Notes under the pieces: model-generated
Seen by the model: the letters and a program-made list of their open reading frames with translations, nothing else
The model's database searches: none
Told to the model about the DNA's origin: nothing
Shown here: in pieces, positions 1 through 50,674 of the stretch
How the letters are laid out: each line of letters begins with the position of its first letter
How positions within the stretch are numbered: the first letter of the stretch is position 1
From: Bryobacterales bacterium
GTDB lineage: Bacteria; Acidobacteriota; Terriglobia; Bryobacterales; Bryobacteraceae
DNA: 50,674 nt
Reading direction: 5' to 3'
Assembly: GCA_003167275.1 (NCBI GenBank)
Contig: PMTT01000317.1
Coordinates: forward strand, 1 to 50,674
Position numbers and translations under genes: made by a program

Positions 1-12
1 CATAGTCCGGAA

Positions 13-48
13 CTCGGCATAGTGGCGCATATGCCGAGCTCGGCATAG
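13..48. repeat. Palindromic CTCGGCATAG repeat cluster
   Basis: CTCGGCATAG occurs at 13-22 and again at 39-48, with an inverted copy TATGCCGAG at 30-38. Positions 30-47 form a perfect 18-bp palindrome, TATGCCGAGCTCGGCATA, and 13-21 with 30-38 form a second 9-bp inverted pair around an 8-nt spacer. The window opens with CATAG, possibly the end of another copy. The cluster ends two bases before the point where a tyrosine recombinase reading frame becomes recognisable. It could be a recombinase binding or crossover site, or the end of a mobile element; which one is inference. Confidence 0.7.
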
Positions 49-49
49 A

Positions 50-244
50 CGCCACTGCTTCGCCACCCATCTGCTCGAAGGCGGCGCCGATTTGCGCACC
101 ATTCAACTGCTCCTCGGCCACGCCGACCTGCGGGAGACGATGATCTACCTCCATCTCTCCAAGCGCCATGTCGGGGCCACGGTTAGTCCGCTGGACTCGT
201 TGTCGATCTACGGCTCCCGCCCGGAACCGCCCAACACCAAGTAG
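50..244 (+). pseudogene. Tyrosine recombinase/phage integrase, C-terminal fragment
   Basis: Only the last 64 residues are recognisable: [15 protein letters not shown], then LLGHAD and a YLHLS segment. These are the C-terminal catalytic boxes of XerC/D-type integrases, with the Arg, the second His and the likely nucleophilic Tyr. The first catalytic residues and the N-terminal DNA-binding domain are absent, because the sequence before position 50 is a palindromic repeat and this frame meets a TAG stop at 20-22. The stop TAG (242-244) touches the ATG of the IS91-type transposase, so the two were probably one unit. Some IS91-family elements are known to carry an integrase-like gene upstream of the transposase. 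I see no start codon, so I call it a remnant. Confidence 0.72.
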
Positions 245-1435
245 ATGCCCCGGCCGCCTCTGGAGGTGGCCGACCTGATCCGCGCCGCGGGCACGGCGTT
301 CTTTGAGCACAGCCGGAAGTGGTTCACCTGGCTGCACCTGAAGATCCTGACCGCCATCGTCTGCTGCCGGACGTCCGCGCTCGGCGGGCACATCGACGAG
401 TGCTCCGCCTGCGGGCATCGCGCCATCTCCTTCAACTCGTGCCGCAACCGGCACTGTCCGAAGTGCCAGTCCAACGCGCGCGACCGCTGGTTAGAAGCGC
501 GCCGCCGGGAACTTCTGCCTACCCGCTACGTCCATGTGGTGTTCACGCTCCCGCGGGAAGTGGCGCCGCTGGCGTTACAGAACAAGCGCGAGGTCTACAG
601 CCTCTTATTCCGGGCCAGCGCCGAGACGCTGCTGGCCGTCGCGCGCGACCCGCGGCATCTCGGCGCCGAGATCGGCTTCTTCAGCGTGCTGCACACCTGG
701 AATCAGAAACTGCAGCATCACCCGCATGTCCATTGCGTGGTTCCGGCCGGCGGATTGGCTCCCGATCACACCCGGTGGATCGCGGCGGCGACCGGCTTCT
801 TTCTGCCCGTGAAAGTCCTGAGCCGCGTTTTCCGTGGAAAGTTCGTCGCCGGCCTGCGGGAACTGCACGCCAACGGCAGCCTCGAATTTCACGGCGGCCT
901 GGCAGCGCTCGCGTCGCCACCCGCATTCGCCGCCATGCTGCGCTCCCTATTCCGCTCCGACTGGGTGGTCTACTCCAAGCGTCCTTTCGGCGGCGCCGAA
1001 CACGCGCTCCGTTATCTGGGCGGCTACACGCATCGCGTGGCCATCTCGAATCATCGCCTGGTAGCGCTCGACCAAGGTGAGGTCACATTTCGATGGCGCG
1101 ACTCAGCCCATAAGAATAAGAAGCGCCTGATGCAACTACCGTTGGAAGAGTTCCTGCGCCGCTTCTTCCTCCATGTGCTGCCCACGGGATTTGTGCGCAT
1201 CCGCCACTTCGGGTTCTTCGCCCATCGGCGCCGCGCGGCCCTCCTGCCGCTGTGCTTCGCGCTACTGGCCGGGGCAGCCAACCCCCCTGCGCCGCTTCCT
1301 CCAACACCGTCGGAAAATCCTCGTCCGCTCTGGAGCTGTCCTCGATGTGGCGGCGCAATGACTATCCTGGAACGATTCACAGCCGCTGAGGCGCGTTTCC
1401 GTTCTCCCCCGATCAGCCAACTGGAACGAATATGA
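245..1435 (+). mobile_element. IS91-family HUH (Y1/Y2) transposase
   Basis: A 396-residue transposase of the IS91/IS801/IS1294 type, which moves by rolling-circle transposition on single-stranded DNA. The N-terminus has the zinc-binding arrangement CSACGHR followed by CRNRHCPKCQ (about residues 54-75). The HUH metal site is HHPHVHC (about residues 158-164). The segment RYLGGYTHRVAIS supplies the catalytic Tyr region. The length is normal for the family and no frameshift is visible, so it may be active, although the upstream integrase partner is truncated. The ATG directly follows the integrase stop codon with no gap, which suggests translational coupling. IS91 elements lack classical terminal inverted repeats; the hairpin at 1657-1734 may mark the 3' end. 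Family assignment is secure; activity is unknown. Confidence 0.92.
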
Positions 1436-1893
1436 CCTGCTCTTTCTCATCTCGAAACTGGCCAGTGCGGAAGCCCCAGCCGGTGAGGACTGCCCGCCCA
1501 TTGCGCCATCGCACCGCCGCCCTTTTTGGCATTCCCCGCCCACATCTTTCTGCCCGCAGTCGGACATCCTCAGCGCCTATCCCATCCTGTCCCACGCCCA
1601 AAAACGCACTTCAAAACGCATAACGTCGTACTGCCAAAGCGGGCTCACTTCAAGTCGCTGTATCGAAAACGCTCCGGCCGTCAACTTCGCGCCCTTCCGG
1701 CAAGCTCATTTCGCCGGAGCGTTTCCGATACAGCCCTAGTACTTTGGGGAAAATGACCGTGGGCAAGGCGGCCCGACGGATGAAGTACAGAAACGCTTTT
1801 TTCCGCGGCAATCACCGAACCAGGGCACCTGGCGACGGCATTCGTTTTACCCTCACGCGTTTTCCCGAGCATAGAATGTACCCGCATGCCCGG
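1436..1893. other. Non-coding stretch after the IS91 transposase
   Basis: No convincing gene. Apart from the long inverted repeat at 1657-1734 I see only overlapping spurious frames. It probably contains the right end of the IS91 element and the region beyond the 3' end of the TPR gene on the minus strand. Confidence 0.6.
1657..1734. repeat. 22-bp inverted repeat (hairpin) at the IS91 3' flank
   Basis: The arms 1657-1678 and 1713-1734 are inverted copies of 22 bp that differ at one position, around a 34-nt spacer. The arms begin GCTGTATCG and end GCTCCGGC. There is no T-run after it on either side, so a simple intrinsic terminator is unlikely. It could be the replication-type end of the IS91 element or an independent palindromic element. 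Confidence 0.7.
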
Positions 1894-2592
1894 TCAGTGC
1901 GCCGGCCCGGCATTGATCTGATCGAGCGCGGCAGCTTCGCGGGACCGGCCCGTGGCGCGATAGAGGGCGGCGAGTCTGCGGGCATCGTTCAGCGTTTGCT
2001 CATGGCGCGGGCCGAGAGTCTGGCGGTCCAGCGTCAGCAGGATCTTCAAAATCAGCTCAGCGGGAGTGCCGTTGGGGCCATCCGCCTGTTCCGCCTTGCC
2101 CAACGCGCGACGAAAAGAGGCAGCCGCACCCGGCAGGTCGCCAGCGGCTTTCCGCAAGCTGCCCAGCGAGGAAAGGGCTTCGCCTGCCACCACGGAGTCG
2201 GAGGATTCCGCCGCGCGCCGTAACAGCGGTTCGGCTGCCGCGGGGGTGGAGACGCCGGCTAGTGCCTCGGCGTCTTCCAGCGTTTGGGCGGCGGAGGGCC
2301 CTAGGCTGCCGTCATCGATGCGGAGCGCCTGAGCGAGCGCCCGGCGCGCTCCCAATGCGTCTCCGTGCGCGCGAAGGTACAGGCCGAGATCGCGCGCTGC
2401 TTGCGCCGTGCGCGGATCGCCGGCGCCGAACGCGCGCTCCCGCCGGGCAAGGGCATCCTCGAAGATATGGCGGACGCCCGCGGCGTCGGGCTGGAACGCC
2501 AGACCGAGTGACACTGTCATCGGGACAATCAGCAAGCACGGTATCCTTTTATCCGCGCGGATCCGGCAGGCTGAAAACCTGCAGGCGCTCAC
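1894..2592 (-). CDS. Secreted TPR-repeat protein
   Basis: An all-helical Ala/Arg/Leu-rich protein with degenerate tetratricopeptide repeats, for example AAESSDSVVAGEALSSLGSL followed by RKAAGDLPGAAASFRRALGKA, and a last unit ending near RRLAALYRATGRSREAAAL. TPRs are protein-binding scaffolds and no enzymatic motif is visible. The longest open frame starts inside the upstream cytochrome gene, so I chose the GTG at 2592. That start gives a hydrophobic stretch, PCLLIVPMTVSLGLAF, suited to a signal peptide. An ATG at 2520 would lack most of it. The gene lies 18 bp downstream of the cytochrome c gene on the same strand and is probably co-transcribed, so it may serve as an assembly or binding partner. 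The start is uncertain and the TPR call is fairly safe. Confidence 0.7.
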   Translation of the reverse strand: MSACRFSACRIRADKRIPCLLIVPMTVSLGLAFQPDAAGVRHIFEDALARRERAFGAGDPRTAQAARDLGLYLRAHGDALGARRALAQALRIDDGSLGPSAAQTLEDAEALAGVSTPAAAEPLLRRAAESSDSVVAGEALSSLGSLRKAAGDLPGAAASFRRALGKAEQADGPNGTPAELILKILLTLDRQTLGPRHEQTLNDARRLAALYRATGRSREAAALDQINAGPAH

Positions 2593-2609
2593 GACCGTGG
2601 AACGAAAGC

Positions 2610-3539
2610 TCACCGCGGCCCCCTTGGCGTAGCCGGCAAAATCGGATTGCCCGGCGAATACGTGGCGATCCGGTGATTCGCGAAGGTGAGATAGGGGCCA
2701 TTGGGTATCCGCGGCATGTGGCACGACACGCAGGCTTGTCCGGCCACCTGCTGGCGATGCACCAGCTTCCGATGGCAGGACTGACAGCGCACGTCATAAG
2801 ACGACGCACTCTGATCGACCTGTTGATGTGGGGGATGGCAGGTGACGCAATTCAGCCGGCCGCCGCCGCGAAGGAAGCAGGCGCTGGCGGCCAATCGCAG
2901 GGGCTGATCCCTGGCGTTGCGTGGATCGCGCAGGTCGGTAAGCTCTTCCCCCGTTTCGGAATCGGTCCGGTGGCACTGACCGCAGAAGCGGTTCATGGCA
3001 ACGGCGGTTAGTTCCGCGGGAGTGCGAAGCCGGGAGTGGGAGGGATCGCGGACGTGAGTGGCGGCGGGGCCATGGCAGACTTCGCAGCGCACGCCGAGTT
3101 CGTGGGGGATGATCTCCTCTTCCTTTCCTAATGACAGCGGACCGGTGGAATGGCAAGCGAAGCACGTCAGGAATCGCGCGGCAGGGTCAAGAGTGCGAAA
3201 GACGACGCCCTTCTCATCATGCTGGCCCAGTGTAATGGCATAGCCGTTGAGGGAGCGATACCACGTCAGTCCGTCTTCGCGATAGGAATCAGGACCGACT
3301 CGGGTGACAGGCGTAATGGCCTGAAGCCCCGCACCGAAGGCCCAATCGCCGGGCTGGGGCGGGGAAGATGGGGCAAGCGCATGGGCGTGCGAAGTACTGG
3401 ATTGCGAGGTGAAATTCGCGGAATGGCAGGGGCGGCAGGCTTCGGCTCCCGCATAATCGGCAGGACCGGAGGCGAGCGCGGCGGGAATCAGAATGATGGC
3501 CGACAGGGCGACGAAGCTCATTATCCGACAACCCATCAT
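2610..3539 (-). CDS. Seven-haem cytochrome c (c554-like)
   Basis: The protein carries seven CxxCH haem-binding motifs: CRPCH, CFACH, CEVCH, CGQCH, CVTCH, CQSCH and CVSCH. A signal peptide (MSFVALSAIILIPAALA) exports it to the periplasm, where c-type haems are attached. The haem spacing and the motif CVSCHMPRIPNG near the C-terminus resemble cytochrome c554/NrfB-like families. These transfer electrons, and some act in nitrogen or sulfur metabolism; I cannot assign a substrate. I took the start at 3539 (MMGCRIMSFV) because the longer frame adds about 38 residues ahead of the signal peptide; 3521 (MSFV) is an alternative. It lies between the TPR gene and the HExxH membrane protein gene on the same strand, so the three may form an operon. 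Confidence 0.88.
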   Translation of the reverse strand: MMGCRIMSFVALSAIILIPAALASGPADYAGAEACRPCHSANFTSQSSTSHAHALAPSSPPQPGDWAFGAGLQAITPVTRVGPDSYREDGLTWYRSLNGYAITLGQHDEKGVVFRTLDPAARFLTCFACHSTGPLSLGKEEEIIPHELGVRCEVCHGPAATHVRDPSHSRLRTPAELTAVAMNRFCGQCHRTDSETGEELTDLRDPRNARDQPLRLAASACFLRGGGRLNCVTCHPPHQQVDQSASSYDVRCQSCHRKLVHRQQVAGQACVSCHMPRIPNGPYLTFANHRIATYSPGNPILPATPRGPR

Positions 3540-3654
3540 AAGACGGCAAAGGTCCGGCTCGAAAGCCGGGACTTGGGGAGGCAGAGGCAGCGCTTCGTTC
3601 GCAAGTCTTTCGGCGTTGAAGAAGGCTGGCCGCGAGGGGGGCGAGATCATCAAA

Positions 3655-4446
3655 TCAAGGCGTGAGCTTGAGTCCCGGGCCGACGACGATCACGAACAAG
3701 AGGTCAACGATGGCCGAGGCGGCGATCCAACCGAAGCCGCGCGTGAGCAGAGGTTCAGACTCCGGCTGGGCAGAGGATGTACCCCAGTCATGAATTGCCA
3801 ATAACCCGAGACCCGCACCGAACGAGGCCGCTACAGCCACCCAGACATACGATTGCCCCAACGGGCTTCTGAGCGCGGCGGCACAAGCTACAACGCCGGA
3901 TGCAAGGTACGGTGCGAGCGTGAGGCGCCTTCCGCGCGCCAGGCCACTGCCGGCGCGGCCGAGAAACAGGGCGCCGGAAGAAGCGACAGCGTGCATGCTG
4001 CCGTAGTAAAGCAAAGCGCCGAACAGTGCGAGCTCCACTCGGCCCCAAAGCTTCATGTCGCTGAGCAGGACTCCCCAATCGCCAAACCCCGTGATCGCGC
4101 CCAGGCAGAAATAGCCAGCCGCGTTGAACAGGTTGAACGCCATGGTCAGCCACAGGAAATACCTCACATGAACTGAGAATTGATGGAAACGCGTGAGGAC
4201 GATCCAGAGCACGACGCCGGCGGCGACATTGGTCAGGGGGCCGGCCGCCAAGAGTAGCGGGCTCGTGACGGTGCACTGCATCGACACGGGGTGCAATAGG
4301 GTTTGGCCGCCAAGGGCCCAGCAGCTAGAACCGTGGCCGAGGGCCTCGTGAGCCAAGGTGGTTGTTACAAATGCCAGTGAGCCGATGGCCGCTGCCGACA
4401 GAGTATCGTCATGTACGGCAGGATTCTGGACGCTTTCGCGTTCCAC
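3655..4446 (-). CDS. Membrane protein with M50-like HExxH motif
   Basis: A 263-residue polytopic protein with about six or seven hydrophobic segments. Near the N-terminus, within the first hydrophobic region, it has HEALGH (residues 33-38), which fits HExxH, followed by AAGPLTNVAAG at about residues 67-77. An HExxH in a first helix followed by a Gly-Pro-x-x-Asn segment is typical of the intramembrane site-2 protease family M50. I do not see the conserved distal Asp motif (NxxPxxxLDG), so catalysis is unproven and it may be an inactive relative. The start is a GTG, since an in-frame stop lies just upstream. It is the first gene of the minus-strand group with the cytochrome and TPR genes. Confidence 0.6.
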   Translation of the reverse strand: MERESVQNPAVHDDTLSAAAIGSLAFVTTTLAHEALGHGSSCWALGGQTLLHPVSMQCTVTSPLLLAAGPLTNVAAGVVLWIVLTRFHQFSVHVRYFLWLTMAFNLFNAAGYFCLGAITGFGDWGVLLSDMKLWGRVELALFGALLYYGSMHAVASSGALFLGRAGSGLARGRRLTLAPYLASGVVACAAALRSPLGQSYVWVAVAASFGAGLGLLAIHDWGTSSAQPESEPLLTRGFGWIAASAIVDLLFVIVVGPGLKLTP

Positions 4447-4490
4447 AAGGTGATCTTCTCACGAAAACCACCCTTGAAAAACACGTCTCT

Positions 4491-4548
4491 GTGGGGCAGG
4501 TCACCGACCTGCCACCGCAACACTGGGCAGGTCGGTGACCTGCCCCAC
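4491..4548. repeat. 23-bp perfect inverted repeat (REP-like)
   Basis: The arms 4491-4513 and 4526-4548 are exact inverted copies with a 12-nt spacer. Each arm contains the inner palindrome GCAGGTCGGTGACCTGC. It lies between the start of the HExxH protein gene and the 3' end of the receptor gene and has no T-run. It is probably a dispersed REP-type or MITE-like element rather than a terminator. Confidence 0.75.
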
Positions 4549-4592
4549 GGGCGGTTTTCACCCTTGAAAACACCGGTACGGGCATCCTTTGC

Positions 4593-4670
4593 TGTGTTGG
4601 TTCTCAGAGTAAGAAGAACCAACACAGGCAAGAATGCCCGTGCTACAAGGCAAGAATGCCTGTGCCACGG
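4593..4670. repeat. Dispersed REP-like repeat, copy 1
   Basis: It begins with a 12-bp stem (TGTGTTGGTTCT at 4593-4604 paired with 4615-4626), followed by two units of GGCAAGAATGCC, each itself a small hairpin (GGCA-AGAA-TGCC), and ends TGTGCCACGG. A second copy with the same layout lies at 12152-12230. The copies differ mainly in the first stem. Here it ends 7 bp before the stop codon of the Oar-like receptor gene, so on that gene's transcript it would form a 3' hairpin cluster. Confidence 0.8.
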
Positions 4671-4676
4671 AGGGGG

Positions 4677-7600
4677 CTAAAAGCGGATACGCGCCACGAG
4701 TTGGCCGTTACGCTGACCGCCGAGATTGCTCGTGTTGCCGATCGAATAGTAGCCAAACCCGCTGATAGCGCCAGTCCCGTTGTTTACGGTGGTTGTCTGT
4801 GTGGGGTTGCTGGTCGAGGGGTTACCCAGGTACACGCGATTGAATACGTTGAACAACTCAGCCCGGATGTTCAGGGTCATCTTTTCCCGAAGCCTGAACG
4901 TGCGTCCGAAATTCATGTTTTCGTTGACCAGATGGGGTCCGCGGTAATCGTTGTAGTATCCCGCGCCGGGGCTGATGGTGCCTGCGCCTACATCCTGCCA
5001 TGCCGCCGGGTTGAGGATCCGCTGGTTGATGTTGTTGGGATCGATGCAGCGGCAATCGATGTTGGTCAGGTACAGCGGCTGTCCGGAAACCCGGATCATG
5101 GGCGTTCCCGATTCGAACGTGTAGGTGCTCCATTTGCTGACCTGCGATTGAGGCGCCGCGATCAGGGGTCCGCTCGAATAGCGCAGAGTCGCGCCCCATG
5201 TCCAGTCGCCCAGGACGTTACGGATCAACTTATTGCCGGTGAGTCGAGGCGTCCTGTAGGTGATCGCCGTGACGAAGATATGCGGAAAGTCATTCGAATC
5301 GAGTGCCTTCTGGATGGCGCGATTGTAAGGGTCGGCGTTGATGTAGCCGCCGATATTCTCGGTCTTGGAGAACGTATAGGCGGCGCTGACATCCAGGCCG
5401 TACGAGACGCGCTTGAGGAATTTGACTTGGAGCGAATCGTAATTACTATTGCCCTGGTTGACGAATTCCGCCTGCAGGCCGCTGTTGTACATGGGAAAAG
5501 GCCGCAGGGCCTGCGCCACGGTCGCGTTAGTTGGGAAGCCCGCGTACGGGGCTTGAATGCCCGCCGCCTTGGCGGCAGCCGACCCAACCGTCGATGTCAG
5601 CAGCGTTCTGGTAGCCGGGTTGGTCAGATCGAGGCCGAGCGCCTGAAGCCTGGCGGGCGTAATCGCATTGAGGCTAACGAGGCTGTTGGACGGCTCCCAG
5701 ACGCCGCGGTTGCCGACATAAGCTGCCTCGAGCGACATGTCTTTCGACAACTGCCGCTGCAGCGCGATGTTCCACTGGTTGACGCGGGCAGGACGCCCGG
5801 CGCCCGGGTCGTTATACAGCCCGCCCCAGACGGCAGAAAAAGTATTCAACTGGCCAGCCGTGGTGTTCACTCCCGGATTCAGATTGAGGGTACTCAGCGA
5901 AGCGGCATTGTAGACGATACCGCTCTGGAACTGCGACGAAACCAGGCCGAAGCTGGGAGCGGAGTTCTGTACGGAGTTGTATCCCAATCCGTTCAGGGAG
6001 TATCCGCCGTTCAGATAAGCCCAACTGTCGCCGGCGCCATAGGTCAGGCCCCAACCGGCACGAATGACGGTGTTCCTGTCGATCTGGTATGCCACGCTGA
6101 GGCGCGGCCCGAAAGCATAATTGTAGGTTCTCGAGAATTCGCAGTTACAACGGCCCGAGCCGTAGCCCGCGAAGATGAAGCCGCCCGGCAGGTTGCCGGC
6201 GTTGGGGTTTGGAGTATTCAGGCCGACCTCGGACTGCCGGTCCCACAACTCCTTGCCGAGGGGAACACGATCCCAGCGCAGGCCCATTTCCAGCGTCAGT
6301 TTGGATGTCACTTTGAAGGAGTCCTGAAAATACAGGCCCTCGCTAATTCGGCGGAGCTGCGTGTCCTTCGGCGGGTTTACGGTAGTGGAATTCACGGCGC
6401 CCAGCAGGAAGCTGGCATAACCGTTGCCTACCGACCCGGTGCTCGATCCTGTGCCAACCGTGGTAGTGCCGAGGAAGGGAGGGGCCGTTTGAGCGCCGCT
6501 GAAGGCATATACTCCTTCGGCCCCCTGAAAGTTCTGATCGCTGTAGACATCCTGCTTAATCTCAAATCCGGCCTTGTAAGTATGTTTGCCGCGAACCCAA
6601 CTCCAACTGCCGGTGATCGATGCCAGATCGGTAGTCTGGTGATCGGCGGTGCTAGGACCAAGGTTACCGATGCTGCCGCCAAGTCCGGTGAGATTCGGGA
6701 AACCCAAGCCTGTCGCGGTTCCCACGAGGCCCAACTGGCCCATCACATCGTAATTCAGGACGCCCGCAGGTGAACTGTCGGGATTATGGAAGCGCCAAAA
6801 CCCCACACCCAAATGGACGAGCATGGTGGGCGAAATGGTGCGATCCAGGTTGAGGCGGTATTGGGTGCCCCCGACGTTTTTCGGTCTGGAAGCCGTCAAG
6901 GGTATGGGCAGGCCGTCCGGAAACGCCACCTGAGCGTTCGACTGAGTCGTCGCGAAGAAACTCGTTTTTGTATTGGGCCCAAAATCCTGATCGATCTTCA
7001 GGCTGGGGATTTGCTGATCCTGCTTATTGGAAAGGTTTGGAGCAAAGTTGAGGCTCGTCTGGTTTCCGACCGGAGCCGGTATCAAGGCCTGGATCTTCAG
7101 GGCCACCGGATCCAGCCGGGACATGGGGATCACATTGTTGGGAAACACCGTGCGCACCAGGCGCCCGTTGGCGTCCGTGAAGGTGCTGGCGGGATCGAAA
7201 ATCTGATTCTGCAGGTACTGGTATCCGCTGGTGGGATCGGTAAGGGTCACCTGCGGGCCCGTGCAATTCGTGGAGGTGGCAAAGAGTGCGCAACTGAAGT
7301 CACCCTGGCGATAGGCCGCCGTGGGCACCGTGCCGGTCTGCGCCGTGGACCCCTGTGTGGTGCCGAACCTCTCCAGATTGAAGAAGAAGAAAGTGTGGTT
7401 CTTGCCGTTGTAGACTTTGGGAATCCAGACTGGGCCGCCGATCGTGAAGCCATAGTCGTTCTTTCGGTCCTTGTCCAGGAGATGATTGAAGGGATGGCGA
7501 GCGTCCAGCGCTTCGTTGGCCCATTCTTCATACACGGAGCCATGAAACTGGTTGGTCCCACTCTTGGTGGTGAAATTGTATAAGCCACCGATCACCTGGC

Positions 7601-8342
7601 CGAATTCCGCCGAAAAATTGGAGGACTGGACTGCAAATTCGGTGATGGCTTCCACGGATGCCCCGGTTTGTGTGCTGGTCCAGCCGGTATCGTTGTGGCC
7701 AGTGGAATCCTGACCTTCCAGGTAGATCTTGAAATTGCTGCCCGGCAGGCCATTCACCTCGGAGGTAGCGGACGTCCCGGCCACGCCCGGCGCGAGATAG
7801 GTGAAGCTCAACCAATTGCGGATGCCGCCCGAAACCGATCCGCCGCCGCTGAAGTTGATGGGAAGCTCATTGACCTTCTCGCCGCTGACGTTCATGCTTT
7901 GCTCGGCATTGTCGGTCTTCAGCATTTCGGCGGACGCGCTGACGCTGATCGTCTCCGTCGCCTGGCCGATCTGGAGGGCAACGTCAACTTTGACGGTCTG
8001 ATTCAGAAGCACCTCGACTCCGCTTTCGGAGGCGGTCTTGAAACCCGGCGCCGAAATGGCCACGTTGTATTTGCCGCTGGGCACCGACGGAATGGTGAAA
8101 CTGCCGGTTTGTGTGGTGACGGCCTCGAAAGTATTGCCGTTGTCCAGGTTTTTGGCTTCCACCTTCGCGCCCGCGACGGCAGCGGATGATGGATCGGTAA
8201 CGGTGCCGGTGATGATCCCGCGATCGCTCTGGGCGAAAGCGGCCACCGTCAAGAATAAGCCACAGATAGCTAGCGACCGGAAGCGCGTCCACGTGGACAC
8301 CGCCCCACTAATCGGCACAAAGTCGTTGTACAAACCCCTCAT
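4677..8342 (-). CDS. Oar-like TonB-dependent outer-membrane receptor
   Basis: A 1221-residue outer-membrane protein of the class very abundant in Acidobacteriota. A signal peptide (LAICGLFLTVAAFAQ) is followed by a carboxypeptidase-regulatory-like domain (about 42-125: GIITGTVTDPSSAAVAGAKV, then a GKYNVAISAPGF segment). A plug-like region with ELPINFSGG comes next, then a long beta-barrel ending in RIRF, the aromatic C-terminal signal for barrel assembly. Such proteins are thought to import polymers or peptides, or to act in adhesion (Oar); the substrate is unknown. The start ATG is preceded by AAAGAGGGG, a usable ribosome-binding site. It diverges from the M20 peptidase gene across 138 bp, so they could share a control region. 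The long antisense frame within it is a codon-bias shadow. Confidence 0.93.
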   Translation of the reverse strand: MRGLYNDFVPISGAVSTWTRFRSLAICGLFLTVAAFAQSDRGIITGTVTDPSSAAVAGAKVEAKNLDNGNTFEAVTTQTGSFTIPSVPSGKYNVAISAPGFKTASESGVEVLLNQTVKVDVALQIGQATETISVSASAEMLKTDNAEQSMNVSGEKVNELPINFSGGGSVSGGIRNWLSFTYLAPGVAGTSATSEVNGLPGSNFKIYLEGQDSTGHNDTGWTSTQTGASVEAITEFAVQSSNFSAEFGQVIGGLYNFTTKSGTNQFHGSVYEEWANEALDARHPFNHLLDKDRKNDYGFTIGGPVWIPKVYNGKNHTFFFFNLERFGTTQGSTAQTGTVPTAAYRQGDFSCALFATSTNCTGPQVTLTDPTSGYQYLQNQIFDPASTFTDANGRLVRTVFPNNVIPMSRLDPVALKIQALIPAPVGNQTSLNFAPNLSNKQDQQIPSLKIDQDFGPNTKTSFFATTQSNAQVAFPDGLPIPLTASRPKNVGGTQYRLNLDRTISPTMLVHLGVGFWRFHNPDSSPAGVLNYDVMGQLGLVGTATGLGFPNLTGLGGSIGNLGPSTADHQTTDLASITGSWSWVRGKHTYKAGFEIKQDVYSDQNFQGAEGVYAFSGAQTAPPFLGTTTVGTGSSTGSVGNGYASFLLGAVNSTTVNPPKDTQLRRISEGLYFQDSFKVTSKLTLEMGLRWDRVPLGKELWDRQSEVGLNTPNPNAGNLPGGFIFAGYGSGRCNCEFSRTYNYAFGPRLSVAYQIDRNTVIRAGWGLTYGAGDSWAYLNGGYSLNGLGYNSVQNSAPSFGLVSSQFQSGIVYNAASLSTLNLNPGVNTTAGQLNTFSAVWGGLYNDPGAGRPARVNQWNIALQRQLSKDMSLEAAYVGNRGVWEPSNSLVSLNAITPARLQALGLDLTNPATRTLLTSTVGSAAAKAAGIQAPYAGFPTNATVAQALRPFPMYNSGLQAEFVNQGNSNYDSLQVKFLKRVSYGLDVSAAYTFSKTENIGGYINADPYNRAIQKALDSNDFPHIFVTAITYRTPRLTGNKLIRNVLGDWTWGATLRYSSGPLIAAPQSQVSKWSTYTFESGTPMIRVSGQPLYLTNIDCRCIDPNNINQRILNPAAWQDVGAGTISPGAGYYNDYRGPHLVNENMNFGRTFRLREKMTLNIRAELFNVFNRVYLGNPSTSNPTQTTTVNNGTGAISGFGYYSIGNTSNLGGQRNGQLVARIRF

Positions 8343-8480
8343 AAACCCCTCTTTTCAACAAGGAAATGGATGACATGGATTCTACCTGCATCGGTGGGGG
8401 AATGCAACCGATCTAAAGTTAGGCCGCACTCCGCCGCCTGGGACGGCCGGCGAGTTGGCAGGGAGCGATGACCTGTTAAC

Positions 8481-9908
8481 ATGTGCCCAATGCCTAACTT
8501 TTCGAGACTCGCCTTTTGGCCCACCCTTCTTATCCTTTCGCTTTCGGCTCGGGCCGCCGAGCCTGCCGTGGATTGGGACAAAGTGAAGGCTGAAACGCTG
8601 CTCCACTACCAATCCGTAGTCCGGATCAACAGTACCAATCCACCGGGCAACGAGACTTCGGTGGTCAATTATCTGAAGGGCGTGCTCGATCGCGAGGGAA
8701 TCAGCAATCAGGTCTTCGCGCTGGAACCAGGCCGCGCGAACCTGGTCGCGCGGCTGAAAGGAAACGGAAGAAAGAGACCCATCTTAATCCTCGGCCACAC
8801 CGACACGGTCGGCGTGCAGCCCGAAGTGTGGCCCGTCGATCCGTTCGGCGCCGTGCGCAAGGACGGCTATATATGGGGCCGCGGTACGACAGACAACAAG
8901 GATTGCGTCGCTGCGGGCTTAATGCTGATGCTGCAACTCAAGCGCCTCGGTGTCCCGCTTGACCGGGATGTGATTTACGTTGCCGAGGCCAGCGAGGAGA
9001 GTTCCAGCGGTCCGGTCAACGTCGGCATCGAATACCTGATTAAGGAACATTGGCCGGACATCGAGGCCGAATATGCACTGGCCGAAGGAGGCTTCGTGCA
9101 CTCCGAGAACGGCCGGGTTCGCTTCGTGGAGATTGCCGCCACGGAGAAAGTGCCTCGCCGCGCCAAACTGGTCGCTACGGGCACCTCGGGCCACGGTTCC
9201 AGGCCCAGGCGCGACAATGCCATCGTGCACCTCTCGACGGCCGTCAGCAAGGTTGGTACCTGGGAGCCGCCGATGCGACTCAACGATGTCACCCGTACCT
9301 TCTTTGAACGGCTCTCCACGATCAGCCCGCCCGAGGAGGCCGCACGCTATAACGGACTGGTCGATCCGCAAAAGACCGCCGCCATTCAGAACTACTTCGC
9401 CGAGCACGACCTGGGCAAGTACTCCATATTGCGCACGTCCATCTCGCCGACGATGCTGAATGGCGGGTTCCGGCAGAATGTTATTCCATCGCAGGCGGAA
9501 GCCATGCTCGATATCCGCGCGTTGCCGGACGAAGATATGACGGCGTTCTACGCGGAGATGAATCGCGTCATCGGCGATCCGGCGGTCAAGATTGTACCCG
9601 CCGCTCCCGGGCGGCCCGCGGCGCCGCCAAGCCGTCTGGACACGGACATGTTTCGAGCGCTGGAAGCCGCACAACGCCGGCTCTATCCCAACGCGATCAC
9701 CATTCCCGGCATGGTTACGGGTGCGACGGACCTGGCGCAATTGCGCGCCAAGGGCGTGCAGGCCTACGGCATCGGGCCGCGTTTCGACGAGGCCGAGTTC
9801 GCCGAGCACGGGTGGCACAGCGATGTCGAGCGGCTGAGCGAGGACTCGTTGTACGGGCTCGTCGAGTTCGTGTGGTACGCCGTCCTGGATATCGCGGCGA
9901 GCAAGTAG
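8481..9908 (+). CDS. Exported M20-family metallopeptidase
   Basis: A 475-residue zinc peptidase of the M20/M25/M40 family (ArgE/DapE/carboxypeptidase G2-like). Metal ligands and catalytic residues are visible: GHTDTV (H106, D108), GRGTTDNKD (bridging Asp at about 138), EASEE (catalytic Glu and ligand at about 172-173) and EHGWHSD near the C-terminus. A signal peptide (FWPTLLILSLSARAA) indicates export. Such enzymes remove C-terminal residues or cleave acylated amino acids and dipeptides. It diverges from the Oar-like receptor and converges with the membrane protein gene after a 19-bp gap. An ATG at 8490 is an alternative start. The family is certain; the substrate is not. Confidence 0.92.
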   Translation: MCPMPNFSRLAFWPTLLILSLSARAAEPAVDWDKVKAETLLHYQSVVRINSTNPPGNETSVVNYLKGVLDREGISNQVFALEPGRANLVARLKGNGRKRPILILGHTDTVGVQPEVWPVDPFGAVRKDGYIWGRGTTDNKDCVAAGLMLMLQLKRLGVPLDRDVIYVAEASEESSSGPVNVGIEYLIKEHWPDIEAEYALAEGGFVHSENGRVRFVEIAATEKVPRRAKLVATGTSGHGSRPRRDNAIVHLSTAVSKVGTWEPPMRLNDVTRTFFERLSTISPPEEAARYNGLVDPQKTAAIQNYFAEHDLGKYSILRTSISPTMLNGGFRQNVIPSQAEAMLDIRALPDEDMTAFYAEMNRVIGDPAVKIVPAAPGRPAAPPSRLDTDMFRALEAAQRRLYPNAITIPGMVTGATDLAQLRAKGVQAYGIGPRFDEAEFAEHGWHSDVERLSEDSLYGLVEFVWYAVLDIAASK

Positions 9909-9927
9909 ATTAACCTCGGTGCAGCCG

Positions 9928-11994
9928 CTAGCGTTTCGCGGAGGTCAGCGCAAGGTTGATTGTCTTCGGAGCCTGATCGGCCGCGGACTGTACGGGATGA
10001 CTGCGGAGACTTGCGAGCCAGGGCCAAGTGTAAGGATCGACAGATTGTACGGCGAACACGCGTACCTTCGATCTGCCGTAAGTTTGTATCACAGCCAGAC
10101 CGTTCTGATCTGTGTCCCTCATGTAGTTTGCGCCTGCCAATGACCCATAGTCATCTGTGTCTTCGTAGACAACGAAGACATGCACGCTTGCGGCCGCAGT
10201 TCCGTTAGCCCAGGTGACTCGCACCTGAGTGTTTCGCTCCGCGAGAAGGGGCACTTGGAAATTGATTCCCGCCACTCGCTGCCCGCCGGCCAATTCGAAG
10301 ACCCGTGCCTGGTTCTTGCGACCTCCGGCAGGGTAGTACTGAAGATCGTACGGCCATTCGCCATCTGGTCCGTGCGGGTTCACGACGACCATATACCGAC
10401 CCGGGGGAATTTGGCGGAAATGATACGATCCGTCCTTGGCGGTCATCTGAAAGGAGTTCACATTACCAGGTATCTGCCCACCGTCGGCGCTAAGGAGTTT
10501 GACCCAGGCGTGGGCAGGCTTCCCGGCATCATCCTTGATTTGCCCTTCAATCCGCCCGTTCCAAAACAGGTCGAAATTCCCCTCCGCCACTCCACCGCTG
10601 TTTAAGTGAAAGCCGACGCGCGATCCATCGCCACCCCAGAAGCCTACCGATTGAGTCTCCGGCTTCGATAGCTGCAGAGTGTAGTCGCCGGGCGCCAGGT
10701 CATCCAGTTCATAGACTCCCGCCGAATCGGTCGTCAGCTTCCTGCTGTAGGCCGGCCCTGTCACGTCGATTTGCGCACCTGCGATGAAGACCGCCTTCGC
10801 CGGCCGTGCAAAGACCGGGGTGAAGAGCTGCGGTGCTCGTACGTAGCCCATTGCGCGTGTACTGCCACTCGGCGGAGGCTTCCGGAGCAGGCGAAGGTCA
10901 ATGATAGCGTCTTGTACGGGCTTGGTGCGGGTACAACCATCGGCATCTACGATCGGAAGAAATTGGGTCAGCAATCCCCCGAAGACACGGCCGTCGACAA
11001 AATAGGTCTCGCCCTCCCAGTAGATGTTGTTCCTCAGCAGCACCAGACGCGTCCAGTGAGGCATTCCCCAGAATCTCTCCTGGACAATGCCGATAGCCCA
11101 GTCGCCGGATTTATGATCTCGACCCCACAGGTGAAGACCGCCGGAGGGGCCGACCACAGCTCCGATCGAGCGGGCGGCGAAGAGAACCTTCGCCGTAAAC
11201 ACCGCCTGCTCCGGAAACAGAGGGCGCGGGAAGAGTTGCCTGCCCCTACAGTCTGCCTGGAAGAGACTCGCCCCTAACCCGCAGAGTATCACCGTAAACA
11301 CCACATCCAGACAGAGAATGCCCACGCACGTCGCCGCGAAAGCCCAGGCTCTTTTCAACCGGGAACACGGTCGAGCCTGCACGAGAGAGGGCCAGGCTAG
11401 CTTGGCGGTTCGCAGCCAGAACAGGCCAGGCAACAGAAACAGAACCGACCATCCCGCCAGTCGCGGCAACAACGCGGCGGTCCACCTGGAACAGGCGAAT
11501 ATCACCAGGGCAACCACCGATGCCGATGCGAAGACAATGACGGCGCGCTTCTTCCGGCGCCACGTCCATAGCGGAAGCACAAACGGAGCGTAGAACAGGG
11601 CCGCCAGTCCAATGGCAGTAGCGGGAAACGGTGTCTCGAACCACCCACCACGATCACGCCATACCAAGACACCCGAATGAGGATAAGCCAGACAAAACGC
11701 CGCAAACGGCATGAAGGCCAGGAAGACGATTCCCGCTAGCCTGCGATTTCGAAGTGCCACCAGGGAGCCGATGAGAAAGCCTGCTCCCAGCAAGGCGTCG
11801 CCTGTGATTTCAAACCACGGCAGGTACCACGCTGGAGAGCGGTCCGATAGAGGAACGCCGTCCATTCCGAAGTTCGCGCACGCGACAAAACCCACGAGAC
11901 AACCCAGTGTCACGGCAAGCCAGCTCAGGAGAGGCCTCCACCTCGGACGCATGCTCGTCGATAGCTTCCACGCGGCAGTGATGTTTCCCACCAT
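9928..11994 (-). CDS. Polytopic membrane protein with carboxypeptidase-regulatory domains
   Basis: The N-terminal part has about seven or eight membrane segments (for example LLSWLAVTLGCLVGFVACA and IFLAFMPFAAFCLAYP in spirit). The C-terminal half has two or three carboxypeptidase-regulatory/CNA-B-like beta-sandwich repeats, seen as AGVYELDDLAPGDYTLQL and DGSYHFRQIPPGRYMVVV. These domains normally face the periplasm and mediate binding or stability. No enzyme motif is visible. The longest frame would start at 12171 within a repeat element; I prefer ATG 11994, and 11952 is also possible. It converges with the M20 peptidase gene and diverges from the Tricorn gene. I do not recognise a specific family. 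Confidence 0.75.
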   Translation of the reverse strand: MVGNITAAWKLSTSMRPRWRPLLSWLAVTLGCLVGFVACANFGMDGVPLSDRSPAWYLPWFEITGDALLGAGFLIGSLVALRNRRLAGIVFLAFMPFAAFCLAYPHSGVLVWRDRGGWFETPFPATAIGLAALFYAPFVLPLWTWRRKKRAVIVFASASVVALVIFACSRWTAALLPRLAGWSVLFLLPGLFWLRTAKLAWPSLVQARPCSRLKRAWAFAATCVGILCLDVVFTVILCGLGASLFQADCRGRQLFPRPLFPEQAVFTAKVLFAARSIGAVVGPSGGLHLWGRDHKSGDWAIGIVQERFWGMPHWTRLVLLRNNIYWEGETYFVDGRVFGGLLTQFLPIVDADGCTRTKPVQDAIIDLRLLRKPPPSGSTRAMGYVRAPQLFTPVFARPAKAVFIAGAQIDVTGPAYSRKLTTDSAGVYELDDLAPGDYTLQLSKPETQSVGFWGGDGSRVGFHLNSGGVAEGNFDLFWNGRIEGQIKDDAGKPAHAWVKLLSADGGQIPGNVNSFQMTAKDGSYHFRQIPPGRYMVVVNPHGPDGEWPYDLQYYPAGGRKNQARVFELAGGQRVAGINFQVPLLAERNTQVRVTWANGTAAASVHVFVVYEDTDDYGSLAGANYMRDTDQNGLAVIQTYGRSKVRVFAVQSVDPYTWPWLASLRSHPVQSAADQAPKTINLALTSAKR

Positions 11995-12151
11995 TGATAG
12001 TGGACGCCAAATCAGACTTGCGAGTTCCTGACCTGGGTGGATTCCGGGGCGGCCCGATTCTCCGGGACCGGAAGCGACGCGACCCCAGCGCCGACGGAAT
12101 CCACGCCTCGCGCCGCAAGTGGCTGCGGCGGGCAGAATCGGCGTGATTGCG

Positions 12152-12230
12152 TGTGTTGGTCTAACGAGCAAGAAAAAGCAACACAGGCAAGAATGCCTGT
12201 GCTACACAGGCAAGAATGCCTGTGCCACGG
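12152..12230. repeat. Dispersed REP-like repeat, copy 2
   Basis: Second copy of the element at 4593-4670. It starts TGTGTTGGT, has a decayed first stem (only TGTGTTG pairs with CAACACA), then two ACAGGCAAGAATGCCTGT hairpins in tandem and the same end, TGTGCCACGG. It lies between the divergent membrane protein and Tricorn genes, just upstream of the Tricorn promoter region. Confidence 0.8.
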
Positions 12231-12281
12231 CTCTCGGTATACACTGTAGCGAGATCCCGGCCGAGAATTCTTGGCCTTGGC

Positions 12282-12286
12282 AGGAG
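12282..12286 (+). promoter_or_regulatory. Ribosome-binding site of the Tricorn gene
   Basis: AGGAG lies 6 nt before the ATG at 12293. It decides the start, because the open frame extends 58 codons upstream through a REP-like repeat and the residues before the Met do not resemble protein. Confidence 0.75.
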
Positions 12287-12292
12287 TTAGTT

Positions 12293-15200
12293 ATGTTCAA
12301 GCGTCTTTCGATCGTCCTTTTTGCCGTTGCCGTGCTGACCACCGCCGCCGCGGCTGCCACGGGTTCCACCCGGATGCTGCGCATGCCCACGGTTAGTGCC
12401 ACCCACATCGCGTTTGCATACGCGAACAACATCTGGACCGTGGAGCGCGCCGGAGGCATGGCGCGACGCCTCACGAGCTTCCAGGGGCAGACCACCAATC
12501 CTCACTTCTCCCCCGATGGCAAATGGATCGCCTTTAGTGCCGAGTACGCGGGAAATACCGACGTTTACGTCGTCCCGTCCGAGGGCGGAGAGCCCAAGCG
12601 CCTCACCTGGCACCCCGGCGCCGATACCGTGGAGGGCTGGACCCCCGATGGCAAGTCCATTCTCTTCGCCTCCGCGCGGGCTACGTGGGCTCCCAGCGCG
12701 TCGCCCCGCTTCTGGACCGTCCCCGTCGAAGGAGGAGTCGAAGAGCCACTGCAGCTCCCTCGCGGCTATCAAGGTAAGATCTCCCCGGACGGCACCCACC
12801 TCGCCTACCGGATGAACAACTCCTGGGACGAAGAGCGTCGCAACTATCGCGGCGGACAGAACCGCCCGATCTGGATCGCCGATCTCAAAACCTTCGACGT
12901 GGTGACGCCTCCCTGGACCGACTCCAAAGACATGGACCCTGCCTGGCTCGGCGACACCGTCTACTTCATCTCCGACCGCGACGGTGTGGCCAACCTCTGG
13001 TCGTTCGATACCAAATCGAAGAAGCTCGCGCAGCAGACCAGGTTCACGGACTTCGATGTCAAGACTCTCGACACCGGCGGCGGCGCTGTGGTCTTTGAAC
13101 AAGCCGGCTATGTCCATCTGTTCGATCCCAAGAACGGCAAGGACCAGATCGTGAACATCACCGCCACGGGGGACTTCCCCTGGATGATGCCGCGCTGGGA
13201 AGACGTCACCGCGCGGATGAACAGCATCGTCCTATCCCCCACTGGCAAGCGCCTCGCTGTCGAAGCACGGGGCGAAATCTTCACGGTCCCAGCGGAAAAG
13301 GGCGATGCCCGCAATCTGAGCCACTCCAGCGGTTCGGCCGAGCATGACCCCGCGTGGTCCCCCGACGGCAAGTACATTTCGTACTTCAGCGATCGCTCCG
13401 GCGAGTACAAGCTGGTCATCGAAAACCCGGACGGACTCACGCCGCCGCGCGAGATCGCGCTACCAAATCCCAGCCACTATTACACGCCCTCCTGGTCGCC
13501 TGACTCGAAGAAGCTCCTGTATACGGACACCAACCTCAAAGTATGGATTCTCGACGTAGCTTCCGGTCAGGCCAAGATCGTCGGAAGCGATCCCTGGATG
13601 GTGCCTGAGCGCACGTTAAATCCGGTCTGGAGTCCCGACTCCAAATGGGTCGCCTACTCCAGCCGCCTGAAATCCCTCTACCACGCGATCTTCATCGGCA
13701 ATGTGGAAACGGGTGAGTCGAAGCAGGTAACCGACGCGCTCGCCGACGCCGTATGGCCGGCGTGGGACGCCAGCGGCAAGTATCTCTGGTTTCTGGCCTC
13801 TACCGACTTCGGCCTGAAGTCACAGTGGCTGGACATGACATCCTACGACCACAACGAGAACTTCGGCCTCTACGTGGCTGTCCTCAAGAAGGGCGAGCCC
13901 AGCCCGCTCCTTCCCGAAAGTGACGAGGACAAGGGAGTGGGCAGTTCGCCCACCCCGGCCGGCGGTGGTCGCGCTGGACGCGGAGCTGCGGCACAAGCCG
14001 AAGGTGAAGCGCCCGCGCCTGTCGCCCCGCGAGCAACCGTCAATGTCCAGATCGATTTCGACGGATTCGAGCGGCGCATTATCTCGGTGCCAGGCATTCC
14101 CGCACACCAGTACTCACACCTGCGTGCGGGTGTCGCCGGAACGGTTTATTACGTCGAAACCCCTGAAGGCGGCGGACGCGGCGCAGCGCCGGGAGGCGAA
14201 GGAGCCGCCGGAGCTGTACTCCAGCGTTATCGCATCAGCGATCGGCGCGCCGCCCCGTTCGTCACCGGACTTGCATCGTATGACGTCAGCGCCGATGGCC
14301 ACAAGTTGGTCTACCGCGCGGGCGGCGGCGCCGGCGGGCGTGGCGGACGCGGTGGCGGCGCAACTGGACCCGCCGGCCCCTCGATATTTCTGGTGGATGC
14401 CGACCGTGCAGCGCCCGTCGCCGGCTCGGGGCGCCTCAACGTTTCCCTGCGAATGTACCTGGAGCCCAAGGAAGAGTTCAAACAGATCTTCTACGAAGGG
14501 TGGCGCAATCAGCGCGATTACCTGTATGTCCCGAACATGCACGGCGCCGACTGGCCCAAAATGAAGGAGATGTACGGCCAGTTGCTGCCATACGTCAACC
14601 ATCGCGCCGACCTCAATTACCTGTTGGACATCATGGGCTCGGAAATTGCCGTGGGCCACTCCTTCGTACGTGGCGGCGACATGCCGGCTTTACCGCCATC
14701 GCCTGGCGGTCTGCTCGGGGCCGATTTCGCTATCGACGGCGGCTTCTACAAGATTGTCCGTATCTACGACAACGAAAGTTGGAATCCCGATCTCAACGCA
14801 CCACTCGCCGCGCCCGGCGTCGACGTCAACACCGGCGACTACATTCTCGCGATCAATGGCATGGAACTGAAGGCGCCCGACAGCATCTATCGACTGCTGG
14901 ACGGGACCGCTACCCATCAGACCGTGCTCACCGTCAACAGCCGCCCCTCGATGGAAGGTGCGCGCCAGGTCACGGTAGTTCCCACCGCCAATGAGCAGGG
15001 CCTGCGCACGCGCGCCTGGGTTGAGGCCAATCGCCGCCTGGTCGATAAGCTCTCCGGAGGCCAACTCGCCTACGTATACGTGCCCAGTACAGGTCAGCCT
15101 GGCTATGCCAGTTTTAACCGCTATTTCTTCGCGCAACAGGACAAACTGGGAGTCGTGGTGGACGAACGCTACAACAGTGGCGGCTCGGCGGCCGACTACA

Positions 15201-15697
15201 TCATCGACGTGCTCCAGCGCGATTTTGATGGCTACTTCAATAACGTCGCCGGAGACCGCTATCCCTTCACCAGCCCCTCCGCCGGCATCTGGGGCCCCAA
15301 GGTCATGATCATCAATGAAATGGCCGGCTCCGGCGGCGACCTGATGCCCTGGATGTTCCACCAGCGGCACGTCGGTATCCTTGTCGGCAAACGCACGTGG
15401 GGCGGTTTGGTTCACACCGCCGACACGCCGGTCTTCCTGGATGGTGGCTCCATGATCGCTCCCCGTGGCGGCTTCTTCACTCGGGAAGGCAAGTGGGCCG
15501 TGGAGAACGAGGGCACTCCACCCGATATCGACGTCGAAAACTGGCCCAAAGACGTCATTGCCGGCCACGATCCACAGCTCGAACGAGGTGTCGCGGAAGC
15601 TATGCGAATGCTGAAGGAAAAGCCGGTCACGCGGATGACGACCGAGCCTCCGCCGCCCACTTGGGGGCAGCGCAAACAAGCCACCCAGAAGAAGTAA
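12293..15697 (+). CDS. Exported Tricorn-like protease (S41 family)
   Basis: A 1134-residue homologue of the Tricorn protease. A signal peptide (LSIVLFAVAVLTTAAAA) is followed by WD40-like beta-propeller repeats with PHFSPDGKWIAF, PAWSPDGKYISYFSD and PVWSPDSKWVAY. Then come a helical segment (WRNQRDYLYVPNMHGADW), a PDZ domain with GDYILAINGMELKAP, and an S41 catalytic core. The nucleophile is in NEMAGSGGD (S1013, D1016), and the C-terminal Glu lies in VENEGTPPD. Tricorn cuts oligopeptides fed through its propellers; export suggests scavenging of extracellular peptides. Two Gly/Ala/Arg-rich low-complexity linkers (about residues 558-580 and 680-715) interrupt the usual layout. ATG 12293 is chosen because of AGGAG at 12282-12286. 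It fits functionally with the nearby M20 peptidase. Confidence 0.92.
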   Translation: MFKRLSIVLFAVAVLTTAAAAATGSTRMLRMPTVSATHIAFAYANNIWTVERAGGMARRLTSFQGQTTNPHFSPDGKWIAFSAEYAGNTDVYVVPSEGGEPKRLTWHPGADTVEGWTPDGKSILFASARATWAPSASPRFWTVPVEGGVEEPLQLPRGYQGKISPDGTHLAYRMNNSWDEERRNYRGGQNRPIWIADLKTFDVVTPPWTDSKDMDPAWLGDTVYFISDRDGVANLWSFDTKSKKLAQQTRFTDFDVKTLDTGGGAVVFEQAGYVHLFDPKNGKDQIVNITATGDFPWMMPRWEDVTARMNSIVLSPTGKRLAVEARGEIFTVPAEKGDARNLSHSSGSAEHDPAWSPDGKYISYFSDRSGEYKLVIENPDGLTPPREIALPNPSHYYTPSWSPDSKKLLYTDTNLKVWILDVASGQAKIVGSDPWMVPERTLNPVWSPDSKWVAYSSRLKSLYHAIFIGNVETGESKQVTDALADAVWPAWDASGKYLWFLASTDFGLKSQWLDMTSYDHNENFGLYVAVLKKGEPSPLLPESDEDKGVGSSPTPAGGGRAGRGAAAQAEGEAPAPVAPRATVNVQIDFDGFERRIISVPGIPAHQYSHLRAGVAGTVYYVETPEGGGRGAAPGGEGAAGAVLQRYRISDRRAAPFVTGLASYDVSADGHKLVYRAGGGAGGRGGRGGGATGPAGPSIFLVDADRAAPVAGSGRLNVSLRMYLEPKEEFKQIFYEGWRNQRDYLYVPNMHGADWPKMKEMYGQLLPYVNHRADLNYLLDIMGSEIAVGHSFVRGGDMPALPPSPGGLLGADFAIDGGFYKIVRIYDNESWNPDLNAPLAAPGVDVNTGDYILAINGMELKAPDSIYRLLDGTATHQTVLTVNSRPSMEGARQVTVVPTANEQGLRTRAWVEANRRLVDKLSGGQLAYVYVPSTGQPGYASFNRYFFAQQDKLGVVVDERYNSGGSAADYIIDVLQRDFDGYFNNVAGDRYPFTSPSAGIWGPKVMIINEMAGSGGDLMPWMFHQRHVGILVGKRTWGGLVHTADTPVFLDGGSMIAPRGGFFTREGKWAVENEGTPPDIDVENWPKDVIAGHDPQLERGVAEAMRMLKEKPVTRMTTEPPPPTWGQRKQATQKK

Positions 15698-15817
15698 CGA
15701 GGGGGCATTCGAACAACTGGCGCTTTCTTGCTGTGTGTAACTTACAGATTCCGCGTTGCCGATGATGCCATTGATGCCACGATTGCCGGGGTTGCTTGTC
15801 CGACCTCGTCCGATGGC

Positions 15818-16417
15818 TCAGACCGGCCATGCGATGCTACGGCGGAAATCGGAGTGCGCCAGCAGTTCGGGAGCTGGGCTATAGCCGGGAACGGCGATGA
15901 GGGCCACTTGAAGTCCTGCGCGCCTGGCGTTCTTCATGGCCGGAATGCAGTCGGTGTCGTTGGTGACGAGGGCAATAAGCTCGACAGACCGGTTTGAGGA
16001 TATAGTCGCCATATCGAGGCCGATCCGCATGTCGACACCCTTCTGTTCAAATTTCGGCTCAAAATCAGCGTCTGTGAGAGGGGGCGCTCCTGCTGCGAAA
16101 GGGATGCGCGACTGCTTGAGGATAAAGCCTCTGAACTTCAACACGCCGATGCGAACCGCAAAAAGATCCTTGCGGGAAAGTTCATGGAGCCATGCATCGG
16201 ACCCGGTGAAATTTCGCGGTGTGCCGCTGACCGGCTGGATTGCGCTCCCATTATAGGGAGGGCAATCGTAGAACAGAACGCGGTGAATCTCCTCGTCGGC
16301 AAGCGCGCACGCATGGGCTACTTTTTCGATATAGTCGGGGACGAAAACCTTGTGGGCTTTCCGGGTATGTACTCGGAGATGCCCACCATCGATGAGCACA
16401 GCGATTTTCTTTTTCAT
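15818..16417 (-). CDS. NYN-domain (LabA/DUF88-like) ribonuclease-like protein
   Basis: A 199-residue NYN (PIN-like) domain protein. Its acidic motifs are VLIDGGHL at the N-terminus, KGVDMRIGLDMA in the middle and LVTNDTDCIPAMKNARRAG in the C-terminal half, which supply the Asp residues of the metal site. NYN proteins are usually Mg-dependent RNases or RNA-binding regulators, and several act in toxin-antitoxin or defence contexts. ATG 16417 (MKKKIAVLIDGG) gives the canonical start. There is no Shine-Dalgarno between the ATG and a strong leader hairpin at 16429-16456, so expression may be controlled by RNA structure. It converges with the Tricorn gene across 120 bp. The cellular role is unknown. 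Confidence 0.88.
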   Translation of the reverse strand: MKKKIAVLIDGGHLRVHTRKAHKVFVPDYIEKVAHACALADEEIHRVLFYDCPPYNGSAIQPVSGTPRNFTGSDAWLHELSRKDLFAVRIGVLKFRGFILKQSRIPFAAGAPPLTDADFEPKFEQKGVDMRIGLDMATISSNRSVELIALVTNDTDCIPAMKNARRAGLQVALIAVPGYSPAPELLAHSDFRRSIAWPV

Positions 16418-16428
16418 GCAAATGATAA

Positions 16429-16477
16429 AGGCCCAAGGAGTTGCCCCCTTGGGCCTGTATAGTGCCCGCCTACGGGC
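16429..16477 (-). promoter_or_regulatory. Leader hairpins upstream of the NYN gene
   Basis: On the minus strand, AGGCCCAAGG pairs with CCTTGGGCCT (arms 16447-16456 and 16429-16438, 8-nt loop), followed by TTTATCATTT, 11 nt before the start codon. A second small stem, CGGGC/GCCCG-type, lies at 16464-16477. A GC-rich stem plus a short T-rich stretch resembles an attenuator. The stem would also restrict ribosome access. No leader peptide was identified. Confidence 0.55.
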
Positions 16478-16658
16478 GTATCGGATAGACAACGGCAACC
16501 TCAAACAGGCTGCCTGAAGACATTCTGACATAAACAGCGTTGAAAACGCAAACGGGTCTGGAGTTTTGACGACATCGTGAGGTCGAGGGGGAGGGAGAAC
16601 GATTATCCCAGATTACCCGATATCGTCCGAAGGACACACCCAAGATCTTGAATCTGAC

Positions 16659-16679
16659 TGGCGGAGAGGGGGGGATTCG
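16659..16679 (-). other. 3' end of tRNA-Ser: candidate island attachment site
   Basis: Read on the minus strand, the sequence is CGAATCCCCCCC followed by TCTCCGCCA: the T-arm end, 3' acceptor strand and encoded CCA of a class II serine tRNA. The match stops at the T-loop, and no 5' half, D-arm or anticodon is present. Islands that integrate into tRNA 3' ends leave such displaced copies. The orientation predicts host DNA to the left and the island to the right, with an intact tRNA-Ser beyond the right edge. An imperfect 25-bp palindrome (GCTGAA...TTCAGC) follows at about 16694-16718. Confidence 0.6.
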
Positions 16680-17057
16680 TTGGCACTGTATTCGCTGAAA
16701 ACAAATGTTTTGTTCAGCTTACAGATTGAGCAGAATGTGGAAAAGTGGCACTTTGAGGGGGTCGAAACACGCCTGAAACACGTGGCCAACGCTGGAATTC
16801 GTCTTCAAAGAAAAGCGCCTGCCGAATCCCCCGCCACAATAGCACTGCGCCGGGTTGAGAATTCGCTTCAGCAGGCCAGATCCTTGCTTCCGACGCTTCT
16901 GAAACCTCGGCCATGGTTTCCCTCGCCATCATCAATCCGATGCCAGCACCGCCGGCTTGGCCGCTGAATGCCCCAGAGCCCCCCAGTGCGATCAGAACAG
17001 CCAAATGGATCTGGTGATAGCCCGGCAACCGCCAACCCTCGACGGCTCCAGCGGCCA
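16680..17057. other. Stretch without a confident gene
   Basis: Open frames exist on both strands. A 114-codon minus-strand frame (16714-17058) begins with a GTG that overlaps the stop of the next gene (TAGTG) and has one hydrophobic segment (LAVLIALGGSGAF). Neither frame has family features, so I leave them uncalled. The region may be island-end DNA. Confidence 0.4.
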
Positions 17058-17318
17058 CTACTTCGCTTCAACCCCGAAATTCACAAAGGTGTGCGTTTGC
17101 CGTCGAGCAATAGTAGCGCCGCCGCCCAAATCCACTCCGCGATCCGTCAAGAGTTTCTGAAGCGTGGCATCGGTCATCCCGGCGACGGTCTCGGTCAGGA
17201 AGACGGCTGTTGATCCTCGGACGCCGTCTCCGCTCCAGCTTTCGAAAAGAATTGGGATACCGTCTACTCGAAAGAATTTGGCGGCGCGAGTCCGGGTGTC
17301 TTGCGGCCGTTGTTCCAA
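17058..17318 (-). CDS. Small conserved-looking hypothetical protein
   Basis: An 86-residue frame with ordered, protein-like composition: ILFESWSGDGVRGSTAVFL, then LQKLLTDRGVDLGGGATI and RRQTHTFVNFGVEAK at the end. The pattern of a short beta hairpin, a helix and a final beta strand suggests a small folded domain, but I do not recognise it. The nominal start is a TTG; the true start could be an internal codon. It diverges from the small coiled-coil-like gene at 17369 with 50 bp between them. Two small divergent genes next to an attachment-like site could be a regulatory or toxin-antitoxin-like pair, which is speculation. Confidence 0.5.
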   Translation of the reverse strand: MEQRPQDTRTRAAKFFRVDGIPILFESWSGDGVRGSTAVFLTETVAGMTDATLQKLLTDRGVDLGGGATIARRQTHTFVNFGVEAK

Positions 17319-17368
17319 AGCGTCATCGACTGCCTGGTAACCAACTGGCGACGTCCATAAATATCTCC

Positions 17369-17686
17369 ATGAACTCCAATAACAACGACCGCCTCACCGA
17401 AAAGCTTAACGAAAAACTGAAATTCCGAGAATCCCTCACAAACGAAATCCTGGCCGACATCGAATACGAGGTTGACGACCTGTTGGCCGGGGCACCTGAT
17501 GGCCTGAACGAAAAAGACCGCAAGGCCATTCGGAACGAGGTCATCGCCCAAACCCGCCGCGTCACCGAAGCCCTGACCACCGAAGAACTCCAAAACGAAG
17601 GAGCGCGCCGGGCGTACACTTGTCGGGCGGTGGCGGACGCTCGATATCTGGTCCATGTTCGGATGGCGCAGGGAAAGAAGGGGTGA
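17369..17686 (+). CDS. Small charged helical hypothetical protein
   Basis: A 105-residue protein beginning MNSNNNDRLTEKLNEKLKF, rich in Glu, Lys and Asn and predicted to be almost entirely helical, with LTNEILADIEYEVDDLLAG and RKAIRNEVIAQTRRVTEAL. It has no signal peptide or membrane segment. The composition is less GC-rich than its neighbours, hinting at transfer. The longer frame upstream (from 17210) is not protein-like, so ATG 17369 is preferred. I do not recognise a family. It is divergent to the gene at 17058-17318. Confidence 0.55.
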   Translation: MNSNNNDRLTEKLNEKLKFRESLTNEILADIEYEVDDLLAGAPDGLNEKDRKAIRNEVIAQTRRVTEALTTEELQNEGARRAYTCRAVADARYLVHVRMAQGKKG

Positions 17687-17856
17687 TTCCGGCATCTTGC
17701 GCTCTGGGCTGCAAATAGTCATCCGGAACCGACTGGCCAGTTCCCCCACCGCCCGCCGCCGCTTTCCTGGCCATGCCTCCGGTGCTTCGGGGTGAATCCG
17801 TTTCGCGCCTACATTCCTTCAGGTAATCCACGAAAATGCCCGTCGTGCGACCATTC

Positions 17857-17860
17857 AGGA
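17857..17860 (+). promoter_or_regulatory. Ribosome-binding site of the serine hydrolase gene
   Basis: AGGA (within TTCAGGAAT) lies just upstream of ATG 17863. It supports that ATG over the in-frame ATG at 17836. Confidence 0.5.
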
Positions 17861-17862
17861 AT

Positions 17863-18987
17863 ATGCCTGAGCCTGGATCGCGCCGAGCTTTTCTGCGTCT
17901 CGCGGGTGGATCCATCGCGGTTCGCTCGGCGGCGGCGGTCGCCCCTTCACCACAGGAACTCGACAGCATGGCAGGTGTGGCAGCGGCGTTCATGGTCGCC
18001 CACTCTGTGCCCGGACTCTCGGTGGCGGTAGCGCGGCAGGGCGAGGTGGTCTACGAACGCGCCTTCGGATTCGCCGACCGGGACGCGCATGAGAAGGTGA
18101 CACCGGCGCACTTGTTCCGCATCGCCAGTGTTTCGAAGCCCATCACGTCGGTGACGCTGTTCCGTCTCATTGAAGAAAAGCGGCTCACGCTGGAGGAGGT
18201 CGTCTTCGGTCCCCGCGGTGTTTTAGGGAAGGACTTGGGCCATCCGCCTTTCAAGAAGTGGGTAGAGGAGATCCGCATCAAACACCTGCTGACGCACACC
18301 GGTGGCGGATGGCGGAACGATGGCACCGACCCCATGTTTCGCAACCCCGGCATGAATCACCAGGAGCTTATCAATTGGGCCATCACCAACGTCGCGCTGA
18401 CACATATGCCGGGAGAATCCTTCGCCTACTCCAACTTCGGGTTCTGCATCCTGGGACGGGTGATTGAGAAGCTGACTGGGGTGACGTACGAGCAACACGT
18501 GCGCGAGGCCATCTTGAAGCGCTGCGGCTTGACGGACATGCGCATCGCCGGCAACACGATGGCCCAGAGAGCGTCGGGCGAGGTGATTTATTACGGCGCC
18601 AACAGGCAGAACCCGTACGACATGAACGTTAGCCGCATGGATTCACACGGCGGCTGGCTGGCAACGGCACGGGATCTTGCGATGTTCGCGAGCCACGTAG
18701 ACGGCCATTCGGCAAGCGGCAACATCCTGGAGCCCGAGTCGATCCGGGAGATGACCAAGGCAAGTACGGCGAACGCTGGTTATGCCAAGGGCTGGGCGGT
18801 GAACCGGGTCCCCAACTGGTGGCATGGAGGGAGTTTGCCCGGCACAACCAGCATCATGGTGAGGACCGCAAGCGGGTTTTGCTGGGCGGCCCTGGCCAAC
18901 ACGCGGGAGGCATCGGTTGACACCGGGGGTGCGATGGACCGGATGATGTGGGATCTGGTGCACCAAGTGAAGGGTTGGCAGGCCTGA
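17863..18987 (+). CDS. Exported beta-lactamase-fold serine hydrolase
   Basis: A 374-residue protein of the class C beta-lactamase / penicillin-binding-protein-like (PF00144) family. Motif 1 is SVSK (Ser89 and Lys92), motif 2 is YSN within GESFAYSNFGFCILG, and the third motif is HGG in WWHGGSLPG. The N-terminus has RRAFLRLAGG, close to a twin-arginine signal, so it may be exported folded. In soil Acidobacteriota such enzymes are usually esterases or D-amino-acid peptidases rather than antibiotic-resistance beta-lactamases. ATG 17863 is preceded by AGGA and puts the signal at the very N-terminus. It lies upstream of an amidohydrolase gene on the same strand, separated by about 430 bp. Confidence 0.9.
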   Translation: MPEPGSRRAFLRLAGGSIAVRSAAAVAPSPQELDSMAGVAAAFMVAHSVPGLSVAVARQGEVVYERAFGFADRDAHEKVTPAHLFRIASVSKPITSVTLFRLIEEKRLTLEEVVFGPRGVLGKDLGHPPFKKWVEEIRIKHLLTHTGGGWRNDGTDPMFRNPGMNHQELINWAITNVALTHMPGESFAYSNFGFCILGRVIEKLTGVTYEQHVREAILKRCGLTDMRIAGNTMAQRASGEVIYYGANRQNPYDMNVSRMDSHGGWLATARDLAMFASHVDGHSASGNILEPESIREMTKASTANAGYAKGWAVNRVPNWWHGGSLPGTTSIMVRTASGFCWAALANTREASVDTGGAMDRMMWDLVHQVKGWQA

Positions 18988-19421
18988 GGAAGGAATCTGG
19001 GTATGCCTCGGGCCGGTTGGTAGATCTTTGGAGACCGGCATCTGAGGTCAGGGGGATGGCCCGGAAAATGGCCCTTTTGAAAACTGGCGGGGTATCGTGG
19101 ACGCTTTTAGAACTTTGGTGGTTTCGGGCGTTTTGGCCACTACCCCTTCGAACACGCCTATCACACTGGCCTAACATGAGTTATGCCTCCTCGATCAGCC
19201 CAAAATTGGCGGTGGAACTGAGGCGTGGACACTTCACGAACTGGCGGTTGCCACAAGGACTCCGCGAAATCCCGGCTCGACACCGGTAGGCTGACCGCGG
19301 CCAACAACAGGACTCGGACAGTCCCTTGCGGGGAACCGCCGAGCAACCGGGTGGGGATCCGCGTTCAGTGTTTGACTAGAGGGTAAGGACCAGGGGATGG
19401 GGAACGGCTTTGTTTCATTTC
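18988..19421. other. Intergenic stretch before the amidohydrolase gene
   Basis: No gene recognised. Short frames on both strands lack protein character. The segment shortly before 19400 contains TTGACTAGAGGG and a purine-rich GGGGATGGGGAA, which could form part of a promoter and a distant ribosome-binding region, but no consensus -10 is clear. Confidence 0.4.
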
Positions 19422-20687
19422 ATGAACCATGCTGCGCATTCTTTCGTCTACATTTTCATGCGCGTCGGTTTTGCCCTAATAGCTCTCGGTGCGCTTTCGC
19501 CCTTGTTCCCGGCCGCCGACCTCGCCCTAACCGGTGGCACGGTCTATCCTTCGCCCGACTCGCCCCTGATCGCGAATGCCACGATCGTCATCCACGACTC
19601 CCGCATCGCCGCCATCGGCCCGCGAGCCTCCGTCAGAATCCCGGCTGGCGCCAAAGTCCTCGACTGCTCAGGCAAGTTCATCACGGCCGGCTTCTGGAAC
19701 AGCCACGTTCATATCTTCACTCCGGGTCTCCTCCAAGCACGCAATGCCGCCGCTCCCGAGCTGAACGAACAAATGGACGCGATGCTCAACCGCTGGGGCT
19801 TCACCAGCGTATTCGATATAGGATCAGTGCTCGAAAACACTCTTGCGCTTCGCCGCCGGATAGAGAGGGGCGAGATTCGTGGCCCCCGCATACTGACCGT
19901 TGGAGAGCCACTTTGGACCGAAACGCCCGTCTATGTCCGTGGATTCATCGAGTCGAATCACATCGCCATGCCGGTCGTGAACGCGCCAGAGGACGCGGTC
20001 CAACGTGTGCGCGCACAAATCCAACGGGGCGCCGACGGCATCAAGCTCTTCACCGGTTCCGTGCAAGGTGGAGGGAAGGTCGCCAACATGCCCCTGGACA
20101 TGGTCCGTTCCGCGGCGCAAGAGGCGCATCGTCATCACCTGCCGGTTATCGCGCACCCGCAGAATTCCGCCGGTCTTGAGGCTGCCATCGCCGGCGGCGT
20201 GGACATTCTTGCGCACACGGTGCCGGACTCGCCGTCATGGACTCCTGCCTTCACCGCCCGGCTCAAACAGGCGCACGTGGCGCTGATCCCAACTCTCACC
20301 CTGTTCGACTTCGAAGCTCGCAAAGGTGGCGCCTCCGACAAGGATCGCGAGCAGTGGATTGAGAAGATGGTGAGTGAGTTGCGCACGTTTTCGGAGGCGG
20401 GAGGCGAGGCCCTGTTCGGTACCGATGTTGGCTACACCGACCATTTCGATACCACACTGGAGTTTACTCTGATGTCGCGGGCCGGAATGAGTTTCCCGCA
20501 GATTCTAACTTCCCTGACCACTGCGCCCGCCCGCCGGTTCGGGTTTTCCGGCCACATCGGGCGTGTTGCGAAGGGCATGGATGCGGACTTGACGGTGCTC
20601 GAAGGTGACCCGGCGAAGGATATCACCGCCCTTTCTAGAGTTCGGCTCACAGTTCGCGGCGGAAGGATCCTCTACACCGCGAATTAA
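19422..20687 (+). CDS. Exported metal-dependent amidohydrolase
   Basis: A member of the amidohydrolase superfamily (imidazolonepropionase/prolidase-like branch), 421 residues from the chosen start. Visible metal and catalytic motifs are NSHVHIF (HxH after strand 1), a Lys in GADGIKLFTG, VIAHPQ and ILAHTVPD (two His), and FGTDVGY (final Asp). The C-terminus returns to the beta-sandwich domain with GMDADLTVLEGDP. A hydrophobic N-terminus (FALIALGALSPLFPAA) suggests export. Starts at 19410 (TTG), 19422 (ATG) and 19458 (ATG, just ahead of the signal peptide) are possible. The substrate is probably a cyclic amide or dipeptide, which is not determinable here. Confidence 0.88.
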   Translation: MNHAAHSFVYIFMRVGFALIALGALSPLFPAADLALTGGTVYPSPDSPLIANATIVIHDSRIAAIGPRASVRIPAGAKVLDCSGKFITAGFWNSHVHIFTPGLLQARNAAAPELNEQMDAMLNRWGFTSVFDIGSVLENTLALRRRIERGEIRGPRILTVGEPLWTETPVYVRGFIESNHIAMPVVNAPEDAVQRVRAQIQRGADGIKLFTGSVQGGGKVANMPLDMVRSAAQEAHRHHLPVIAHPQNSAGLEAAIAGGVDILAHTVPDSPSWTPAFTARLKQAHVALIPTLTLFDFEARKGGASDKDREQWIEKMVSELRTFSEAGGEALFGTDVGYTDHFDTTLEFTLMSRAGMSFPQILTSLTTAPARRFGFSGHIGRVAKGMDADLTVLEGDPAKDITALSRVRLTVRGGRILYTAN

Positions 20688-20709
20688 AGTTGGGATCACG
20701 CCGCAACAT

Positions 20710-21084
20710 GGGGAGGTCGAATTCCGCTTCGACCAGATCAGGCGGACCCCGAACACGCTGGCGGCGCACCGACTGATCTGGTTTGCCGGGAACGAACAGA
20801 TTCACGGCGGGCGGAACGCGGTCGTCGAGAACCTGTTTAGAGCCTACTTTATCGACCCTGAGGACGTCGGCGATCTTGGCGTGCTGAAAAGGATCGGCGG
20901 CCAGAGCGGACTCGACGGCGGCCGGCTTGAGGAGTTGTTCGCGGCCGGGATCGGCACCGAGGAGTTGACGGCTGAAGAGAACGGGGCTCGTGCGCACGGT
21001 GTGACCGGTGTGCCGACGTTCTTCGTGGATGGCGAGATGATTACGTCCGGTGCGCAGAAACCGGAAATGCTGGCCGCGGTCCTC
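20710..21084 (+). pseudogene. DsbA/FrnE-like thiol-disulfide oxidoreductase, N-truncated
   Basis: The frame reads RTPNTLAAHRLIWFAG, then AVVENLFRAYFIDPEDVGDL and GVTGVPTFFVDGEMITSGAQ. These are the helical insert and C-terminal thioredoxin half of FrnE/2-hydroxychromene-2-carboxylate isomerase-like DsbA family proteins, including the cis-Pro (VPTFF). The first 70 or so residues with the active-site Cys region are missing: homology begins abruptly about 20 bp after the amidohydrolase stop. After about 21084 the frame runs on to 21312 with unrelated sequence. It is a deletion remnant. Confidence 0.72.
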
Positions 21085-21405
21085 GGCCGGCGGCGTTCGC
21101 CATCGATCGAGTCCCCCGGGACGAAACTTGCCGATTTGTCATCGTTCTCAACGGGGCGGGAATGCGGAACTGCCGGGCGATTTCCGCCATGCTGGATTCT
21201 CTCAAGTCAGAAATCGATAATGCCGGGTCCCAGGGCTCATACGCCGGGCTGGACCAGGTCAGTCTCCACCGATCAACCCGAGCGGTCCACAGTCTCTAAG
21301 ACTACGGGTTGACGGCGCTTCTTGGAACACCGTGATCTGCAATTCCAAAAGGCCGACCGTCGGTCTATTGCTCACGCTCCATTCAGCCGATAGCTTGATC
21401 AGCAC

Positions 21406-22496
21406 ATGAAGCTCAACATTCTTGTTTTGGCGACTGTCTGCGCAGGCACGCTCCTGGCGCAGCGGTTCCTCACTAACGACGATATTGTGCGAATGGCCGA
21501 ATCCGGCGTCGCCCAAGACATCATCATTCAGAAGATTTCGGAATCGGACGTCCAGTTCACCTTGGCGCCGGAGCATTTGATCGGCCTCAAGAAGTCGGGT
21601 GTCCCAGATGATGTGGTTCGCGCAATGATGGCGCGTAATCGTGAGGTTGCCAAGCTGCGATCGACGTCGCCCCTACCGCAGTCCAGCCCGCGGCTGCGGG
21701 TGTGGCATCCTCCGCAACATTTGAGGCAGAGCTGCTAAAACCGGCGCCTGCTGCTCCGGCGATCAAACCACCGCCCCCGATTACCCCACCAGCCGTCGAG
21801 CCAGACCTAAGCCAGGTTCACGTTCTTCCAACGACGTCTGCCCCGAAGCCGCAGGCCGGCGCTGGTGATCCAGCAGTCAAATCGCCGTATCCCAGTACCT
21901 CACCAGTCGTGGGGTCCGGCCTCGGTCAAATTCGTGTACTGCCAGCCGCGCCCGGCGCGAAGCCGCAGTTTGGCGCCCCAGCTCGAACTGATGAACCCAA
22001 AGCCGGGGGATGGGCGCTCCGGCCAGGGCACCCAGAATTGACGGCATCGTTCGGAATCAATGCGGCCCGATACAGGGTTAATCCGGTAGGCCTAACTGGC
22101 ACTGCCGGTATCGCCATCGGTATCAAATCCTACTTGGCTGGCTTCGGAAGCTACAGCTACAACAGTGTAGGGTCCGAGGCATACGATTACGGAGGCTATT
22201 CCACGTCCGTCAGTGGTCGTCTGCACGAATTGGTCGGCGGACTTCGGTGCTCACTTCCAGCCCGGTTCTCGCCATACGCCGAATTCTTCGGTGGTGCTGT
22301 GCGCCCGACTGCCTCGGTCTCGGTGATGGGCGTTAGCGCGAGCGCAGGCATTAACGAGCCCGCTTTTGGGGCTGGGGGTGGCTTCAATGTTGCGTTCAGC
22401 CCCCATTTCGGGATGGTTTTCAACGTACGCGTCCTTAGGCCACGGGAGCTACAGTGGTACGGGCACGCAACTGTGGGGTTCTATTCGCGCCTGTGA
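21406..22496 (+). pseudogene. Secreted protein: helical repeat plus beta-barrel, frameshifted
   Basis: The first frame (21406-21738) begins with a signal peptide (LNILVLATVCAGTLLAQ) and a repeat built on LTNDDIVRMAESGVAQDIII and HLIGLKKSGVPDDVVRAMM, as in many acidobacterial proteins. The second frame is open upstream of its nominal GTG at 21702: from about 21645 it reads AIDVAPTAVQPAAAG into a Pro/Ala-rich linker with two imperfect units of about 37 residues, then an outer-membrane beta-barrel-like domain ending VGFYSRL. The two frames fit together after one -1 shift at about 21645-21665. So this is one gene with a frameshift, either a mutation or a sequencing error. Porin or adhesin-like function is possible. 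Confidence 0.65.
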
Positions 22497-22636
22497 GGCT
22501 GCTACTTGAACTTGGTGGCTCCAGACGCGAAAAGCAGTTCTGGGCCTGAGCGGACCTCGACGCGGATAAATTGGTTGCCTCTTGCGGTTCTTGAACGCTT
22601 CGGAGCCAGGAACGGTGAGGTAACGGAGGTTACAAG

Positions 22637-24367
22637 TTAGTCAAGCTTCAGTAGGTTCCGGCTGACATATCTACTGGTGAATCTAGGGATCGGAAGATCA
22701 ACGCTGGCCGCGGACCCGCTCTTATGTGTAAATATATATGGAGGGCAAGGCCAGAAATCTTCCCGAACCACGCCAGTCCCCAAAAGTGGTCGATTGGTCT
22801 TGGGATCGATATCCCAGGAGGCATAGATAACAAAGTCTAGGAACCCTATCCTATCCAGCGGACTCGCAGAATCTATTTCCCAAACGGCAGTGGCACTCCC
22901 GTTGGTCAGAATTATCTCGCGCGCCTCTGTTCCATCTATCTGGTGAGGTGTGGGGTAAGCGGTCGAAGAGGCTTCTATCAGGTGGGCGTGGATCGTTGAC
23001 CGAGGCGTATGAGAGTAGCTCGTATAAAGTCTAACGCCCTCAGGAATGATATCGAAGTGTGCCGCGATGCGAGTGCCGTAATCGGCCGAGCCCGTTGACC
23101 GTACCTGGCCATTCACCATTTGAATGACCTGTCCAAATGCTGAGCTTTCACTAAGATACGCTTGGCCGATTTGTCTGCTAAAATCCGGTCCAACCAGGCC
23201 CCGAGTCTTGAAAGCGTGTGGGAAGCCTTCTTCGAAATGCAGGATACAAATCCTGGTCGGTGTTAGGCCTAATTTGTGGCTTCTGGTAAACTCTTTGAAG
23301 CCAACAGTCCCGTCCACATTCCTCGTCTCGAACCGGAGGCCTTGGCTCATAAACGCAATTGTCTGCACTGGTGTGTGGAAGCCGGCGACGCTAATATTAG
23401 CCATTACGCGAGCCTGCTCCTGTCCACTACCCAGTGCAGCGGCACAGCACCTGAGATTGCTAATCTGAAACGTTCGAGTCTCGCCGGGTTCAATGTTGTC
23501 CAACTCAATTTGGTCAAAACTGGCCATGTTGGCAATCACCTTTGACCGATAAAACCGTTTAGAACTGGGCCTTCCAACTTCAAATAGAACCATATCAGCA
23601 GTCACGGCACTTCCGGCGTCGAGCATAAGCCGCGATGTGATGTTTGTTCCGATCAGCACTCGAACACTGAACCACTGAGCGAATAGTGGAGGCGAATCTG
23701 GATTGCAAGTACATTTCAAGAATATTTCATCTACCAGTTCTGTCATCCCCTCGGAGCGGAGGTGAACCGGGACTGTGGTCACTTCAAACTGGAGCGGCGA
23801 TGATCCCATCAGAACGTTGGCTTCCGTTATTGGCGCAAGCACTCTTCGCAGATGGCTCCGAAGGTGTGTTGAGTAATCGTCAACATCGGAGAATGTCCAT
23901 AGCAGAGGAGCGTTGTTGCCCTGGGCTTCCAGTTCCGCTTTGAACGCTACTACGTTTGTATGTTGCTCCTTTTCTTGCAACGACGATAACACACCGGGAT
24001 TTTTCTTGAAATACAGCAGGACCTGCGGGCTGCGATGAAGTTGCCATAAACCGATAGCACGACGAACTTCGTATTCGGTTCCTGATCCAGCGCCCTTGAC
24101 TGGAGTACCGAACCTCTTACCAAAGATGCCGACGAGGATATCACCTTCTTCAATTTGCAGACATTCGTCAATGAGTCCCTGCGGTCCCTCAGCGTGCATC
24201 CCTGGGTGAGCATCAGTCTCCCAGCGCCAGAGCTCAACAATAAACGAGCGCCCCCAATCTCGTAGTTCGTGATTGATTTGATCGATAACTAGTGCTGTCG
24301 CATCACGTTCAGTTTGAACGTCGCCGGGTGAGGCTAATATCAACCTGATAATCTGCTTTGTTTCCAT
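22637..24367 (-). CDS. Orphan DUF4062-domain protein with beta-rich C-terminus
   Basis: A 576-residue protein. Residues 1-170 match DUF4062: RLILASPGDVQTERDATALV, then DILVGIFGKRFGTPV and GTEYEVRRAI. DUF4062 is a TIR-like/nucleotide-binding-fold domain often found N-terminal to STAND NTPases in bacterial conflict systems. Here no P-loop follows; instead the rest looks beta-rich, with an Ig-like stretch (VTADMVLFEV, GETRTFQISNL) and a second, lectin-like beta region (VWEIDSASPLDRIGFLDFVI). So it may be a stand-alone sensor or effector. GC is lower than in the flanking genes, which suggests transfer. No neighbouring gene is clearly linked to it. The DUF4062 call is good; the rest is my reading of composition. 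Confidence 0.75.
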   Translation of the reverse strand: METKQIIRLILASPGDVQTERDATALVIDQINHELRDWGRSFIVELWRWETDAHPGMHAEGPQGLIDECLQIEEGDILVGIFGKRFGTPVKGAGSGTEYEVRRAIGLWQLHRSPQVLLYFKKNPGVLSSLQEKEQHTNVVAFKAELEAQGNNAPLLWTFSDVDDYSTHLRSHLRRVLAPITEANVLMGSSPLQFEVTTVPVHLRSEGMTELVDEIFLKCTCNPDSPPLFAQWFSVRVLIGTNITSRLMLDAGSAVTADMVLFEVGRPSSKRFYRSKVIANMASFDQIELDNIEPGETRTFQISNLRCCAAALGSGQEQARVMANISVAGFHTPVQTIAFMSQGLRFETRNVDGTVGFKEFTRSHKLGLTPTRICILHFEEGFPHAFKTRGLVGPDFSRQIGQAYLSESSAFGQVIQMVNGQVRSTGSADYGTRIAAHFDIIPEGVRLYTSYSHTPRSTIHAHLIEASSTAYPTPHQIDGTEAREIILTNGSATAVWEIDSASPLDRIGFLDFVIYASWDIDPKTNRPLLGTGVVREDFWPCPPYIFTHKSGSAASVDLPIPRFTSRYVSRNLLKLD

Positions 24368-24844
24368 ATTGCGCCCGACTTAAAAGGAACGAGATCAGCC
24401 AAAGACGGTTGAATTCCTTCCCGTCTTCCTAGCCTAGATGTGATGATAAGGGGAGCAGAGATGTAAACACAAGTACAGAAGATGGTGGGTGCGAAGGATC
24501 TGATCGGACCGAATACTACAGTCCTAGGTAGCCCGCCAAAGCATCGGAGACCGGAACCGCACCTGAGAGCACCCGGTTGCTGATGGTTGATGGACATGCC
24601 TTGGAAATCAGCCCAACCCGGGAAGAGAGCGAAGCTGGGAAAGGTCGTCTGATTTCGCCAGCCTGGCCTGGCCCCCATTTGATGGCTAGATTGGCCCCAA
24701 CCTGGTCGCCGTAGCCGCTCGGGCCGGCCGCAGTAGCCTGTTAGACCGTGATTGATCTGGACCCCCAAGCCATGTGGCTCCGTCCATTCGACAATCGCGT
24801 CAGTCTTCTGGAAGCAATTGCTGCGTGAAGCCGAGCGCCTTCAA
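24368..24844. other. Intergenic stretch, no gene seen
   Basis: Between the divergent upstream side of the DUF4062 gene and the 3' end of the YdcF-like gene. Only spurious frames are present (for example a 142-codon Gly/Arg-rich minus frame). It must contain the DUF4062 promoter, but no clear -35/-10 pair is visible. Confidence 0.5.
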
Positions 24845-25468
24845 CTAGCGGTAGGCTTCCATCACCTCAGGCGGGACTATTTGGGCGGCGGACCAGCCAC
24901 GCCGGCCATAGATCCATAGGCGCTGCAAGTCGCCGAGCATGATGGGGATCACCTTCTCGGGGGGAAGGTCTGCGGTGAAGTATTCGTCCAGGGTCATACG
25001 CTCCGAGGCGAGAGTGGCGGGAACCTCGGGCCACTCGACTGCCATGGTTGCCCACACGCGACGCTGCATAAAGGGCTTGGTGGCGAGGACGACGCTGCGG
25101 GGGTGACCGCCATTGCGACACAGCAGTTCGCGGGTGAAGCGGACGTTCTCAGCCGTGTTGACGGCCCGCGGCTCAAGCATGATCCGGTCGCGGGGGACTC
25201 CGAGGGCGACGGCCTCGTCCGCATACATTTCGGCTTCGGTTTTGTGCCAGTTGGTGGCCAGAAGGTCACCCTGATGGGCCATGCCACCGGTGCAGACGAG
25301 ACTGCGTCCGAAACCCTCGTGATAGAGACGGGCGGCAAAGCGGGCGACGCGGAGGTCGTTGGTCCCAAAGACAACGATTATGTCGGCAGGAATGGGGTCG
25401 TGCTTGAGCTGGAGATACTCCCAGACTAAGCGGGCGGGACACAGGGCGGTCTCGTGCATCTGTTTCAT
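24845..25468 (-). CDS. YdcF/DUF218-family protein
   Basis: A 207-residue protein of the DUF218 (YdcF/SanA/ElyC) family. Typical motifs are ADIIVVFGTNDLRVARFAARL, with the ligand-binding loop replacing the common GGG, VCTGGMAH, TEAEMYADEAVALGVP, VNTAENVRFT and a VVLATKPFMQRR strand. E. coli YdcF binds S-adenosylmethionine, and other members act in envelope maintenance. This copy lacks the N-terminal membrane anchor of SanA/ElyC, so a cytosolic role as in YdcF is likely. ATG 25468 is used; the Met at codon 4 is an alternative. It is divergent from the PPOX-family gene across 252 bp. Confidence 0.85.
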   Translation of the reverse strand: MKQMHETALCPARLVWEYLQLKHDPIPADIIVVFGTNDLRVARFAARLYHEGFGRSLVCTGGMAHQGDLLATNWHKTEAEMYADEAVALGVPRDRIMLEPRAVNTAENVRFTRELLCRNGGHPRSVVLATKPFMQRRVWATMAVEWPEVPATLASERMTLDEYFTADLPPEKVIPIMLGDLQRLWIYGRRGWSAAQIVPPEVMEAYR

Positions 25469-25720
25469 TGTCCCAGGATGGAGCTACGCTCGCCCGTGAG
25501 GCCACGCAGCCCCGCTGATCGGTACGTGCGGCAGCGGGGCGGTGCTTGCGCCGGCACAGTGACGGCTGCGTACAGAGAGACTTGGGCTGCGGCGGGCACA
25601 CGTCCCGGTCGCGCCAATCCTCAACGCCACCTGTCCCAATGTGGGCCCATCGGAATGACGATTTTGGGAATATGACTGTCCAAGCCGTTTCTGCGGTTCC
25701 TGCAAGGGTACATTGTTCAA

Positions 25721-26371
25721 ATGGACCAGTTTCCGCCCACCAGGCGAACCCAGCTCAAACGCCTCCCCAAGCGCGGTGTTTATGACAAGGCAGCCGTACA
25801 CGCCATTCTCGACGAAGGGTTGATCTGCCACGGCGTCTTCACGATCGATGGTCAGACCTACGTCATTCCGACCGGATACGTCCGCGTTGACGACAGCCTC
25901 TACATCCACGGTTCACCAGCCAGCCGCATGTTGGGCGCGCTCAGCCAGGCGATCGACGTCTGCGTTGCCGTCACGTTGCTCGATGGCCTCGTGCTGGCCC
26001 GATCAGCCTTCCATCACTCCATGAACTACCGGTCCGTGGTGGTGCTCGGCAAGGCGCGTCTTGTCAGCGACCCCGTCGAGAAGAGAAACGCCCTCCATGC
26101 CTTCGTTGATCACGTAGCCCAGGGCCGCTGGGATGAGGCCCGGCAGCCGACCCAAAACGAACTGGACGGAACGAGCGTGCTAGCGCTACCGCTGGATGAA
26201 GTTTCAGCGAAGGTCCGCACAGGCCCTCCGATCGATGATGAAGAAGATTACGGACTGCCGATCTGGGCGGGTGTGGTGCCGCTTCGCACGGAACCAGGGG
26301 AGCCGATTGCGGATCCTCGCCTCGCGCCGGGGCTTCAGCCTTTCGATACGGCGCGCCTCATCCGGGGTTGA
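25721..26371 (+). CDS. Pyridoxamine 5'-phosphate oxidase-family (NimA-like) flavoprotein
   Basis: A 216-residue FMN-binding split-barrel protein related to the nitroimidazole reductase NimA group. The pattern is GVYDKAAVHAILDEGLICHG, TYVIPTGYVRVDDSLYIHGS, VTLLDGLVLARSAFHHSMNYRSV and a C-terminal DEEDYGLPIWAGVVPL. The conserved HSMNYRSVVV segment supports FMN binding. Members reduce small nitro or flavin-linked substrates; the physiological substrate is unknown. It is a stand-alone gene divergent from the YdcF-like gene and convergent with the small gene at 26412, separated by 40 bp. Confidence 0.88.
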   Translation: MDQFPPTRRTQLKRLPKRGVYDKAAVHAILDEGLICHGVFTIDGQTYVIPTGYVRVDDSLYIHGSPASRMLGALSQAIDVCVAVTLLDGLVLARSAFHHSMNYRSVVVLGKARLVSDPVEKRNALHAFVDHVAQGRWDEARQPTQNELDGTSVLALPLDEVSAKVRTGPPIDDEEDYGLPIWAGVVPLRTEPGEPIADPRLAPGLQPFDTARLIRG

Positions 26372-26411
26372 AAATCCCCGGGGTCCGGGCGCTCAGACCA
26401 ACCCGTGAGTC

Positions 26412-26711
26412 TCAAACCACGCCGTCCGCTTCAAGCCGCCTGGCGATCTCTATCAAGTATTCGCGTACCTGGGCCTCGGAGTGGTCGAGGGCTAAGGGAA
26501 GGAGTTTCGATAGCTCAATGTTGCTCGCCAGTGCCATCCTGACGGCCTTAAGGTATTCCGCAGGTGAAGCCCCCAGAGCGTTGCGAGCGACAACCAACCC
26601 TAACGTGCGATTTACGCCGTCGAGGAGGTTCTTGTCGAACTGGACTCCGTACAGCAACGCTCGGATCAGCCCCATGTCATCGGGTACGTCCACAGGTTCC
26701 CCGCCTTTCAA
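26412..26711 (-). CDS. Small helical hypothetical protein
   Basis: A 99-residue protein rich in helix-forming residues: GLIRALLYGVQFDKNLLDG, NALGASPAEYLKAVRMALA and SEAQVREYLIEIARRLEADG. No family recognised. The nominal start is a TTG (26711) that overlaps the TGA of a 39-codon frame with a good ribosome-binding site; ATG 26675 is an alternative start. It is convergent with the PPOX-family gene. It could be an immunity or accessory protein of the surrounding accessory region, but nothing shows this directly. Confidence 0.55.
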   Translation of the reverse strand: MKGGEPVDVPDDMGLIRALLYGVQFDKNLLDGVNRTLGLVVARNALGASPAEYLKAVRMALASNIELSKLLPLALDHSEAQVREYLIEIARRLEADGVV

Positions 26712-26827
26712 TCTTTTCGAGATGGCCTCAGCTCCCTATTGAAACATATGGGGGACAGTCCAGCGGTCCGATACAATGAACAATCAATAACCGCCACAAC
26801 CCCCTCCCCCTTCACCACAAACGCCAC
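26708..26827 (-). CDS. Possible 39-residue leader ORF coupled to the next gene
   Basis: On the minus strand, GGGAGGAAAA precedes a GTG at 26827 by a normal spacing, and the frame MAFVVKGEGVVAVI... ends with a TGA at 26708-26710 that overlaps the TTG start of the 99-residue gene by two bases. This could be a leader peptide coupled to it, or the true 5' end of that gene after a frameshift. No family recognised. Confidence 0.35.
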   Translation of the reverse strand: MAFVVKGEGVVAVIDCSLYRTAGLSPICFNRELRPSRKD

Positions 26828-26852
26828 TTTTCCTCCCGTGTGCTCAAAACAG

Positions 26853-27356
26853 TTATTGTGAAGTATCGCTTGCGGGTGCGGCTCCCCGAAATAGAACCTG
26901 CAAACTCGGGGATCGTGGCGACCGCCAGAGCCGATTGAGCAGCCGGGCGATCACCACATCCTGTTCGGCTTCCGGCAGCGCTCCCAACGACGTCCCCGGT
27001 TCGCAGCGCTCCAGAAGCATAGCGCCGACGTCGTCGTCGGCTTCCAAGAGCCGTACCGTTGGGTGTCCGTCCCAGAAGCGCAATCCTTGAATTTCATGCG
27101 CACCCTCCATGTGCGGCATGGCAAGTTTCAGGATTGCAGTTGCCCCGTCTGCGCACTCCACCGGCGCGACCCAGGCGCAGCTCACCTCGGCCCAGTCGAT
27201 CGGCGGCCCAAGCGATATCGACCAGCGCCGCTCCAGATCTCGGAGGGTAGATGGCAGCCGCCGGAGCCACGCTGCGCGCTCCGCCGTCTTGCTGCAATTT
27301 GCGGCGAGTTGGGACGGGATAGGGATCGGAAGCACGGGTTCTTGCCCAACCATCAT
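26853..27356 (-). pseudogene. Aminoglycoside/hydroxyurea phosphotransferase-like, C-truncated
   Basis: The frame LRRLPSTLRDLERRWSISLG, ECADGATAILKLAMPHMEGA, FWDGHPTVRLLEADDDVGAM and LLERCEPGTSLGALPEAEQD is the N-lobe of the APH(6)/Hur kinase family: substrate-binding start, ATP-binding Lys (ILKL) and hinge (LLERC). The frame stops after about 168 residues (LWRSPRSPSLQVLF...), before the catalytic HGDxHxxN loop and the DFG-like Asp. A C-terminal half of some 130 residues is therefore missing. It cannot be an active resistance enzyme. It is divergent to the mcrB region. Confidence 0.75.
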
Positions 27357-27529
27357 TGTCCACGGTTTCGCGACGCGGCTCACTGTGTTGGGCGCTTCGT
27401 TCCCCACCCACGTCCCGTTTGTGGCGCCGGGGCTGGCACGGGAGACCTCTGACTGAGTATCAACCGCTGGATCAGCAGCCACGATCCGCAAGCGAGCCCA
27501 TAGCTGTTGCCGCGAGCTACAATGCTCAT

Positions 27530-27660
27530 TCCATGCGCTCTTCGAGATCGGTCGCGACTACTACCGGCTTCAAGGCCAGCCCCTCACGCCGGCGAAGGAC
27601 CTCAGTGCGATACCGGCGAGAGAGTTCCTCGCTTATCACGCCGAGGTGAATTTCAGATAG
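27530..27660 (+). pseudogene. 3' remnant of an unknown gene just before mcrB
   Basis: In one frame the segment reads ALFEIGRDYYRLQGQPLTPA then KDLSAIPAREFLAYHAEVNF and a TAG at 27658-27660. It looks like the C-terminus of a real protein, but it has no usable start codon: the frame is open only from about 27455 after a TGA. It abuts the mcrB ribosome-binding site and may mark the left breakpoint of the inserted McrBC module. Confidence 0.4.
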
Positions 27661-27663
27661 GAC

Positions 27664-27668
27664 AGAGG
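27664..27668 (+). promoter_or_regulatory. Ribosome-binding site of mcrB
   Basis: AGAGG within ACAGAGGATCACA precedes ATG 27675 and supports that start over the longer frame from 27507. Confidence 0.6.
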
Positions 27669-27674
27669 ATCACA

Positions 27675-29612
27675 ATGGACGACGAAAGAGGGGTCCTGAT
27701 CGAAGGTCTCACGACCGAAGAAGATGCTGGCGAGGCTGACATCACGCCACCTGCTGGTCGCAGAACCTGGATTTTCCAGGCCAACCCGAAGCTCTTCAAC
27801 ATTGATGACGCCATCGCGCATCTTTCCGAGATGACGTGGTCGGTTTCCGCTCATAAGGAGCTGATCTCAACAGGCGACAGCGTGTTCCTATGGAAGAGCG
27901 GTCCTGAGGCAGGGGTTATCGGCGAGGCTACCGCTCTGGCAGCTCCGTCGGTGAGCGAAGAGTTAGGAAACGAGAACCAGTTTGCGCTCGACCAGGAAAA
28001 GTTCAGAGGTCTGCAGCTCCGCGTGCGACTGCGAATTGACGAGGTGTTCATGCCGTCATTGTCACGCGACACCATGAAAGCCGACGTGAGGCTGGCTGAG
28101 CTGTCCATCCTGAAATTCGCGCAGGGCACGAATTTCGTGGTCACGCCAGATCAGACCGCGGTAATTCGCGAGTTGCTGGAGATGCATCGTAGCGGCGAGG
28201 ACGAGATCCCGGGCGGGGCCGGGGCGATCGCGCCGGGTAGCGGCACCCGGGTTTGGGCCTACGCCCCAGGCCCCAAGGCCCAGTTCTGGGAAGAGTTCTA
28301 CCGAGAAGAGATCATGGCCATCGGCTGGGACGATCTTGGTGATCTCCGGCAATATCCAGACCACGATACGGTGGCAAAGAAACTCATCGACGTCTACCAG
28401 TTAAAGGGCTACCCGATTAACGACGCCCGTGCTTGTTTCAACTTTCTCCATGTCATGAGGCCCGGCGATAGGGTAATCGTGAAGAGGGGCCGTGATGAGG
28501 TTGTCGGATACGGCGTCATCACCGGCGAGTACGAGTACCGACCCGAAAGGCCGACCTATCGCAATGTGCGGCGGGTTCGCTGGGAGCGCCGAGGCAACTG
28601 GAAATGCAAGCCCGTGTTCGCCGTAAAGACTCTCACAGACTTTACCTCTTACCCGGACACAGTTCAGTACCTGACCGAGTTAATTGGGGTGTCGGAGGCG
28701 CCATCGGCAAGTTCCCCCGCGCCTACCCTCCCTCCATATTCAACTGAGGATGCCCTCAAAGGAGCGGCCTTTGACAAATCTGAGTTTGAGACCATTCTGG
28801 ACCTCTGGCGAGCTAAGAAGAACGTTATCATCCAAGGCCCGCCAGGCGTGGGCAAGACCTTCATGGCGCGCAGGCTGGCCTATGCATTGATTGGCCATGA
28901 ACTTCCCTCTCGCGTTGCCATGATCCAATTCCATCAGAGTTACTCCTACGAGGACTTCATTCAAGGCTACAGGCCCACTGAGAACGGCTTCGGTCGAAAG
29001 GATGGTGTTTTTGTCCGATTTTGCAAGCGGGCTTCCCTCGATCAAGACTTGCCCTACGTGTTCATTATTGATGAGATCAACCGGAGCAACCTGAGCAAGG
29101 TCTTCGGCGAGTTGCTCATGCTGATCGAATCGGACAAGCGGGGCAGCAAATACTCGGTGGCCCTGACGTACTCCGCGTCGGAGGAAGAGCAGTTCTATGT
29201 GCCGTCCAACGTGTATCTTCTCGGCATGATGAATACCGCCGACAGATCACTCGCACTGGTCGATTACGCGCTTCGTCGTCGCTTTGCGTTCCTGGAACTG
29301 AAGCCCTTGTTCGGATCCAACGCGTTCATCGATTATCTGGTCGGCGCCGGTTCCGTTGCGTCCTTTGCCGGGGCAGTTTCGACGCGGTTGCAGGCGCTGA
29401 ACCAGGCGATCGCAGAAGATCAAAACTTTGGTGCTGGTTTCATGATCGGGCACAGCTACTTCTGCGGGACTGGGGTGGCCCTCACTGAAAAGGTGTATAT
29501 GGACGCCATTCGCCATGAAATCCTTCCACTCCTCACGGAGTACTGGTTCGATGATCCGGAGCGCGTGGCGCACTGGAAGGACAGATTGGCCGCGAACTTC
29601 GAGCCAGCGTGA
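27675..29612 (+). CDS. mcrB: McrB-like GTPase with N-terminal EVE modules
   Basis: A 645-residue AAA+ protein of the McrB branch, the motor subunit of a Type IV restriction system that cuts modified DNA. The N-terminus is an EVE (PUA-like) module: RTWIFQANPKLFNIDDAIAH, TGDSVFLWKSGPEAGVIG (about 28-160). A second PUA-like stretch follows (about 190-310: TRVWAYAPGPKAQFWEEFYR, PGDRVIVKRGRDEVVGYGVI). Both probably read the modified base. The motor carries GPPGVGKT (388-395), VFIIDEINRSN (462-472), the McrB signature MNTADRS (519-525) and the arginine finger region LRRRF. Its stop overlaps the mcrC start (TGATG), so the two are translationally coupled. EVE-McrB fusions are known; two successive modules are less usual. 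Confidence 0.93.
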   Translation: MDDERGVLIEGLTTEEDAGEADITPPAGRRTWIFQANPKLFNIDDAIAHLSEMTWSVSAHKELISTGDSVFLWKSGPEAGVIGEATALAAPSVSEELGNENQFALDQEKFRGLQLRVRLRIDEVFMPSLSRDTMKADVRLAELSILKFAQGTNFVVTPDQTAVIRELLEMHRSGEDEIPGGAGAIAPGSGTRVWAYAPGPKAQFWEEFYREEIMAIGWDDLGDLRQYPDHDTVAKKLIDVYQLKGYPINDARACFNFLHVMRPGDRVIVKRGRDEVVGYGVITGEYEYRPERPTYRNVRRVRWERRGNWKCKPVFAVKTLTDFTSYPDTVQYLTELIGVSEAPSASSPAPTLPPYSTEDALKGAAFDKSEFETILDLWRAKKNVIIQGPPGVGKTFMARRLAYALIGHELPSRVAMIQFHQSYSYEDFIQGYRPTENGFGRKDGVFVRFCKRASLDQDLPYVFIIDEINRSNLSKVFGELLMLIESDKRGSKYSVALTYSASEEEQFYVPSNVYLLGMMNTADRSLALVDYALRRRFAFLELKPLFGSNAFIDYLVGAGSVASFAGAVSTRLQALNQAIAEDQNFGAGFMIGHSYFCGTGVALTEKVYMDAIRHEILPLLTEYWFDDPERVAHWKDRLAANFEPA

Positions 29613-30715
29613 TGGGAATCCCGGTTGCCAACATCTACTATTTGCTTTGCTACGCCTGGGATGAATTTGCACCTCGCCAGATGGCTAATGTCGCCGCGGA
29701 AGAGTTCCCTGACACGCTGCATTTGTTTTCCCACCTCTTGCTCATCGGGCTCCTAGCGTTACACCGCCGCGGACTGGAAACCGGCTACATCCCGATTGAG
29801 GAGCCGACCAGCACAGTACGTGGCCGTATTCTGATCGGGCCGACAATCCGGCTCCTTACCGCGCAGCCTACAAAAGTTCACTGTGCGTTCGATGAAATGA
29901 GCGCCGATGTCTTGAGCAATCAGATCCTGAAGGCGACCTTGATGATGCTCGTGGCGGAGCAGGGGCTCGACCGTCAGCTCCGCGCAGAGCTACGCCATGC
30001 TCTGGTCCTATTGCCCGGCGTGCGCGACATCGAACTGAATGCCAGGGCGTTCCATCAAGTACGCCTGCACCAAAACAACCGTTTGTACTTGTTCCTGATC
30101 AGCATCTGTCGGTTTTTCTACGAATCCCTGGAAGCGCAGGACCGGCTTGGGCAGTACCGGTTTCGAGATGTGGATCGCGATGAGAAACGTATGCGGCGGG
30201 TGTTTGAGAAATTCGTCCGCAATTTTTTCTCCCGTCGTCAACGGGTGTTCGGCGTAAGAAAGGAACGGCTCAACTGGCTCGCCTCGGCAATAGGGGACTC
30301 CGATTTGAAGTGGCTGCCGCAGATGGAGACGGACGTGACACTGCGCTCGGCGGATCGGACCATCATCATCGAATGCAAGTACACCGAGTCGCTGTTCCAG
30401 AACCGGTTCTTTTCCGAAAGACTTCGCTCGGCCCACCTATATCAGCTTTGTGCGTATTTGCGAAATCTGGAAGGCGGTGCGGAACCGGATCGGCAGGCTG
30501 ATGGAATTCTGCTGTACCCAACCGCTGGCGCCGAGCTTGACCAGTCCTACTGGCTCCACGGGCACCGAGTCCGTATCAAAACCGTCGATCTAAACCAACC
30601 AACCCTGGACTCTCATCGAGAAAGCGCTGCTGTCGATTCTCCAACCCATTCCCGCGGGATGAGGGTTGCGTTTGCCGGCATTGTTGGCGAATCATGCCCG
30701 TATGAAATCATGTAG
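29612..30715 (+). CDS. mcrC: McrC-like endonuclease subunit
   Basis: A 367-residue McrC protein, the nuclease partner of McrB. The N-terminal half is the typical McrC scaffold: NIYYLLCYAWDEFAPRQMAN, STVRGRILIGPTIRLL and CAFDEMSADVLSNQILKATL. The PD-(D/E)XK site is near the C-terminus: QMETDVTL (D241) and TIIIECKYT (E254, K256), followed by RSAHLYQLCAYL. ATG 29612 overlaps the mcrB stop by one base; a GTG three bases earlier is possible. McrC binds the McrB hexamer and cuts when GTP-driven translocation stalls. A third gene follows after 11 bp. Confidence 0.92.
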   Translation: MGIPVANIYYLLCYAWDEFAPRQMANVAAEEFPDTLHLFSHLLLIGLLALHRRGLETGYIPIEEPTSTVRGRILIGPTIRLLTAQPTKVHCAFDEMSADVLSNQILKATLMMLVAEQGLDRQLRAELRHALVLLPGVRDIELNARAFHQVRLHQNNRLYLFLISICRFFYESLEAQDRLGQYRFRDVDRDEKRMRRVFEKFVRNFFSRRQRVFGVRKERLNWLASAIGDSDLKWLPQMETDVTLRSADRTIIIECKYTESLFQNRFFSERLRSAHLYQLCAYLRNLEGGAEPDRQADGILLYPTAGAELDQSYWLHGHRVRIKTVDLNQPTLDSHRESAAVDSPTHSRGMRVAFAGIVGESCPYEIM

Positions 30716-30722
30716 AAAGGAG
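30715..30722 (+). promoter_or_regulatory. Ribosome-binding site of the third mcr-operon gene
   Basis: AAAGGAGA at about 30717-30724, directly after the mcrC stop region, gives a strong ribosome-binding site for ATG 30727 and shows that the third gene is meant to be translated from the mcrBC transcript. Confidence 0.65.
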
Positions 30723-30726
30723 AATT

Positions 30727-31341
30727 ATGGGCGACGCCAAGCGAGTGCCGATCAACGACCTCAAGACCGAAGCAGGGGCCGACGACCTCGTAGACTCGCC
30801 GGATATGGAACCCTATGTCCGTCTGGCGATGGCCGCCATGCAGGGTTCCGACGCAACGGCCAGGCTGCAAGAGATCGCCAAATTGCCCCTGGAGAGGCGT
30901 TATGTCTGGCGCGTCGCATCGGCGCTGAAGTGGGCATTCGCGGATTTCGACGATCTGGGTGTTGTCGCGGACCGTGATACGCTGGCGCGGGAGGATATGG
31001 CGAAGGTCCTGGATCTTCTGCGGCTTCGGCCAATTCAGTTTTGCATGTTCCTAAAGGACCTCGTCGGCGCTGACGAAATGAAGCGGCTGATGATTCAGGG
31101 GATCGCCACGGCCGGGCTGATGCCGGAGACTGACGGCGGGGGGCCGGTGAACTGGGATCGCATGTTGGCGAACCTCGTCGTCATTGGTCCCGCAGGAACC
31201 TCCTGTATGAACCGTCGTTGTGCGTACTCCAAGGCGCGAAACCTCGCTCCTGGTAGAGCTGGTATGCAAAATCAATGTTCGCACGGCAATCCAATAGATC
31301 CCGCAAATTCACGCCGGCCCGCTTCAAATGCACCGTGTTGA
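30727..31341 (+). CDS. Third gene of the mcrBC operon, chimeric 3' end
   Basis: A frame of 204 codons with a strong ribosome-binding site (AAAGGAGA) 11 bp after mcrC. Residues 1-150 are ordered and helical: PYVRLAMAAMQGSDATARLQ, RRYVWRVASALKWAFADFDD and MAKVLDLLRLRPIQFCMFLK. No family recognised; it may be a regulatory or structural partner of McrBC. After about residue 150 (NLVVIGPAG) the sequence becomes arginine-rich and non-protein-like. It also overlaps, antisense, the last 160 bp of the lysozyme-like gene, which is clearly coding. So the 3' end of this gene was probably replaced by a rearrangement at about 31175-31185, leaving an artificial tail. Confidence 0.6.
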   Translation: MGDAKRVPINDLKTEAGADDLVDSPDMEPYVRLAMAAMQGSDATARLQEIAKLPLERRYVWRVASALKWAFADFDDLGVVADRDTLAREDMAKVLDLLRLRPIQFCMFLKDLVGADEMKRLMIQGIATAGLMPETDGGGPVNWDRMLANLVVIGPAGTSCMNRRCAYSKARNLAPGRAGMQNQCSHGNPIDPANSRRPASNAPC

Positions 31342-31762
31342 TCTGGAAGTAGCCCCAGTCCAGCGTGCCGTCGGAGTTGTAGTGGTAGATCTCGCAGGAG
31401 CCCCTCGAGTTTTTGGCCCGCCGGATGGCCAGGGCTACGCGACAGGCCGGGCCGAATTTGTTGCAGGCGTATTGCTGGTAAGCCGTTAAACGATGACCGA
31501 ATTGATCGGCTTGGGCCTCGGCCGCATCCTCACTGCGGGGTCTGGCTGCGATTACGAGCTGCCATTGAAGGCGAACTCGCACGGGTGACTGAAGGCTGAA
31601 GGTGTAGCGTTCGTGGATGGTGAAGACGGTGAGCGTCGTCGTCAAGGCGGCGAGGAGTAGGAAACCACGAAAGGCTGTGGACGCCGAGGTTCGGAATGAA
31701 CTGCGCCGCCTGCCAGTGCGTCTTGGTGAGCTTCGGAGTGCCGATTTGTTTAGGGTGCTCAC
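31181..31762 (-). CDS. Lytic transglycosylase/lysozyme-like membrane-anchored protein
   Basis: A protein of about 193 residues with one N-terminal membrane segment (FRGFLLLAALTTTLTVFTI) and a C-terminal lysozyme-like domain. The signature is CRVALAIRRAKNSRG then CEIYHYNSDGTLDWGYFQIN, followed by LLDCRANIDFAYQLYQERG and FAPWSTHNDG. The lysozyme-superfamily fold (SLT-like) cleaves peptidoglycan glycan strands, and here it would act in the periplasm. In place of the usual AxxESG the region reads RRAKNSRG, so the catalytic Glu is probably the Glu in SCEIYHY or is lost. I took GTG 31762 as start because the upstream frame to 32107 is not protein-like. It may be intact host DNA to the right of a rearrangement. 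Confidence 0.68.
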   Translation of the reverse strand: MSTLNKSALRSSPRRTGRRRSSFRTSASTAFRGFLLLAALTTTLTVFTIHERYTFSLQSPVRVRLQWQLVIAARPRSEDAAEAQADQFGHRLTAYQQYACNKFGPACRVALAIRRAKNSRGSCEIYHYNSDGTLDWGYFQINTVHLKRAGVNLRDLLDCRANIDFAYQLYQERGFAPWSTHNDGSYRRFLRDQ

Positions 31763-33457
31763 GTGAGGGGCCGCCAGATGCTGAGGATCGATGGAAAAGC
31801 CTCCCGTGCAGAGACGGCCGGGTGAGGCATCTCTTCGTCCGGTCTTCGTCCAGGGTACAACAGCCGGATGGGCACACTCGCGTGCCGGGCCTTTTGGAAA
31901 CAGCACCTCACGCGGCATCCCAGAGCCGGTCCAGGGGAAGGAGTGGTCTACTGGGACACTGAACGCGGCAAACGTCACTTTGCTGAGTCGGTGGCTTGAT
32001 TGATCAGTTCGTCTGGCCCATGTGGATAAAAGCACGACTGCATCTAGCGTGAGGAATATGGTTTCTTGGTGCCTAGGAGCCTCAAGGTTGAATCGTTGGA
32101 GCCGCACCTATAGTTGAGCCTGCCAGGAGTTATTCGATTGATTTTGGATTACTTTTTGGACTGGTTCGTATTTTGAATCGGTCAACCATCGAGGAATTGA
32201 CTGACACCGGGACGCTTCGAATTTGACGGATTCGGAATCGGTGGTATCATTAGAACATACAAAGCTGTTTGGACTCGGATGGTGACTTGGCCGACAAGGT
32301 ATTACAAAACTATTACAAAGCTTGTCGGTCAGTTCGTCCCATCCCGAACTAAATAGTTTTTGCTAGGAAACGGGTAGGTTTGCTGAGCGGCAGGAAACGA
32401 CAGCATCTATGACTGATCCAGTGTAGGGCTATCGCATGGTTCGGGGAAACGACGGCAGCGTGCGGTGGCGATGTGGCGTAAACTGTGGGCAACTGGATAA
32501 TACGCCGGGGTACTGCAAATCGTAAGCCTAATGCCAGTCGGTAGCTGAGATTCTACCGTTAAGTAGACGAGAATCAGGACGTGCTCAGAACGATCCTGGT
32601 AAGTGGTGGCTCCATACGTCAAGACACCCTTTGCAGAGACTTGTGGTCGAAGTGTGTGGGCACGAGTCCTGCATAAGTGATTCACCCTCGTCAATGCATC
32701 ATCCAAACCATCAGAATCCGGTCAAGCTGGTTTTGCTTGACCGTTGCGCTAGCAACAAATGTGGGTCCATAGATTGCCTTCATGAGTCCAAAATTGAATT
32801 GGTTGGAACTCGCTTCGCCGTTTCGATCCAAAAAGCGGATCGAACCGAATCCAGTGGCATCGAATCCACCTACGGTCTTTGATCTCAAGCGGCATGGACC
32901 ACACGCTTTCGAGTATCGAGCCGCCGTTCAAGGTCCAGCTTGGCCTCTCGTCGCCCTTTGCACCATCTTATAACTCGCGCCATGGACGTGATTTTGACTT
33001 CCGCTTCGGCGTAACAGTCCAACCGCGATCCTAGCCGGGAAGACCACCGCACGCATTGCCAAAACCACGTATACATCTGGTTTCCGTCTTTCCTTTCGGG
33101 TATTTCTTCCGGCGCTGTAGTTCACGGAATAGAGGACAATACGCAGACTCAGCAAGGCCAGGTTGGGTAGCAGGCTGGATCCTCAAGGCCAAAGGATAGC
33201 GACCAGGGCCGGAGATAGGAGATGACGAGCGATGACATCTGACCGCGGCGACCGGAGAAAATTCGCCTGATCGGACCTGGCATAGCCCGGCGTTGTCAGC
33301 GGACGTGGATGAGCGCCGCAGCAGATGCCGAAGCTCAGGACGCGGATCTCGGCGTATGTCTACACGATCGATTCCCGAGATTGGCGGCACCAGGGCTCAC
33401 CCTCCGCGGGCCGGGAATAACGAACTCGCAGGCTTATGGGCCCCGTCTTCTGACAAA
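31763..33457. other. Nearly gene-free, AT-richer stretch
   Basis: Over 1.6 kb without a convincing gene. The part 32100-33000 is visibly less GC-rich than the rest of the window and full of stops in all frames. It holds two hairpins near 32.3 kb. It may be decayed foreign DNA or a region of non-coding RNA; the sequence alone does not decide. Confidence 0.5.
32291..32350. repeat. Paired hairpins with a TATTACAAA direct repeat
   Basis: CCGACAAG (32291-32298) pairs with CTTGTCGG (32321-32328); the loop is a near-exact tandem of ATTACAAAAC and TATTACAAAG. Immediately after it AGTTCG (32331-32336) pairs with CGAACT (32345-32350). The arrangement resembles a protein-binding or origin-like site, or a small structured RNA. 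Confidence 0.5.
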
Positions 33458-33550
33458 ATGAGGCCTCAGCACAAGATATTACTCGCCGGAATGCTGACTG
33501 TTGCCCTCGCGTTCGGCATCGCTATCCCGCTGGGTTTCTGGAGGGGATGA
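33458..33550 (+). CDS. Possible small membrane peptide
   Basis: A 30-codon frame, MRPQHKILLAGMLTVALAFG then IAIPLGFWRG, forming one charged N-terminus and one membrane helix. No clear ribosome-binding site precedes it. Small single-span proteins of this kind are common but hard to prove, and this one may be chance. Confidence 0.3.
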   Translation: MRPQHKILLAGMLTVALAFGIAIPLGFWRG

Positions 33551-34068
33551 GGTCTTCGGCGCAATGCAGGCGGTCATACTGGTTGGGATTGCCGCTGGGG
33601 TGATGCGTCTTTTGGTGGGGCCATTGTGGTCGGCGAAAAGGGTGAGATCGGTCCTGCCAGGCGCCCTGATCCCGACGCGGACCCCAACAAGGACTGGTCC
33701 AGCGACGGCTCCGGCTGCCGCACCAGATACGAAACTAGTTTTGAGGACTTTCGCAGGCTGGTTCGCCGGTCAAGGGCTCGAAACGGTGCTCCGCGCGGAG
33801 GATGGTCACCCTGTAGGGCTTCGCAATCTACACAATCGAATCCAGATTGACCCACCGAAACAACGGAGCATCTACGGATTGGCGATGGACCTCTGGCGAT
33901 GGTCCGCTTAAGCACCGCCCTCCCATCCCACGCAGCGCCATACAGAAACGGTGAAACGCCGCTGGATCCAACGTGCCGGACTCTCACAGGCGTTTCTAAA
34001 ATTTCGGCGAACAGCCTCACCCTCTCTCGGACGATCAGACGCCTTCGAGACGCCGGTCAGTGGCGATC
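33551..34068. other. Stretch without a gene
   Basis: Frames on both strands here (for example 33574-34020 minus and 33501-33911 plus) are low-complexity Arg/Ser/Pro-rich shadows of each other with no family features. I see no repeat or RNA gene. Confidence 0.5.
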
Positions 34069-34364
34069 ATGAGGGCCGCGATCGACGCCAGGGTCAGTAC
34101 GGACGACAGAAGGCCGCATGTCTGAGAATTGAACGACTTCGCCGGCAATCAAGGGTGGCCAGTAGTGGAGACCTACGAGGACGTGATCATCGCCAAGTCC
34201 AGCTGGCCAGGATTAAACCGCCTCATGAAGGACGCCAGGGCAAGGAAATTGACTGCCTGTTGGTCTGGAAATTGGATCGGGTTGGGAGGTCCCTGGTAGA
34301 CTGCCTGAACAACATCAAAACGCTGGAGGACTACTGGGGAATGGCGCGCGGGGTTCGCCCATAG
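34069..34364 (+). pseudogene. Serine recombinase (resolvase) remnant
   Basis: It begins MRAAIDARVSTDD (the canonical resolvase start has Tyr-Ala-Arg-Val-Ser with the nucleophilic Ser). An in-frame TGA follows, then ELNDFAGNQGWPVVETYEDV, then GLNRLMKDARARK. After a shift of frame at about 34245 it continues as EIDCLLVWKLDRVGRSLVDC then LNNIKTLED. This is the catalytic N-terminal domain of a Tn3/invertase-type recombinase with at least one stop, one frameshift and no C-terminal DNA-binding part. It is a scar of an earlier mobile element next to the defence genes. Confidence 0.78.
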
Positions 34365-34582
34365 GTTCTGACCGCACTCCGGAGGGGCAGGTGAACCTCG
34401 TCTTGCTCGTGGCTTCTTCGCCCTGGCCACGCATCCCCCGTTCGAACTGCCGAGCGTTACATGGGCTGCAAATAGAAATTCCATCATGCGGTCAACGACA
34501 ACCTCGGTGTAGAGGACTCCTGACCGACCTGGTCCCAGAACCAGACCCGCGGATCACCACTTATTTCCGACGGCGCCCCAAC

Positions 34583-36340
34583 TCAGAACGGCTCATCGTA
34601 GAAGGTCCAATCAGCGGGACGAGGGATCCTGTCCGAGCAGGAGTCACAGAATCTTGTCTTGAATTCCCGGTCGATGTTATCAAGCTCCCGACCACCCAAA
34701 GCATACCTATGCTGATCACAGAAGATGATCTTGGGATTCGCCCTCTCCAGTGCGAGTCGATCCAGCATAGGATCGCCGCCCGGATGCTTCATGACCACCT
34801 TATGCTGGCAATCGATCAGCACGCGCGTCGGATCGTCGTCCTTTATGGCTAGCTCGATATAGCTCGCCCAAGGTTCCGTCGTCGGATCGATGCCGGCGGA
34901 AGTGAGGATATTGTTATGGATCTGCCGGCGAGTCGTTTCGATGTCCCCGTCGAATTTTGCTCCGTTCTTCCGGGCCACCGCGCGATCCATAAGTTCCTCG
35001 GCGTTCTTTCGATACGGACTATCTTCCGGCCATTGCTCGATAACCGACCGTACCCACTTGAACATCTCTCCGCCGGTGTCCCGCTCAAGCGTTCTCGCAT
35101 GCATCACGGCATTGAACAGCTCATCCATGGATTCATTCTCGGTCGCGATGGCCGCAGAGAACTTCAGAAGGCTGAAGGCGGACTGGACATACTGAAGTCC
35201 CGCGTCCTGGAAGCCGCAACGATCCAGAAGATGGGCAAGCGTACCAATCGCAATTGCAATTTCCGCGATCGGCCGGGATGTCACCCAACGGAAGCGGGAT
35301 TTTGCCGTGGCTTGCGCGAGCCTGAGCGACTGATTGTATCTCCGGTGGGCAACGAGTAAGCTCTGCTGGAGTTGAAACGAAAGTACTGCCAGCCAGACGG
35401 GATCATCGCCCCTCATCATGTGGGCGCGCCAGCTCATCAGCAGCCCGAACGTCTTATGAACCGCCACTCCAAGCTCGGCCGCCTTGCGGGTTATCTGCGC
35501 AAAGAGGTGAAGGTGTTTTGGGTCGCGCTTCGCTATCCGGCACAGTTCCAGCGCTGTCGCGAGTTTCTTGTCCGCGACTCGCGCCTGGGGTACGTCGGAT
35601 TTCGTCATTTGGACCCATTCCAGTTCGCCCGCCTGAAAGATCGCGTTGAAATGAACCTCAACATAACCTGCCGCGCTCGCGCGGACTGCCACTTTGGTAA
35701 TCGCATCTATGGCCCCGGCAATATCACCGCCCTTCCGCTGGAGGAACGCGGCCTGCAGTTCGAGGTGGAAGCCCTTTTCGTGGAGATCTTCAGCCACCTC
35801 GCTGATTCGCTCAATGGGCTGCGATGCCATAGCATCGACGAACTCGATGGGCTTGGTCCCCAGCAGTATGCGGCTTACAACAACCACTTGCGCCTTCATC
35901 AAATCCCGCAAAAAACTTTCGAATTGGTCCGGAAGGATGTTTGCCGTCGGAATCCGAACCGTCAGGCTTTTCGTCCGCCCCGGCGCTAAGGCCTCCAGAA
36001 CTTTCTGATCAAGCTGGATAGCGCTCCAGAACAGCTTCTTGGCCTCTACGTCGGCGTGAAAAAGGAATGTTGGTTGTCGGAGTTGGCGGGCGAGATAGTC
36101 TGCAGAGTCCAGCTCCAATTCCTGTGATATGAACGTGCCGTCCGCAGAATACGCCGTTTGCCGCGAGCCTTTGAGCTGGCCGTTAAAGAGGAAACCGGTG
36201 CTCTCACCGTTGCGGAACACCTCTACAACGTGGTCCCACCCGTAATCGCGCTTGCTCCCGTTTACCGACCACTCGGCAAATACGGCTTGGAAGATCGCGT
36301 CCGCTTGGCTGTCGGTGATGTGTTGTTCTGGCCGTTTCAC
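34583..36340 (-). CDS. DUF4365-domain nuclease-like protein with helical body
   Basis: A protein of about 585 residues. The N-terminal 120 residues are DUF4365: ITDSQADAIFQAVFAEW, KRDYGWDHVVEVF and FNGQLKGS, where D42, E46 and Q61-x-K63 (numbered from the TTG at 36358) fit a PD-(D/E)XK-like site. Then a long alpha-helical repeat body (TPR-like) covers about 170-520. The C-terminus has CDQHRYALGG with a later CDSCSDRIPRP, a likely zinc-binding knuckle. DUF4365 domains occur in bacterial conflict systems. A TAA lies immediately upstream of the frame; TTG 36358, TTG 36349 or GTG 36340 (MKRPEQHIT) are the possible starts, and I chose 36340. The next gene on the same strand is the STAND NTPase, 1 kb further up. 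Confidence 0.8.
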   Translation of the reverse strand: MKRPEQHITDSQADAIFQAVFAEWSVNGSKRDYGWDHVVEVFRNGESTGFLFNGQLKGSRQTAYSADGTFISQELELDSADYLARQLRQPTFLFHADVEAKKLFWSAIQLDQKVLEALAPGRTKSLTVRIPTANILPDQFESFLRDLMKAQVVVVSRILLGTKPIEFVDAMASQPIERISEVAEDLHEKGFHLELQAAFLQRKGGDIAGAIDAITKVAVRASAAGYVEVHFNAIFQAGELEWVQMTKSDVPQARVADKKLATALELCRIAKRDPKHLHLFAQITRKAAELGVAVHKTFGLLMSWRAHMMRGDDPVWLAVLSFQLQQSLLVAHRRYNQSLRLAQATAKSRFRWVTSRPIAEIAIAIGTLAHLLDRCGFQDAGLQYVQSAFSLLKFSAAIATENESMDELFNAVMHARTLERDTGGEMFKWVRSVIEQWPEDSPYRKNAEELMDRAVARKNGAKFDGDIETTRRQIHNNILTSAGIDPTTEPWASYIELAIKDDDPTRVLIDCQHKVVMKHPGGDPMLDRLALERANPKIIFCDQHRYALGGRELDNIDREFKTRFCDSCSDRIPRPADWTFYDEPF

Positions 36341-36358
36341 AGCAACCAATCTGCTCAA

Positions 36359-36840
36359 TTATGCCAGATTGCGCGATCACGGCATCACTGGTAGGTTGCA
36401 TGCGGTCCCCACCAGAATCAACAACCAGTTCTCTCTAGTGTCACCTTCTTCGATATTCGTTCGCCAGACACGCTGAGACAAAGCGTTTTCAAAGTTGGCC
36501 AGAACGGCATTCAGGGAGATCACCTCCAGCGAGTCCCCATCGCTCCAAGGAAGAGGAAACGGCGCCGGCGGCCAGTCCGTCCCAAAGCCTCAGACTTTGG
36601 GAACAGCGATGGAGAGCCGCGTAAGGCGCGATTTGGCAATGGGCGAGTGGGTGGTTTCGGGAGGGGTACTTTCGGAACACTTCACGTCAGCCACGCGATG
36701 GGTCGAACGGCGCCATCTTGCAACCTTTGGTCCGGACTGTTCCTCATACCGGCTGAATCGTCCGCCGACGAACCGGGAGTACCGCGATTATCAGCCGCTC
36801 TCGGGAAGAACAACGGGACACGCTGCCCGTTCGTTTCGGC
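36359..36840. other. Stretch between the DUF4365 gene and the SDR remnant
   Basis: No gene. It contains a small inverted repeat, TCCCAAAG (36580-36587) and CTTTGGGA (36595-36602) with a 7-nt loop, which looks like a third REP-type family. The plus frame from 36495 that leads into the SDR remnant is low-complexity and not protein-like. Confidence 0.5.
36580..36602. repeat. Small REP-like inverted repeat
   Basis: TCCCAAAG-CCTCAGA-CTTTGGGA, a perfect 8-bp stem with a 7-nt loop, preceded by GCCAGTCCG. There is no T-run. It resembles other short palindromic elements in the window but shares no sequence with them. Confidence 0.55.
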
Positions 36841-37238
36841 CCTGTGGCGGCGACTCGGCGTCGAAGTTCGCGCTAGAAGGGATGGCCGAATCGTTGCGCC
36901 TGGAGGTTCGGACGTTCGGCATCCGAGTTGTGATCATCGAACGCGGCGACACCAAAACCGAGATCACCCATAATCGCAAGGATGCGGAGGCCGCCACGAG
37001 CCAGCAGGTGTACCACTCGTTCTCCGCCGCGCGGAAGCGTACGGCGAGCGACGAACAGAACGGGACGGGACCGGAGGGAGTTTCGAGGTTGTTGGGGCGG
37101 ATTGTGAATACTCCGAACCCCCGGCTGCGACACACGATTGGCCCACCTGCTCAGCGCGCGGCCGTCTGGATGAAGCGGCTATTGCCGAACGCGGTCCTCG
37201 AGTATGGGATGCGGAAGTACTACAGGCTGGGCGGATAA
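36841..37238 (+). pseudogene. Short-chain dehydrogenase, N-truncated
   Basis: The recognisable part starts at SASKFALEGMAESLRLEVRT (catalytic-helix region; the catalytic Tyr that should precede Ser-Ala-Ser-Lys is replaced by Asp-containing unrelated sequence) and continues GIRVVIIERGDTKTEIT and a C-terminal AVLEYGMRKYYRLGG. The Rossmann N-terminal half with the NAD(P) site is missing. The long frame from 36495 is a chance extension. It is a deletion remnant lying between two defence-type genes. Confidence 0.72.
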
Positions 37239-37397
37239 ACGACCCCACTGTGGCCGGCATGGCAATCGAAAAGCCCATTCTCCCAGAACGGGACTTCGTG
37301 GGCGCTTCGACATTCAACTCCGCAAAATGTGCGTTTTACATCAAGTTGTCAGTCGCCGGGTGCGGCGGTAACGCGTACGCCCAAGTCCGGCTTTACT

Positions 37398-40300
37398 TCA
37401 GCGTAAGCTGGCGTTTAGAACAAAGGCCCTGAGATGACGGCTGGAGTTGGAAAGGAACGCCGCCTGTTTATCAAGTGTTTGTTGAGCCTCAATGAGCGAC
37501 GCGCACCTCCGAGTCTTGCTGCGCGGATCCTTCGTATCCCACTGCGGGCACGCGAACCACCCGACGAGATATAAGCCATGGCCGAAACCCGTTTCTCGAA
37601 GATACCGTCCCGCGAGCTGGGCATGCATCGCGGTTTTCAAGTCGGGGTTCCAGACGCCTTTTACCTCGATGATTACCGTTACCTTAACCCAAATATCAGG
37701 TTCCGAAGTTGGAACTGCGACAGTGACATGAATATCGGTCCGCTCTCCCGGCGCCCCGCCCATGGGACGACGAATCTCCACCTCACGGTTGATGACCACA
37801 GCCCTATCTTTCAGGTCCCGATCGAGATGTCGTTTGACATAATCCGAGAGAAACGCCTCATCTTTGGGTCTAAAAATCGGCCGCTTCTTACCACTGTCTG
37901 GGTCCACAAAAGGCTCGACATCGCTCCATAGTTCAGCGGCTGCCGGAGTTTCGCCTTGAAAGGATTCTTGAAGCCGTCCCAAAGACTCCACCAGTACATC
38001 AAGAAGATCGGACCCGTTCCGAATAAACCGTGCTGCCGCGCTCGAAATACTTCGAAGGAGATCGGCCGGCGCAAACGGAATCCATGTGTTGCGGCGCGCG
38101 AGTTCCTCGGCAGTCTTCAAATGCCAAGGCACCTCGGCCAACAGCGGGCGGGATTGTGCAATTTGGCGCAGCGCAATGCAAGCCTCTGGCGTGGCGCGAT
38201 AGGCGAGGCCCCGAAGAATCATGCTCACGGCTAGTGGGATCTCCCCCTTCTGATCCTCCTCGTTTTGGTTTTCGTCCTGATCGTGCTTCCCGACGACGAA
38301 ATGGAGACGAGAAGGATAGAGCCAAAGAAAGAATTCGGCCACGTCTTCGGCATCCAGTTTCAGCAGGAACTCGAAACTTCGGAACGGGTCGATCGACTGA
38401 AGGCCGGCGAGCGCCGACCTGGCAAAATCGTCGTCCGCCTGAAAGACGGGCCAGACTATGTTCCAGCCTGCGTCCGAAGTGTGCGCGATCAGCTCAATGG
38501 CCGTGCCGAGCGTCTGTTCCTGCATCCGTTCGAAATGGGTCTGCGCTCGCTGGAGTAAACCTTGGGCCCATTTGCGCGTGGCGGCGTCCTCTCGATCCAA
38601 CAGTTTGGCCAACAGGTGCCGGTAGGCCGTCGGTTTGAGGCGCCCGCGCTGCAACCGGCTTCGGAGAAGGTCGGCGATCGCAGAATTCCAGAAGCTGTCG
38701 AGGTGGTGCAGCACCAGCAGTCCCGCACGATCATTTTCGCCGTCGATGATTTCATCAAGGGTTTTCAAGAAATTAGCCGGGGACTGTTGGTAGGCTGTCT
38801 CCACAATCCGAGACTCTGGATTAGGCAGCCCGGACGAGGACCATTCCAGGACCACAATCGGAACCCACCGCTCCCAAGTCTCCTGATCGAGCTGCCTAAA
38901 CTGAGACGGAGCTTCTTTTTCGATCAACGTGAGAGCGCTGTGGGCTGCAAGGGCGTAGTAGGGGAACTGTCCGTCTCGCCACCAGTGTCGATCGTGTCGA
39001 TCGGATCCGAACGTCGTGCGAGTCAGATAAGTCTCGGCCGATGCCAGCACTTGACTACGTGTTAGCTTATCGAGTTTGCCCCAGCCAGGAAGCGGTTCCG
39101 CATCGGAACGCTCGCCGGAAATCTGGCCGAGGGTCAACTCCCAAACCGAGAAAAACGTGTTCGGTTCTGGGGCCTTCAGTGCAGTTTGGAAGGCCGCTTT
39201 GTCAGGGGGCCCCGACGGTTCGCTCTTTTCGGTTTCATATTGCCGGTGGATCAGAAAGAAGGTGTTCTTTTCCCGCTCCGCTTCCGGACTCCCTAGCGTC
39301 CTAACCGCAATGAAAGGAGAAAGTTCTCTGGAAAGGACGGCATTTCGCACGGCCGTGCGCAGTATCGCGTCAAACGTGTCTACCGCCTCAGGGTCTAGAC
39401 AGCGCACAATGACGAACGCAAGGCACTTCTGAATGTTCTCGTTCGTTGAGTCCAGTTCACCTAAAAGCCACGGAACATCGATCGGCCGAAGAGATACGGC
39501 ATCCATTAGGATCAAGGCCCCATGAAGATGGACCGAAATGAAGGGGTACAAGGCCCTAGCGAGACGCTGGCGGCGCGCTTCGGATGCCAAAAGCTGAGTG
39601 GCGAATTCGGGTATATCTAAGGAGTAGTTCCAGTACGACACCAGAGCCCTGGCCAAAGCCGCAATGACTTCCGGGGTTCCAATCTCCTGGAGCGCTCGCC
39701 CCAAAATATTGGACGCGATCTCTCTGAGGGGCTCAGATTCACGTGAAGGCCCAACGGTCTCAGCCCACCGGAGCGCAGCAGGAAGATCTTCGCTCTGGAC
39801 GGCCGCACCAGGGTCGGACTTCAAGAAGTGCCAATAGCTTCCTAATAAGGTCCGCCGTTTCCGAGGCGTCAAAACCGAGAACAGTTCCGCTCCCGTCAGG
39901 TGATCGGGCCAAACAGCCTGAAGACCGTAGCCCTTCAGCTCGTCGTCTGGGTCATCCCCGGACAAGCCAAGAACAAGCGGCCTAAGGGCTGCTCGGGCCT
40001 GAGAATCGCCGCTCCGCGCGACCGCTCCGGCCGCCGCTCTACGCACAAGAGGCGGCTGGCTAGGGTCCAGGGCGATGTTAACGAGATCAGAATGGGGTGC
40101 CTGTAAGTTGCAGGCGTCCGCTATGCACACGGCTGCATGTCTCGCGAATAGATTGTGGGCCGTGTCGCGAAGGTACGGGCTCAGGACCGCATGAAGTTCT
40201 GGAGAATTCAAGCGTGCGTATAGTGGCCGTAGTTCCCGGTCATCGAGGAGCTGAGCGGTATCAAAAGAAAGCAAGAGCTTCTCGGCAAGTTCTGCGCGCT

Positions 40301-41615
40301 CAGCGTCCGACGTAGACGTGAGATCGCTTCGCAGCAACGTTTCCGGGTCGGTCTTGATCAATTCCCGGAAGACGTCTGGCTGTAGGCTGGCGAGCCAAGC
40401 TCCGGTCTCGCGCAACTGCGGAATCACCTTCCCCGAACCGTCGGGATGGAAAAGGAAGCTCAACGCCTTTTTGGAGGGCAATTTCGATTCATGGATATGG
40501 CGAGCTGCCAGAAATTCGGCATACGATTGATGGCTCCATCCCAAGCGCTCTGGGCCGCGCGAGTTGAATAGCCCAGTATCGAGCGTTTCTAGGAGTGCCT
40601 CTCGGGTGACCGTCGTAAGCGTGGCATCCGCCCCTTCACGACCGCCGACAAGCTCGTCCGTCGCCACATCTTCAGGCGGCTTACCGCGGTACAAACCGTT
40701 CCAGATTGCGTACCTGTTGCAGAACATGGTGACCGCCGCGATACGGCCGGCCACGGTGAGGCGCTGCGACGGCGTCAAGTCCCCAAGCGCCCCAGCGTCG
40801 CGGCGACTCTCGCTCGCTTCCTCGGCCAAGCAGCGGCACCCTTCCAAATAGAGAGCCGCCCTGCCCCTCGGAAGGGATTGGCTCTTGGCGTAAATATCCA
40901 TGAGAAATCGAAGCGTGACCGGCCTATTCGCCAAGGGCGCAATCCCGGCCGAGCGAATCGCCCCGAGAAATTTGGCGGGATCGATTCCGGCAGTACTCGC
41001 AGCCAAGATCACGTCCTTCTTGCGAAGGGGCACGAGTTCAAAAACCCCCACCCTGCCCGGGCCCCATTTCTCCCGCAACGTTGCCTCAAGACCAGCCGGC
41101 CAATCGGCCGTCCGACAGGCGATCCGCAGCCGTAGTCGTCCGGCATCCAGCTCGCGGATTTCCGCCCGCAGCACCCGGGAAATGTTGTCGATGCGGAGCT
41201 GACACTCATCCAAACTGTCCAAGAAGAGGTGCAACAAGCCTTCACCGCATTTCCAGCGTTCTATGGTTGGCGAATTAAACACCTTAGCGGCCAGATGGTG
41301 GTCAGTCGAAAACTCACGAAGGTCGGCCCGAACGAGACAATCCCGAGTGCCCGCCACGCGACGCTGCATCGCCTCCCACTCCTGTTCCAGAGTCGTCGAC
41401 TTGCCGCTTCCAGGCTCCCCTAGGTGCACCAAACAATGATAATGATATTGCTCCATGGCCTCAAAAGAAGCCACGTGCTTGGCGTAATGACGGCCCCACT
41501 CTGAATCTGGATCAACCAAGAATCCTTCGTCCTCCAGAGAATAGTGACCGTCGCGCGAGCACCAATAACGCTTCCAGTCGTAAAGAGGCTTTGCCATGCG
41601 TAAATCGCTCGCCAT
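37398..41615 (-). CDS. STAND/NACHT-like NTPase with C-terminal PD-(D/E)XK-like domain
   Basis: A 1405-residue protein. A P-loop at LGEPGSGKST (65-74) and a Walker B-like LLHLFLDSLDEC (127-137) define a NACHT-type NTPase. RIACRTADWP and LGWSHQSYAEFLAARHI are typical post-Walker and winged-helix motifs of NACHT proteins. The middle 900 residues are helical repeats, the usual sensor part. The C-terminus has TDIHVTVAV (D1294) and VTVIIEVKGVWN (E1317, K1319), then GLYLVGWFACPQW, a PD-(D/E)XK nuclease-like layout with the effector unusually at the C-terminus. It would act as a triggered nuclease in phage defence. ATG 41615 is used; the Met at codon 7 is possible. The DUF4365 gene lies downstream on the same strand, with an SDR remnant on the opposite strand between them. 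Confidence 0.82.
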   Translation of the reverse strand: MASDLRMAKPLYDWKRYWCSRDGHYSLEDEGFLVDPDSEWGRHYAKHVASFEAMEQYHYHCLVHLGEPGSGKSTTLEQEWEAMQRRVAGTRDCLVRADLREFSTDHHLAAKVFNSPTIERWKCGEGLLHLFLDSLDECQLRIDNISRVLRAEIRELDAGRLRLRIACRTADWPAGLEATLREKWGPGRVGVFELVPLRKKDVILAASTAGIDPAKFLGAIRSAGIAPLANRPVTLRFLMDIYAKSQSLPRGRAALYLEGCRCLAEEASESRRDAGALGDLTPSQRLTVAGRIAAVTMFCNRYAIWNGLYRGKPPEDVATDELVGGREGADATLTTVTREALLETLDTGLFNSRGPERLGWSHQSYAEFLAARHIHESKLPSKKALSFLFHPDGSGKVIPQLRETGAWLASLQPDVFRELIKTDPETLLRSDLTSTSDAERAELAEKLLLSFDTAQLLDDRELRPLYARLNSPELHAVLSPYLRDTAHNLFARHAAVCIADACNLQAPHSDLVNIALDPSQPPLVRRAAAGAVARSGDSQARAALRPLVLGLSGDDPDDELKGYGLQAVWPDHLTGAELFSVLTPRKRRTLLGSYWHFLKSDPGAAVQSEDLPAALRWAETVGPSRESEPLREIASNILGRALQEIGTPEVIAALARALVSYWNYSLDIPEFATQLLASEARRQRLARALYPFISVHLHGALILMDAVSLRPIDVPWLLGELDSTNENIQKCLAFVIVRCLDPEAVDTFDAILRTAVRNAVLSRELSPFIAVRTLGSPEAEREKNTFFLIHRQYETEKSEPSGPPDKAAFQTALKAPEPNTFFSVWELTLGQISGERSDAEPLPGWGKLDKLTRSQVLASAETYLTRTTFGSDRHDRHWWRDGQFPYYALAAHSALTLIEKEAPSQFRQLDQETWERWVPIVVLEWSSSGLPNPESRIVETAYQQSPANFLKTLDEIIDGENDRAGLLVLHHLDSFWNSAIADLLRSRLQRGRLKPTAYRHLLAKLLDREDAATRKWAQGLLQRAQTHFERMQEQTLGTAIELIAHTSDAGWNIVWPVFQADDDFARSALAGLQSIDPFRSFEFLLKLDAEDVAEFFLWLYPSRLHFVVGKHDQDENQNEEDQKGEIPLAVSMILRGLAYRATPEACIALRQIAQSRPLLAEVPWHLKTAEELARRNTWIPFAPADLLRSISSAAARFIRNGSDLLDVLVESLGRLQESFQGETPAAAELWSDVEPFVDPDSGKKRPIFRPKDEAFLSDYVKRHLDRDLKDRAVVINREVEIRRPMGGAPGERTDIHVTVAVPTSEPDIWVKVTVIIEVKGVWNPDLKTAMHAQLAGRYLRETGFGHGLYLVGWFACPQWDTKDPRSKTRRCASLIEAQQTLDKQAAFLSNSSRHLRAFVLNASLR

Positions 41616-41989
41616 CGGCTAGAGGACCGATCCGCGCGAACACGGTCATGGCCGAGGAAGGTAAGTCTCATTGTACCTGTGAATGGTGATATGTCGCCGA
41701 CTACGACGTCCGAAGGCCTGGACGCGCATCGTTGTCCCGCTCGCCAGCAGCTATAGCGAGCGATGCTGTCACGTGGTCTGGGACCGCAATTGCGAACCGT
41801 GGGAGTGCGCCGGCCGGATCACCCGCCACTCGGAAAGAGGTCCATTCAGGAGCGAGCCTGCTGGATTGACAATGCATAACGGCCTGCATCCGGGAATCCG
41901 CCCTCCACTTGAACGAGACGCCGAACCTGACTTCTCGCCACTCGCGGTCCAGAAATGGCCGTTCTGGGAAATGTCGAAAACCTCAGACC
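41616..41989. other. Upstream region of the NTPase gene
   Basis: No gene recognised. It includes the presumed promoter of the NTPase gene. Short frames on both strands are not protein-like. Confidence 0.45.
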
Positions 41990-42495
41990 GACAGCACCCG
42001 CCGCCACTCCGCCCCGAACGGTACCATCTCATCCGCACGCAACCATGTGAGCCCCTGGGCGGCCTCCGTCTGGGGGTATGCCCAATATGTTACCCGGTTG
42101 GACGCCGCCAGTTCGGCAACGATCCCGTGCTGCTCCAGTGCCTCGGCCAACTGGGTGCCGTAAAGGGCGTTACGCTCTGCCCATTGCAGCAAGGTGATCG
42201 CAGGCCGGGAGGCGATCCCGCTTCTGGTTGCACCTTGCTGTCCGCCAGCACGAAATTGTGGGCCAGATCCACCGGGTAACGGGCCCAAGCGACGAAGTGA
42301 TCCACGTGGGCCGTTGCACCGGTCAGTCCTTCTGCTCAGGAATGGAGAATTGGTGGATGGTGCAGACGTGCTTGCGCGGGGCGCCAACCATCCGCCCACC
42401 AGCAACGGGATCGGCGGGGCCGCGAACGCAATCCCGGGCTCAGTCTCGATCCAGATTCCGGCGAGGTGCGATAGAGCAAAAGGGGTAGATGTTCA
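41990..42495 (-). pseudogene. Decayed unknown gene
   Basis: On the minus strand one frame reads AGIWIETEPGIAFAAPPIPL and LLVGGWLAPR. A second frame then gives DHFVAWARYPVDLAHNFVLA, and the first resumes with PAITLLQWAERNALYGTQLA and TYWAYPQTEAAQGLTWLRAD. The pieces look coding but need two frameshifts to join. I do not recognise the family. Confidence is limited to there having been a gene here. Confidence 0.4.
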
Positions 42496-42574
42496 CCGCG
42501 TACCATCGTAAGGATTGAGGTGCGAGGCCAAGTGCGAGCCGTCGAGCTCGGGAACCCAATGGTTTGGGCAAAAC

Positions 42575-42982
42575 TTACGGGTCCGGGCGTGACGTGGAAA
42601 ACCGCAGAGTGAGCCTTCCCATGATGGCGATCGGTTCCCCCTCAGAAACGTAGGGCTTGAAGGTCCAGTGTTCCACCGCTTCGAGGGCAGACTTCCGAAG
42701 CAGTGGGTGTCCCGCAGCTACCCTTGCGCAACCTACCTTACCCGCTTTGTCGACAACCACCTCGACAGTGACGGTCCCCTCAACACGCGCCGATGAAGGC
42801 ATTCGCGGAGTCGATTTGTGGATAGCAAGGCGCTCCAGTTCGGTGGAATCGAACCAGACAGTCCGCCCGTCCCGGTCCTTCAGAACCCCTGCTGTGGCGT
42901 CACAAGGCCATTTCGCCGCCTCGGTCGCACCCAAATATCCGGCCAGAAACACAAACACCGCGATCCCATAAGGGAGTACCAT
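42575..42982 (-). CDS. Secreted TonB C-terminal-domain protein
   Basis: A 135-residue protein with a signal peptide (YGIAVFVFLAGYLGA) and a TonB C-terminal-like domain: TPRMPSSARVEGTVTVEVVV, DKAGKVGCARVAAGHPLLRK and SALEAVEHWTFKPYVSEGEP. The pattern is that of energy-transducer family proteins, but without the long Pro-rich spacer it is a short, free periplasmic version. It may contact TonB-dependent receptors or simply bind peptides. ATG 42982 puts the signal at the N-terminus; the longer frame starts at 43027. It lies downstream of the HELVH-protein gene on the same strand, about 140 bp away. Confidence 0.82.
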   Translation of the reverse strand: MVLPYGIAVFVFLAGYLGATEAAKWPCDATAGVLKDRDGRTVWFDSTELERLAIHKSTPRMPSSARVEGTVTVEVVVDKAGKVGCARVAAGHPLLRKSALEAVEHWTFKPYVSEGEPIAIMGRLTLRFSTSRPDP

Positions 42983-43120
42983 CGAGCATCCTTCGGCGCT
43001 CACCAGGAATGATCCATTTCTGCTCACTTAGACCGATCCACGCAAAAGTGCGTTTTCCCGTGCGGTAGAGACACCACCGGCGATATCATCCACGCCGGAG
43101 GCGTGCGCAGTGGGTCTCCA

Positions 43121-43999
43121 TCATCCGCGCCAAAGGCGCGTCACAGAGCTGCCTGGCAGGCGAAGCGGTGTGCCAGCCAGGCCTGAACGGGCGCAACCTA
43201 CACCAGCCGACCGTGGTGGCTGGATCACTTTTGGCGAGCAAAGTAGGGTCATTTCTCGCGAGTGCCGAAGAGCATCCATCATAACAGCTTGCGCACCGCG
43301 CATATATATCAAAAAGTCAGCCGGAGTACCGATCGACACCCCCATGGAAGTGGAGTATCCGCGCACTTCGTCATAGGATTCACGGATCTGACGGTCCACC
43401 TCGTTACAGCCAGGGACAGGTGCGCCCCCGCAGTGCTGGAAGACCATCCCCGCCATGAAGCGCGATCCATGTACAAGCTCGTGCGCGAAAGTGATGTCCA
43501 AGTCGGGGCGATCCCAGAAAACGAAGATTTCCACATCGGGAGAACAAGCGTATAACGTATCGGGTTCTAAGTGCGTCGTGGGCGGCACCAGTGTCTGCCC
43601 CAGGGCATCCGAGTCCACGTAGTTTGGCGAAAACGGCACCAATTGCGCGTGGGTGGTGTCAAATAATAGGGTGCACAGCGGCCGAGAGTCGGAGATCGTC
43701 AGCCGCATGCTTCGGCCGTTATTGACGATGTCCACGAGGCGCCGGAAGTTCGGCGATGGAATCGGCGCTGGCGAAATAAGAACCTGAACACAAAACCAAA
43801 CGCCTTCGCGACCGGCCGCTCCCGTCCCGATGCGGCGCGCGCCGTCAATCGGCACCCCCGCCCTTAAGGCGGTGAGGCCACGCGCGAGTTGGGTTTTATC
43901 GAACGAACAAACGTCCAGCTTGGCGTATAGCTGCTGCGTCCCTGGGAGTGCGACCAAGACCGCTCCAACCGCACAAAGTCCACGTAAAGAATTCATCAT
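43121..43999 (-). CDS. Secreted putative zinc metallopeptidase (HELVH)
   Basis: A protein of about 292 residues with a signal peptide (LCAVGAVLVALPGTQQLYA) and a metal-binding motif HELVHG in ITFAHELVHGSRFMAG (about 190-205), flanked by acidic residues (RPDLDITF). A later Glu region in DEVRGYSTSMG could give the third ligand. HELxH placed so resembles the M91 (NleD) effector peptidases and other gluzincin-like secreted enzymes, but the overall family is not clear. The last 40 residues (Pro/Arg/Gly-rich) look unlike the rest and may be an artificial read-through. ATG 43999 follows a GGGGGG tract; the frame opens at 44008 with TTG. It is divergent from the XRE-HD-eIF2B-like gene. Confidence 0.62.
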   Translation of the reverse strand: MMNSLRGLCAVGAVLVALPGTQQLYAKLDVCSFDKTQLARGLTALRAGVPIDGARRIGTGAAGREGVWFCVQVLISPAPIPSPNFRRLVDIVNNGRSMRLTISDSRPLCTLLFDTTHAQLVPFSPNYVDSDALGQTLVPPTTHLEPDTLYACSPDVEIFVFWDRPDLDITFAHELVHGSRFMAGMVFQHCGGAPVPGCNEVDRQIRESYDEVRGYSTSMGVSIGTPADFLIYMRGAQAVMMDALRHSREMTLLCSPKVIQPPRSAGVGCARSGLAGTPLRLPGSSVTRLWRG

Positions 44000-44146
44000 C
44001 CCCCCCAAGCGATTCTCATTGGATTAGAAGCCGCGCAGGCTTTCTGTGTTCCAAACTGAACCGTTGCCTGACAACGGAATGGCGTCGCGATAACCAGTGA
44101 TGTTACGGTGATCAGGTGCAATCAAATGTTCAACTTACTATTGGAA

Positions 44147-44226
44147 TTGTCTATTGCTCATTGTTTGTCTAGGTTCACTTGCTGACATTGACCAAGCATT
44201 GCTTATCGTGGTAGGTTGGTAGACAA
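44147..44226 (+). promoter_or_regulatory. Candidate operator: three TTGTCTA sites
   Basis: TTGTCTA lies at 44147-44153 and 44165-44171 (direct, 18 bp apart) and in inverted form at 44220-44226, just before the ribosome-binding site of the XRE-type gene. A weak promoter, TTGACC (44188-44193) and TAGGTT (44212-44217), sits between them with an 18-bp spacer. The layout suits autoregulation by the HTH protein and control of the divergent secreted protease. Confidence 0.5.
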
Positions 44227-44232
44227 GGGAGG
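44227..44232 (+). promoter_or_regulatory. Ribosome-binding site of the XRE-HD-eIF2B-like gene
   Basis: GGGAGG followed by AAC and two ATGs, at 44236 (3-nt spacing) and 44242 (9-nt spacing). Spacing favours the second ATG (MDSTVAAQ). Confidence 0.6.
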
Positions 44233-44235
44233 AAC

Positions 44236-46479
44236 ATGTTCATGGATTCAACAGTCGCCGCCCAGATCGATGAATGGCGAGAGCAACGAAATTGGAGTCG
44301 CAACGAGCTCGCAAAGCGCGCAGGCATAGATCCCGGATACCTTAGCCGGATCCTTCGTGGGAAACGGCCGAGCGAGGTGGTCCTCCGCAAGATTGCCAAG
44401 CCCTTGCAGTTGACTGAAGAGCAGTCGGGGCTGTTGCTTGCTGCTGCCGGATATGCTGTGCCGACCGTGGCCGAAATTTTGCCAAACGACCAGCGGGCCA
44501 CTATCGAAGCCGCAATTCGCCGAATTCCTGGCTTGACCGTCGAATTTCGTAGTCGTCTCGCTGTTCAACTCGTTTCTGTCGCCACCGCAACCGAAGCGCT
44601 TTGGCACAAAGCCCACGATCTCGGCGACCCCATTCCGCATGTCCCCGAGCACGGCCCAGAGCATAGCCTCGCTATGCTCTCGCGCCTGGTCGAGTTCTTT
44701 CCCGAAGGCTTGGCCCGGCTCGCGAGGCGTAGAGAGATCAGCCTTGCGCTCCTGCTCCAATCGTTGTGGCTGCACGACGTCGGAATTGCGGCCCACGCAG
44801 GGGCGGATTCCGCGACCCATCGCGGTGAGCAACGCAAAAAGGACCTCTATTCGGATTACCGAACATACCCGAAGAGATCCGAGAATTACGTTCGCGAGCT
44901 TCATTTGGAACTCGGCCTATCGAAAGAAGACGCGCGTGTATTGGAGAATCTGTGCAAGCACCATCGCGAGTCGGAGAACCTCAGCGCAGTTGCGATAGAG
45001 GAAGGCAACGGCGTTATACCAGCTCGCGAGCAGAAGGTCCTGATAGCATTGTTGCGCATTGCCGATCTGCTGGACGTCCGCCCCGAACGCGTTGCCACCA
45101 AGCAGAAACTGGACGAAGTCATGGCCAACTGGCAGGTTATGCTGGAGGTTCGCGGGGAATGGTTGCGTAATCTATTCATCGCGCGCTTGCGCCGGGAGCG
45201 ATCCACGCTGGTCGCCGAGATCCGATATGATCGCGGCTGGGGCCAAGACAGCATAAACACCCTGCTGGAGGCGGTCGTTCGGGAACTGCAAGGCCAGATC
45301 AACCTAGTGAAAGACATCCTCGTCGACGAGCCCGACTGCATACTCCTCAACGTGCGCACGGATGTCAGCCCCGACCCGTTGCCCACCGAACTGAAAAGCG
45401 CTATGGAGAAAGTTCGACGCAGCCTGGGGCGCTATCCGAGCGCGCGCCACTTTATGGACCGTGTCTTGGATAGCCTCGATCGTCTGCTCAAGTTTGGCAA
45501 GTACGATGATGTCCGAGATTATGTCGAGCGCGAACTCAGGGCCAGCATCGGCCTGCGGCCCTATCACGTTCAGGTGCAGAACCTGTGCGACGACCTCGTG
45601 CAGATCCTCAAAGGCGACTATTCCGAGGAGAAGCAGCTGCGCGTTATCGAGCAGGTCTCCCTCGTCTACCGGAATCACAAGGAGAAGGCGTTTGCCGAGA
45701 TCGCCGCAGCAGCAAAAAGAGAATTTTGCGACCCTAATGCCAGCTTTCTGTTGTTCGGTTATAGCGAATGCGTCCTTAAGGGGTTGGGCGCGATCGAACA
45801 GTCCGTCCGAAGATCAGTCGATGTTACGATCTTGGAGTTCCGTGCCAAGTCGCTCTATGACTCTGATTTTAGGCTCCAGTACTGCGACGGTGCTAATTTC
45901 GCACTGGAGGTCCGACGCCTGGGATACGAAAGGATTTGGTTGGCACCTGACGCTTCGGTTACTGCCATCTTCACATTGCCCCAACGTCTCGCCAGCCACG
46001 CAAGCCCGGGTTCGCTGCCGAGACGCCCCACCCACCTGATCGTCGGTGTCAACGCCATCACTCCGGACGATCCGAGGCGGTTATCGGAAGAGGCTGAGGA
46101 CACCGCCACGGTGCGCGAACCCGCTTATGGCGCTTACAGCACGACGGGCTACCGGACCATCATTGAGATGGCCAAGAAGTACAAGGCGCACGTTTATGTG
46201 CTGGCTGAGTCCGCCAAGATTCGGCACGGGGTCGAAGAGACCGCAAAGGAGCGCGTCCACTGCTGGTTGGCGCAGGATGAACGTTGGGCCGAGCTAATGC
46301 GCGACGGAATCCGCATCTTTAGCCCTCTCGATGACCAGATCGATTCACACGACATCTCCTGGTTCATTACGGACCTCGGTCGGGACAATCCCGCAGACCT
46401 TAGAAGAAAGCACCCCGCAAGTTTCAGCGCTCTGCCGACAGCGTTGCATGCGGCTGATGGACTCACCCGGGCGGGTTAG
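44236..46479 (+). CDS. XRE HTH - HD phosphohydrolase-like - eIF2B/R15P isomerase-like fusion
   Basis: A 747-residue three-domain protein. Residues 8-65 are an XRE-type helix-turn-helix: ELAKRAGIDPGYLSRILRG. Residues 115-330 form an HD-type metal phosphohydrolase-like domain: HGPEHS (H139, H143), WLHDVG (H180, D181), KHHRES (H242, H243) and IADLLDVRPER (D277). Residues 500-720 match the eIF2B/MtnA/ribose-1,5-bisphosphate isomerase fold: FLLFGYSECVLKGL, VDVTILEFRAKSLYD, HLIVGVNAITPDD, GYRTIIEMAKKYKAHVYVLA then ESAKI, and a final DSHDISWFITDLG. The HD domain may cleave a nucleotide; the eIF2B-like part may bind or convert a phosphorylated ribose or nucleotide. Transcription control by the HTH is likely. 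I know of no described system with this layout. Starts 44236 or 44242. Confidence 0.82.
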   Translation: MFMDSTVAAQIDEWREQRNWSRNELAKRAGIDPGYLSRILRGKRPSEVVLRKIAKPLQLTEEQSGLLLAAAGYAVPTVAEILPNDQRATIEAAIRRIPGLTVEFRSRLAVQLVSVATATEALWHKAHDLGDPIPHVPEHGPEHSLAMLSRLVEFFPEGLARLARRREISLALLLQSLWLHDVGIAAHAGADSATHRGEQRKKDLYSDYRTYPKRSENYVRELHLELGLSKEDARVLENLCKHHRESENLSAVAIEEGNGVIPAREQKVLIALLRIADLLDVRPERVATKQKLDEVMANWQVMLEVRGEWLRNLFIARLRRERSTLVAEIRYDRGWGQDSINTLLEAVVRELQGQINLVKDILVDEPDCILLNVRTDVSPDPLPTELKSAMEKVRRSLGRYPSARHFMDRVLDSLDRLLKFGKYDDVRDYVERELRASIGLRPYHVQVQNLCDDLVQILKGDYSEEKQLRVIEQVSLVYRNHKEKAFAEIAAAAKREFCDPNASFLLFGYSECVLKGLGAIEQSVRRSVDVTILEFRAKSLYDSDFRLQYCDGANFALEVRRLGYERIWLAPDASVTAIFTLPQRLASHASPGSLPRRPTHLIVGVNAITPDDPRRLSEEAEDTATVREPAYGAYSTTGYRTIIEMAKKYKAHVYVLAESAKIRHGVEETAKERVHCWLAQDERWAELMRDGIRIFSPLDDQIDSHDISWFITDLGRDNPADLRRKHPASFSALPTALHAADGLTRAG

Positions 46480-46684
46480 GTCATTTGGAAGGATCTGGCA
46501 ATCTATCGGCCAACCCAACTCAACCCCAGTCACTTCGCGGGCACGGTAGCCGGAGCCCCCTTCTCCTTCACGAAAAACACCAGGAACTTGGCCGGCTTCG
46601 TGCTGCTGGCCTTCCTCGGACCCGTCAACGACTACTTGGGAACCGCCCTGTGGTTTACCAGCCGCTTGTGCCACACTTGCCGAT

Positions 46685-48199
46685 ATGATCCACCGCATCG
46701 CACCCATCCTGCTTGCGTGGCTCTGTGCCTTCAGCCAGTCCGCTTGGTATGACCAGCCGTACCGCCCCCAATACCACTTCTCACCCCGCCAGAATTGGAC
46801 GAACGACCCCAACGGACTTGTTTATTTCGATAGCGAGTACCATCTTTTCTACCAGTACAACCCGTTTGGCGATGTCTGGGGCCACATGAGTTGGGGGCAC
46901 GCGGTTAGCCGTGACCTGGTGCACTGGCAGGAACTCCCGGTCGCGTTGCCGGAGGAGAACGGTGTCATGATCTTCACCGGCAGCACGGTCGTGGACACCC
47001 ATAACACCAGCGGCTTCTGCACGGGCAGCAAGCCGTGCATGGTGGCGGTCTACACTGGCCACACCCCACAAACTCCGGTGCACGCCGCTCTTCAAACGCA
47101 GAATCTGGCGTATAGCAACGACCACGGACGGACCTGGACCAAGTACTCGGGCAATCCCGTACTGGACCTCCACCTGTCGGACTTCCGCGATCCCCATGTC
47201 TTTTGGTCGGACCAGGGTCGGCGGTGGGTGATGGCCGTTGCATTGCCCAATGACCACAAGGTGCTGTTCTACGGTTCGCCCGACCTCAGAGCCTGGGAGC
47301 GGCTGAGCGAGTTTGGACCAGCCGGGGCCATGGGTGGCCAATGGGAATGTCCGACGTTGACGGAGGTTCCGGTGATGGGCGGCCGGCGCGACACTCGGTG
47401 GGTGCTCAAGGTGGGGTTGAACCCCGGCGGCCTGCAAGGTGGATCGGGCGAGCAGTATTTCGTCGGGAGCTTCGACGGCACGCGGTTCACGAACGACAAT
47501 CCGCCCTCGACGACACTCTGGACCGACTATGGGAAAGACTGCTACTGTGCCCTGACGTTCAACGGGATGCCGCGCACACAAGTGCCCGTCATGATGGGCT
47601 GGATGAACAACTGGCAGTACGCGGCGAAGGTTCCGACACAGCCCTGGCGTGGACAGATGACCATCCCTAGGAGGCTGCAACTACGGAAGGGGCCGGAGGG
47701 CCTGCGACTCGTACAGGAGCCCATTGAGACGGTCCAGGCGCTGCGCGGCGTGCACTTCACGTGGAGCGGGGTAAACATTCCCGATCTTAACCGAGCACTG
47801 ATGGAGAAAATCCGAGGCCAGAGCTTTGAACTGTCGAGCACCGTGTTAGGCACCACCGGGGAAGTCGGGTGGAGACTGCTGGCTGGCGATGGGAAGTTCA
47901 CGACGGTGGGATACGCTAACGGGGAGGTGTTCGTGGATCGCACGCAGTCTGGCGAAACAGGCTTCAGCAAGGACTTTCCGGCTCGCACCTCGGCTCCGCT
48001 CGTGGTCGGCAATGCGCCCCTGAAACTCACGATCCTCGTGGACCGATCCACTGTGGAGGTTTTCGCGATGGACGGCCTGGTAGCCATGACCAACCTCGTC
48101 TACCAACCGGCCCCAGCGAAGGGCATGGAGTTCTATGCGGTCGGAAAACCAGGGCGGATCACGGTCGAGGGATGGGAATTGAAGTCGGCGTTGAAGTGA
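46685..48199 (+). CDS. Secreted GH32 fructan hydrolase (levanase/inulinase-like)
   Basis: A 504-residue glycoside hydrolase family 32 enzyme that cuts beta-fructans (levan, inulin) or sucrose. A signal peptide (IAPILLAWLCAFSQSA) indicates export. Catalytic motifs are WTNDPNG (nucleophile D41), FRDP (D169, transition-state stabiliser) and WECP (acid/base E221). The five-bladed propeller is followed by the C-terminal beta-sandwich (about 355-504: RSTVEVFAMDGLVAMTNLVY). The length is normal. The organism probably degrades plant or microbial fructans. It sits alone, downstream of the XRE-type gene with a 205-bp gap that shows no gene, and ahead of the minus-strand DUF4268 gene. Confidence 0.95.
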   Translation: MIHRIAPILLAWLCAFSQSAWYDQPYRPQYHFSPRQNWTNDPNGLVYFDSEYHLFYQYNPFGDVWGHMSWGHAVSRDLVHWQELPVALPEENGVMIFTGSTVVDTHNTSGFCTGSKPCMVAVYTGHTPQTPVHAALQTQNLAYSNDHGRTWTKYSGNPVLDLHLSDFRDPHVFWSDQGRRWVMAVALPNDHKVLFYGSPDLRAWERLSEFGPAGAMGGQWECPTLTEVPVMGGRRDTRWVLKVGLNPGGLQGGSGEQYFVGSFDGTRFTNDNPPSTTLWTDYGKDCYCALTFNGMPRTQVPVMMGWMNNWQYAAKVPTQPWRGQMTIPRRLQLRKGPEGLRLVQEPIETVQALRGVHFTWSGVNIPDLNRALMEKIRGQSFELSSTVLGTTGEVGWRLLAGDGKFTTVGYANGEVFVDRTQSGETGFSKDFPARTSAPLVVGNAPLKLTILVDRSTVEVFAMDGLVAMTNLVYQPAPAKGMEFYAVGKPGRITVEGWELKSALK

Positions 48200-48221
48200 A
48201 TTGGCGTACCCTCAATGCAGG

Positions 48222-48707
48222 TCACGGACAGGTGCCCACGAACGGCTTGAATGCTCCGACGAATCTATTGAGGCGTGTTGCCAACAACTTCTGCTGCCGT
48301 GTCCAGTCCGCTATGTTCTTCGGGTCCGCATTACACGAGACACCCACGCTCCAAGTCCCGTCTTTGCATTCCCACCATGGCGGCTCTTTAAGCTGCGCTA
48401 CGATGGCTCGGCGTTTCCTGACGAGTTTTGGATAGTAATCTGGGTGGCCCCGGACAAACACGCCGATGCGTCCGAGCGAAGAGGCGGCGTACACGGTAAT
48501 CCAAAGATCGCGGCTTTGAAGATTGAATCGGAGGTTCCCGAGTGAGTTAGCTTTTGGAAGGTTGACGTCTGGATCGTCGAGCCGCAGACCCGCGATGAAC
48601 GTCTTCCAGTATTCGAGGCGCCTCACCGCAGACTCAATTCGTTCCCCCTCGATCCGTCTAGCTGATTTGGTAAAACAAGCGTTTTCTCTCTTTCGGTCCA
48701 GCGACAA
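48222..48707 (-). CDS. DUF4268-domain protein (possibly truncated)
   Basis: A frame of 161 codons from a TTG. The core is DUF4268: LEYWKTFIAGLRLDDPDVNL, LRFNLQSRDLWITVYAASSL, GRIGVFVRGHPDYYPKL and GTWSVGVSCNADPKNIADWT then RQQKLLATRLNRFVGAF. Such domains are often attached to or next to restriction-type nucleases. No nuclease part is present in this frame, and the N-terminus (residues 1-30, basic) is not protein-family-like, so it may be the 3' part of a longer gene. It converges with the GH32 gene with a 22-bp gap. Confidence 0.65.
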   Translation of the reverse strand: MSLDRKRENACFTKSARRIEGERIESAVRRLEYWKTFIAGLRLDDPDVNLPKANSLGNLRFNLQSRDLWITVYAASSLGRIGVFVRGHPDYYPKLVRKRRAIVAQLKEPPWWECKDGTWSVGVSCNADPKNIADWTRQQKLLATRLNRFVGAFKPFVGTCP

Positions 48708-48846
48708 TTGTAAACCTCGGTGCCGGGACGCTGTGGGAACTGCACCCAGTGTGGGGCGTCGAGTTCTGAGCAGTCAAAGGCTGAGGCGGTCGGCTTCCCC
48801 ACGTCTTCTCTACCTTCAGGCCGTGAAGACACCCCGGTCGGCAATG

Positions 48847-49348
48847 CTAACCGCAGGTCGGAACCCGATTTGGCGTGACGGTGGACACCAGCCAGTCCAG
48901 ATAAGCCGTTGCTTTCGGGTCGCCTTCCATGGGTGCCCACGACGCGAAATCTTTATCGTTTCGCCGCCGAGTAGGGGCCTGGCTTTACTTCGAAGCAGAC
49001 AGCGTGGTTACTGAGAACCGCAATAGTATGCCAGACGCCAGGCTGGATATCGATTCCGAGTGGATCGCGGCCAAGAACGTGAATGCTGGCGATTTGCCCA
49101 GCATCATCGAAGATGAAGAATGCCAATTCACCCTCAAGCACCAAGAACGACTCGGACTTGGGCGGATCACGGTGACGGTGGGGTGTGATGTAGGTGCCAC
49201 GGATCATCACGCTCAGGAACCGATGCGGGTTATCGTCCATGCTGGAATGGAAGTTGTGATTGGTGCGCAGCCGAGGAGACTGGCGCGCCCGCTCAATCAG
49301 GGAGAGAACGAGGGCTGAGTCGAGTACTTGCAGGTGTGAATCCGGCAT
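48847..49348 (-). pseudogene. WbuC-type cupin, frameshifted near the 3' end
   Basis: The first frame (49348-48953) reads as a complete small beta-barrel cupin: LIERARQSPRLRTNHNFHS, TYITPHRHRDPPKSESFLVL and PGVWHTIAVLSNHAVCFEVK, with the PHRH and GVWH metal ligands, ending GPYSAAKR-stop. The family normally continues with a DKDFAxWAP segment. That sequence exists in the neighbouring frame (DKDFASWAPMEGDPKATAYL, then LDWLV..., stop at 48847-48849). Removing one A in GCGGCGAAACGATAAAG (about 48960-48968) would restore GPYSAANDKDFASW. So it is one gene with a single-base frameshift. WbuC cupins occur with surface-polysaccharide genes. Confidence 0.72.
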
Positions 49349-49452
49349 GTCACCAGGATGCCTGGATAGGCTTATCTGTGCAACCGCGCCAACCCTGGGC
49401 CGTCTAGGAGCACACTAGGCCTAACTGGCCCTCAAACTGCTAAACTCCATTC

Positions 49453-49563
49453 GTGGCAAACCGGACCGAACCGAAAACTGCGGGCCAATGGGTACGTTAT
49501 ATCGTCGTGGCCGTGATCGCGCTCTTCCTGGTGTGGTGGATGCTGCGTCTATACGTTCTATGA
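49453..49563 (+). CDS. Small single-span membrane protein
   Basis: A 36-residue frame from a GTG: basic, polar N-terminus (ANRTEPKTAGQWVRY), then one membrane helix (IVVAVIALFLVWWMLRLYVL) to the end. The charge pattern (positive inside) and the well-formed helix argue for a real protein. It is too short for family assignment and no strong ribosome-binding site is visible. Confidence 0.5.
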   Translation: MANRTEPKTAGQWVRYIVVAVIALFLVWWMLRLYVL

Positions 49564-50427
49564 ACTATGGCGCTGCCCTTGATCCCAACATTCCGAAAAT
49601 CGTCCGTACATCTCCCAGAAGCGCAGGCGGGAGTTCGGTACCGCCGTCATGAATCCGTAACTATCATCCAGACTGGGCAGCCAACCCGCTACGGTTACGG
49701 CGTGATTCCCTGATCCCGGCCCAGCCAAGAGAGTCGCGGAGCATCCGTTAGGGCCTACGTTGATGCGCTGGGAGAACATGCCCGACCTTTCCAAATCCGT
49801 CCCGGCCGCCCACCCTCCGGCGCCAGCAGCCTGTTGTCGGCTCCTCGATCGCGAGCTTCCGGACGGCTATGATCTGGACGTTGATCGAGACTGGCCCGAG
49901 GCCGCGGCTCTCAAGGTGGAATTCGTTGGTCTGCGGAACTACAATCAAATCAGTTATTTAGGTACTCTTGTTGGGCATTATCGGTAGCCAGTGTGGACAT
50001 TACCTCGTAGTTGGTGGGGACATCAAGTCCTCCCTCAAACAGGCCCAGTGGTCAGAGAGGGGTAACGATGCTCTAGCGAGAATGAACTCGCTTTCGGCTG
50101 GCTTGATCTTAAGCGTCGCAGAATTTGGCGGCGAAGAGTGCTGCGACGATCATCTACTCGCGTGTTTCACCTCCTTTCTCGACGATGCTCCCACGACGTA
50201 CGATCCGCTCGCAGTTCTATCCCTGTTCTTGACCTGGGGGATCGCTCCTCCCAGCTTAAGCGCCTGCTGTTTTCGAGGTTCCGCCGGTCTGACGTTCGCC
50301 GTCCAATCCTTGGTGGTTGGAATGGACCGGCGAACCGGCCCATCTGTTCAGGGTGTACGACGGCCCCCGCCAGTCTGGCCTCGAAGTGAGCTGGAACGCG
50401 GCGGCGGTCGACTACGTATGAGATCGC
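49564..50427. other. Stretch without a confident gene
   Basis: About 860 bp. Several frames of 60-178 codons overlap in both directions, but none keeps protein character. A minus segment GPNGCSATLLAGPGSGNHAV at about 49.7 kb could be a relic of a secreted protein. I see no RNA gene or repeat. Confidence 0.45.
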
Positions 50428-50674
50428 ATGAAGGCGCCACTCGTTTTTCTTCTTGGGTATACGCTTCTGGTGGCCGACGCGGCCGCGGTCGACGACCTTC
50501 CTGATCGGGACCAGATCACCGCGCTTTCGAAGACCTTCCTGCGCGACTCGGCGGAACTGCCGATGGACGTGCGCGTCAAGACGGTGGTCAACGACGCCAA
50601 AGGCAAGGCGAAGCGCGACGCCCAATCGAACGTGCAATTCGTGTTCAGGGGATGGGTGTGGCTCTCATACTGGA
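50428..50674 (+). CDS. Secreted protein of unknown function, 5' end only
   Basis: The frame begins MKAPLVFLLGYTLLVADAAA, a convincing signal peptide, then mature sequence with DRDQITALSKTFLRDSAELP and RVKTVVNDAKGKAKRDAQSN. It runs off the right edge of the window after 82 codons. No family recognised from this part. A long antisense frame over the same bases is a codon-bias shadow. Confidence 0.65.
   Translation, partial: MKAPLVFLLGYTLLVADAAAVDDLPDRDQITALSKTFLRDSAELPMDVRVKTVVNDAKGKAKRDAQSNVQFVFRGWVWLSYW

Follow-up and report, generated by a model that had tools for sequence, protein, structure and literature searches.

The window, a 50,674-nucleotide stretch of DNA from a Bryobacterales bacterium (Acidobacteriota), carries a gene for a DUF4365 protein beside one for a STAND NTPase. 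This raises the question of whether the two genes make up a single defence system and, if they do not, what the DUF4365 protein does by itself. An earlier note on this DNA had remarked that the genes share a strand and are separated only by a remnant, and had left it between one two-gene system and two independent ones. The arrangement is as described: the STAND gene lies 1057 bp upstream of the DUF4365 gene on the same strand, and the remnant between them, a short-chain dehydrogenase, is on the opposite strand. The features of the locus are collected in Table 1.

Table 1. Features of the DUF4365 gene and its surroundings; residue numbers count from GTG 36340 unless stated otherwise.
Feature	Position in window	Strand	Basis
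Whole gene: DUF4365/DREN nuclease, helical body and C-terminal Cys/His module	34583..36340	-	ORF, dN/dS, start alignment
DUF4365 (DREN) PD-(D/E)XK nuclease domain, residues 14-139	35924..36301	-	PF14280; DREN-APAZ profile matches
Predicted catalytic-site residue D36 (D42 in the 591-residue numbering), equivalent to D41 of NbaDREN	36233..36235	-	Alignment; PMC12205087 (accessible part)
Q55-L-K57 (Q61/K63 in the 591-residue numbering), equivalent to Q60/K62 of NbaDREN	36170..36178	-	Alignment; PMC12205087, PMC10810196 (accessible parts)
Helical TPR-like solenoid body, residues ~164-458 (confident ~185-460)	34967..35851	-	AlphaFold model, fold comparison
C-terminal Cys/His module	34586..34918	-	Ligand conservation
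Candidate zinc ligands C511, H513, C541, H544, C565, C568	34637-34810	-	Invariant in 7/7 rows
NACHT/STAND-HEAT protein, EruA-like, separate gene	37398..41615	-	Pfam, NCBIfam
Short-chain dehydrogenase remnant between the STAND and DUF4365 genes	36495..37238	+	PF00106, C-terminal part only
EVE-McrB-like gene, then McrC, frames overlapping by four bases; ~4-7 kb from the DUF4365 gene	27507..30715	+	Pfam, NCBIfam
DUF4062-like N terminus, matching PDC-S60 over the first 185 residues	22637-24367	-	Defence-candidate match
HTH and HD-CE domains in a 747-residue protein; weak resemblance to capH and CARF-HD models	44236-46479	+	Model matches
Partial aminoglycoside/hydroxyurea phosphotransferase-like ORF	26853-27491	-	Pfam
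Partial resolvase	33951-34364	+	Pfam

In a two-gene system, the STAND NTPase would sense infection and the DUF4365 protein would serve as its nuclease effector. The common strand, the proximity and the defence-type character of both genes fit this arrangement, but their distribution does not. Of 257 genomes from the order, 19 encode the STAND protein and three the DUF4365 protein, and the window genome is the only one with both; the combination was dropped on this count, which leaves the one-system option of the earlier note unsupported. Six other genomes contain some DUF4365 gene together with a STAND match, always on separate contigs of fragmented assemblies. The search for plasmid relatives of the STAND protein found 16 records, and in all three of those read no DUF4365 gene is annotated within ~6 kb; likewise, no STAND neighbour is annotated at the loci of the archaeal homologues described below. 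Furthermore, the dehydrogenase remnant intervenes, and residues 59-1384 of the STAND protein align end to end with EruA, the NCBIfam model of a single-protein antiphage system (E = 3.3e-72; 244.2 bits, short of the equivalog cut-off of 1000). The C-terminal 300 residues show a weak match to PDDEXK_3 (E = 0.1), and the STAND protein may thus carry a PD-(D/E)XK nuclease of its own. Likeness to the EruA and HyoA NACHT antiphage proteins, for which the literature search returned no antiphage paper, extends to the STAND gene only, not to the DUF4365 gene. We regard the two-gene system as largely refuted and hold the chance of it to be very small.

The DUF4365 gene is an intact frame of 585 codons from GTG 36340 to 34583. 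An alternative upstream start in the same frame, TTG 36358, would give 591 residues; the GTG is preferred because the homologue in genome G123, which is 38% identical, begins with ATG at the same MKRPEQH. Comparison with the copy in genome G274 over 560 codons gives a dN/dS of 0.157, with a value of 0.064 for the nuclease part, indicating that purifying selection has acted on the protein and excluding a chance ORF. Between these two copies the nuclease part is 82% identical at the protein level, the body 73% and the tail 63%. The homologous block comprises the gene and ~30 bp upstream and ends there, the pattern expected of a one-gene cassette. A promoter and terminator scan gave counts close to those of shuffles. 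The protein has no family name in NCBIfam, neither it nor the related Halomicrobium protein matches PHROGs, and PADLOC yields weak matches only, confined to the nuclease part.

Pfam recognises DUF4365 (PF14280) in residues 20-145 of the 591-residue form, with 46.1 bits against a cut-off of 24.3 (E = 6.7e-12). A family profile of 17 domains, with the window sequence first, retrieves the solved DREN-APAZ chains 9qbq, 9qbp and 9jsb from the PDB sequences (E = 5.3e-20, 3.2e-19 and 2.8e-17). The DxGxD...QxK motif is present as D32-Y-G34-W-D36...Q55-L-K57; among 32 aligned DUF4365 rows the Asp is conserved in 32, the Gln in 31 and the Lys in 32. The spacing of D36, Q55 and K57 equals that of the proven catalytic residues D41, Q60 and K62 of NbaDREN, of which the D41A variant is inactive (PMC12205087, accessible part). 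Because the profile finds the solved DREN-APAZ chains and the spacing of the three residues is kept, the window's DUF4365 is, judged by sequence, the DREN nuclease domain of SPARDA, and nuclease activity of the protein is well supported. In the accessible parts of other papers, the inactive version made of a DUF4365-APAZ protein is a Q62A/K64A mutant (PMC10810196), a toxin with the DxGxD...QxK motif loses its toxicity on mutation of three of the four motif residues (PMC11297309), and DUF4365 is placed in the Mrr subfamily of RecB-like nucleases (PMC6299218). The view of DUF4365 as a conflict-system nuclease domain with a D...QxK pattern held up well. Residues D42 and K63, which the earlier note had singled out for mutation, are indeed present, but these numbers count from the TTG; in the 585-residue protein they are D36 and K57, and the Gln is Q55.

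DUF4365 ends at residue 139, and the body and the Cys/His tail do lie outside it, as had been proposed. The AlphaFold model, built from only three sequences, is confident for residues ~185-460 only, all of them in paired helices; the N- and C-terminal parts have pLDDT values below 50. Fold comparison of the body returns TPR and 14-3-3 solenoids, with the TPR chain of LGN as the best match (4.8 Å over 230 residues; Z = 14.9, near the warning level of the tool, where helical repeats can match by chance). Kinship with 14-3-3 or LGN was set aside, and we read the matches as reflecting a common arrangement of helices. The window protein has no match among the Pfam TPR models, and TPR_2 in the Halopenitus relative (E = 0.0013) is below the cut-off. 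The TPR-like middle of the earlier note thus survives as a helical, solenoid-like model without a Pfam match; "TPR-like" is a fair description of the predicted body and no family assignment.

The last 111 residues carry C511-x-H513, C541-x2-H544 and C565-x2-C568, three pairs spread over 58 residues. All six positions are invariant in the seven aligned tails (the window, two other bacterial and four archaeal), which is more than chance would give, and the second pair of the archaeal tails reads C-x-H. Because the terminal parts of the model are of such low confidence (pLDDT 38 when the tail is modelled separately), residue conservation is the basis on which we consider the tail a probable zinc module. 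The CCHC zinc knuckle is spaced C-x2-C-x4-H-x4-C. The ligand spacing found here rules it out, so that the Cys/His cluster previously remarked upon is real and its label, "zinc knuckle", gives way to a six-ligand module of another kind. The tail matches no Pfam family, a likeness to NADH dehydrogenase NDUFS6 among PDB matches (E = 0.29) was taken as chance, and the module has no name in any family library searched. It is conserved between bacteria and archaea and small enough for mutational testing.

The archaeal tails come from a tblastn search with the tail alone, which returns nine haloarchaeal plasmid records from Halopenitus, Halobacterium, Halomicrobium and Natrinema (E = 2e-5 to 1e-2), two of them versions of one accession; a tenth record is a single non-significant place in Shinella. 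Eight of the nine archaeal features are annotated as DUF4365 proteins and one as hypothetical. These members were drawn from a plasmid collection, and their plasmid location is therefore given by construction. In hhalign, archaeal and bacterial full-length proteins are collinear over 541 columns (probability 98.7, E = 3.3e-16). Because of this collinearity and the six invariant ligands, we conclude from the alignments that the nuclease stays combined with the body and the tail in two domains of life, bacteria and archaea. The occurrence of such a three-part protein in both a bacterium and salt-loving archaea suggests that they share a defence gene against invading DNA that has received little study.

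Like SPARDA DREN-APAZ proteins, the window protein has an N-terminal DREN/DUF4365 domain with the D-(18)-Q-x-K spacing and a profile match to the solved chains; unlike them, it continues into a helical body and a C-terminal Cys/His module. The PADLOC DREN-APAZ model matches residues 29-118 only, and the body is all-helical in the AlphaFold model. No short Argonaute is present among the neighbouring ORFs scanned, and Piwi (PF02171) finds no match in the window genome, a search that a divergent PIWI could escape. Bacterial-plasmid proteins annotated as "tetratricopeptide repeat" or "DUF4365 domain-containing" likewise have DUF4365 at the N terminus and a TPR body after it, but those of Leisingera, Curtobacterium, Enterobacter, Paraburkholderia and genome G459 are without the C-terminal Cys/His pattern and were excluded as zinc-tailed members. 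The Enterobacter and Paraburkholderia proteins, annotated only as TPR, are encoded on conjugative plasmids (L077:5992-7953 and L078:5983-7932), and similar DUF4365-TPR proteins are listed for Klebsiella. The eCIS-associated toxin EAT16, also a DUF4365 protein, has the DxGxD...QxK motif, and its mutations abolish toxicity; it differs in being tied to a contractile injection system and in its second domain (PMC11297309, accessible part). DUF4365 as a nuclease and DUF4365-TPR proteins in annotation are already known. The zinc-tailed group common to Acidobacteriota and haloarchaea has no name in the libraries searched; no paper title in the accessible part of the full-text literature searched concerns this layout.

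We somewhat favour the reading that the window protein is a single-gene accessory defence. Its DREN domain, a PD-(D/E)XK nuclease, would cut DNA and/or RNA using D36, Q55 and K57. The solenoid and the six-ligand zinc module would take the place of Argonaute and APAZ in SPARDA and sense an invader-derived ligand, either protein or nucleic acid. Sensing would bring DREN domains together and switch on indiscriminate cutting, upon which the infected cell would arrest growth or die. The defence reading is supported by the catalytic roles demonstrated elsewhere, in the accessible parts of the papers cited above, for D41/Q60/K62, for Q62/K64 and for the DxGxD...QxK toxin. We infer zinc binding by the tail and sensing by body and tail, and also activation through clustering, the last by analogy with NbaSPARDA, in which DREN by itself is monomeric and inactive and becomes activated by tetramerisation within an Argonaute filament (PMC12205087, accessible part); the outcome would probably be abortive. 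DREN activation has so far been explained, in that same source, inside guide-RNA-driven Argonaute filaments, and a conserved single protein with its own candidate sensor would show guide-free triggering of the same nuclease. The wider proposition, a one-protein immune family spanning Acidobacteriota and haloarchaea that combines direct sensing of infection by the solenoid and a new six-ligand zinc module, and DREN clustering, with SPARDA-like collateral destruction of nucleic acid, all without Argonaute or guide RNA, we consider conceivable but somewhat doubtful.

The gene is rare and accessory. Searches of the 257 genomes with the full protein and with the tail profile find the same three carriers (the window genome, G274 and G123), and a PF14280 search, which misses the window's own and the G274 copies, detects the domain in at least 37 of these genomes. 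Over 396 genomes sampled evenly across the phylum, the protein search yields five matches including the window, the other four being weak or partial. A combined archaeal-plus-bacterial tail profile matches four of 337 genomes (the window, G635, G610 and, marginally, G391), and a scan of genome contigs with two short patterns returns the G123 contig alone, labelled there as an Acidobacteria MAG. Weak matches in G565, G370, G572 and G391 were dropped as DUF4365-only, in an off-target frame, broken or marginal. The G610 protein (682 residues, DUF4365 at 1.8e-13) is a probable member of the zinc-tailed group: the profile detects its tail at 4.4e-4, with five of the six ligands discernible by eye, and the full-length hhalign comparison aligns only the nuclease part. 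It matches phrog_22932 over residues 11-151 only. Phage records hold no match to the window protein, the archaeal protein or the tail, and scans of viral contigs likewise gave none.

This distribution bears on the idea of a cellular enzyme for DNA repair or recombination. A DUF4365 protein has been likened to Holliday junction resolvases (PMC11297309, accessible part); presence in three of 257 genomes of the order, in one of 19 genomes of the G610 genus, and in plasmid and conjugative contexts makes it most improbable.

Several copies look inactivated, although assembly error is possible. In the G274 copy the reading frame breaks around codon 120-140, and the gene is truncated where the tail begins, with IS21-type genes adjoining the cut; the nine bases CCATATTGC flank both sides of the break. 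The G123 copy is missing ~50-60 residues and then continues in another frame, and in G635 the tail piece alone remains, with one ligand changed as judged by eye. Apparent inactivation of this kind fits a costly or only sometimes useful gene. The G274 and G123 copies and the G635 fragment would also suit a solitary toxin or remnant without an immune role, retained or lost through drift, or one to which its plasmid owes addiction, as would the rare, patchy occurrence and a Fic/Doc neighbour in Halopenitus. We consider this improbable in view of the low dN/dS, overall and in the nuclease part, and of the conservation of catalytic residues and ligands from bacteria to archaea.

Comparison of the neighbourhoods reveals no conserved partner gene and places recognised defence genes beside three of the six apparently intact loci, namely those of the window, Halobacterium and G610. 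At the window locus these are McrBC and the EruA-like and PDC-S60-like genes. At the G610 locus, the same strand carries an ApeA-like HEPN gene (PDC-S58) ~0.9 kb further downstream, and a TrwC relaxase is encoded on the same contig. The Halobacterium gene is preceded at a distance of 127 bp by a PDC-S65-type SIR2 gene, and the genes on its downstream side encode a cytosine methyltransferase, a PLD protein, DrmB and a helicase-related protein, as in DISARM. The other three loci weaken the defence reading: Halopenitus has the Fic/Doc gene nearby and no recognised defence system, and none is found near the Halomicrobium and Natrinema loci. It is weakened also by the G274 and G123 copies, which are surrounded by housekeeping genes. 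The earlier note had held that homologues standing alone among such genes would speak against its proposal; this is the situation of G274 and G123, but both look broken, and the G610 and Halobacterium homologues adjoin recognisable defence genes.

The same neighbours are compatible with the main rival, restriction-like action on invader DNA alone. Here the zinc module and solenoid of a stand-alone enzyme would read foreign DNA, DREN would cut it, and the cell would survive. The PD-(D/E)XK fold and the presence of McrBC and DISARM-type genes accord with this, and Cys/His modules often bind nucleic acid. No known DNA-reading domain is detected in the window protein, however, and the DREN domains studied cut non-specifically or kill (PMC12205087, PMC10810196 and PMC11297309, accessible parts). 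We judge restriction-like action unlikely and retain the single-gene accessory defence as the preferred reading.

Some further details of these loci are worth recording. In the window, the partial phosphotransferase-like ORF and the partial resolvase indicate traffic of mobile elements around the island. In G610, a 294-residue ORF (L075:7438-8322, minus strand) without a family match lies before the ApeA-like gene and overlaps the DUF4365 gene at its 3' end; it is a possible local partner. In Halobacterium (L065:3523-7822, plus strand), the DUF4365 ORF is extended by ~180 residues that have, by eye, the look of a transposase tail.

Follow-up and report, generated by a model that had tools for sequence, protein, structure and literature searches.

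Within the window, by which we mean the entire 50,674-nucleotide stretch of DNA analyzed here, from a soil bacterium of the Bryobacterales, one gene (P0001) was confirmed as a real open reading frame that joins an XRE HTH, an HD-CE module and an eIF2B-family domain in a single polypeptide chain. The result is an unusual HTH-HD-eIF2B fusion that looks like a new pairing of sensor and effector modules, known from this single gene. With confidence a little short of even, we favor a reading in which P0001 is a stand-alone, single-gene conflict protein whose eIF2B-fold sensor would gate the HD-CE effector and whose HTH would autoregulate expression. The conflict role would probably lie in anti-phage defense or stress.

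Domains and HD metal site of the fusion protein

Features of the gene start and of the first two domains are as follows.

44182..44209, + strand: promoter-like hexamers CTGACA-16-TATCGT upstream of P0001
44227..44233, + strand: ribosome-binding site GGGAGGA, directly 5' of the P0001 ATG (sequence)
44236..46479, + strand: 747-aa fusion ORF P0001, uninterrupted from ATG to stop
44272..44418, + strand: XRE/Cro-C1 type HTH (HTH_3), residues 13-61 (Pfam E 3.4e-13)
44521..45375, + strand: HD-CE module, residues about 96-380 (Pfam and alignment)
44647..44667, + strand: EHGPEHS (138-144), first metal-ligand motif with H139 and H143 (alignment)
44767..44784, + strand: WLHDVG (178-183), HD doublet H180-D181 (alignment)
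44956..44973, + strand: KHHRES (241-246), probable further metal ligand (role inferred from HD superfamily)
45049..45075, + strand: LLRIADLLD (272-280), with R274 and D277 invariant in HD-CE (alignment)

Base-shuffled versions of the P0001 sequence had on average 133 open codons and never more than 274, compared with 747 in the real gene. Third-position GC (GC3) is similar across the three parts of the gene (0.63, 0.69 and 0.69), thus giving no sign of chimeric assembly. Upstream, three promoter-like sites were found versus 1.1 expected by chance. The only candidate operator was the palindrome AAGCATTGCTT at 44194-44204, which lies within the promoter-like spacer; palindromes here occur at chance level (P 0.14), and an autoregulatory operator was dropped as a candidate.

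An earlier sequence-only reading proposed three domains in one 747-residue chain, and Pfam matches to HTH_3 and HD-CE, together with Pfam IF-2B and hhalign results for the C-terminus, bore this out. The HD-CE family (PF24391) matches residues 134-286 with an E-value of 1.2e-11 and 45.3 bits, above the gathering score of 27 bits. The metal-site set listed in that reading (HGPEHS, WLHDVG, KHHRES and IADLLD) was likewise recovered, with motifs at 138-144, 178-183, 241-246 and 272-280. An alignment of P0001 with six HD-CE proteins, taken from elsewhere in the phylum, has eight invariant columns, and P0001 keeps every one (H139, H143, L179, H180, D181, R274, D277 and R285). As every invariant HD-CE residue is present, the HD metal site is intact. 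H242/H243 likely supply a further metal ligand, judging from the HD superfamily at large.

Among the six relatives in the phylum, HD-CE is joined to an HSP90-like ATPase in two (L013 and L015) and to a CARF domain (Cas_APE2256) in a third (L012). On this evidence HD-CE is a reusable module that is paired with varying regulatory domains. A PADLOC CARF-HD model (CARF7--CARF_HD) also matches the P0001 HD domain (E 9.8e-6). No HD-CE protein with assayed activity was found in the open-access papers searched. An identity as Ppx/GppA was dropped: the HD similarity is weak (E 0.036) and the Ppx N-terminal domain is unmatched.

The eIF2B-like C-terminal domain

Features of the C-terminal domain are given below.

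45397..46410, + strand: divergent eIF2B/MtnA/R15Pi-family domain, residues about 388-725 (Pfam, hhalign and alignment)
45757..45768, + strand: G508-Y509-S510-E511, where the isomerases have their catalytic Cys (now Gly) and eIF2B-alpha has A129/Y130/R132 (alignment)
46042..46059, + strand: VGVNAI (603-608), with N606 instead of the catalytic Asp / eIF2B-alpha E198 (alignment)
46138..46158, + strand: STTGYRT (635-641), replacing NKxGT, with S635 instead of eIF2B-alpha N208 (alignment)
46195..46221, + strand: YVLAESAKI (654-662), with K661 kept, equivalent to phosphate-binding K234 of eIF2B-alpha (alignment)

The assignment of the C-terminus as a divergent eIF2B/MtnA/R15P-isomerase-family domain with insertions is well supported by sequence comparison, and the claim rests on the Pfam and hhalign results. 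When the C-terminus was isolated (residues 381-747 plus one residue), IF-2B (PF01008) was the only Pfam family to match (E 8.6e-5, 22.3 bits); on the full-length protein the same family scored 19.6 bits (E 6e-4), and both scores fall below the gathering score of 22.4, the former by a narrow margin. The hhalign profiles drew on eIF2B-like and MtnA sequences from related genomes, and then also on the archaeal structures 1vb5, 3a11 and 5yfj. With rising profile diversity the score climbed from 22.9 to 26.8 to 31.9, values reached by 1 of 400, 0 of 400 and 0 of 300 shuffles, respectively (best shuffle scores 22.9, 23.7 and 22.8). The match scoring 31.9 spans 226 columns, and MAFFT alignment places the family motifs in order: RP (440-441), FLLFGYSECVL (504-514), APDASV (570-575), LIVGVNAI (601-608), STTGYRT (635-641), YVLAESAKI (654-662) and finally QIDSHDISWFITDLGRDNP (701-719), which corresponds to the family motif FDxTPxxxxxxxxTExG. 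The eIF2B-family assignment proposed from sequence alone therefore stands, given the sole Pfam match, the co-linear motifs and the absence of any equal among 300 shuffles. A narrow hmmsearch profile scored the C-terminus near zero bits, not above the best shuffles, because insertions break the local match. A phmmer search returned no PDB match for this region, and a single-sequence AlphaFold2 model of the C-terminus alone had a pLDDT of 36, too low for use.

Compared with the eIF2B/MtnA/ribose-1,5-bisphosphate isomerase family, P0001 is co-linear from the RP motif to a C-terminal ITDLG, but it has lost both catalytic residues (Cys and Asp) as well as the NK in NKxGT, carries about 50 extra residues in insertions, and is fused to HTH and HD domains. 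In the alignment the isomerase catalytic Cys (of THC) and Asp (of GAD) are replaced by Gly508 and Asn606. In human eIF2B-alpha, a pocket that binds sugar phosphates and drives assembly contacts the sugar of F6P through G196, A129, Y130, E198 and N208, and the phosphate through R132 and K234 (PMC8187479). Three of these seven pocket residues have kept equivalents in P0001 (Y130 as Y509, G196 as G604 and K234 as K661), whereas the other four are replaced (A129 by G508, R132 by E511, E198 by N606 and N208 by S635). The sequence-only reading had the C-terminal part handling or converting a sugar phosphate, a proposal that these substitutions at catalytic and pocket positions do not support. With the catalytic residues gone, the sequence, as far as it can tell, excludes an active sugar-phosphate isomerase. 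Because both isomerase catalytic residues and E198, N208 and R132 of the eIF2B-alpha pocket are lost, the C-terminus is better regarded as a sensor or an oligomerization domain than as an enzyme; a sensor of some other ligand or an oligomerization domain remains as its predicted role. No ligand can be named, since E198, N208 and R132, by which sugar-phosphate binding is defined, are replaced.

In eIF2B-beta and delta, which have lost E198 and N208, no ligand was seen (PMC8187479). By analogy, the eIF2B-like domain of P0001 may only build an oligomer, and the trigger would then be recognized by another part of the protein, such as an HTH that binds foreign DNA, or the HD domain itself. We consider this explanation unlikely. 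It fits the loss of residues equivalent to R132, E198 and N208, of which E198 and N208 are also missing from the beta and delta subunits that bind no ligand (PMC8187479), but sits poorly with the retention of Y509, G604 and K661 at the pocket positions Y130, G196 and K234.

Distribution and genomic surroundings

Searches of 100 relatives, of 257 genomes from the order and of 396 from the phylum (overlapping sets) did not find P0001; the matches listed for it were HTH parts or, in one of the sets, a CARF-HD protein. No HTH-HD-eIF2B orthologue was found in another class. No second copy of the architecture turned up when genome and viral collections were scanned by pattern; the cross-phylum scan, of low sensitivity, relied on one pattern (YV[LV]AE[ST]..K) that returned 16 stretches, and it counts as a weak negative. 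Consistent with the sequence-only reading, whose author knew of no such system, the HTH-HD-eIF2B order is undescribed in Pfam, NCBIfam, PADLOC and the open-access papers searched. Given one known copy and the limited sensitivity of the cross-phylum scans, we rate P0001 as a variant of HD-CE conflict proteins and not as a new class. Since the searches gave no homologue of the same architecture, co-conservation of the three domains, or of the gene with defense loci, is not demonstrable.

The region around P0001 is defense-rich, as the sequence-only reading had also held. The window contains a type IV restriction pair, an EVE-domain McrB with McrC (27507-30715, +), and a 1405-aa NACHT/STAND protein (37398-41615, -) that resembles EruA over residues 59-1384, with NCBIfam matches to antiphage EruA (E 3e-72) and HyoA (E 2e-39) that are both below cut-offs (the EruA model being an equivalog). 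It also contains a DUF4062 protein (22637-24367, -) matching PADLOC PDC-S60 (E 1e-25), and two possible defense genes near P0001: a DUF4365 protein (34583-36358, -) and a DUF4268-like protein (48222-48707, -; PADLOC PDC-S11, E 1e-8). P0001 lies 2.6 kb from the EruA-like NACHT gene and less than 22 kb from the McrBC, DUF4062 and DUF4365 genes. Its GC3 of 0.683 resembles that of the McrB, McrC, EruA-like and DUF4365 genes (0.64-0.68), whereas GH32, tricorn and OMP genes have values of 0.75-0.78. DUF4062 has been reported as a TIR-like NADase in defense, such NADases being described as Swarozyc (PMC13174449). In the DUF4062 protein of the window, GTEYEVRRA may hold the catalytic Glu of TIR-like NADases, and the C-terminus of the EruA-like protein (ERTDIHV...VIIEVKG) looks like a PD-(D/E)xK nuclease.

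The immediate neighbors of P0001 are a GH32 glycosidase, a TonB-C protein and an HExxH protein, and they do not form a defense operon. The gene upstream is divergent, and GH32 is conserved and found elsewhere without P0001, so P0001 has no evident operon partners. The divergent gene (43121-44008, -) encodes a protein with an HExxH motif (FAHELVHGSRFMAG) and without a Pfam match; nearly absent from relatives, it is perhaps a secreted zincin metallopeptidase, judging by the motif.

The GH32 gene lies 206 bp downstream of P0001 on the same strand, and it could be the target of a metabolic regulator. In such a scheme the eIF2B-like domain would sense a phosphorylated sugar (for example F6P, in the pathway of a GH32 levanase/invertase), the HTH would regulate GH32, and the HD domain would be structural or would modulate a signal nucleotide. 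The binding of F6P by the eIF2B-alpha pocket and the DeoR design of an HTH plus an ISOCOT sensor agree with this scheme. Many relatives, however, have GH32 orthologues without P0001, and a congener aligns only at the GH32 gene of the window (46666-48197); its own GH32 (79% identical) sits in a different context, synteny ending just upstream of GH32. Moreover, P0001 and GH32 genes differ in GC3, the key sugar-contact residues are replaced, and the HD site, from a conflict family, is fully intact. Regulation of sugar metabolism by P0001 is thus improbable in our judgment.

The region is variable, and the window also contains an IS91-like transposase and part of a resolvase. Together with the XRE HTH, these features would suit a phage-derived or mobile-element regulator, that is, a repressor with accessory domains and no defense function. 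This reading seems very unlikely, as no match to P0001 was found among phages and plasmids (tblastn) or viral contigs. The tblastn hits that phages and plasmids gave to the C-terminus were to ABC transporter genes only, with E-values of 1 or worse, and were taken as chance. P0001 is an accessory gene that stands alone, without direct operon partners, in a region both variable and defense-rich.

Proposed mechanism and related systems

From the domains and their setting we infer an effector role for the HD module, sensing by the eIF2B-like domain, autoregulation, and a function in defense. As the effector, the HD-CE module would be a metal-dependent nuclease or phosphohydrolase that is inactive in the resting protein. 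The eIF2B-family (ISOCOT-fold) domain, which is catalytically dead, would sense a small phosphorylated metabolite, a nucleotide or a partner and would set the oligomeric state of the protein, a change of state switching the HD site on. The XRE HTH would keep the gene repressed and couple its expression to the same state, comparable with DeoR regulators. This conflict-protein reading draws support from HD-CE membership with all invariant residues and from the fusion of HD-CE to other regulatory domains elsewhere; from a C-terminus of the eIF2B family that lacks both catalytic residues; from ligand binding by the eIF2B-alpha pocket and the DeoR ISOCOT fold; and from the nearby defense genes, their shared GC3, the end of synteny with the congener just upstream of GH32 and the absence of the gene from the relatives searched. 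It is weakened by the failure to find a homologue of like architecture, by the replaced pocket residues, by the GH32, TonB-C and HExxH proteins that directly flank P0001, and by the lack of an assayed HD-CE protein in the papers searched. Somewhat doubtful is a new kind of sensor-effector immune switch in which the eIF2B-fold domain would detect a phosphorylated metabolite or nucleotide as an infection signal and activate HD-CE, acting as a nuclease or as a nucleotide hydrolase, while the HTH would control expression of its own gene.

P0001 belongs to the same HD family as the HD-CE (PF24391) conflict proteins, scoring above the curated cut-off and keeping the residues invariant in seven sequences. 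The HD-CE proteins examined have HSP90-like ATPase, CARF or other partners, and none combines an XRE HTH with an eIF2B-like domain. In type III CRISPR, the ancillary CARF-HD proteins resemble P0001 in joining a Rossmann-like ligand sensor and an HD effector in one chain, and the CARF-HD protein L012 has the HD domain closest to that of P0001 among the matches listed (40% over 60 aa). Their sensor, however, is an N-terminal CARF domain, whereas that of P0001 is eIF2B-like, C-terminal and accompanied by an HTH. Pfam and PADLOC gave no CARF match in P0001, no Cas gene was matched among the window genes scanned, and no CRISPR was found in the window. DeoR-family regulators likewise combine an HTH with an ISOCOT-fold ligand sensor in one chain (PMC3924224), but they pair a DeoR HTH with the DeoRC subfamily, whereas P0001 pairs an XRE HTH with an eIF2B domain and has an HD enzyme module between them. 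By analogy, and tentatively, P0001 may work as CARF-HD proteins do, with a sensor and an HD domain, and as DeoR regulators do, with an HTH and an ISOCOT sensor, while being a member of neither.

HD-CE domains are modular parts of conflict proteins, with partners that include an HSP90-like ATPase and CARF; in P0001 the partner is instead a domain of the eIF2B/isomerase family in degenerate form. The same fold serves sugar-phosphate sensing in eukaryotic translation control (the integrated stress response) and acts as the ligand sensor in DeoR repressors. If the eIF2B-like domain gates the HD effector, a metabolite-sensing route would be added to bacterial immunity, and HD-CE chemistry and bacterial eIF2B-like sensing would both be testable in one soluble protein.

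A PF01008 protein was present in 55 of 61 genomes searched. The genome that carries P0001 (G000; 11.5 Mb, 957 contigs) yielded no PF01008 match over threshold and hence no MtnA, which may reflect an assembly gap. Short bacterial eIF2B-like proteins of about 230-280 aa (L077, L079, L081 and L082) were observed in the same order as the P0001 host. In these proteins the NK of NKxGT has become HK, and GID or GVD replaces GAD; by sequence, they look like an undescribed eIF2B-like subfamily in the order.
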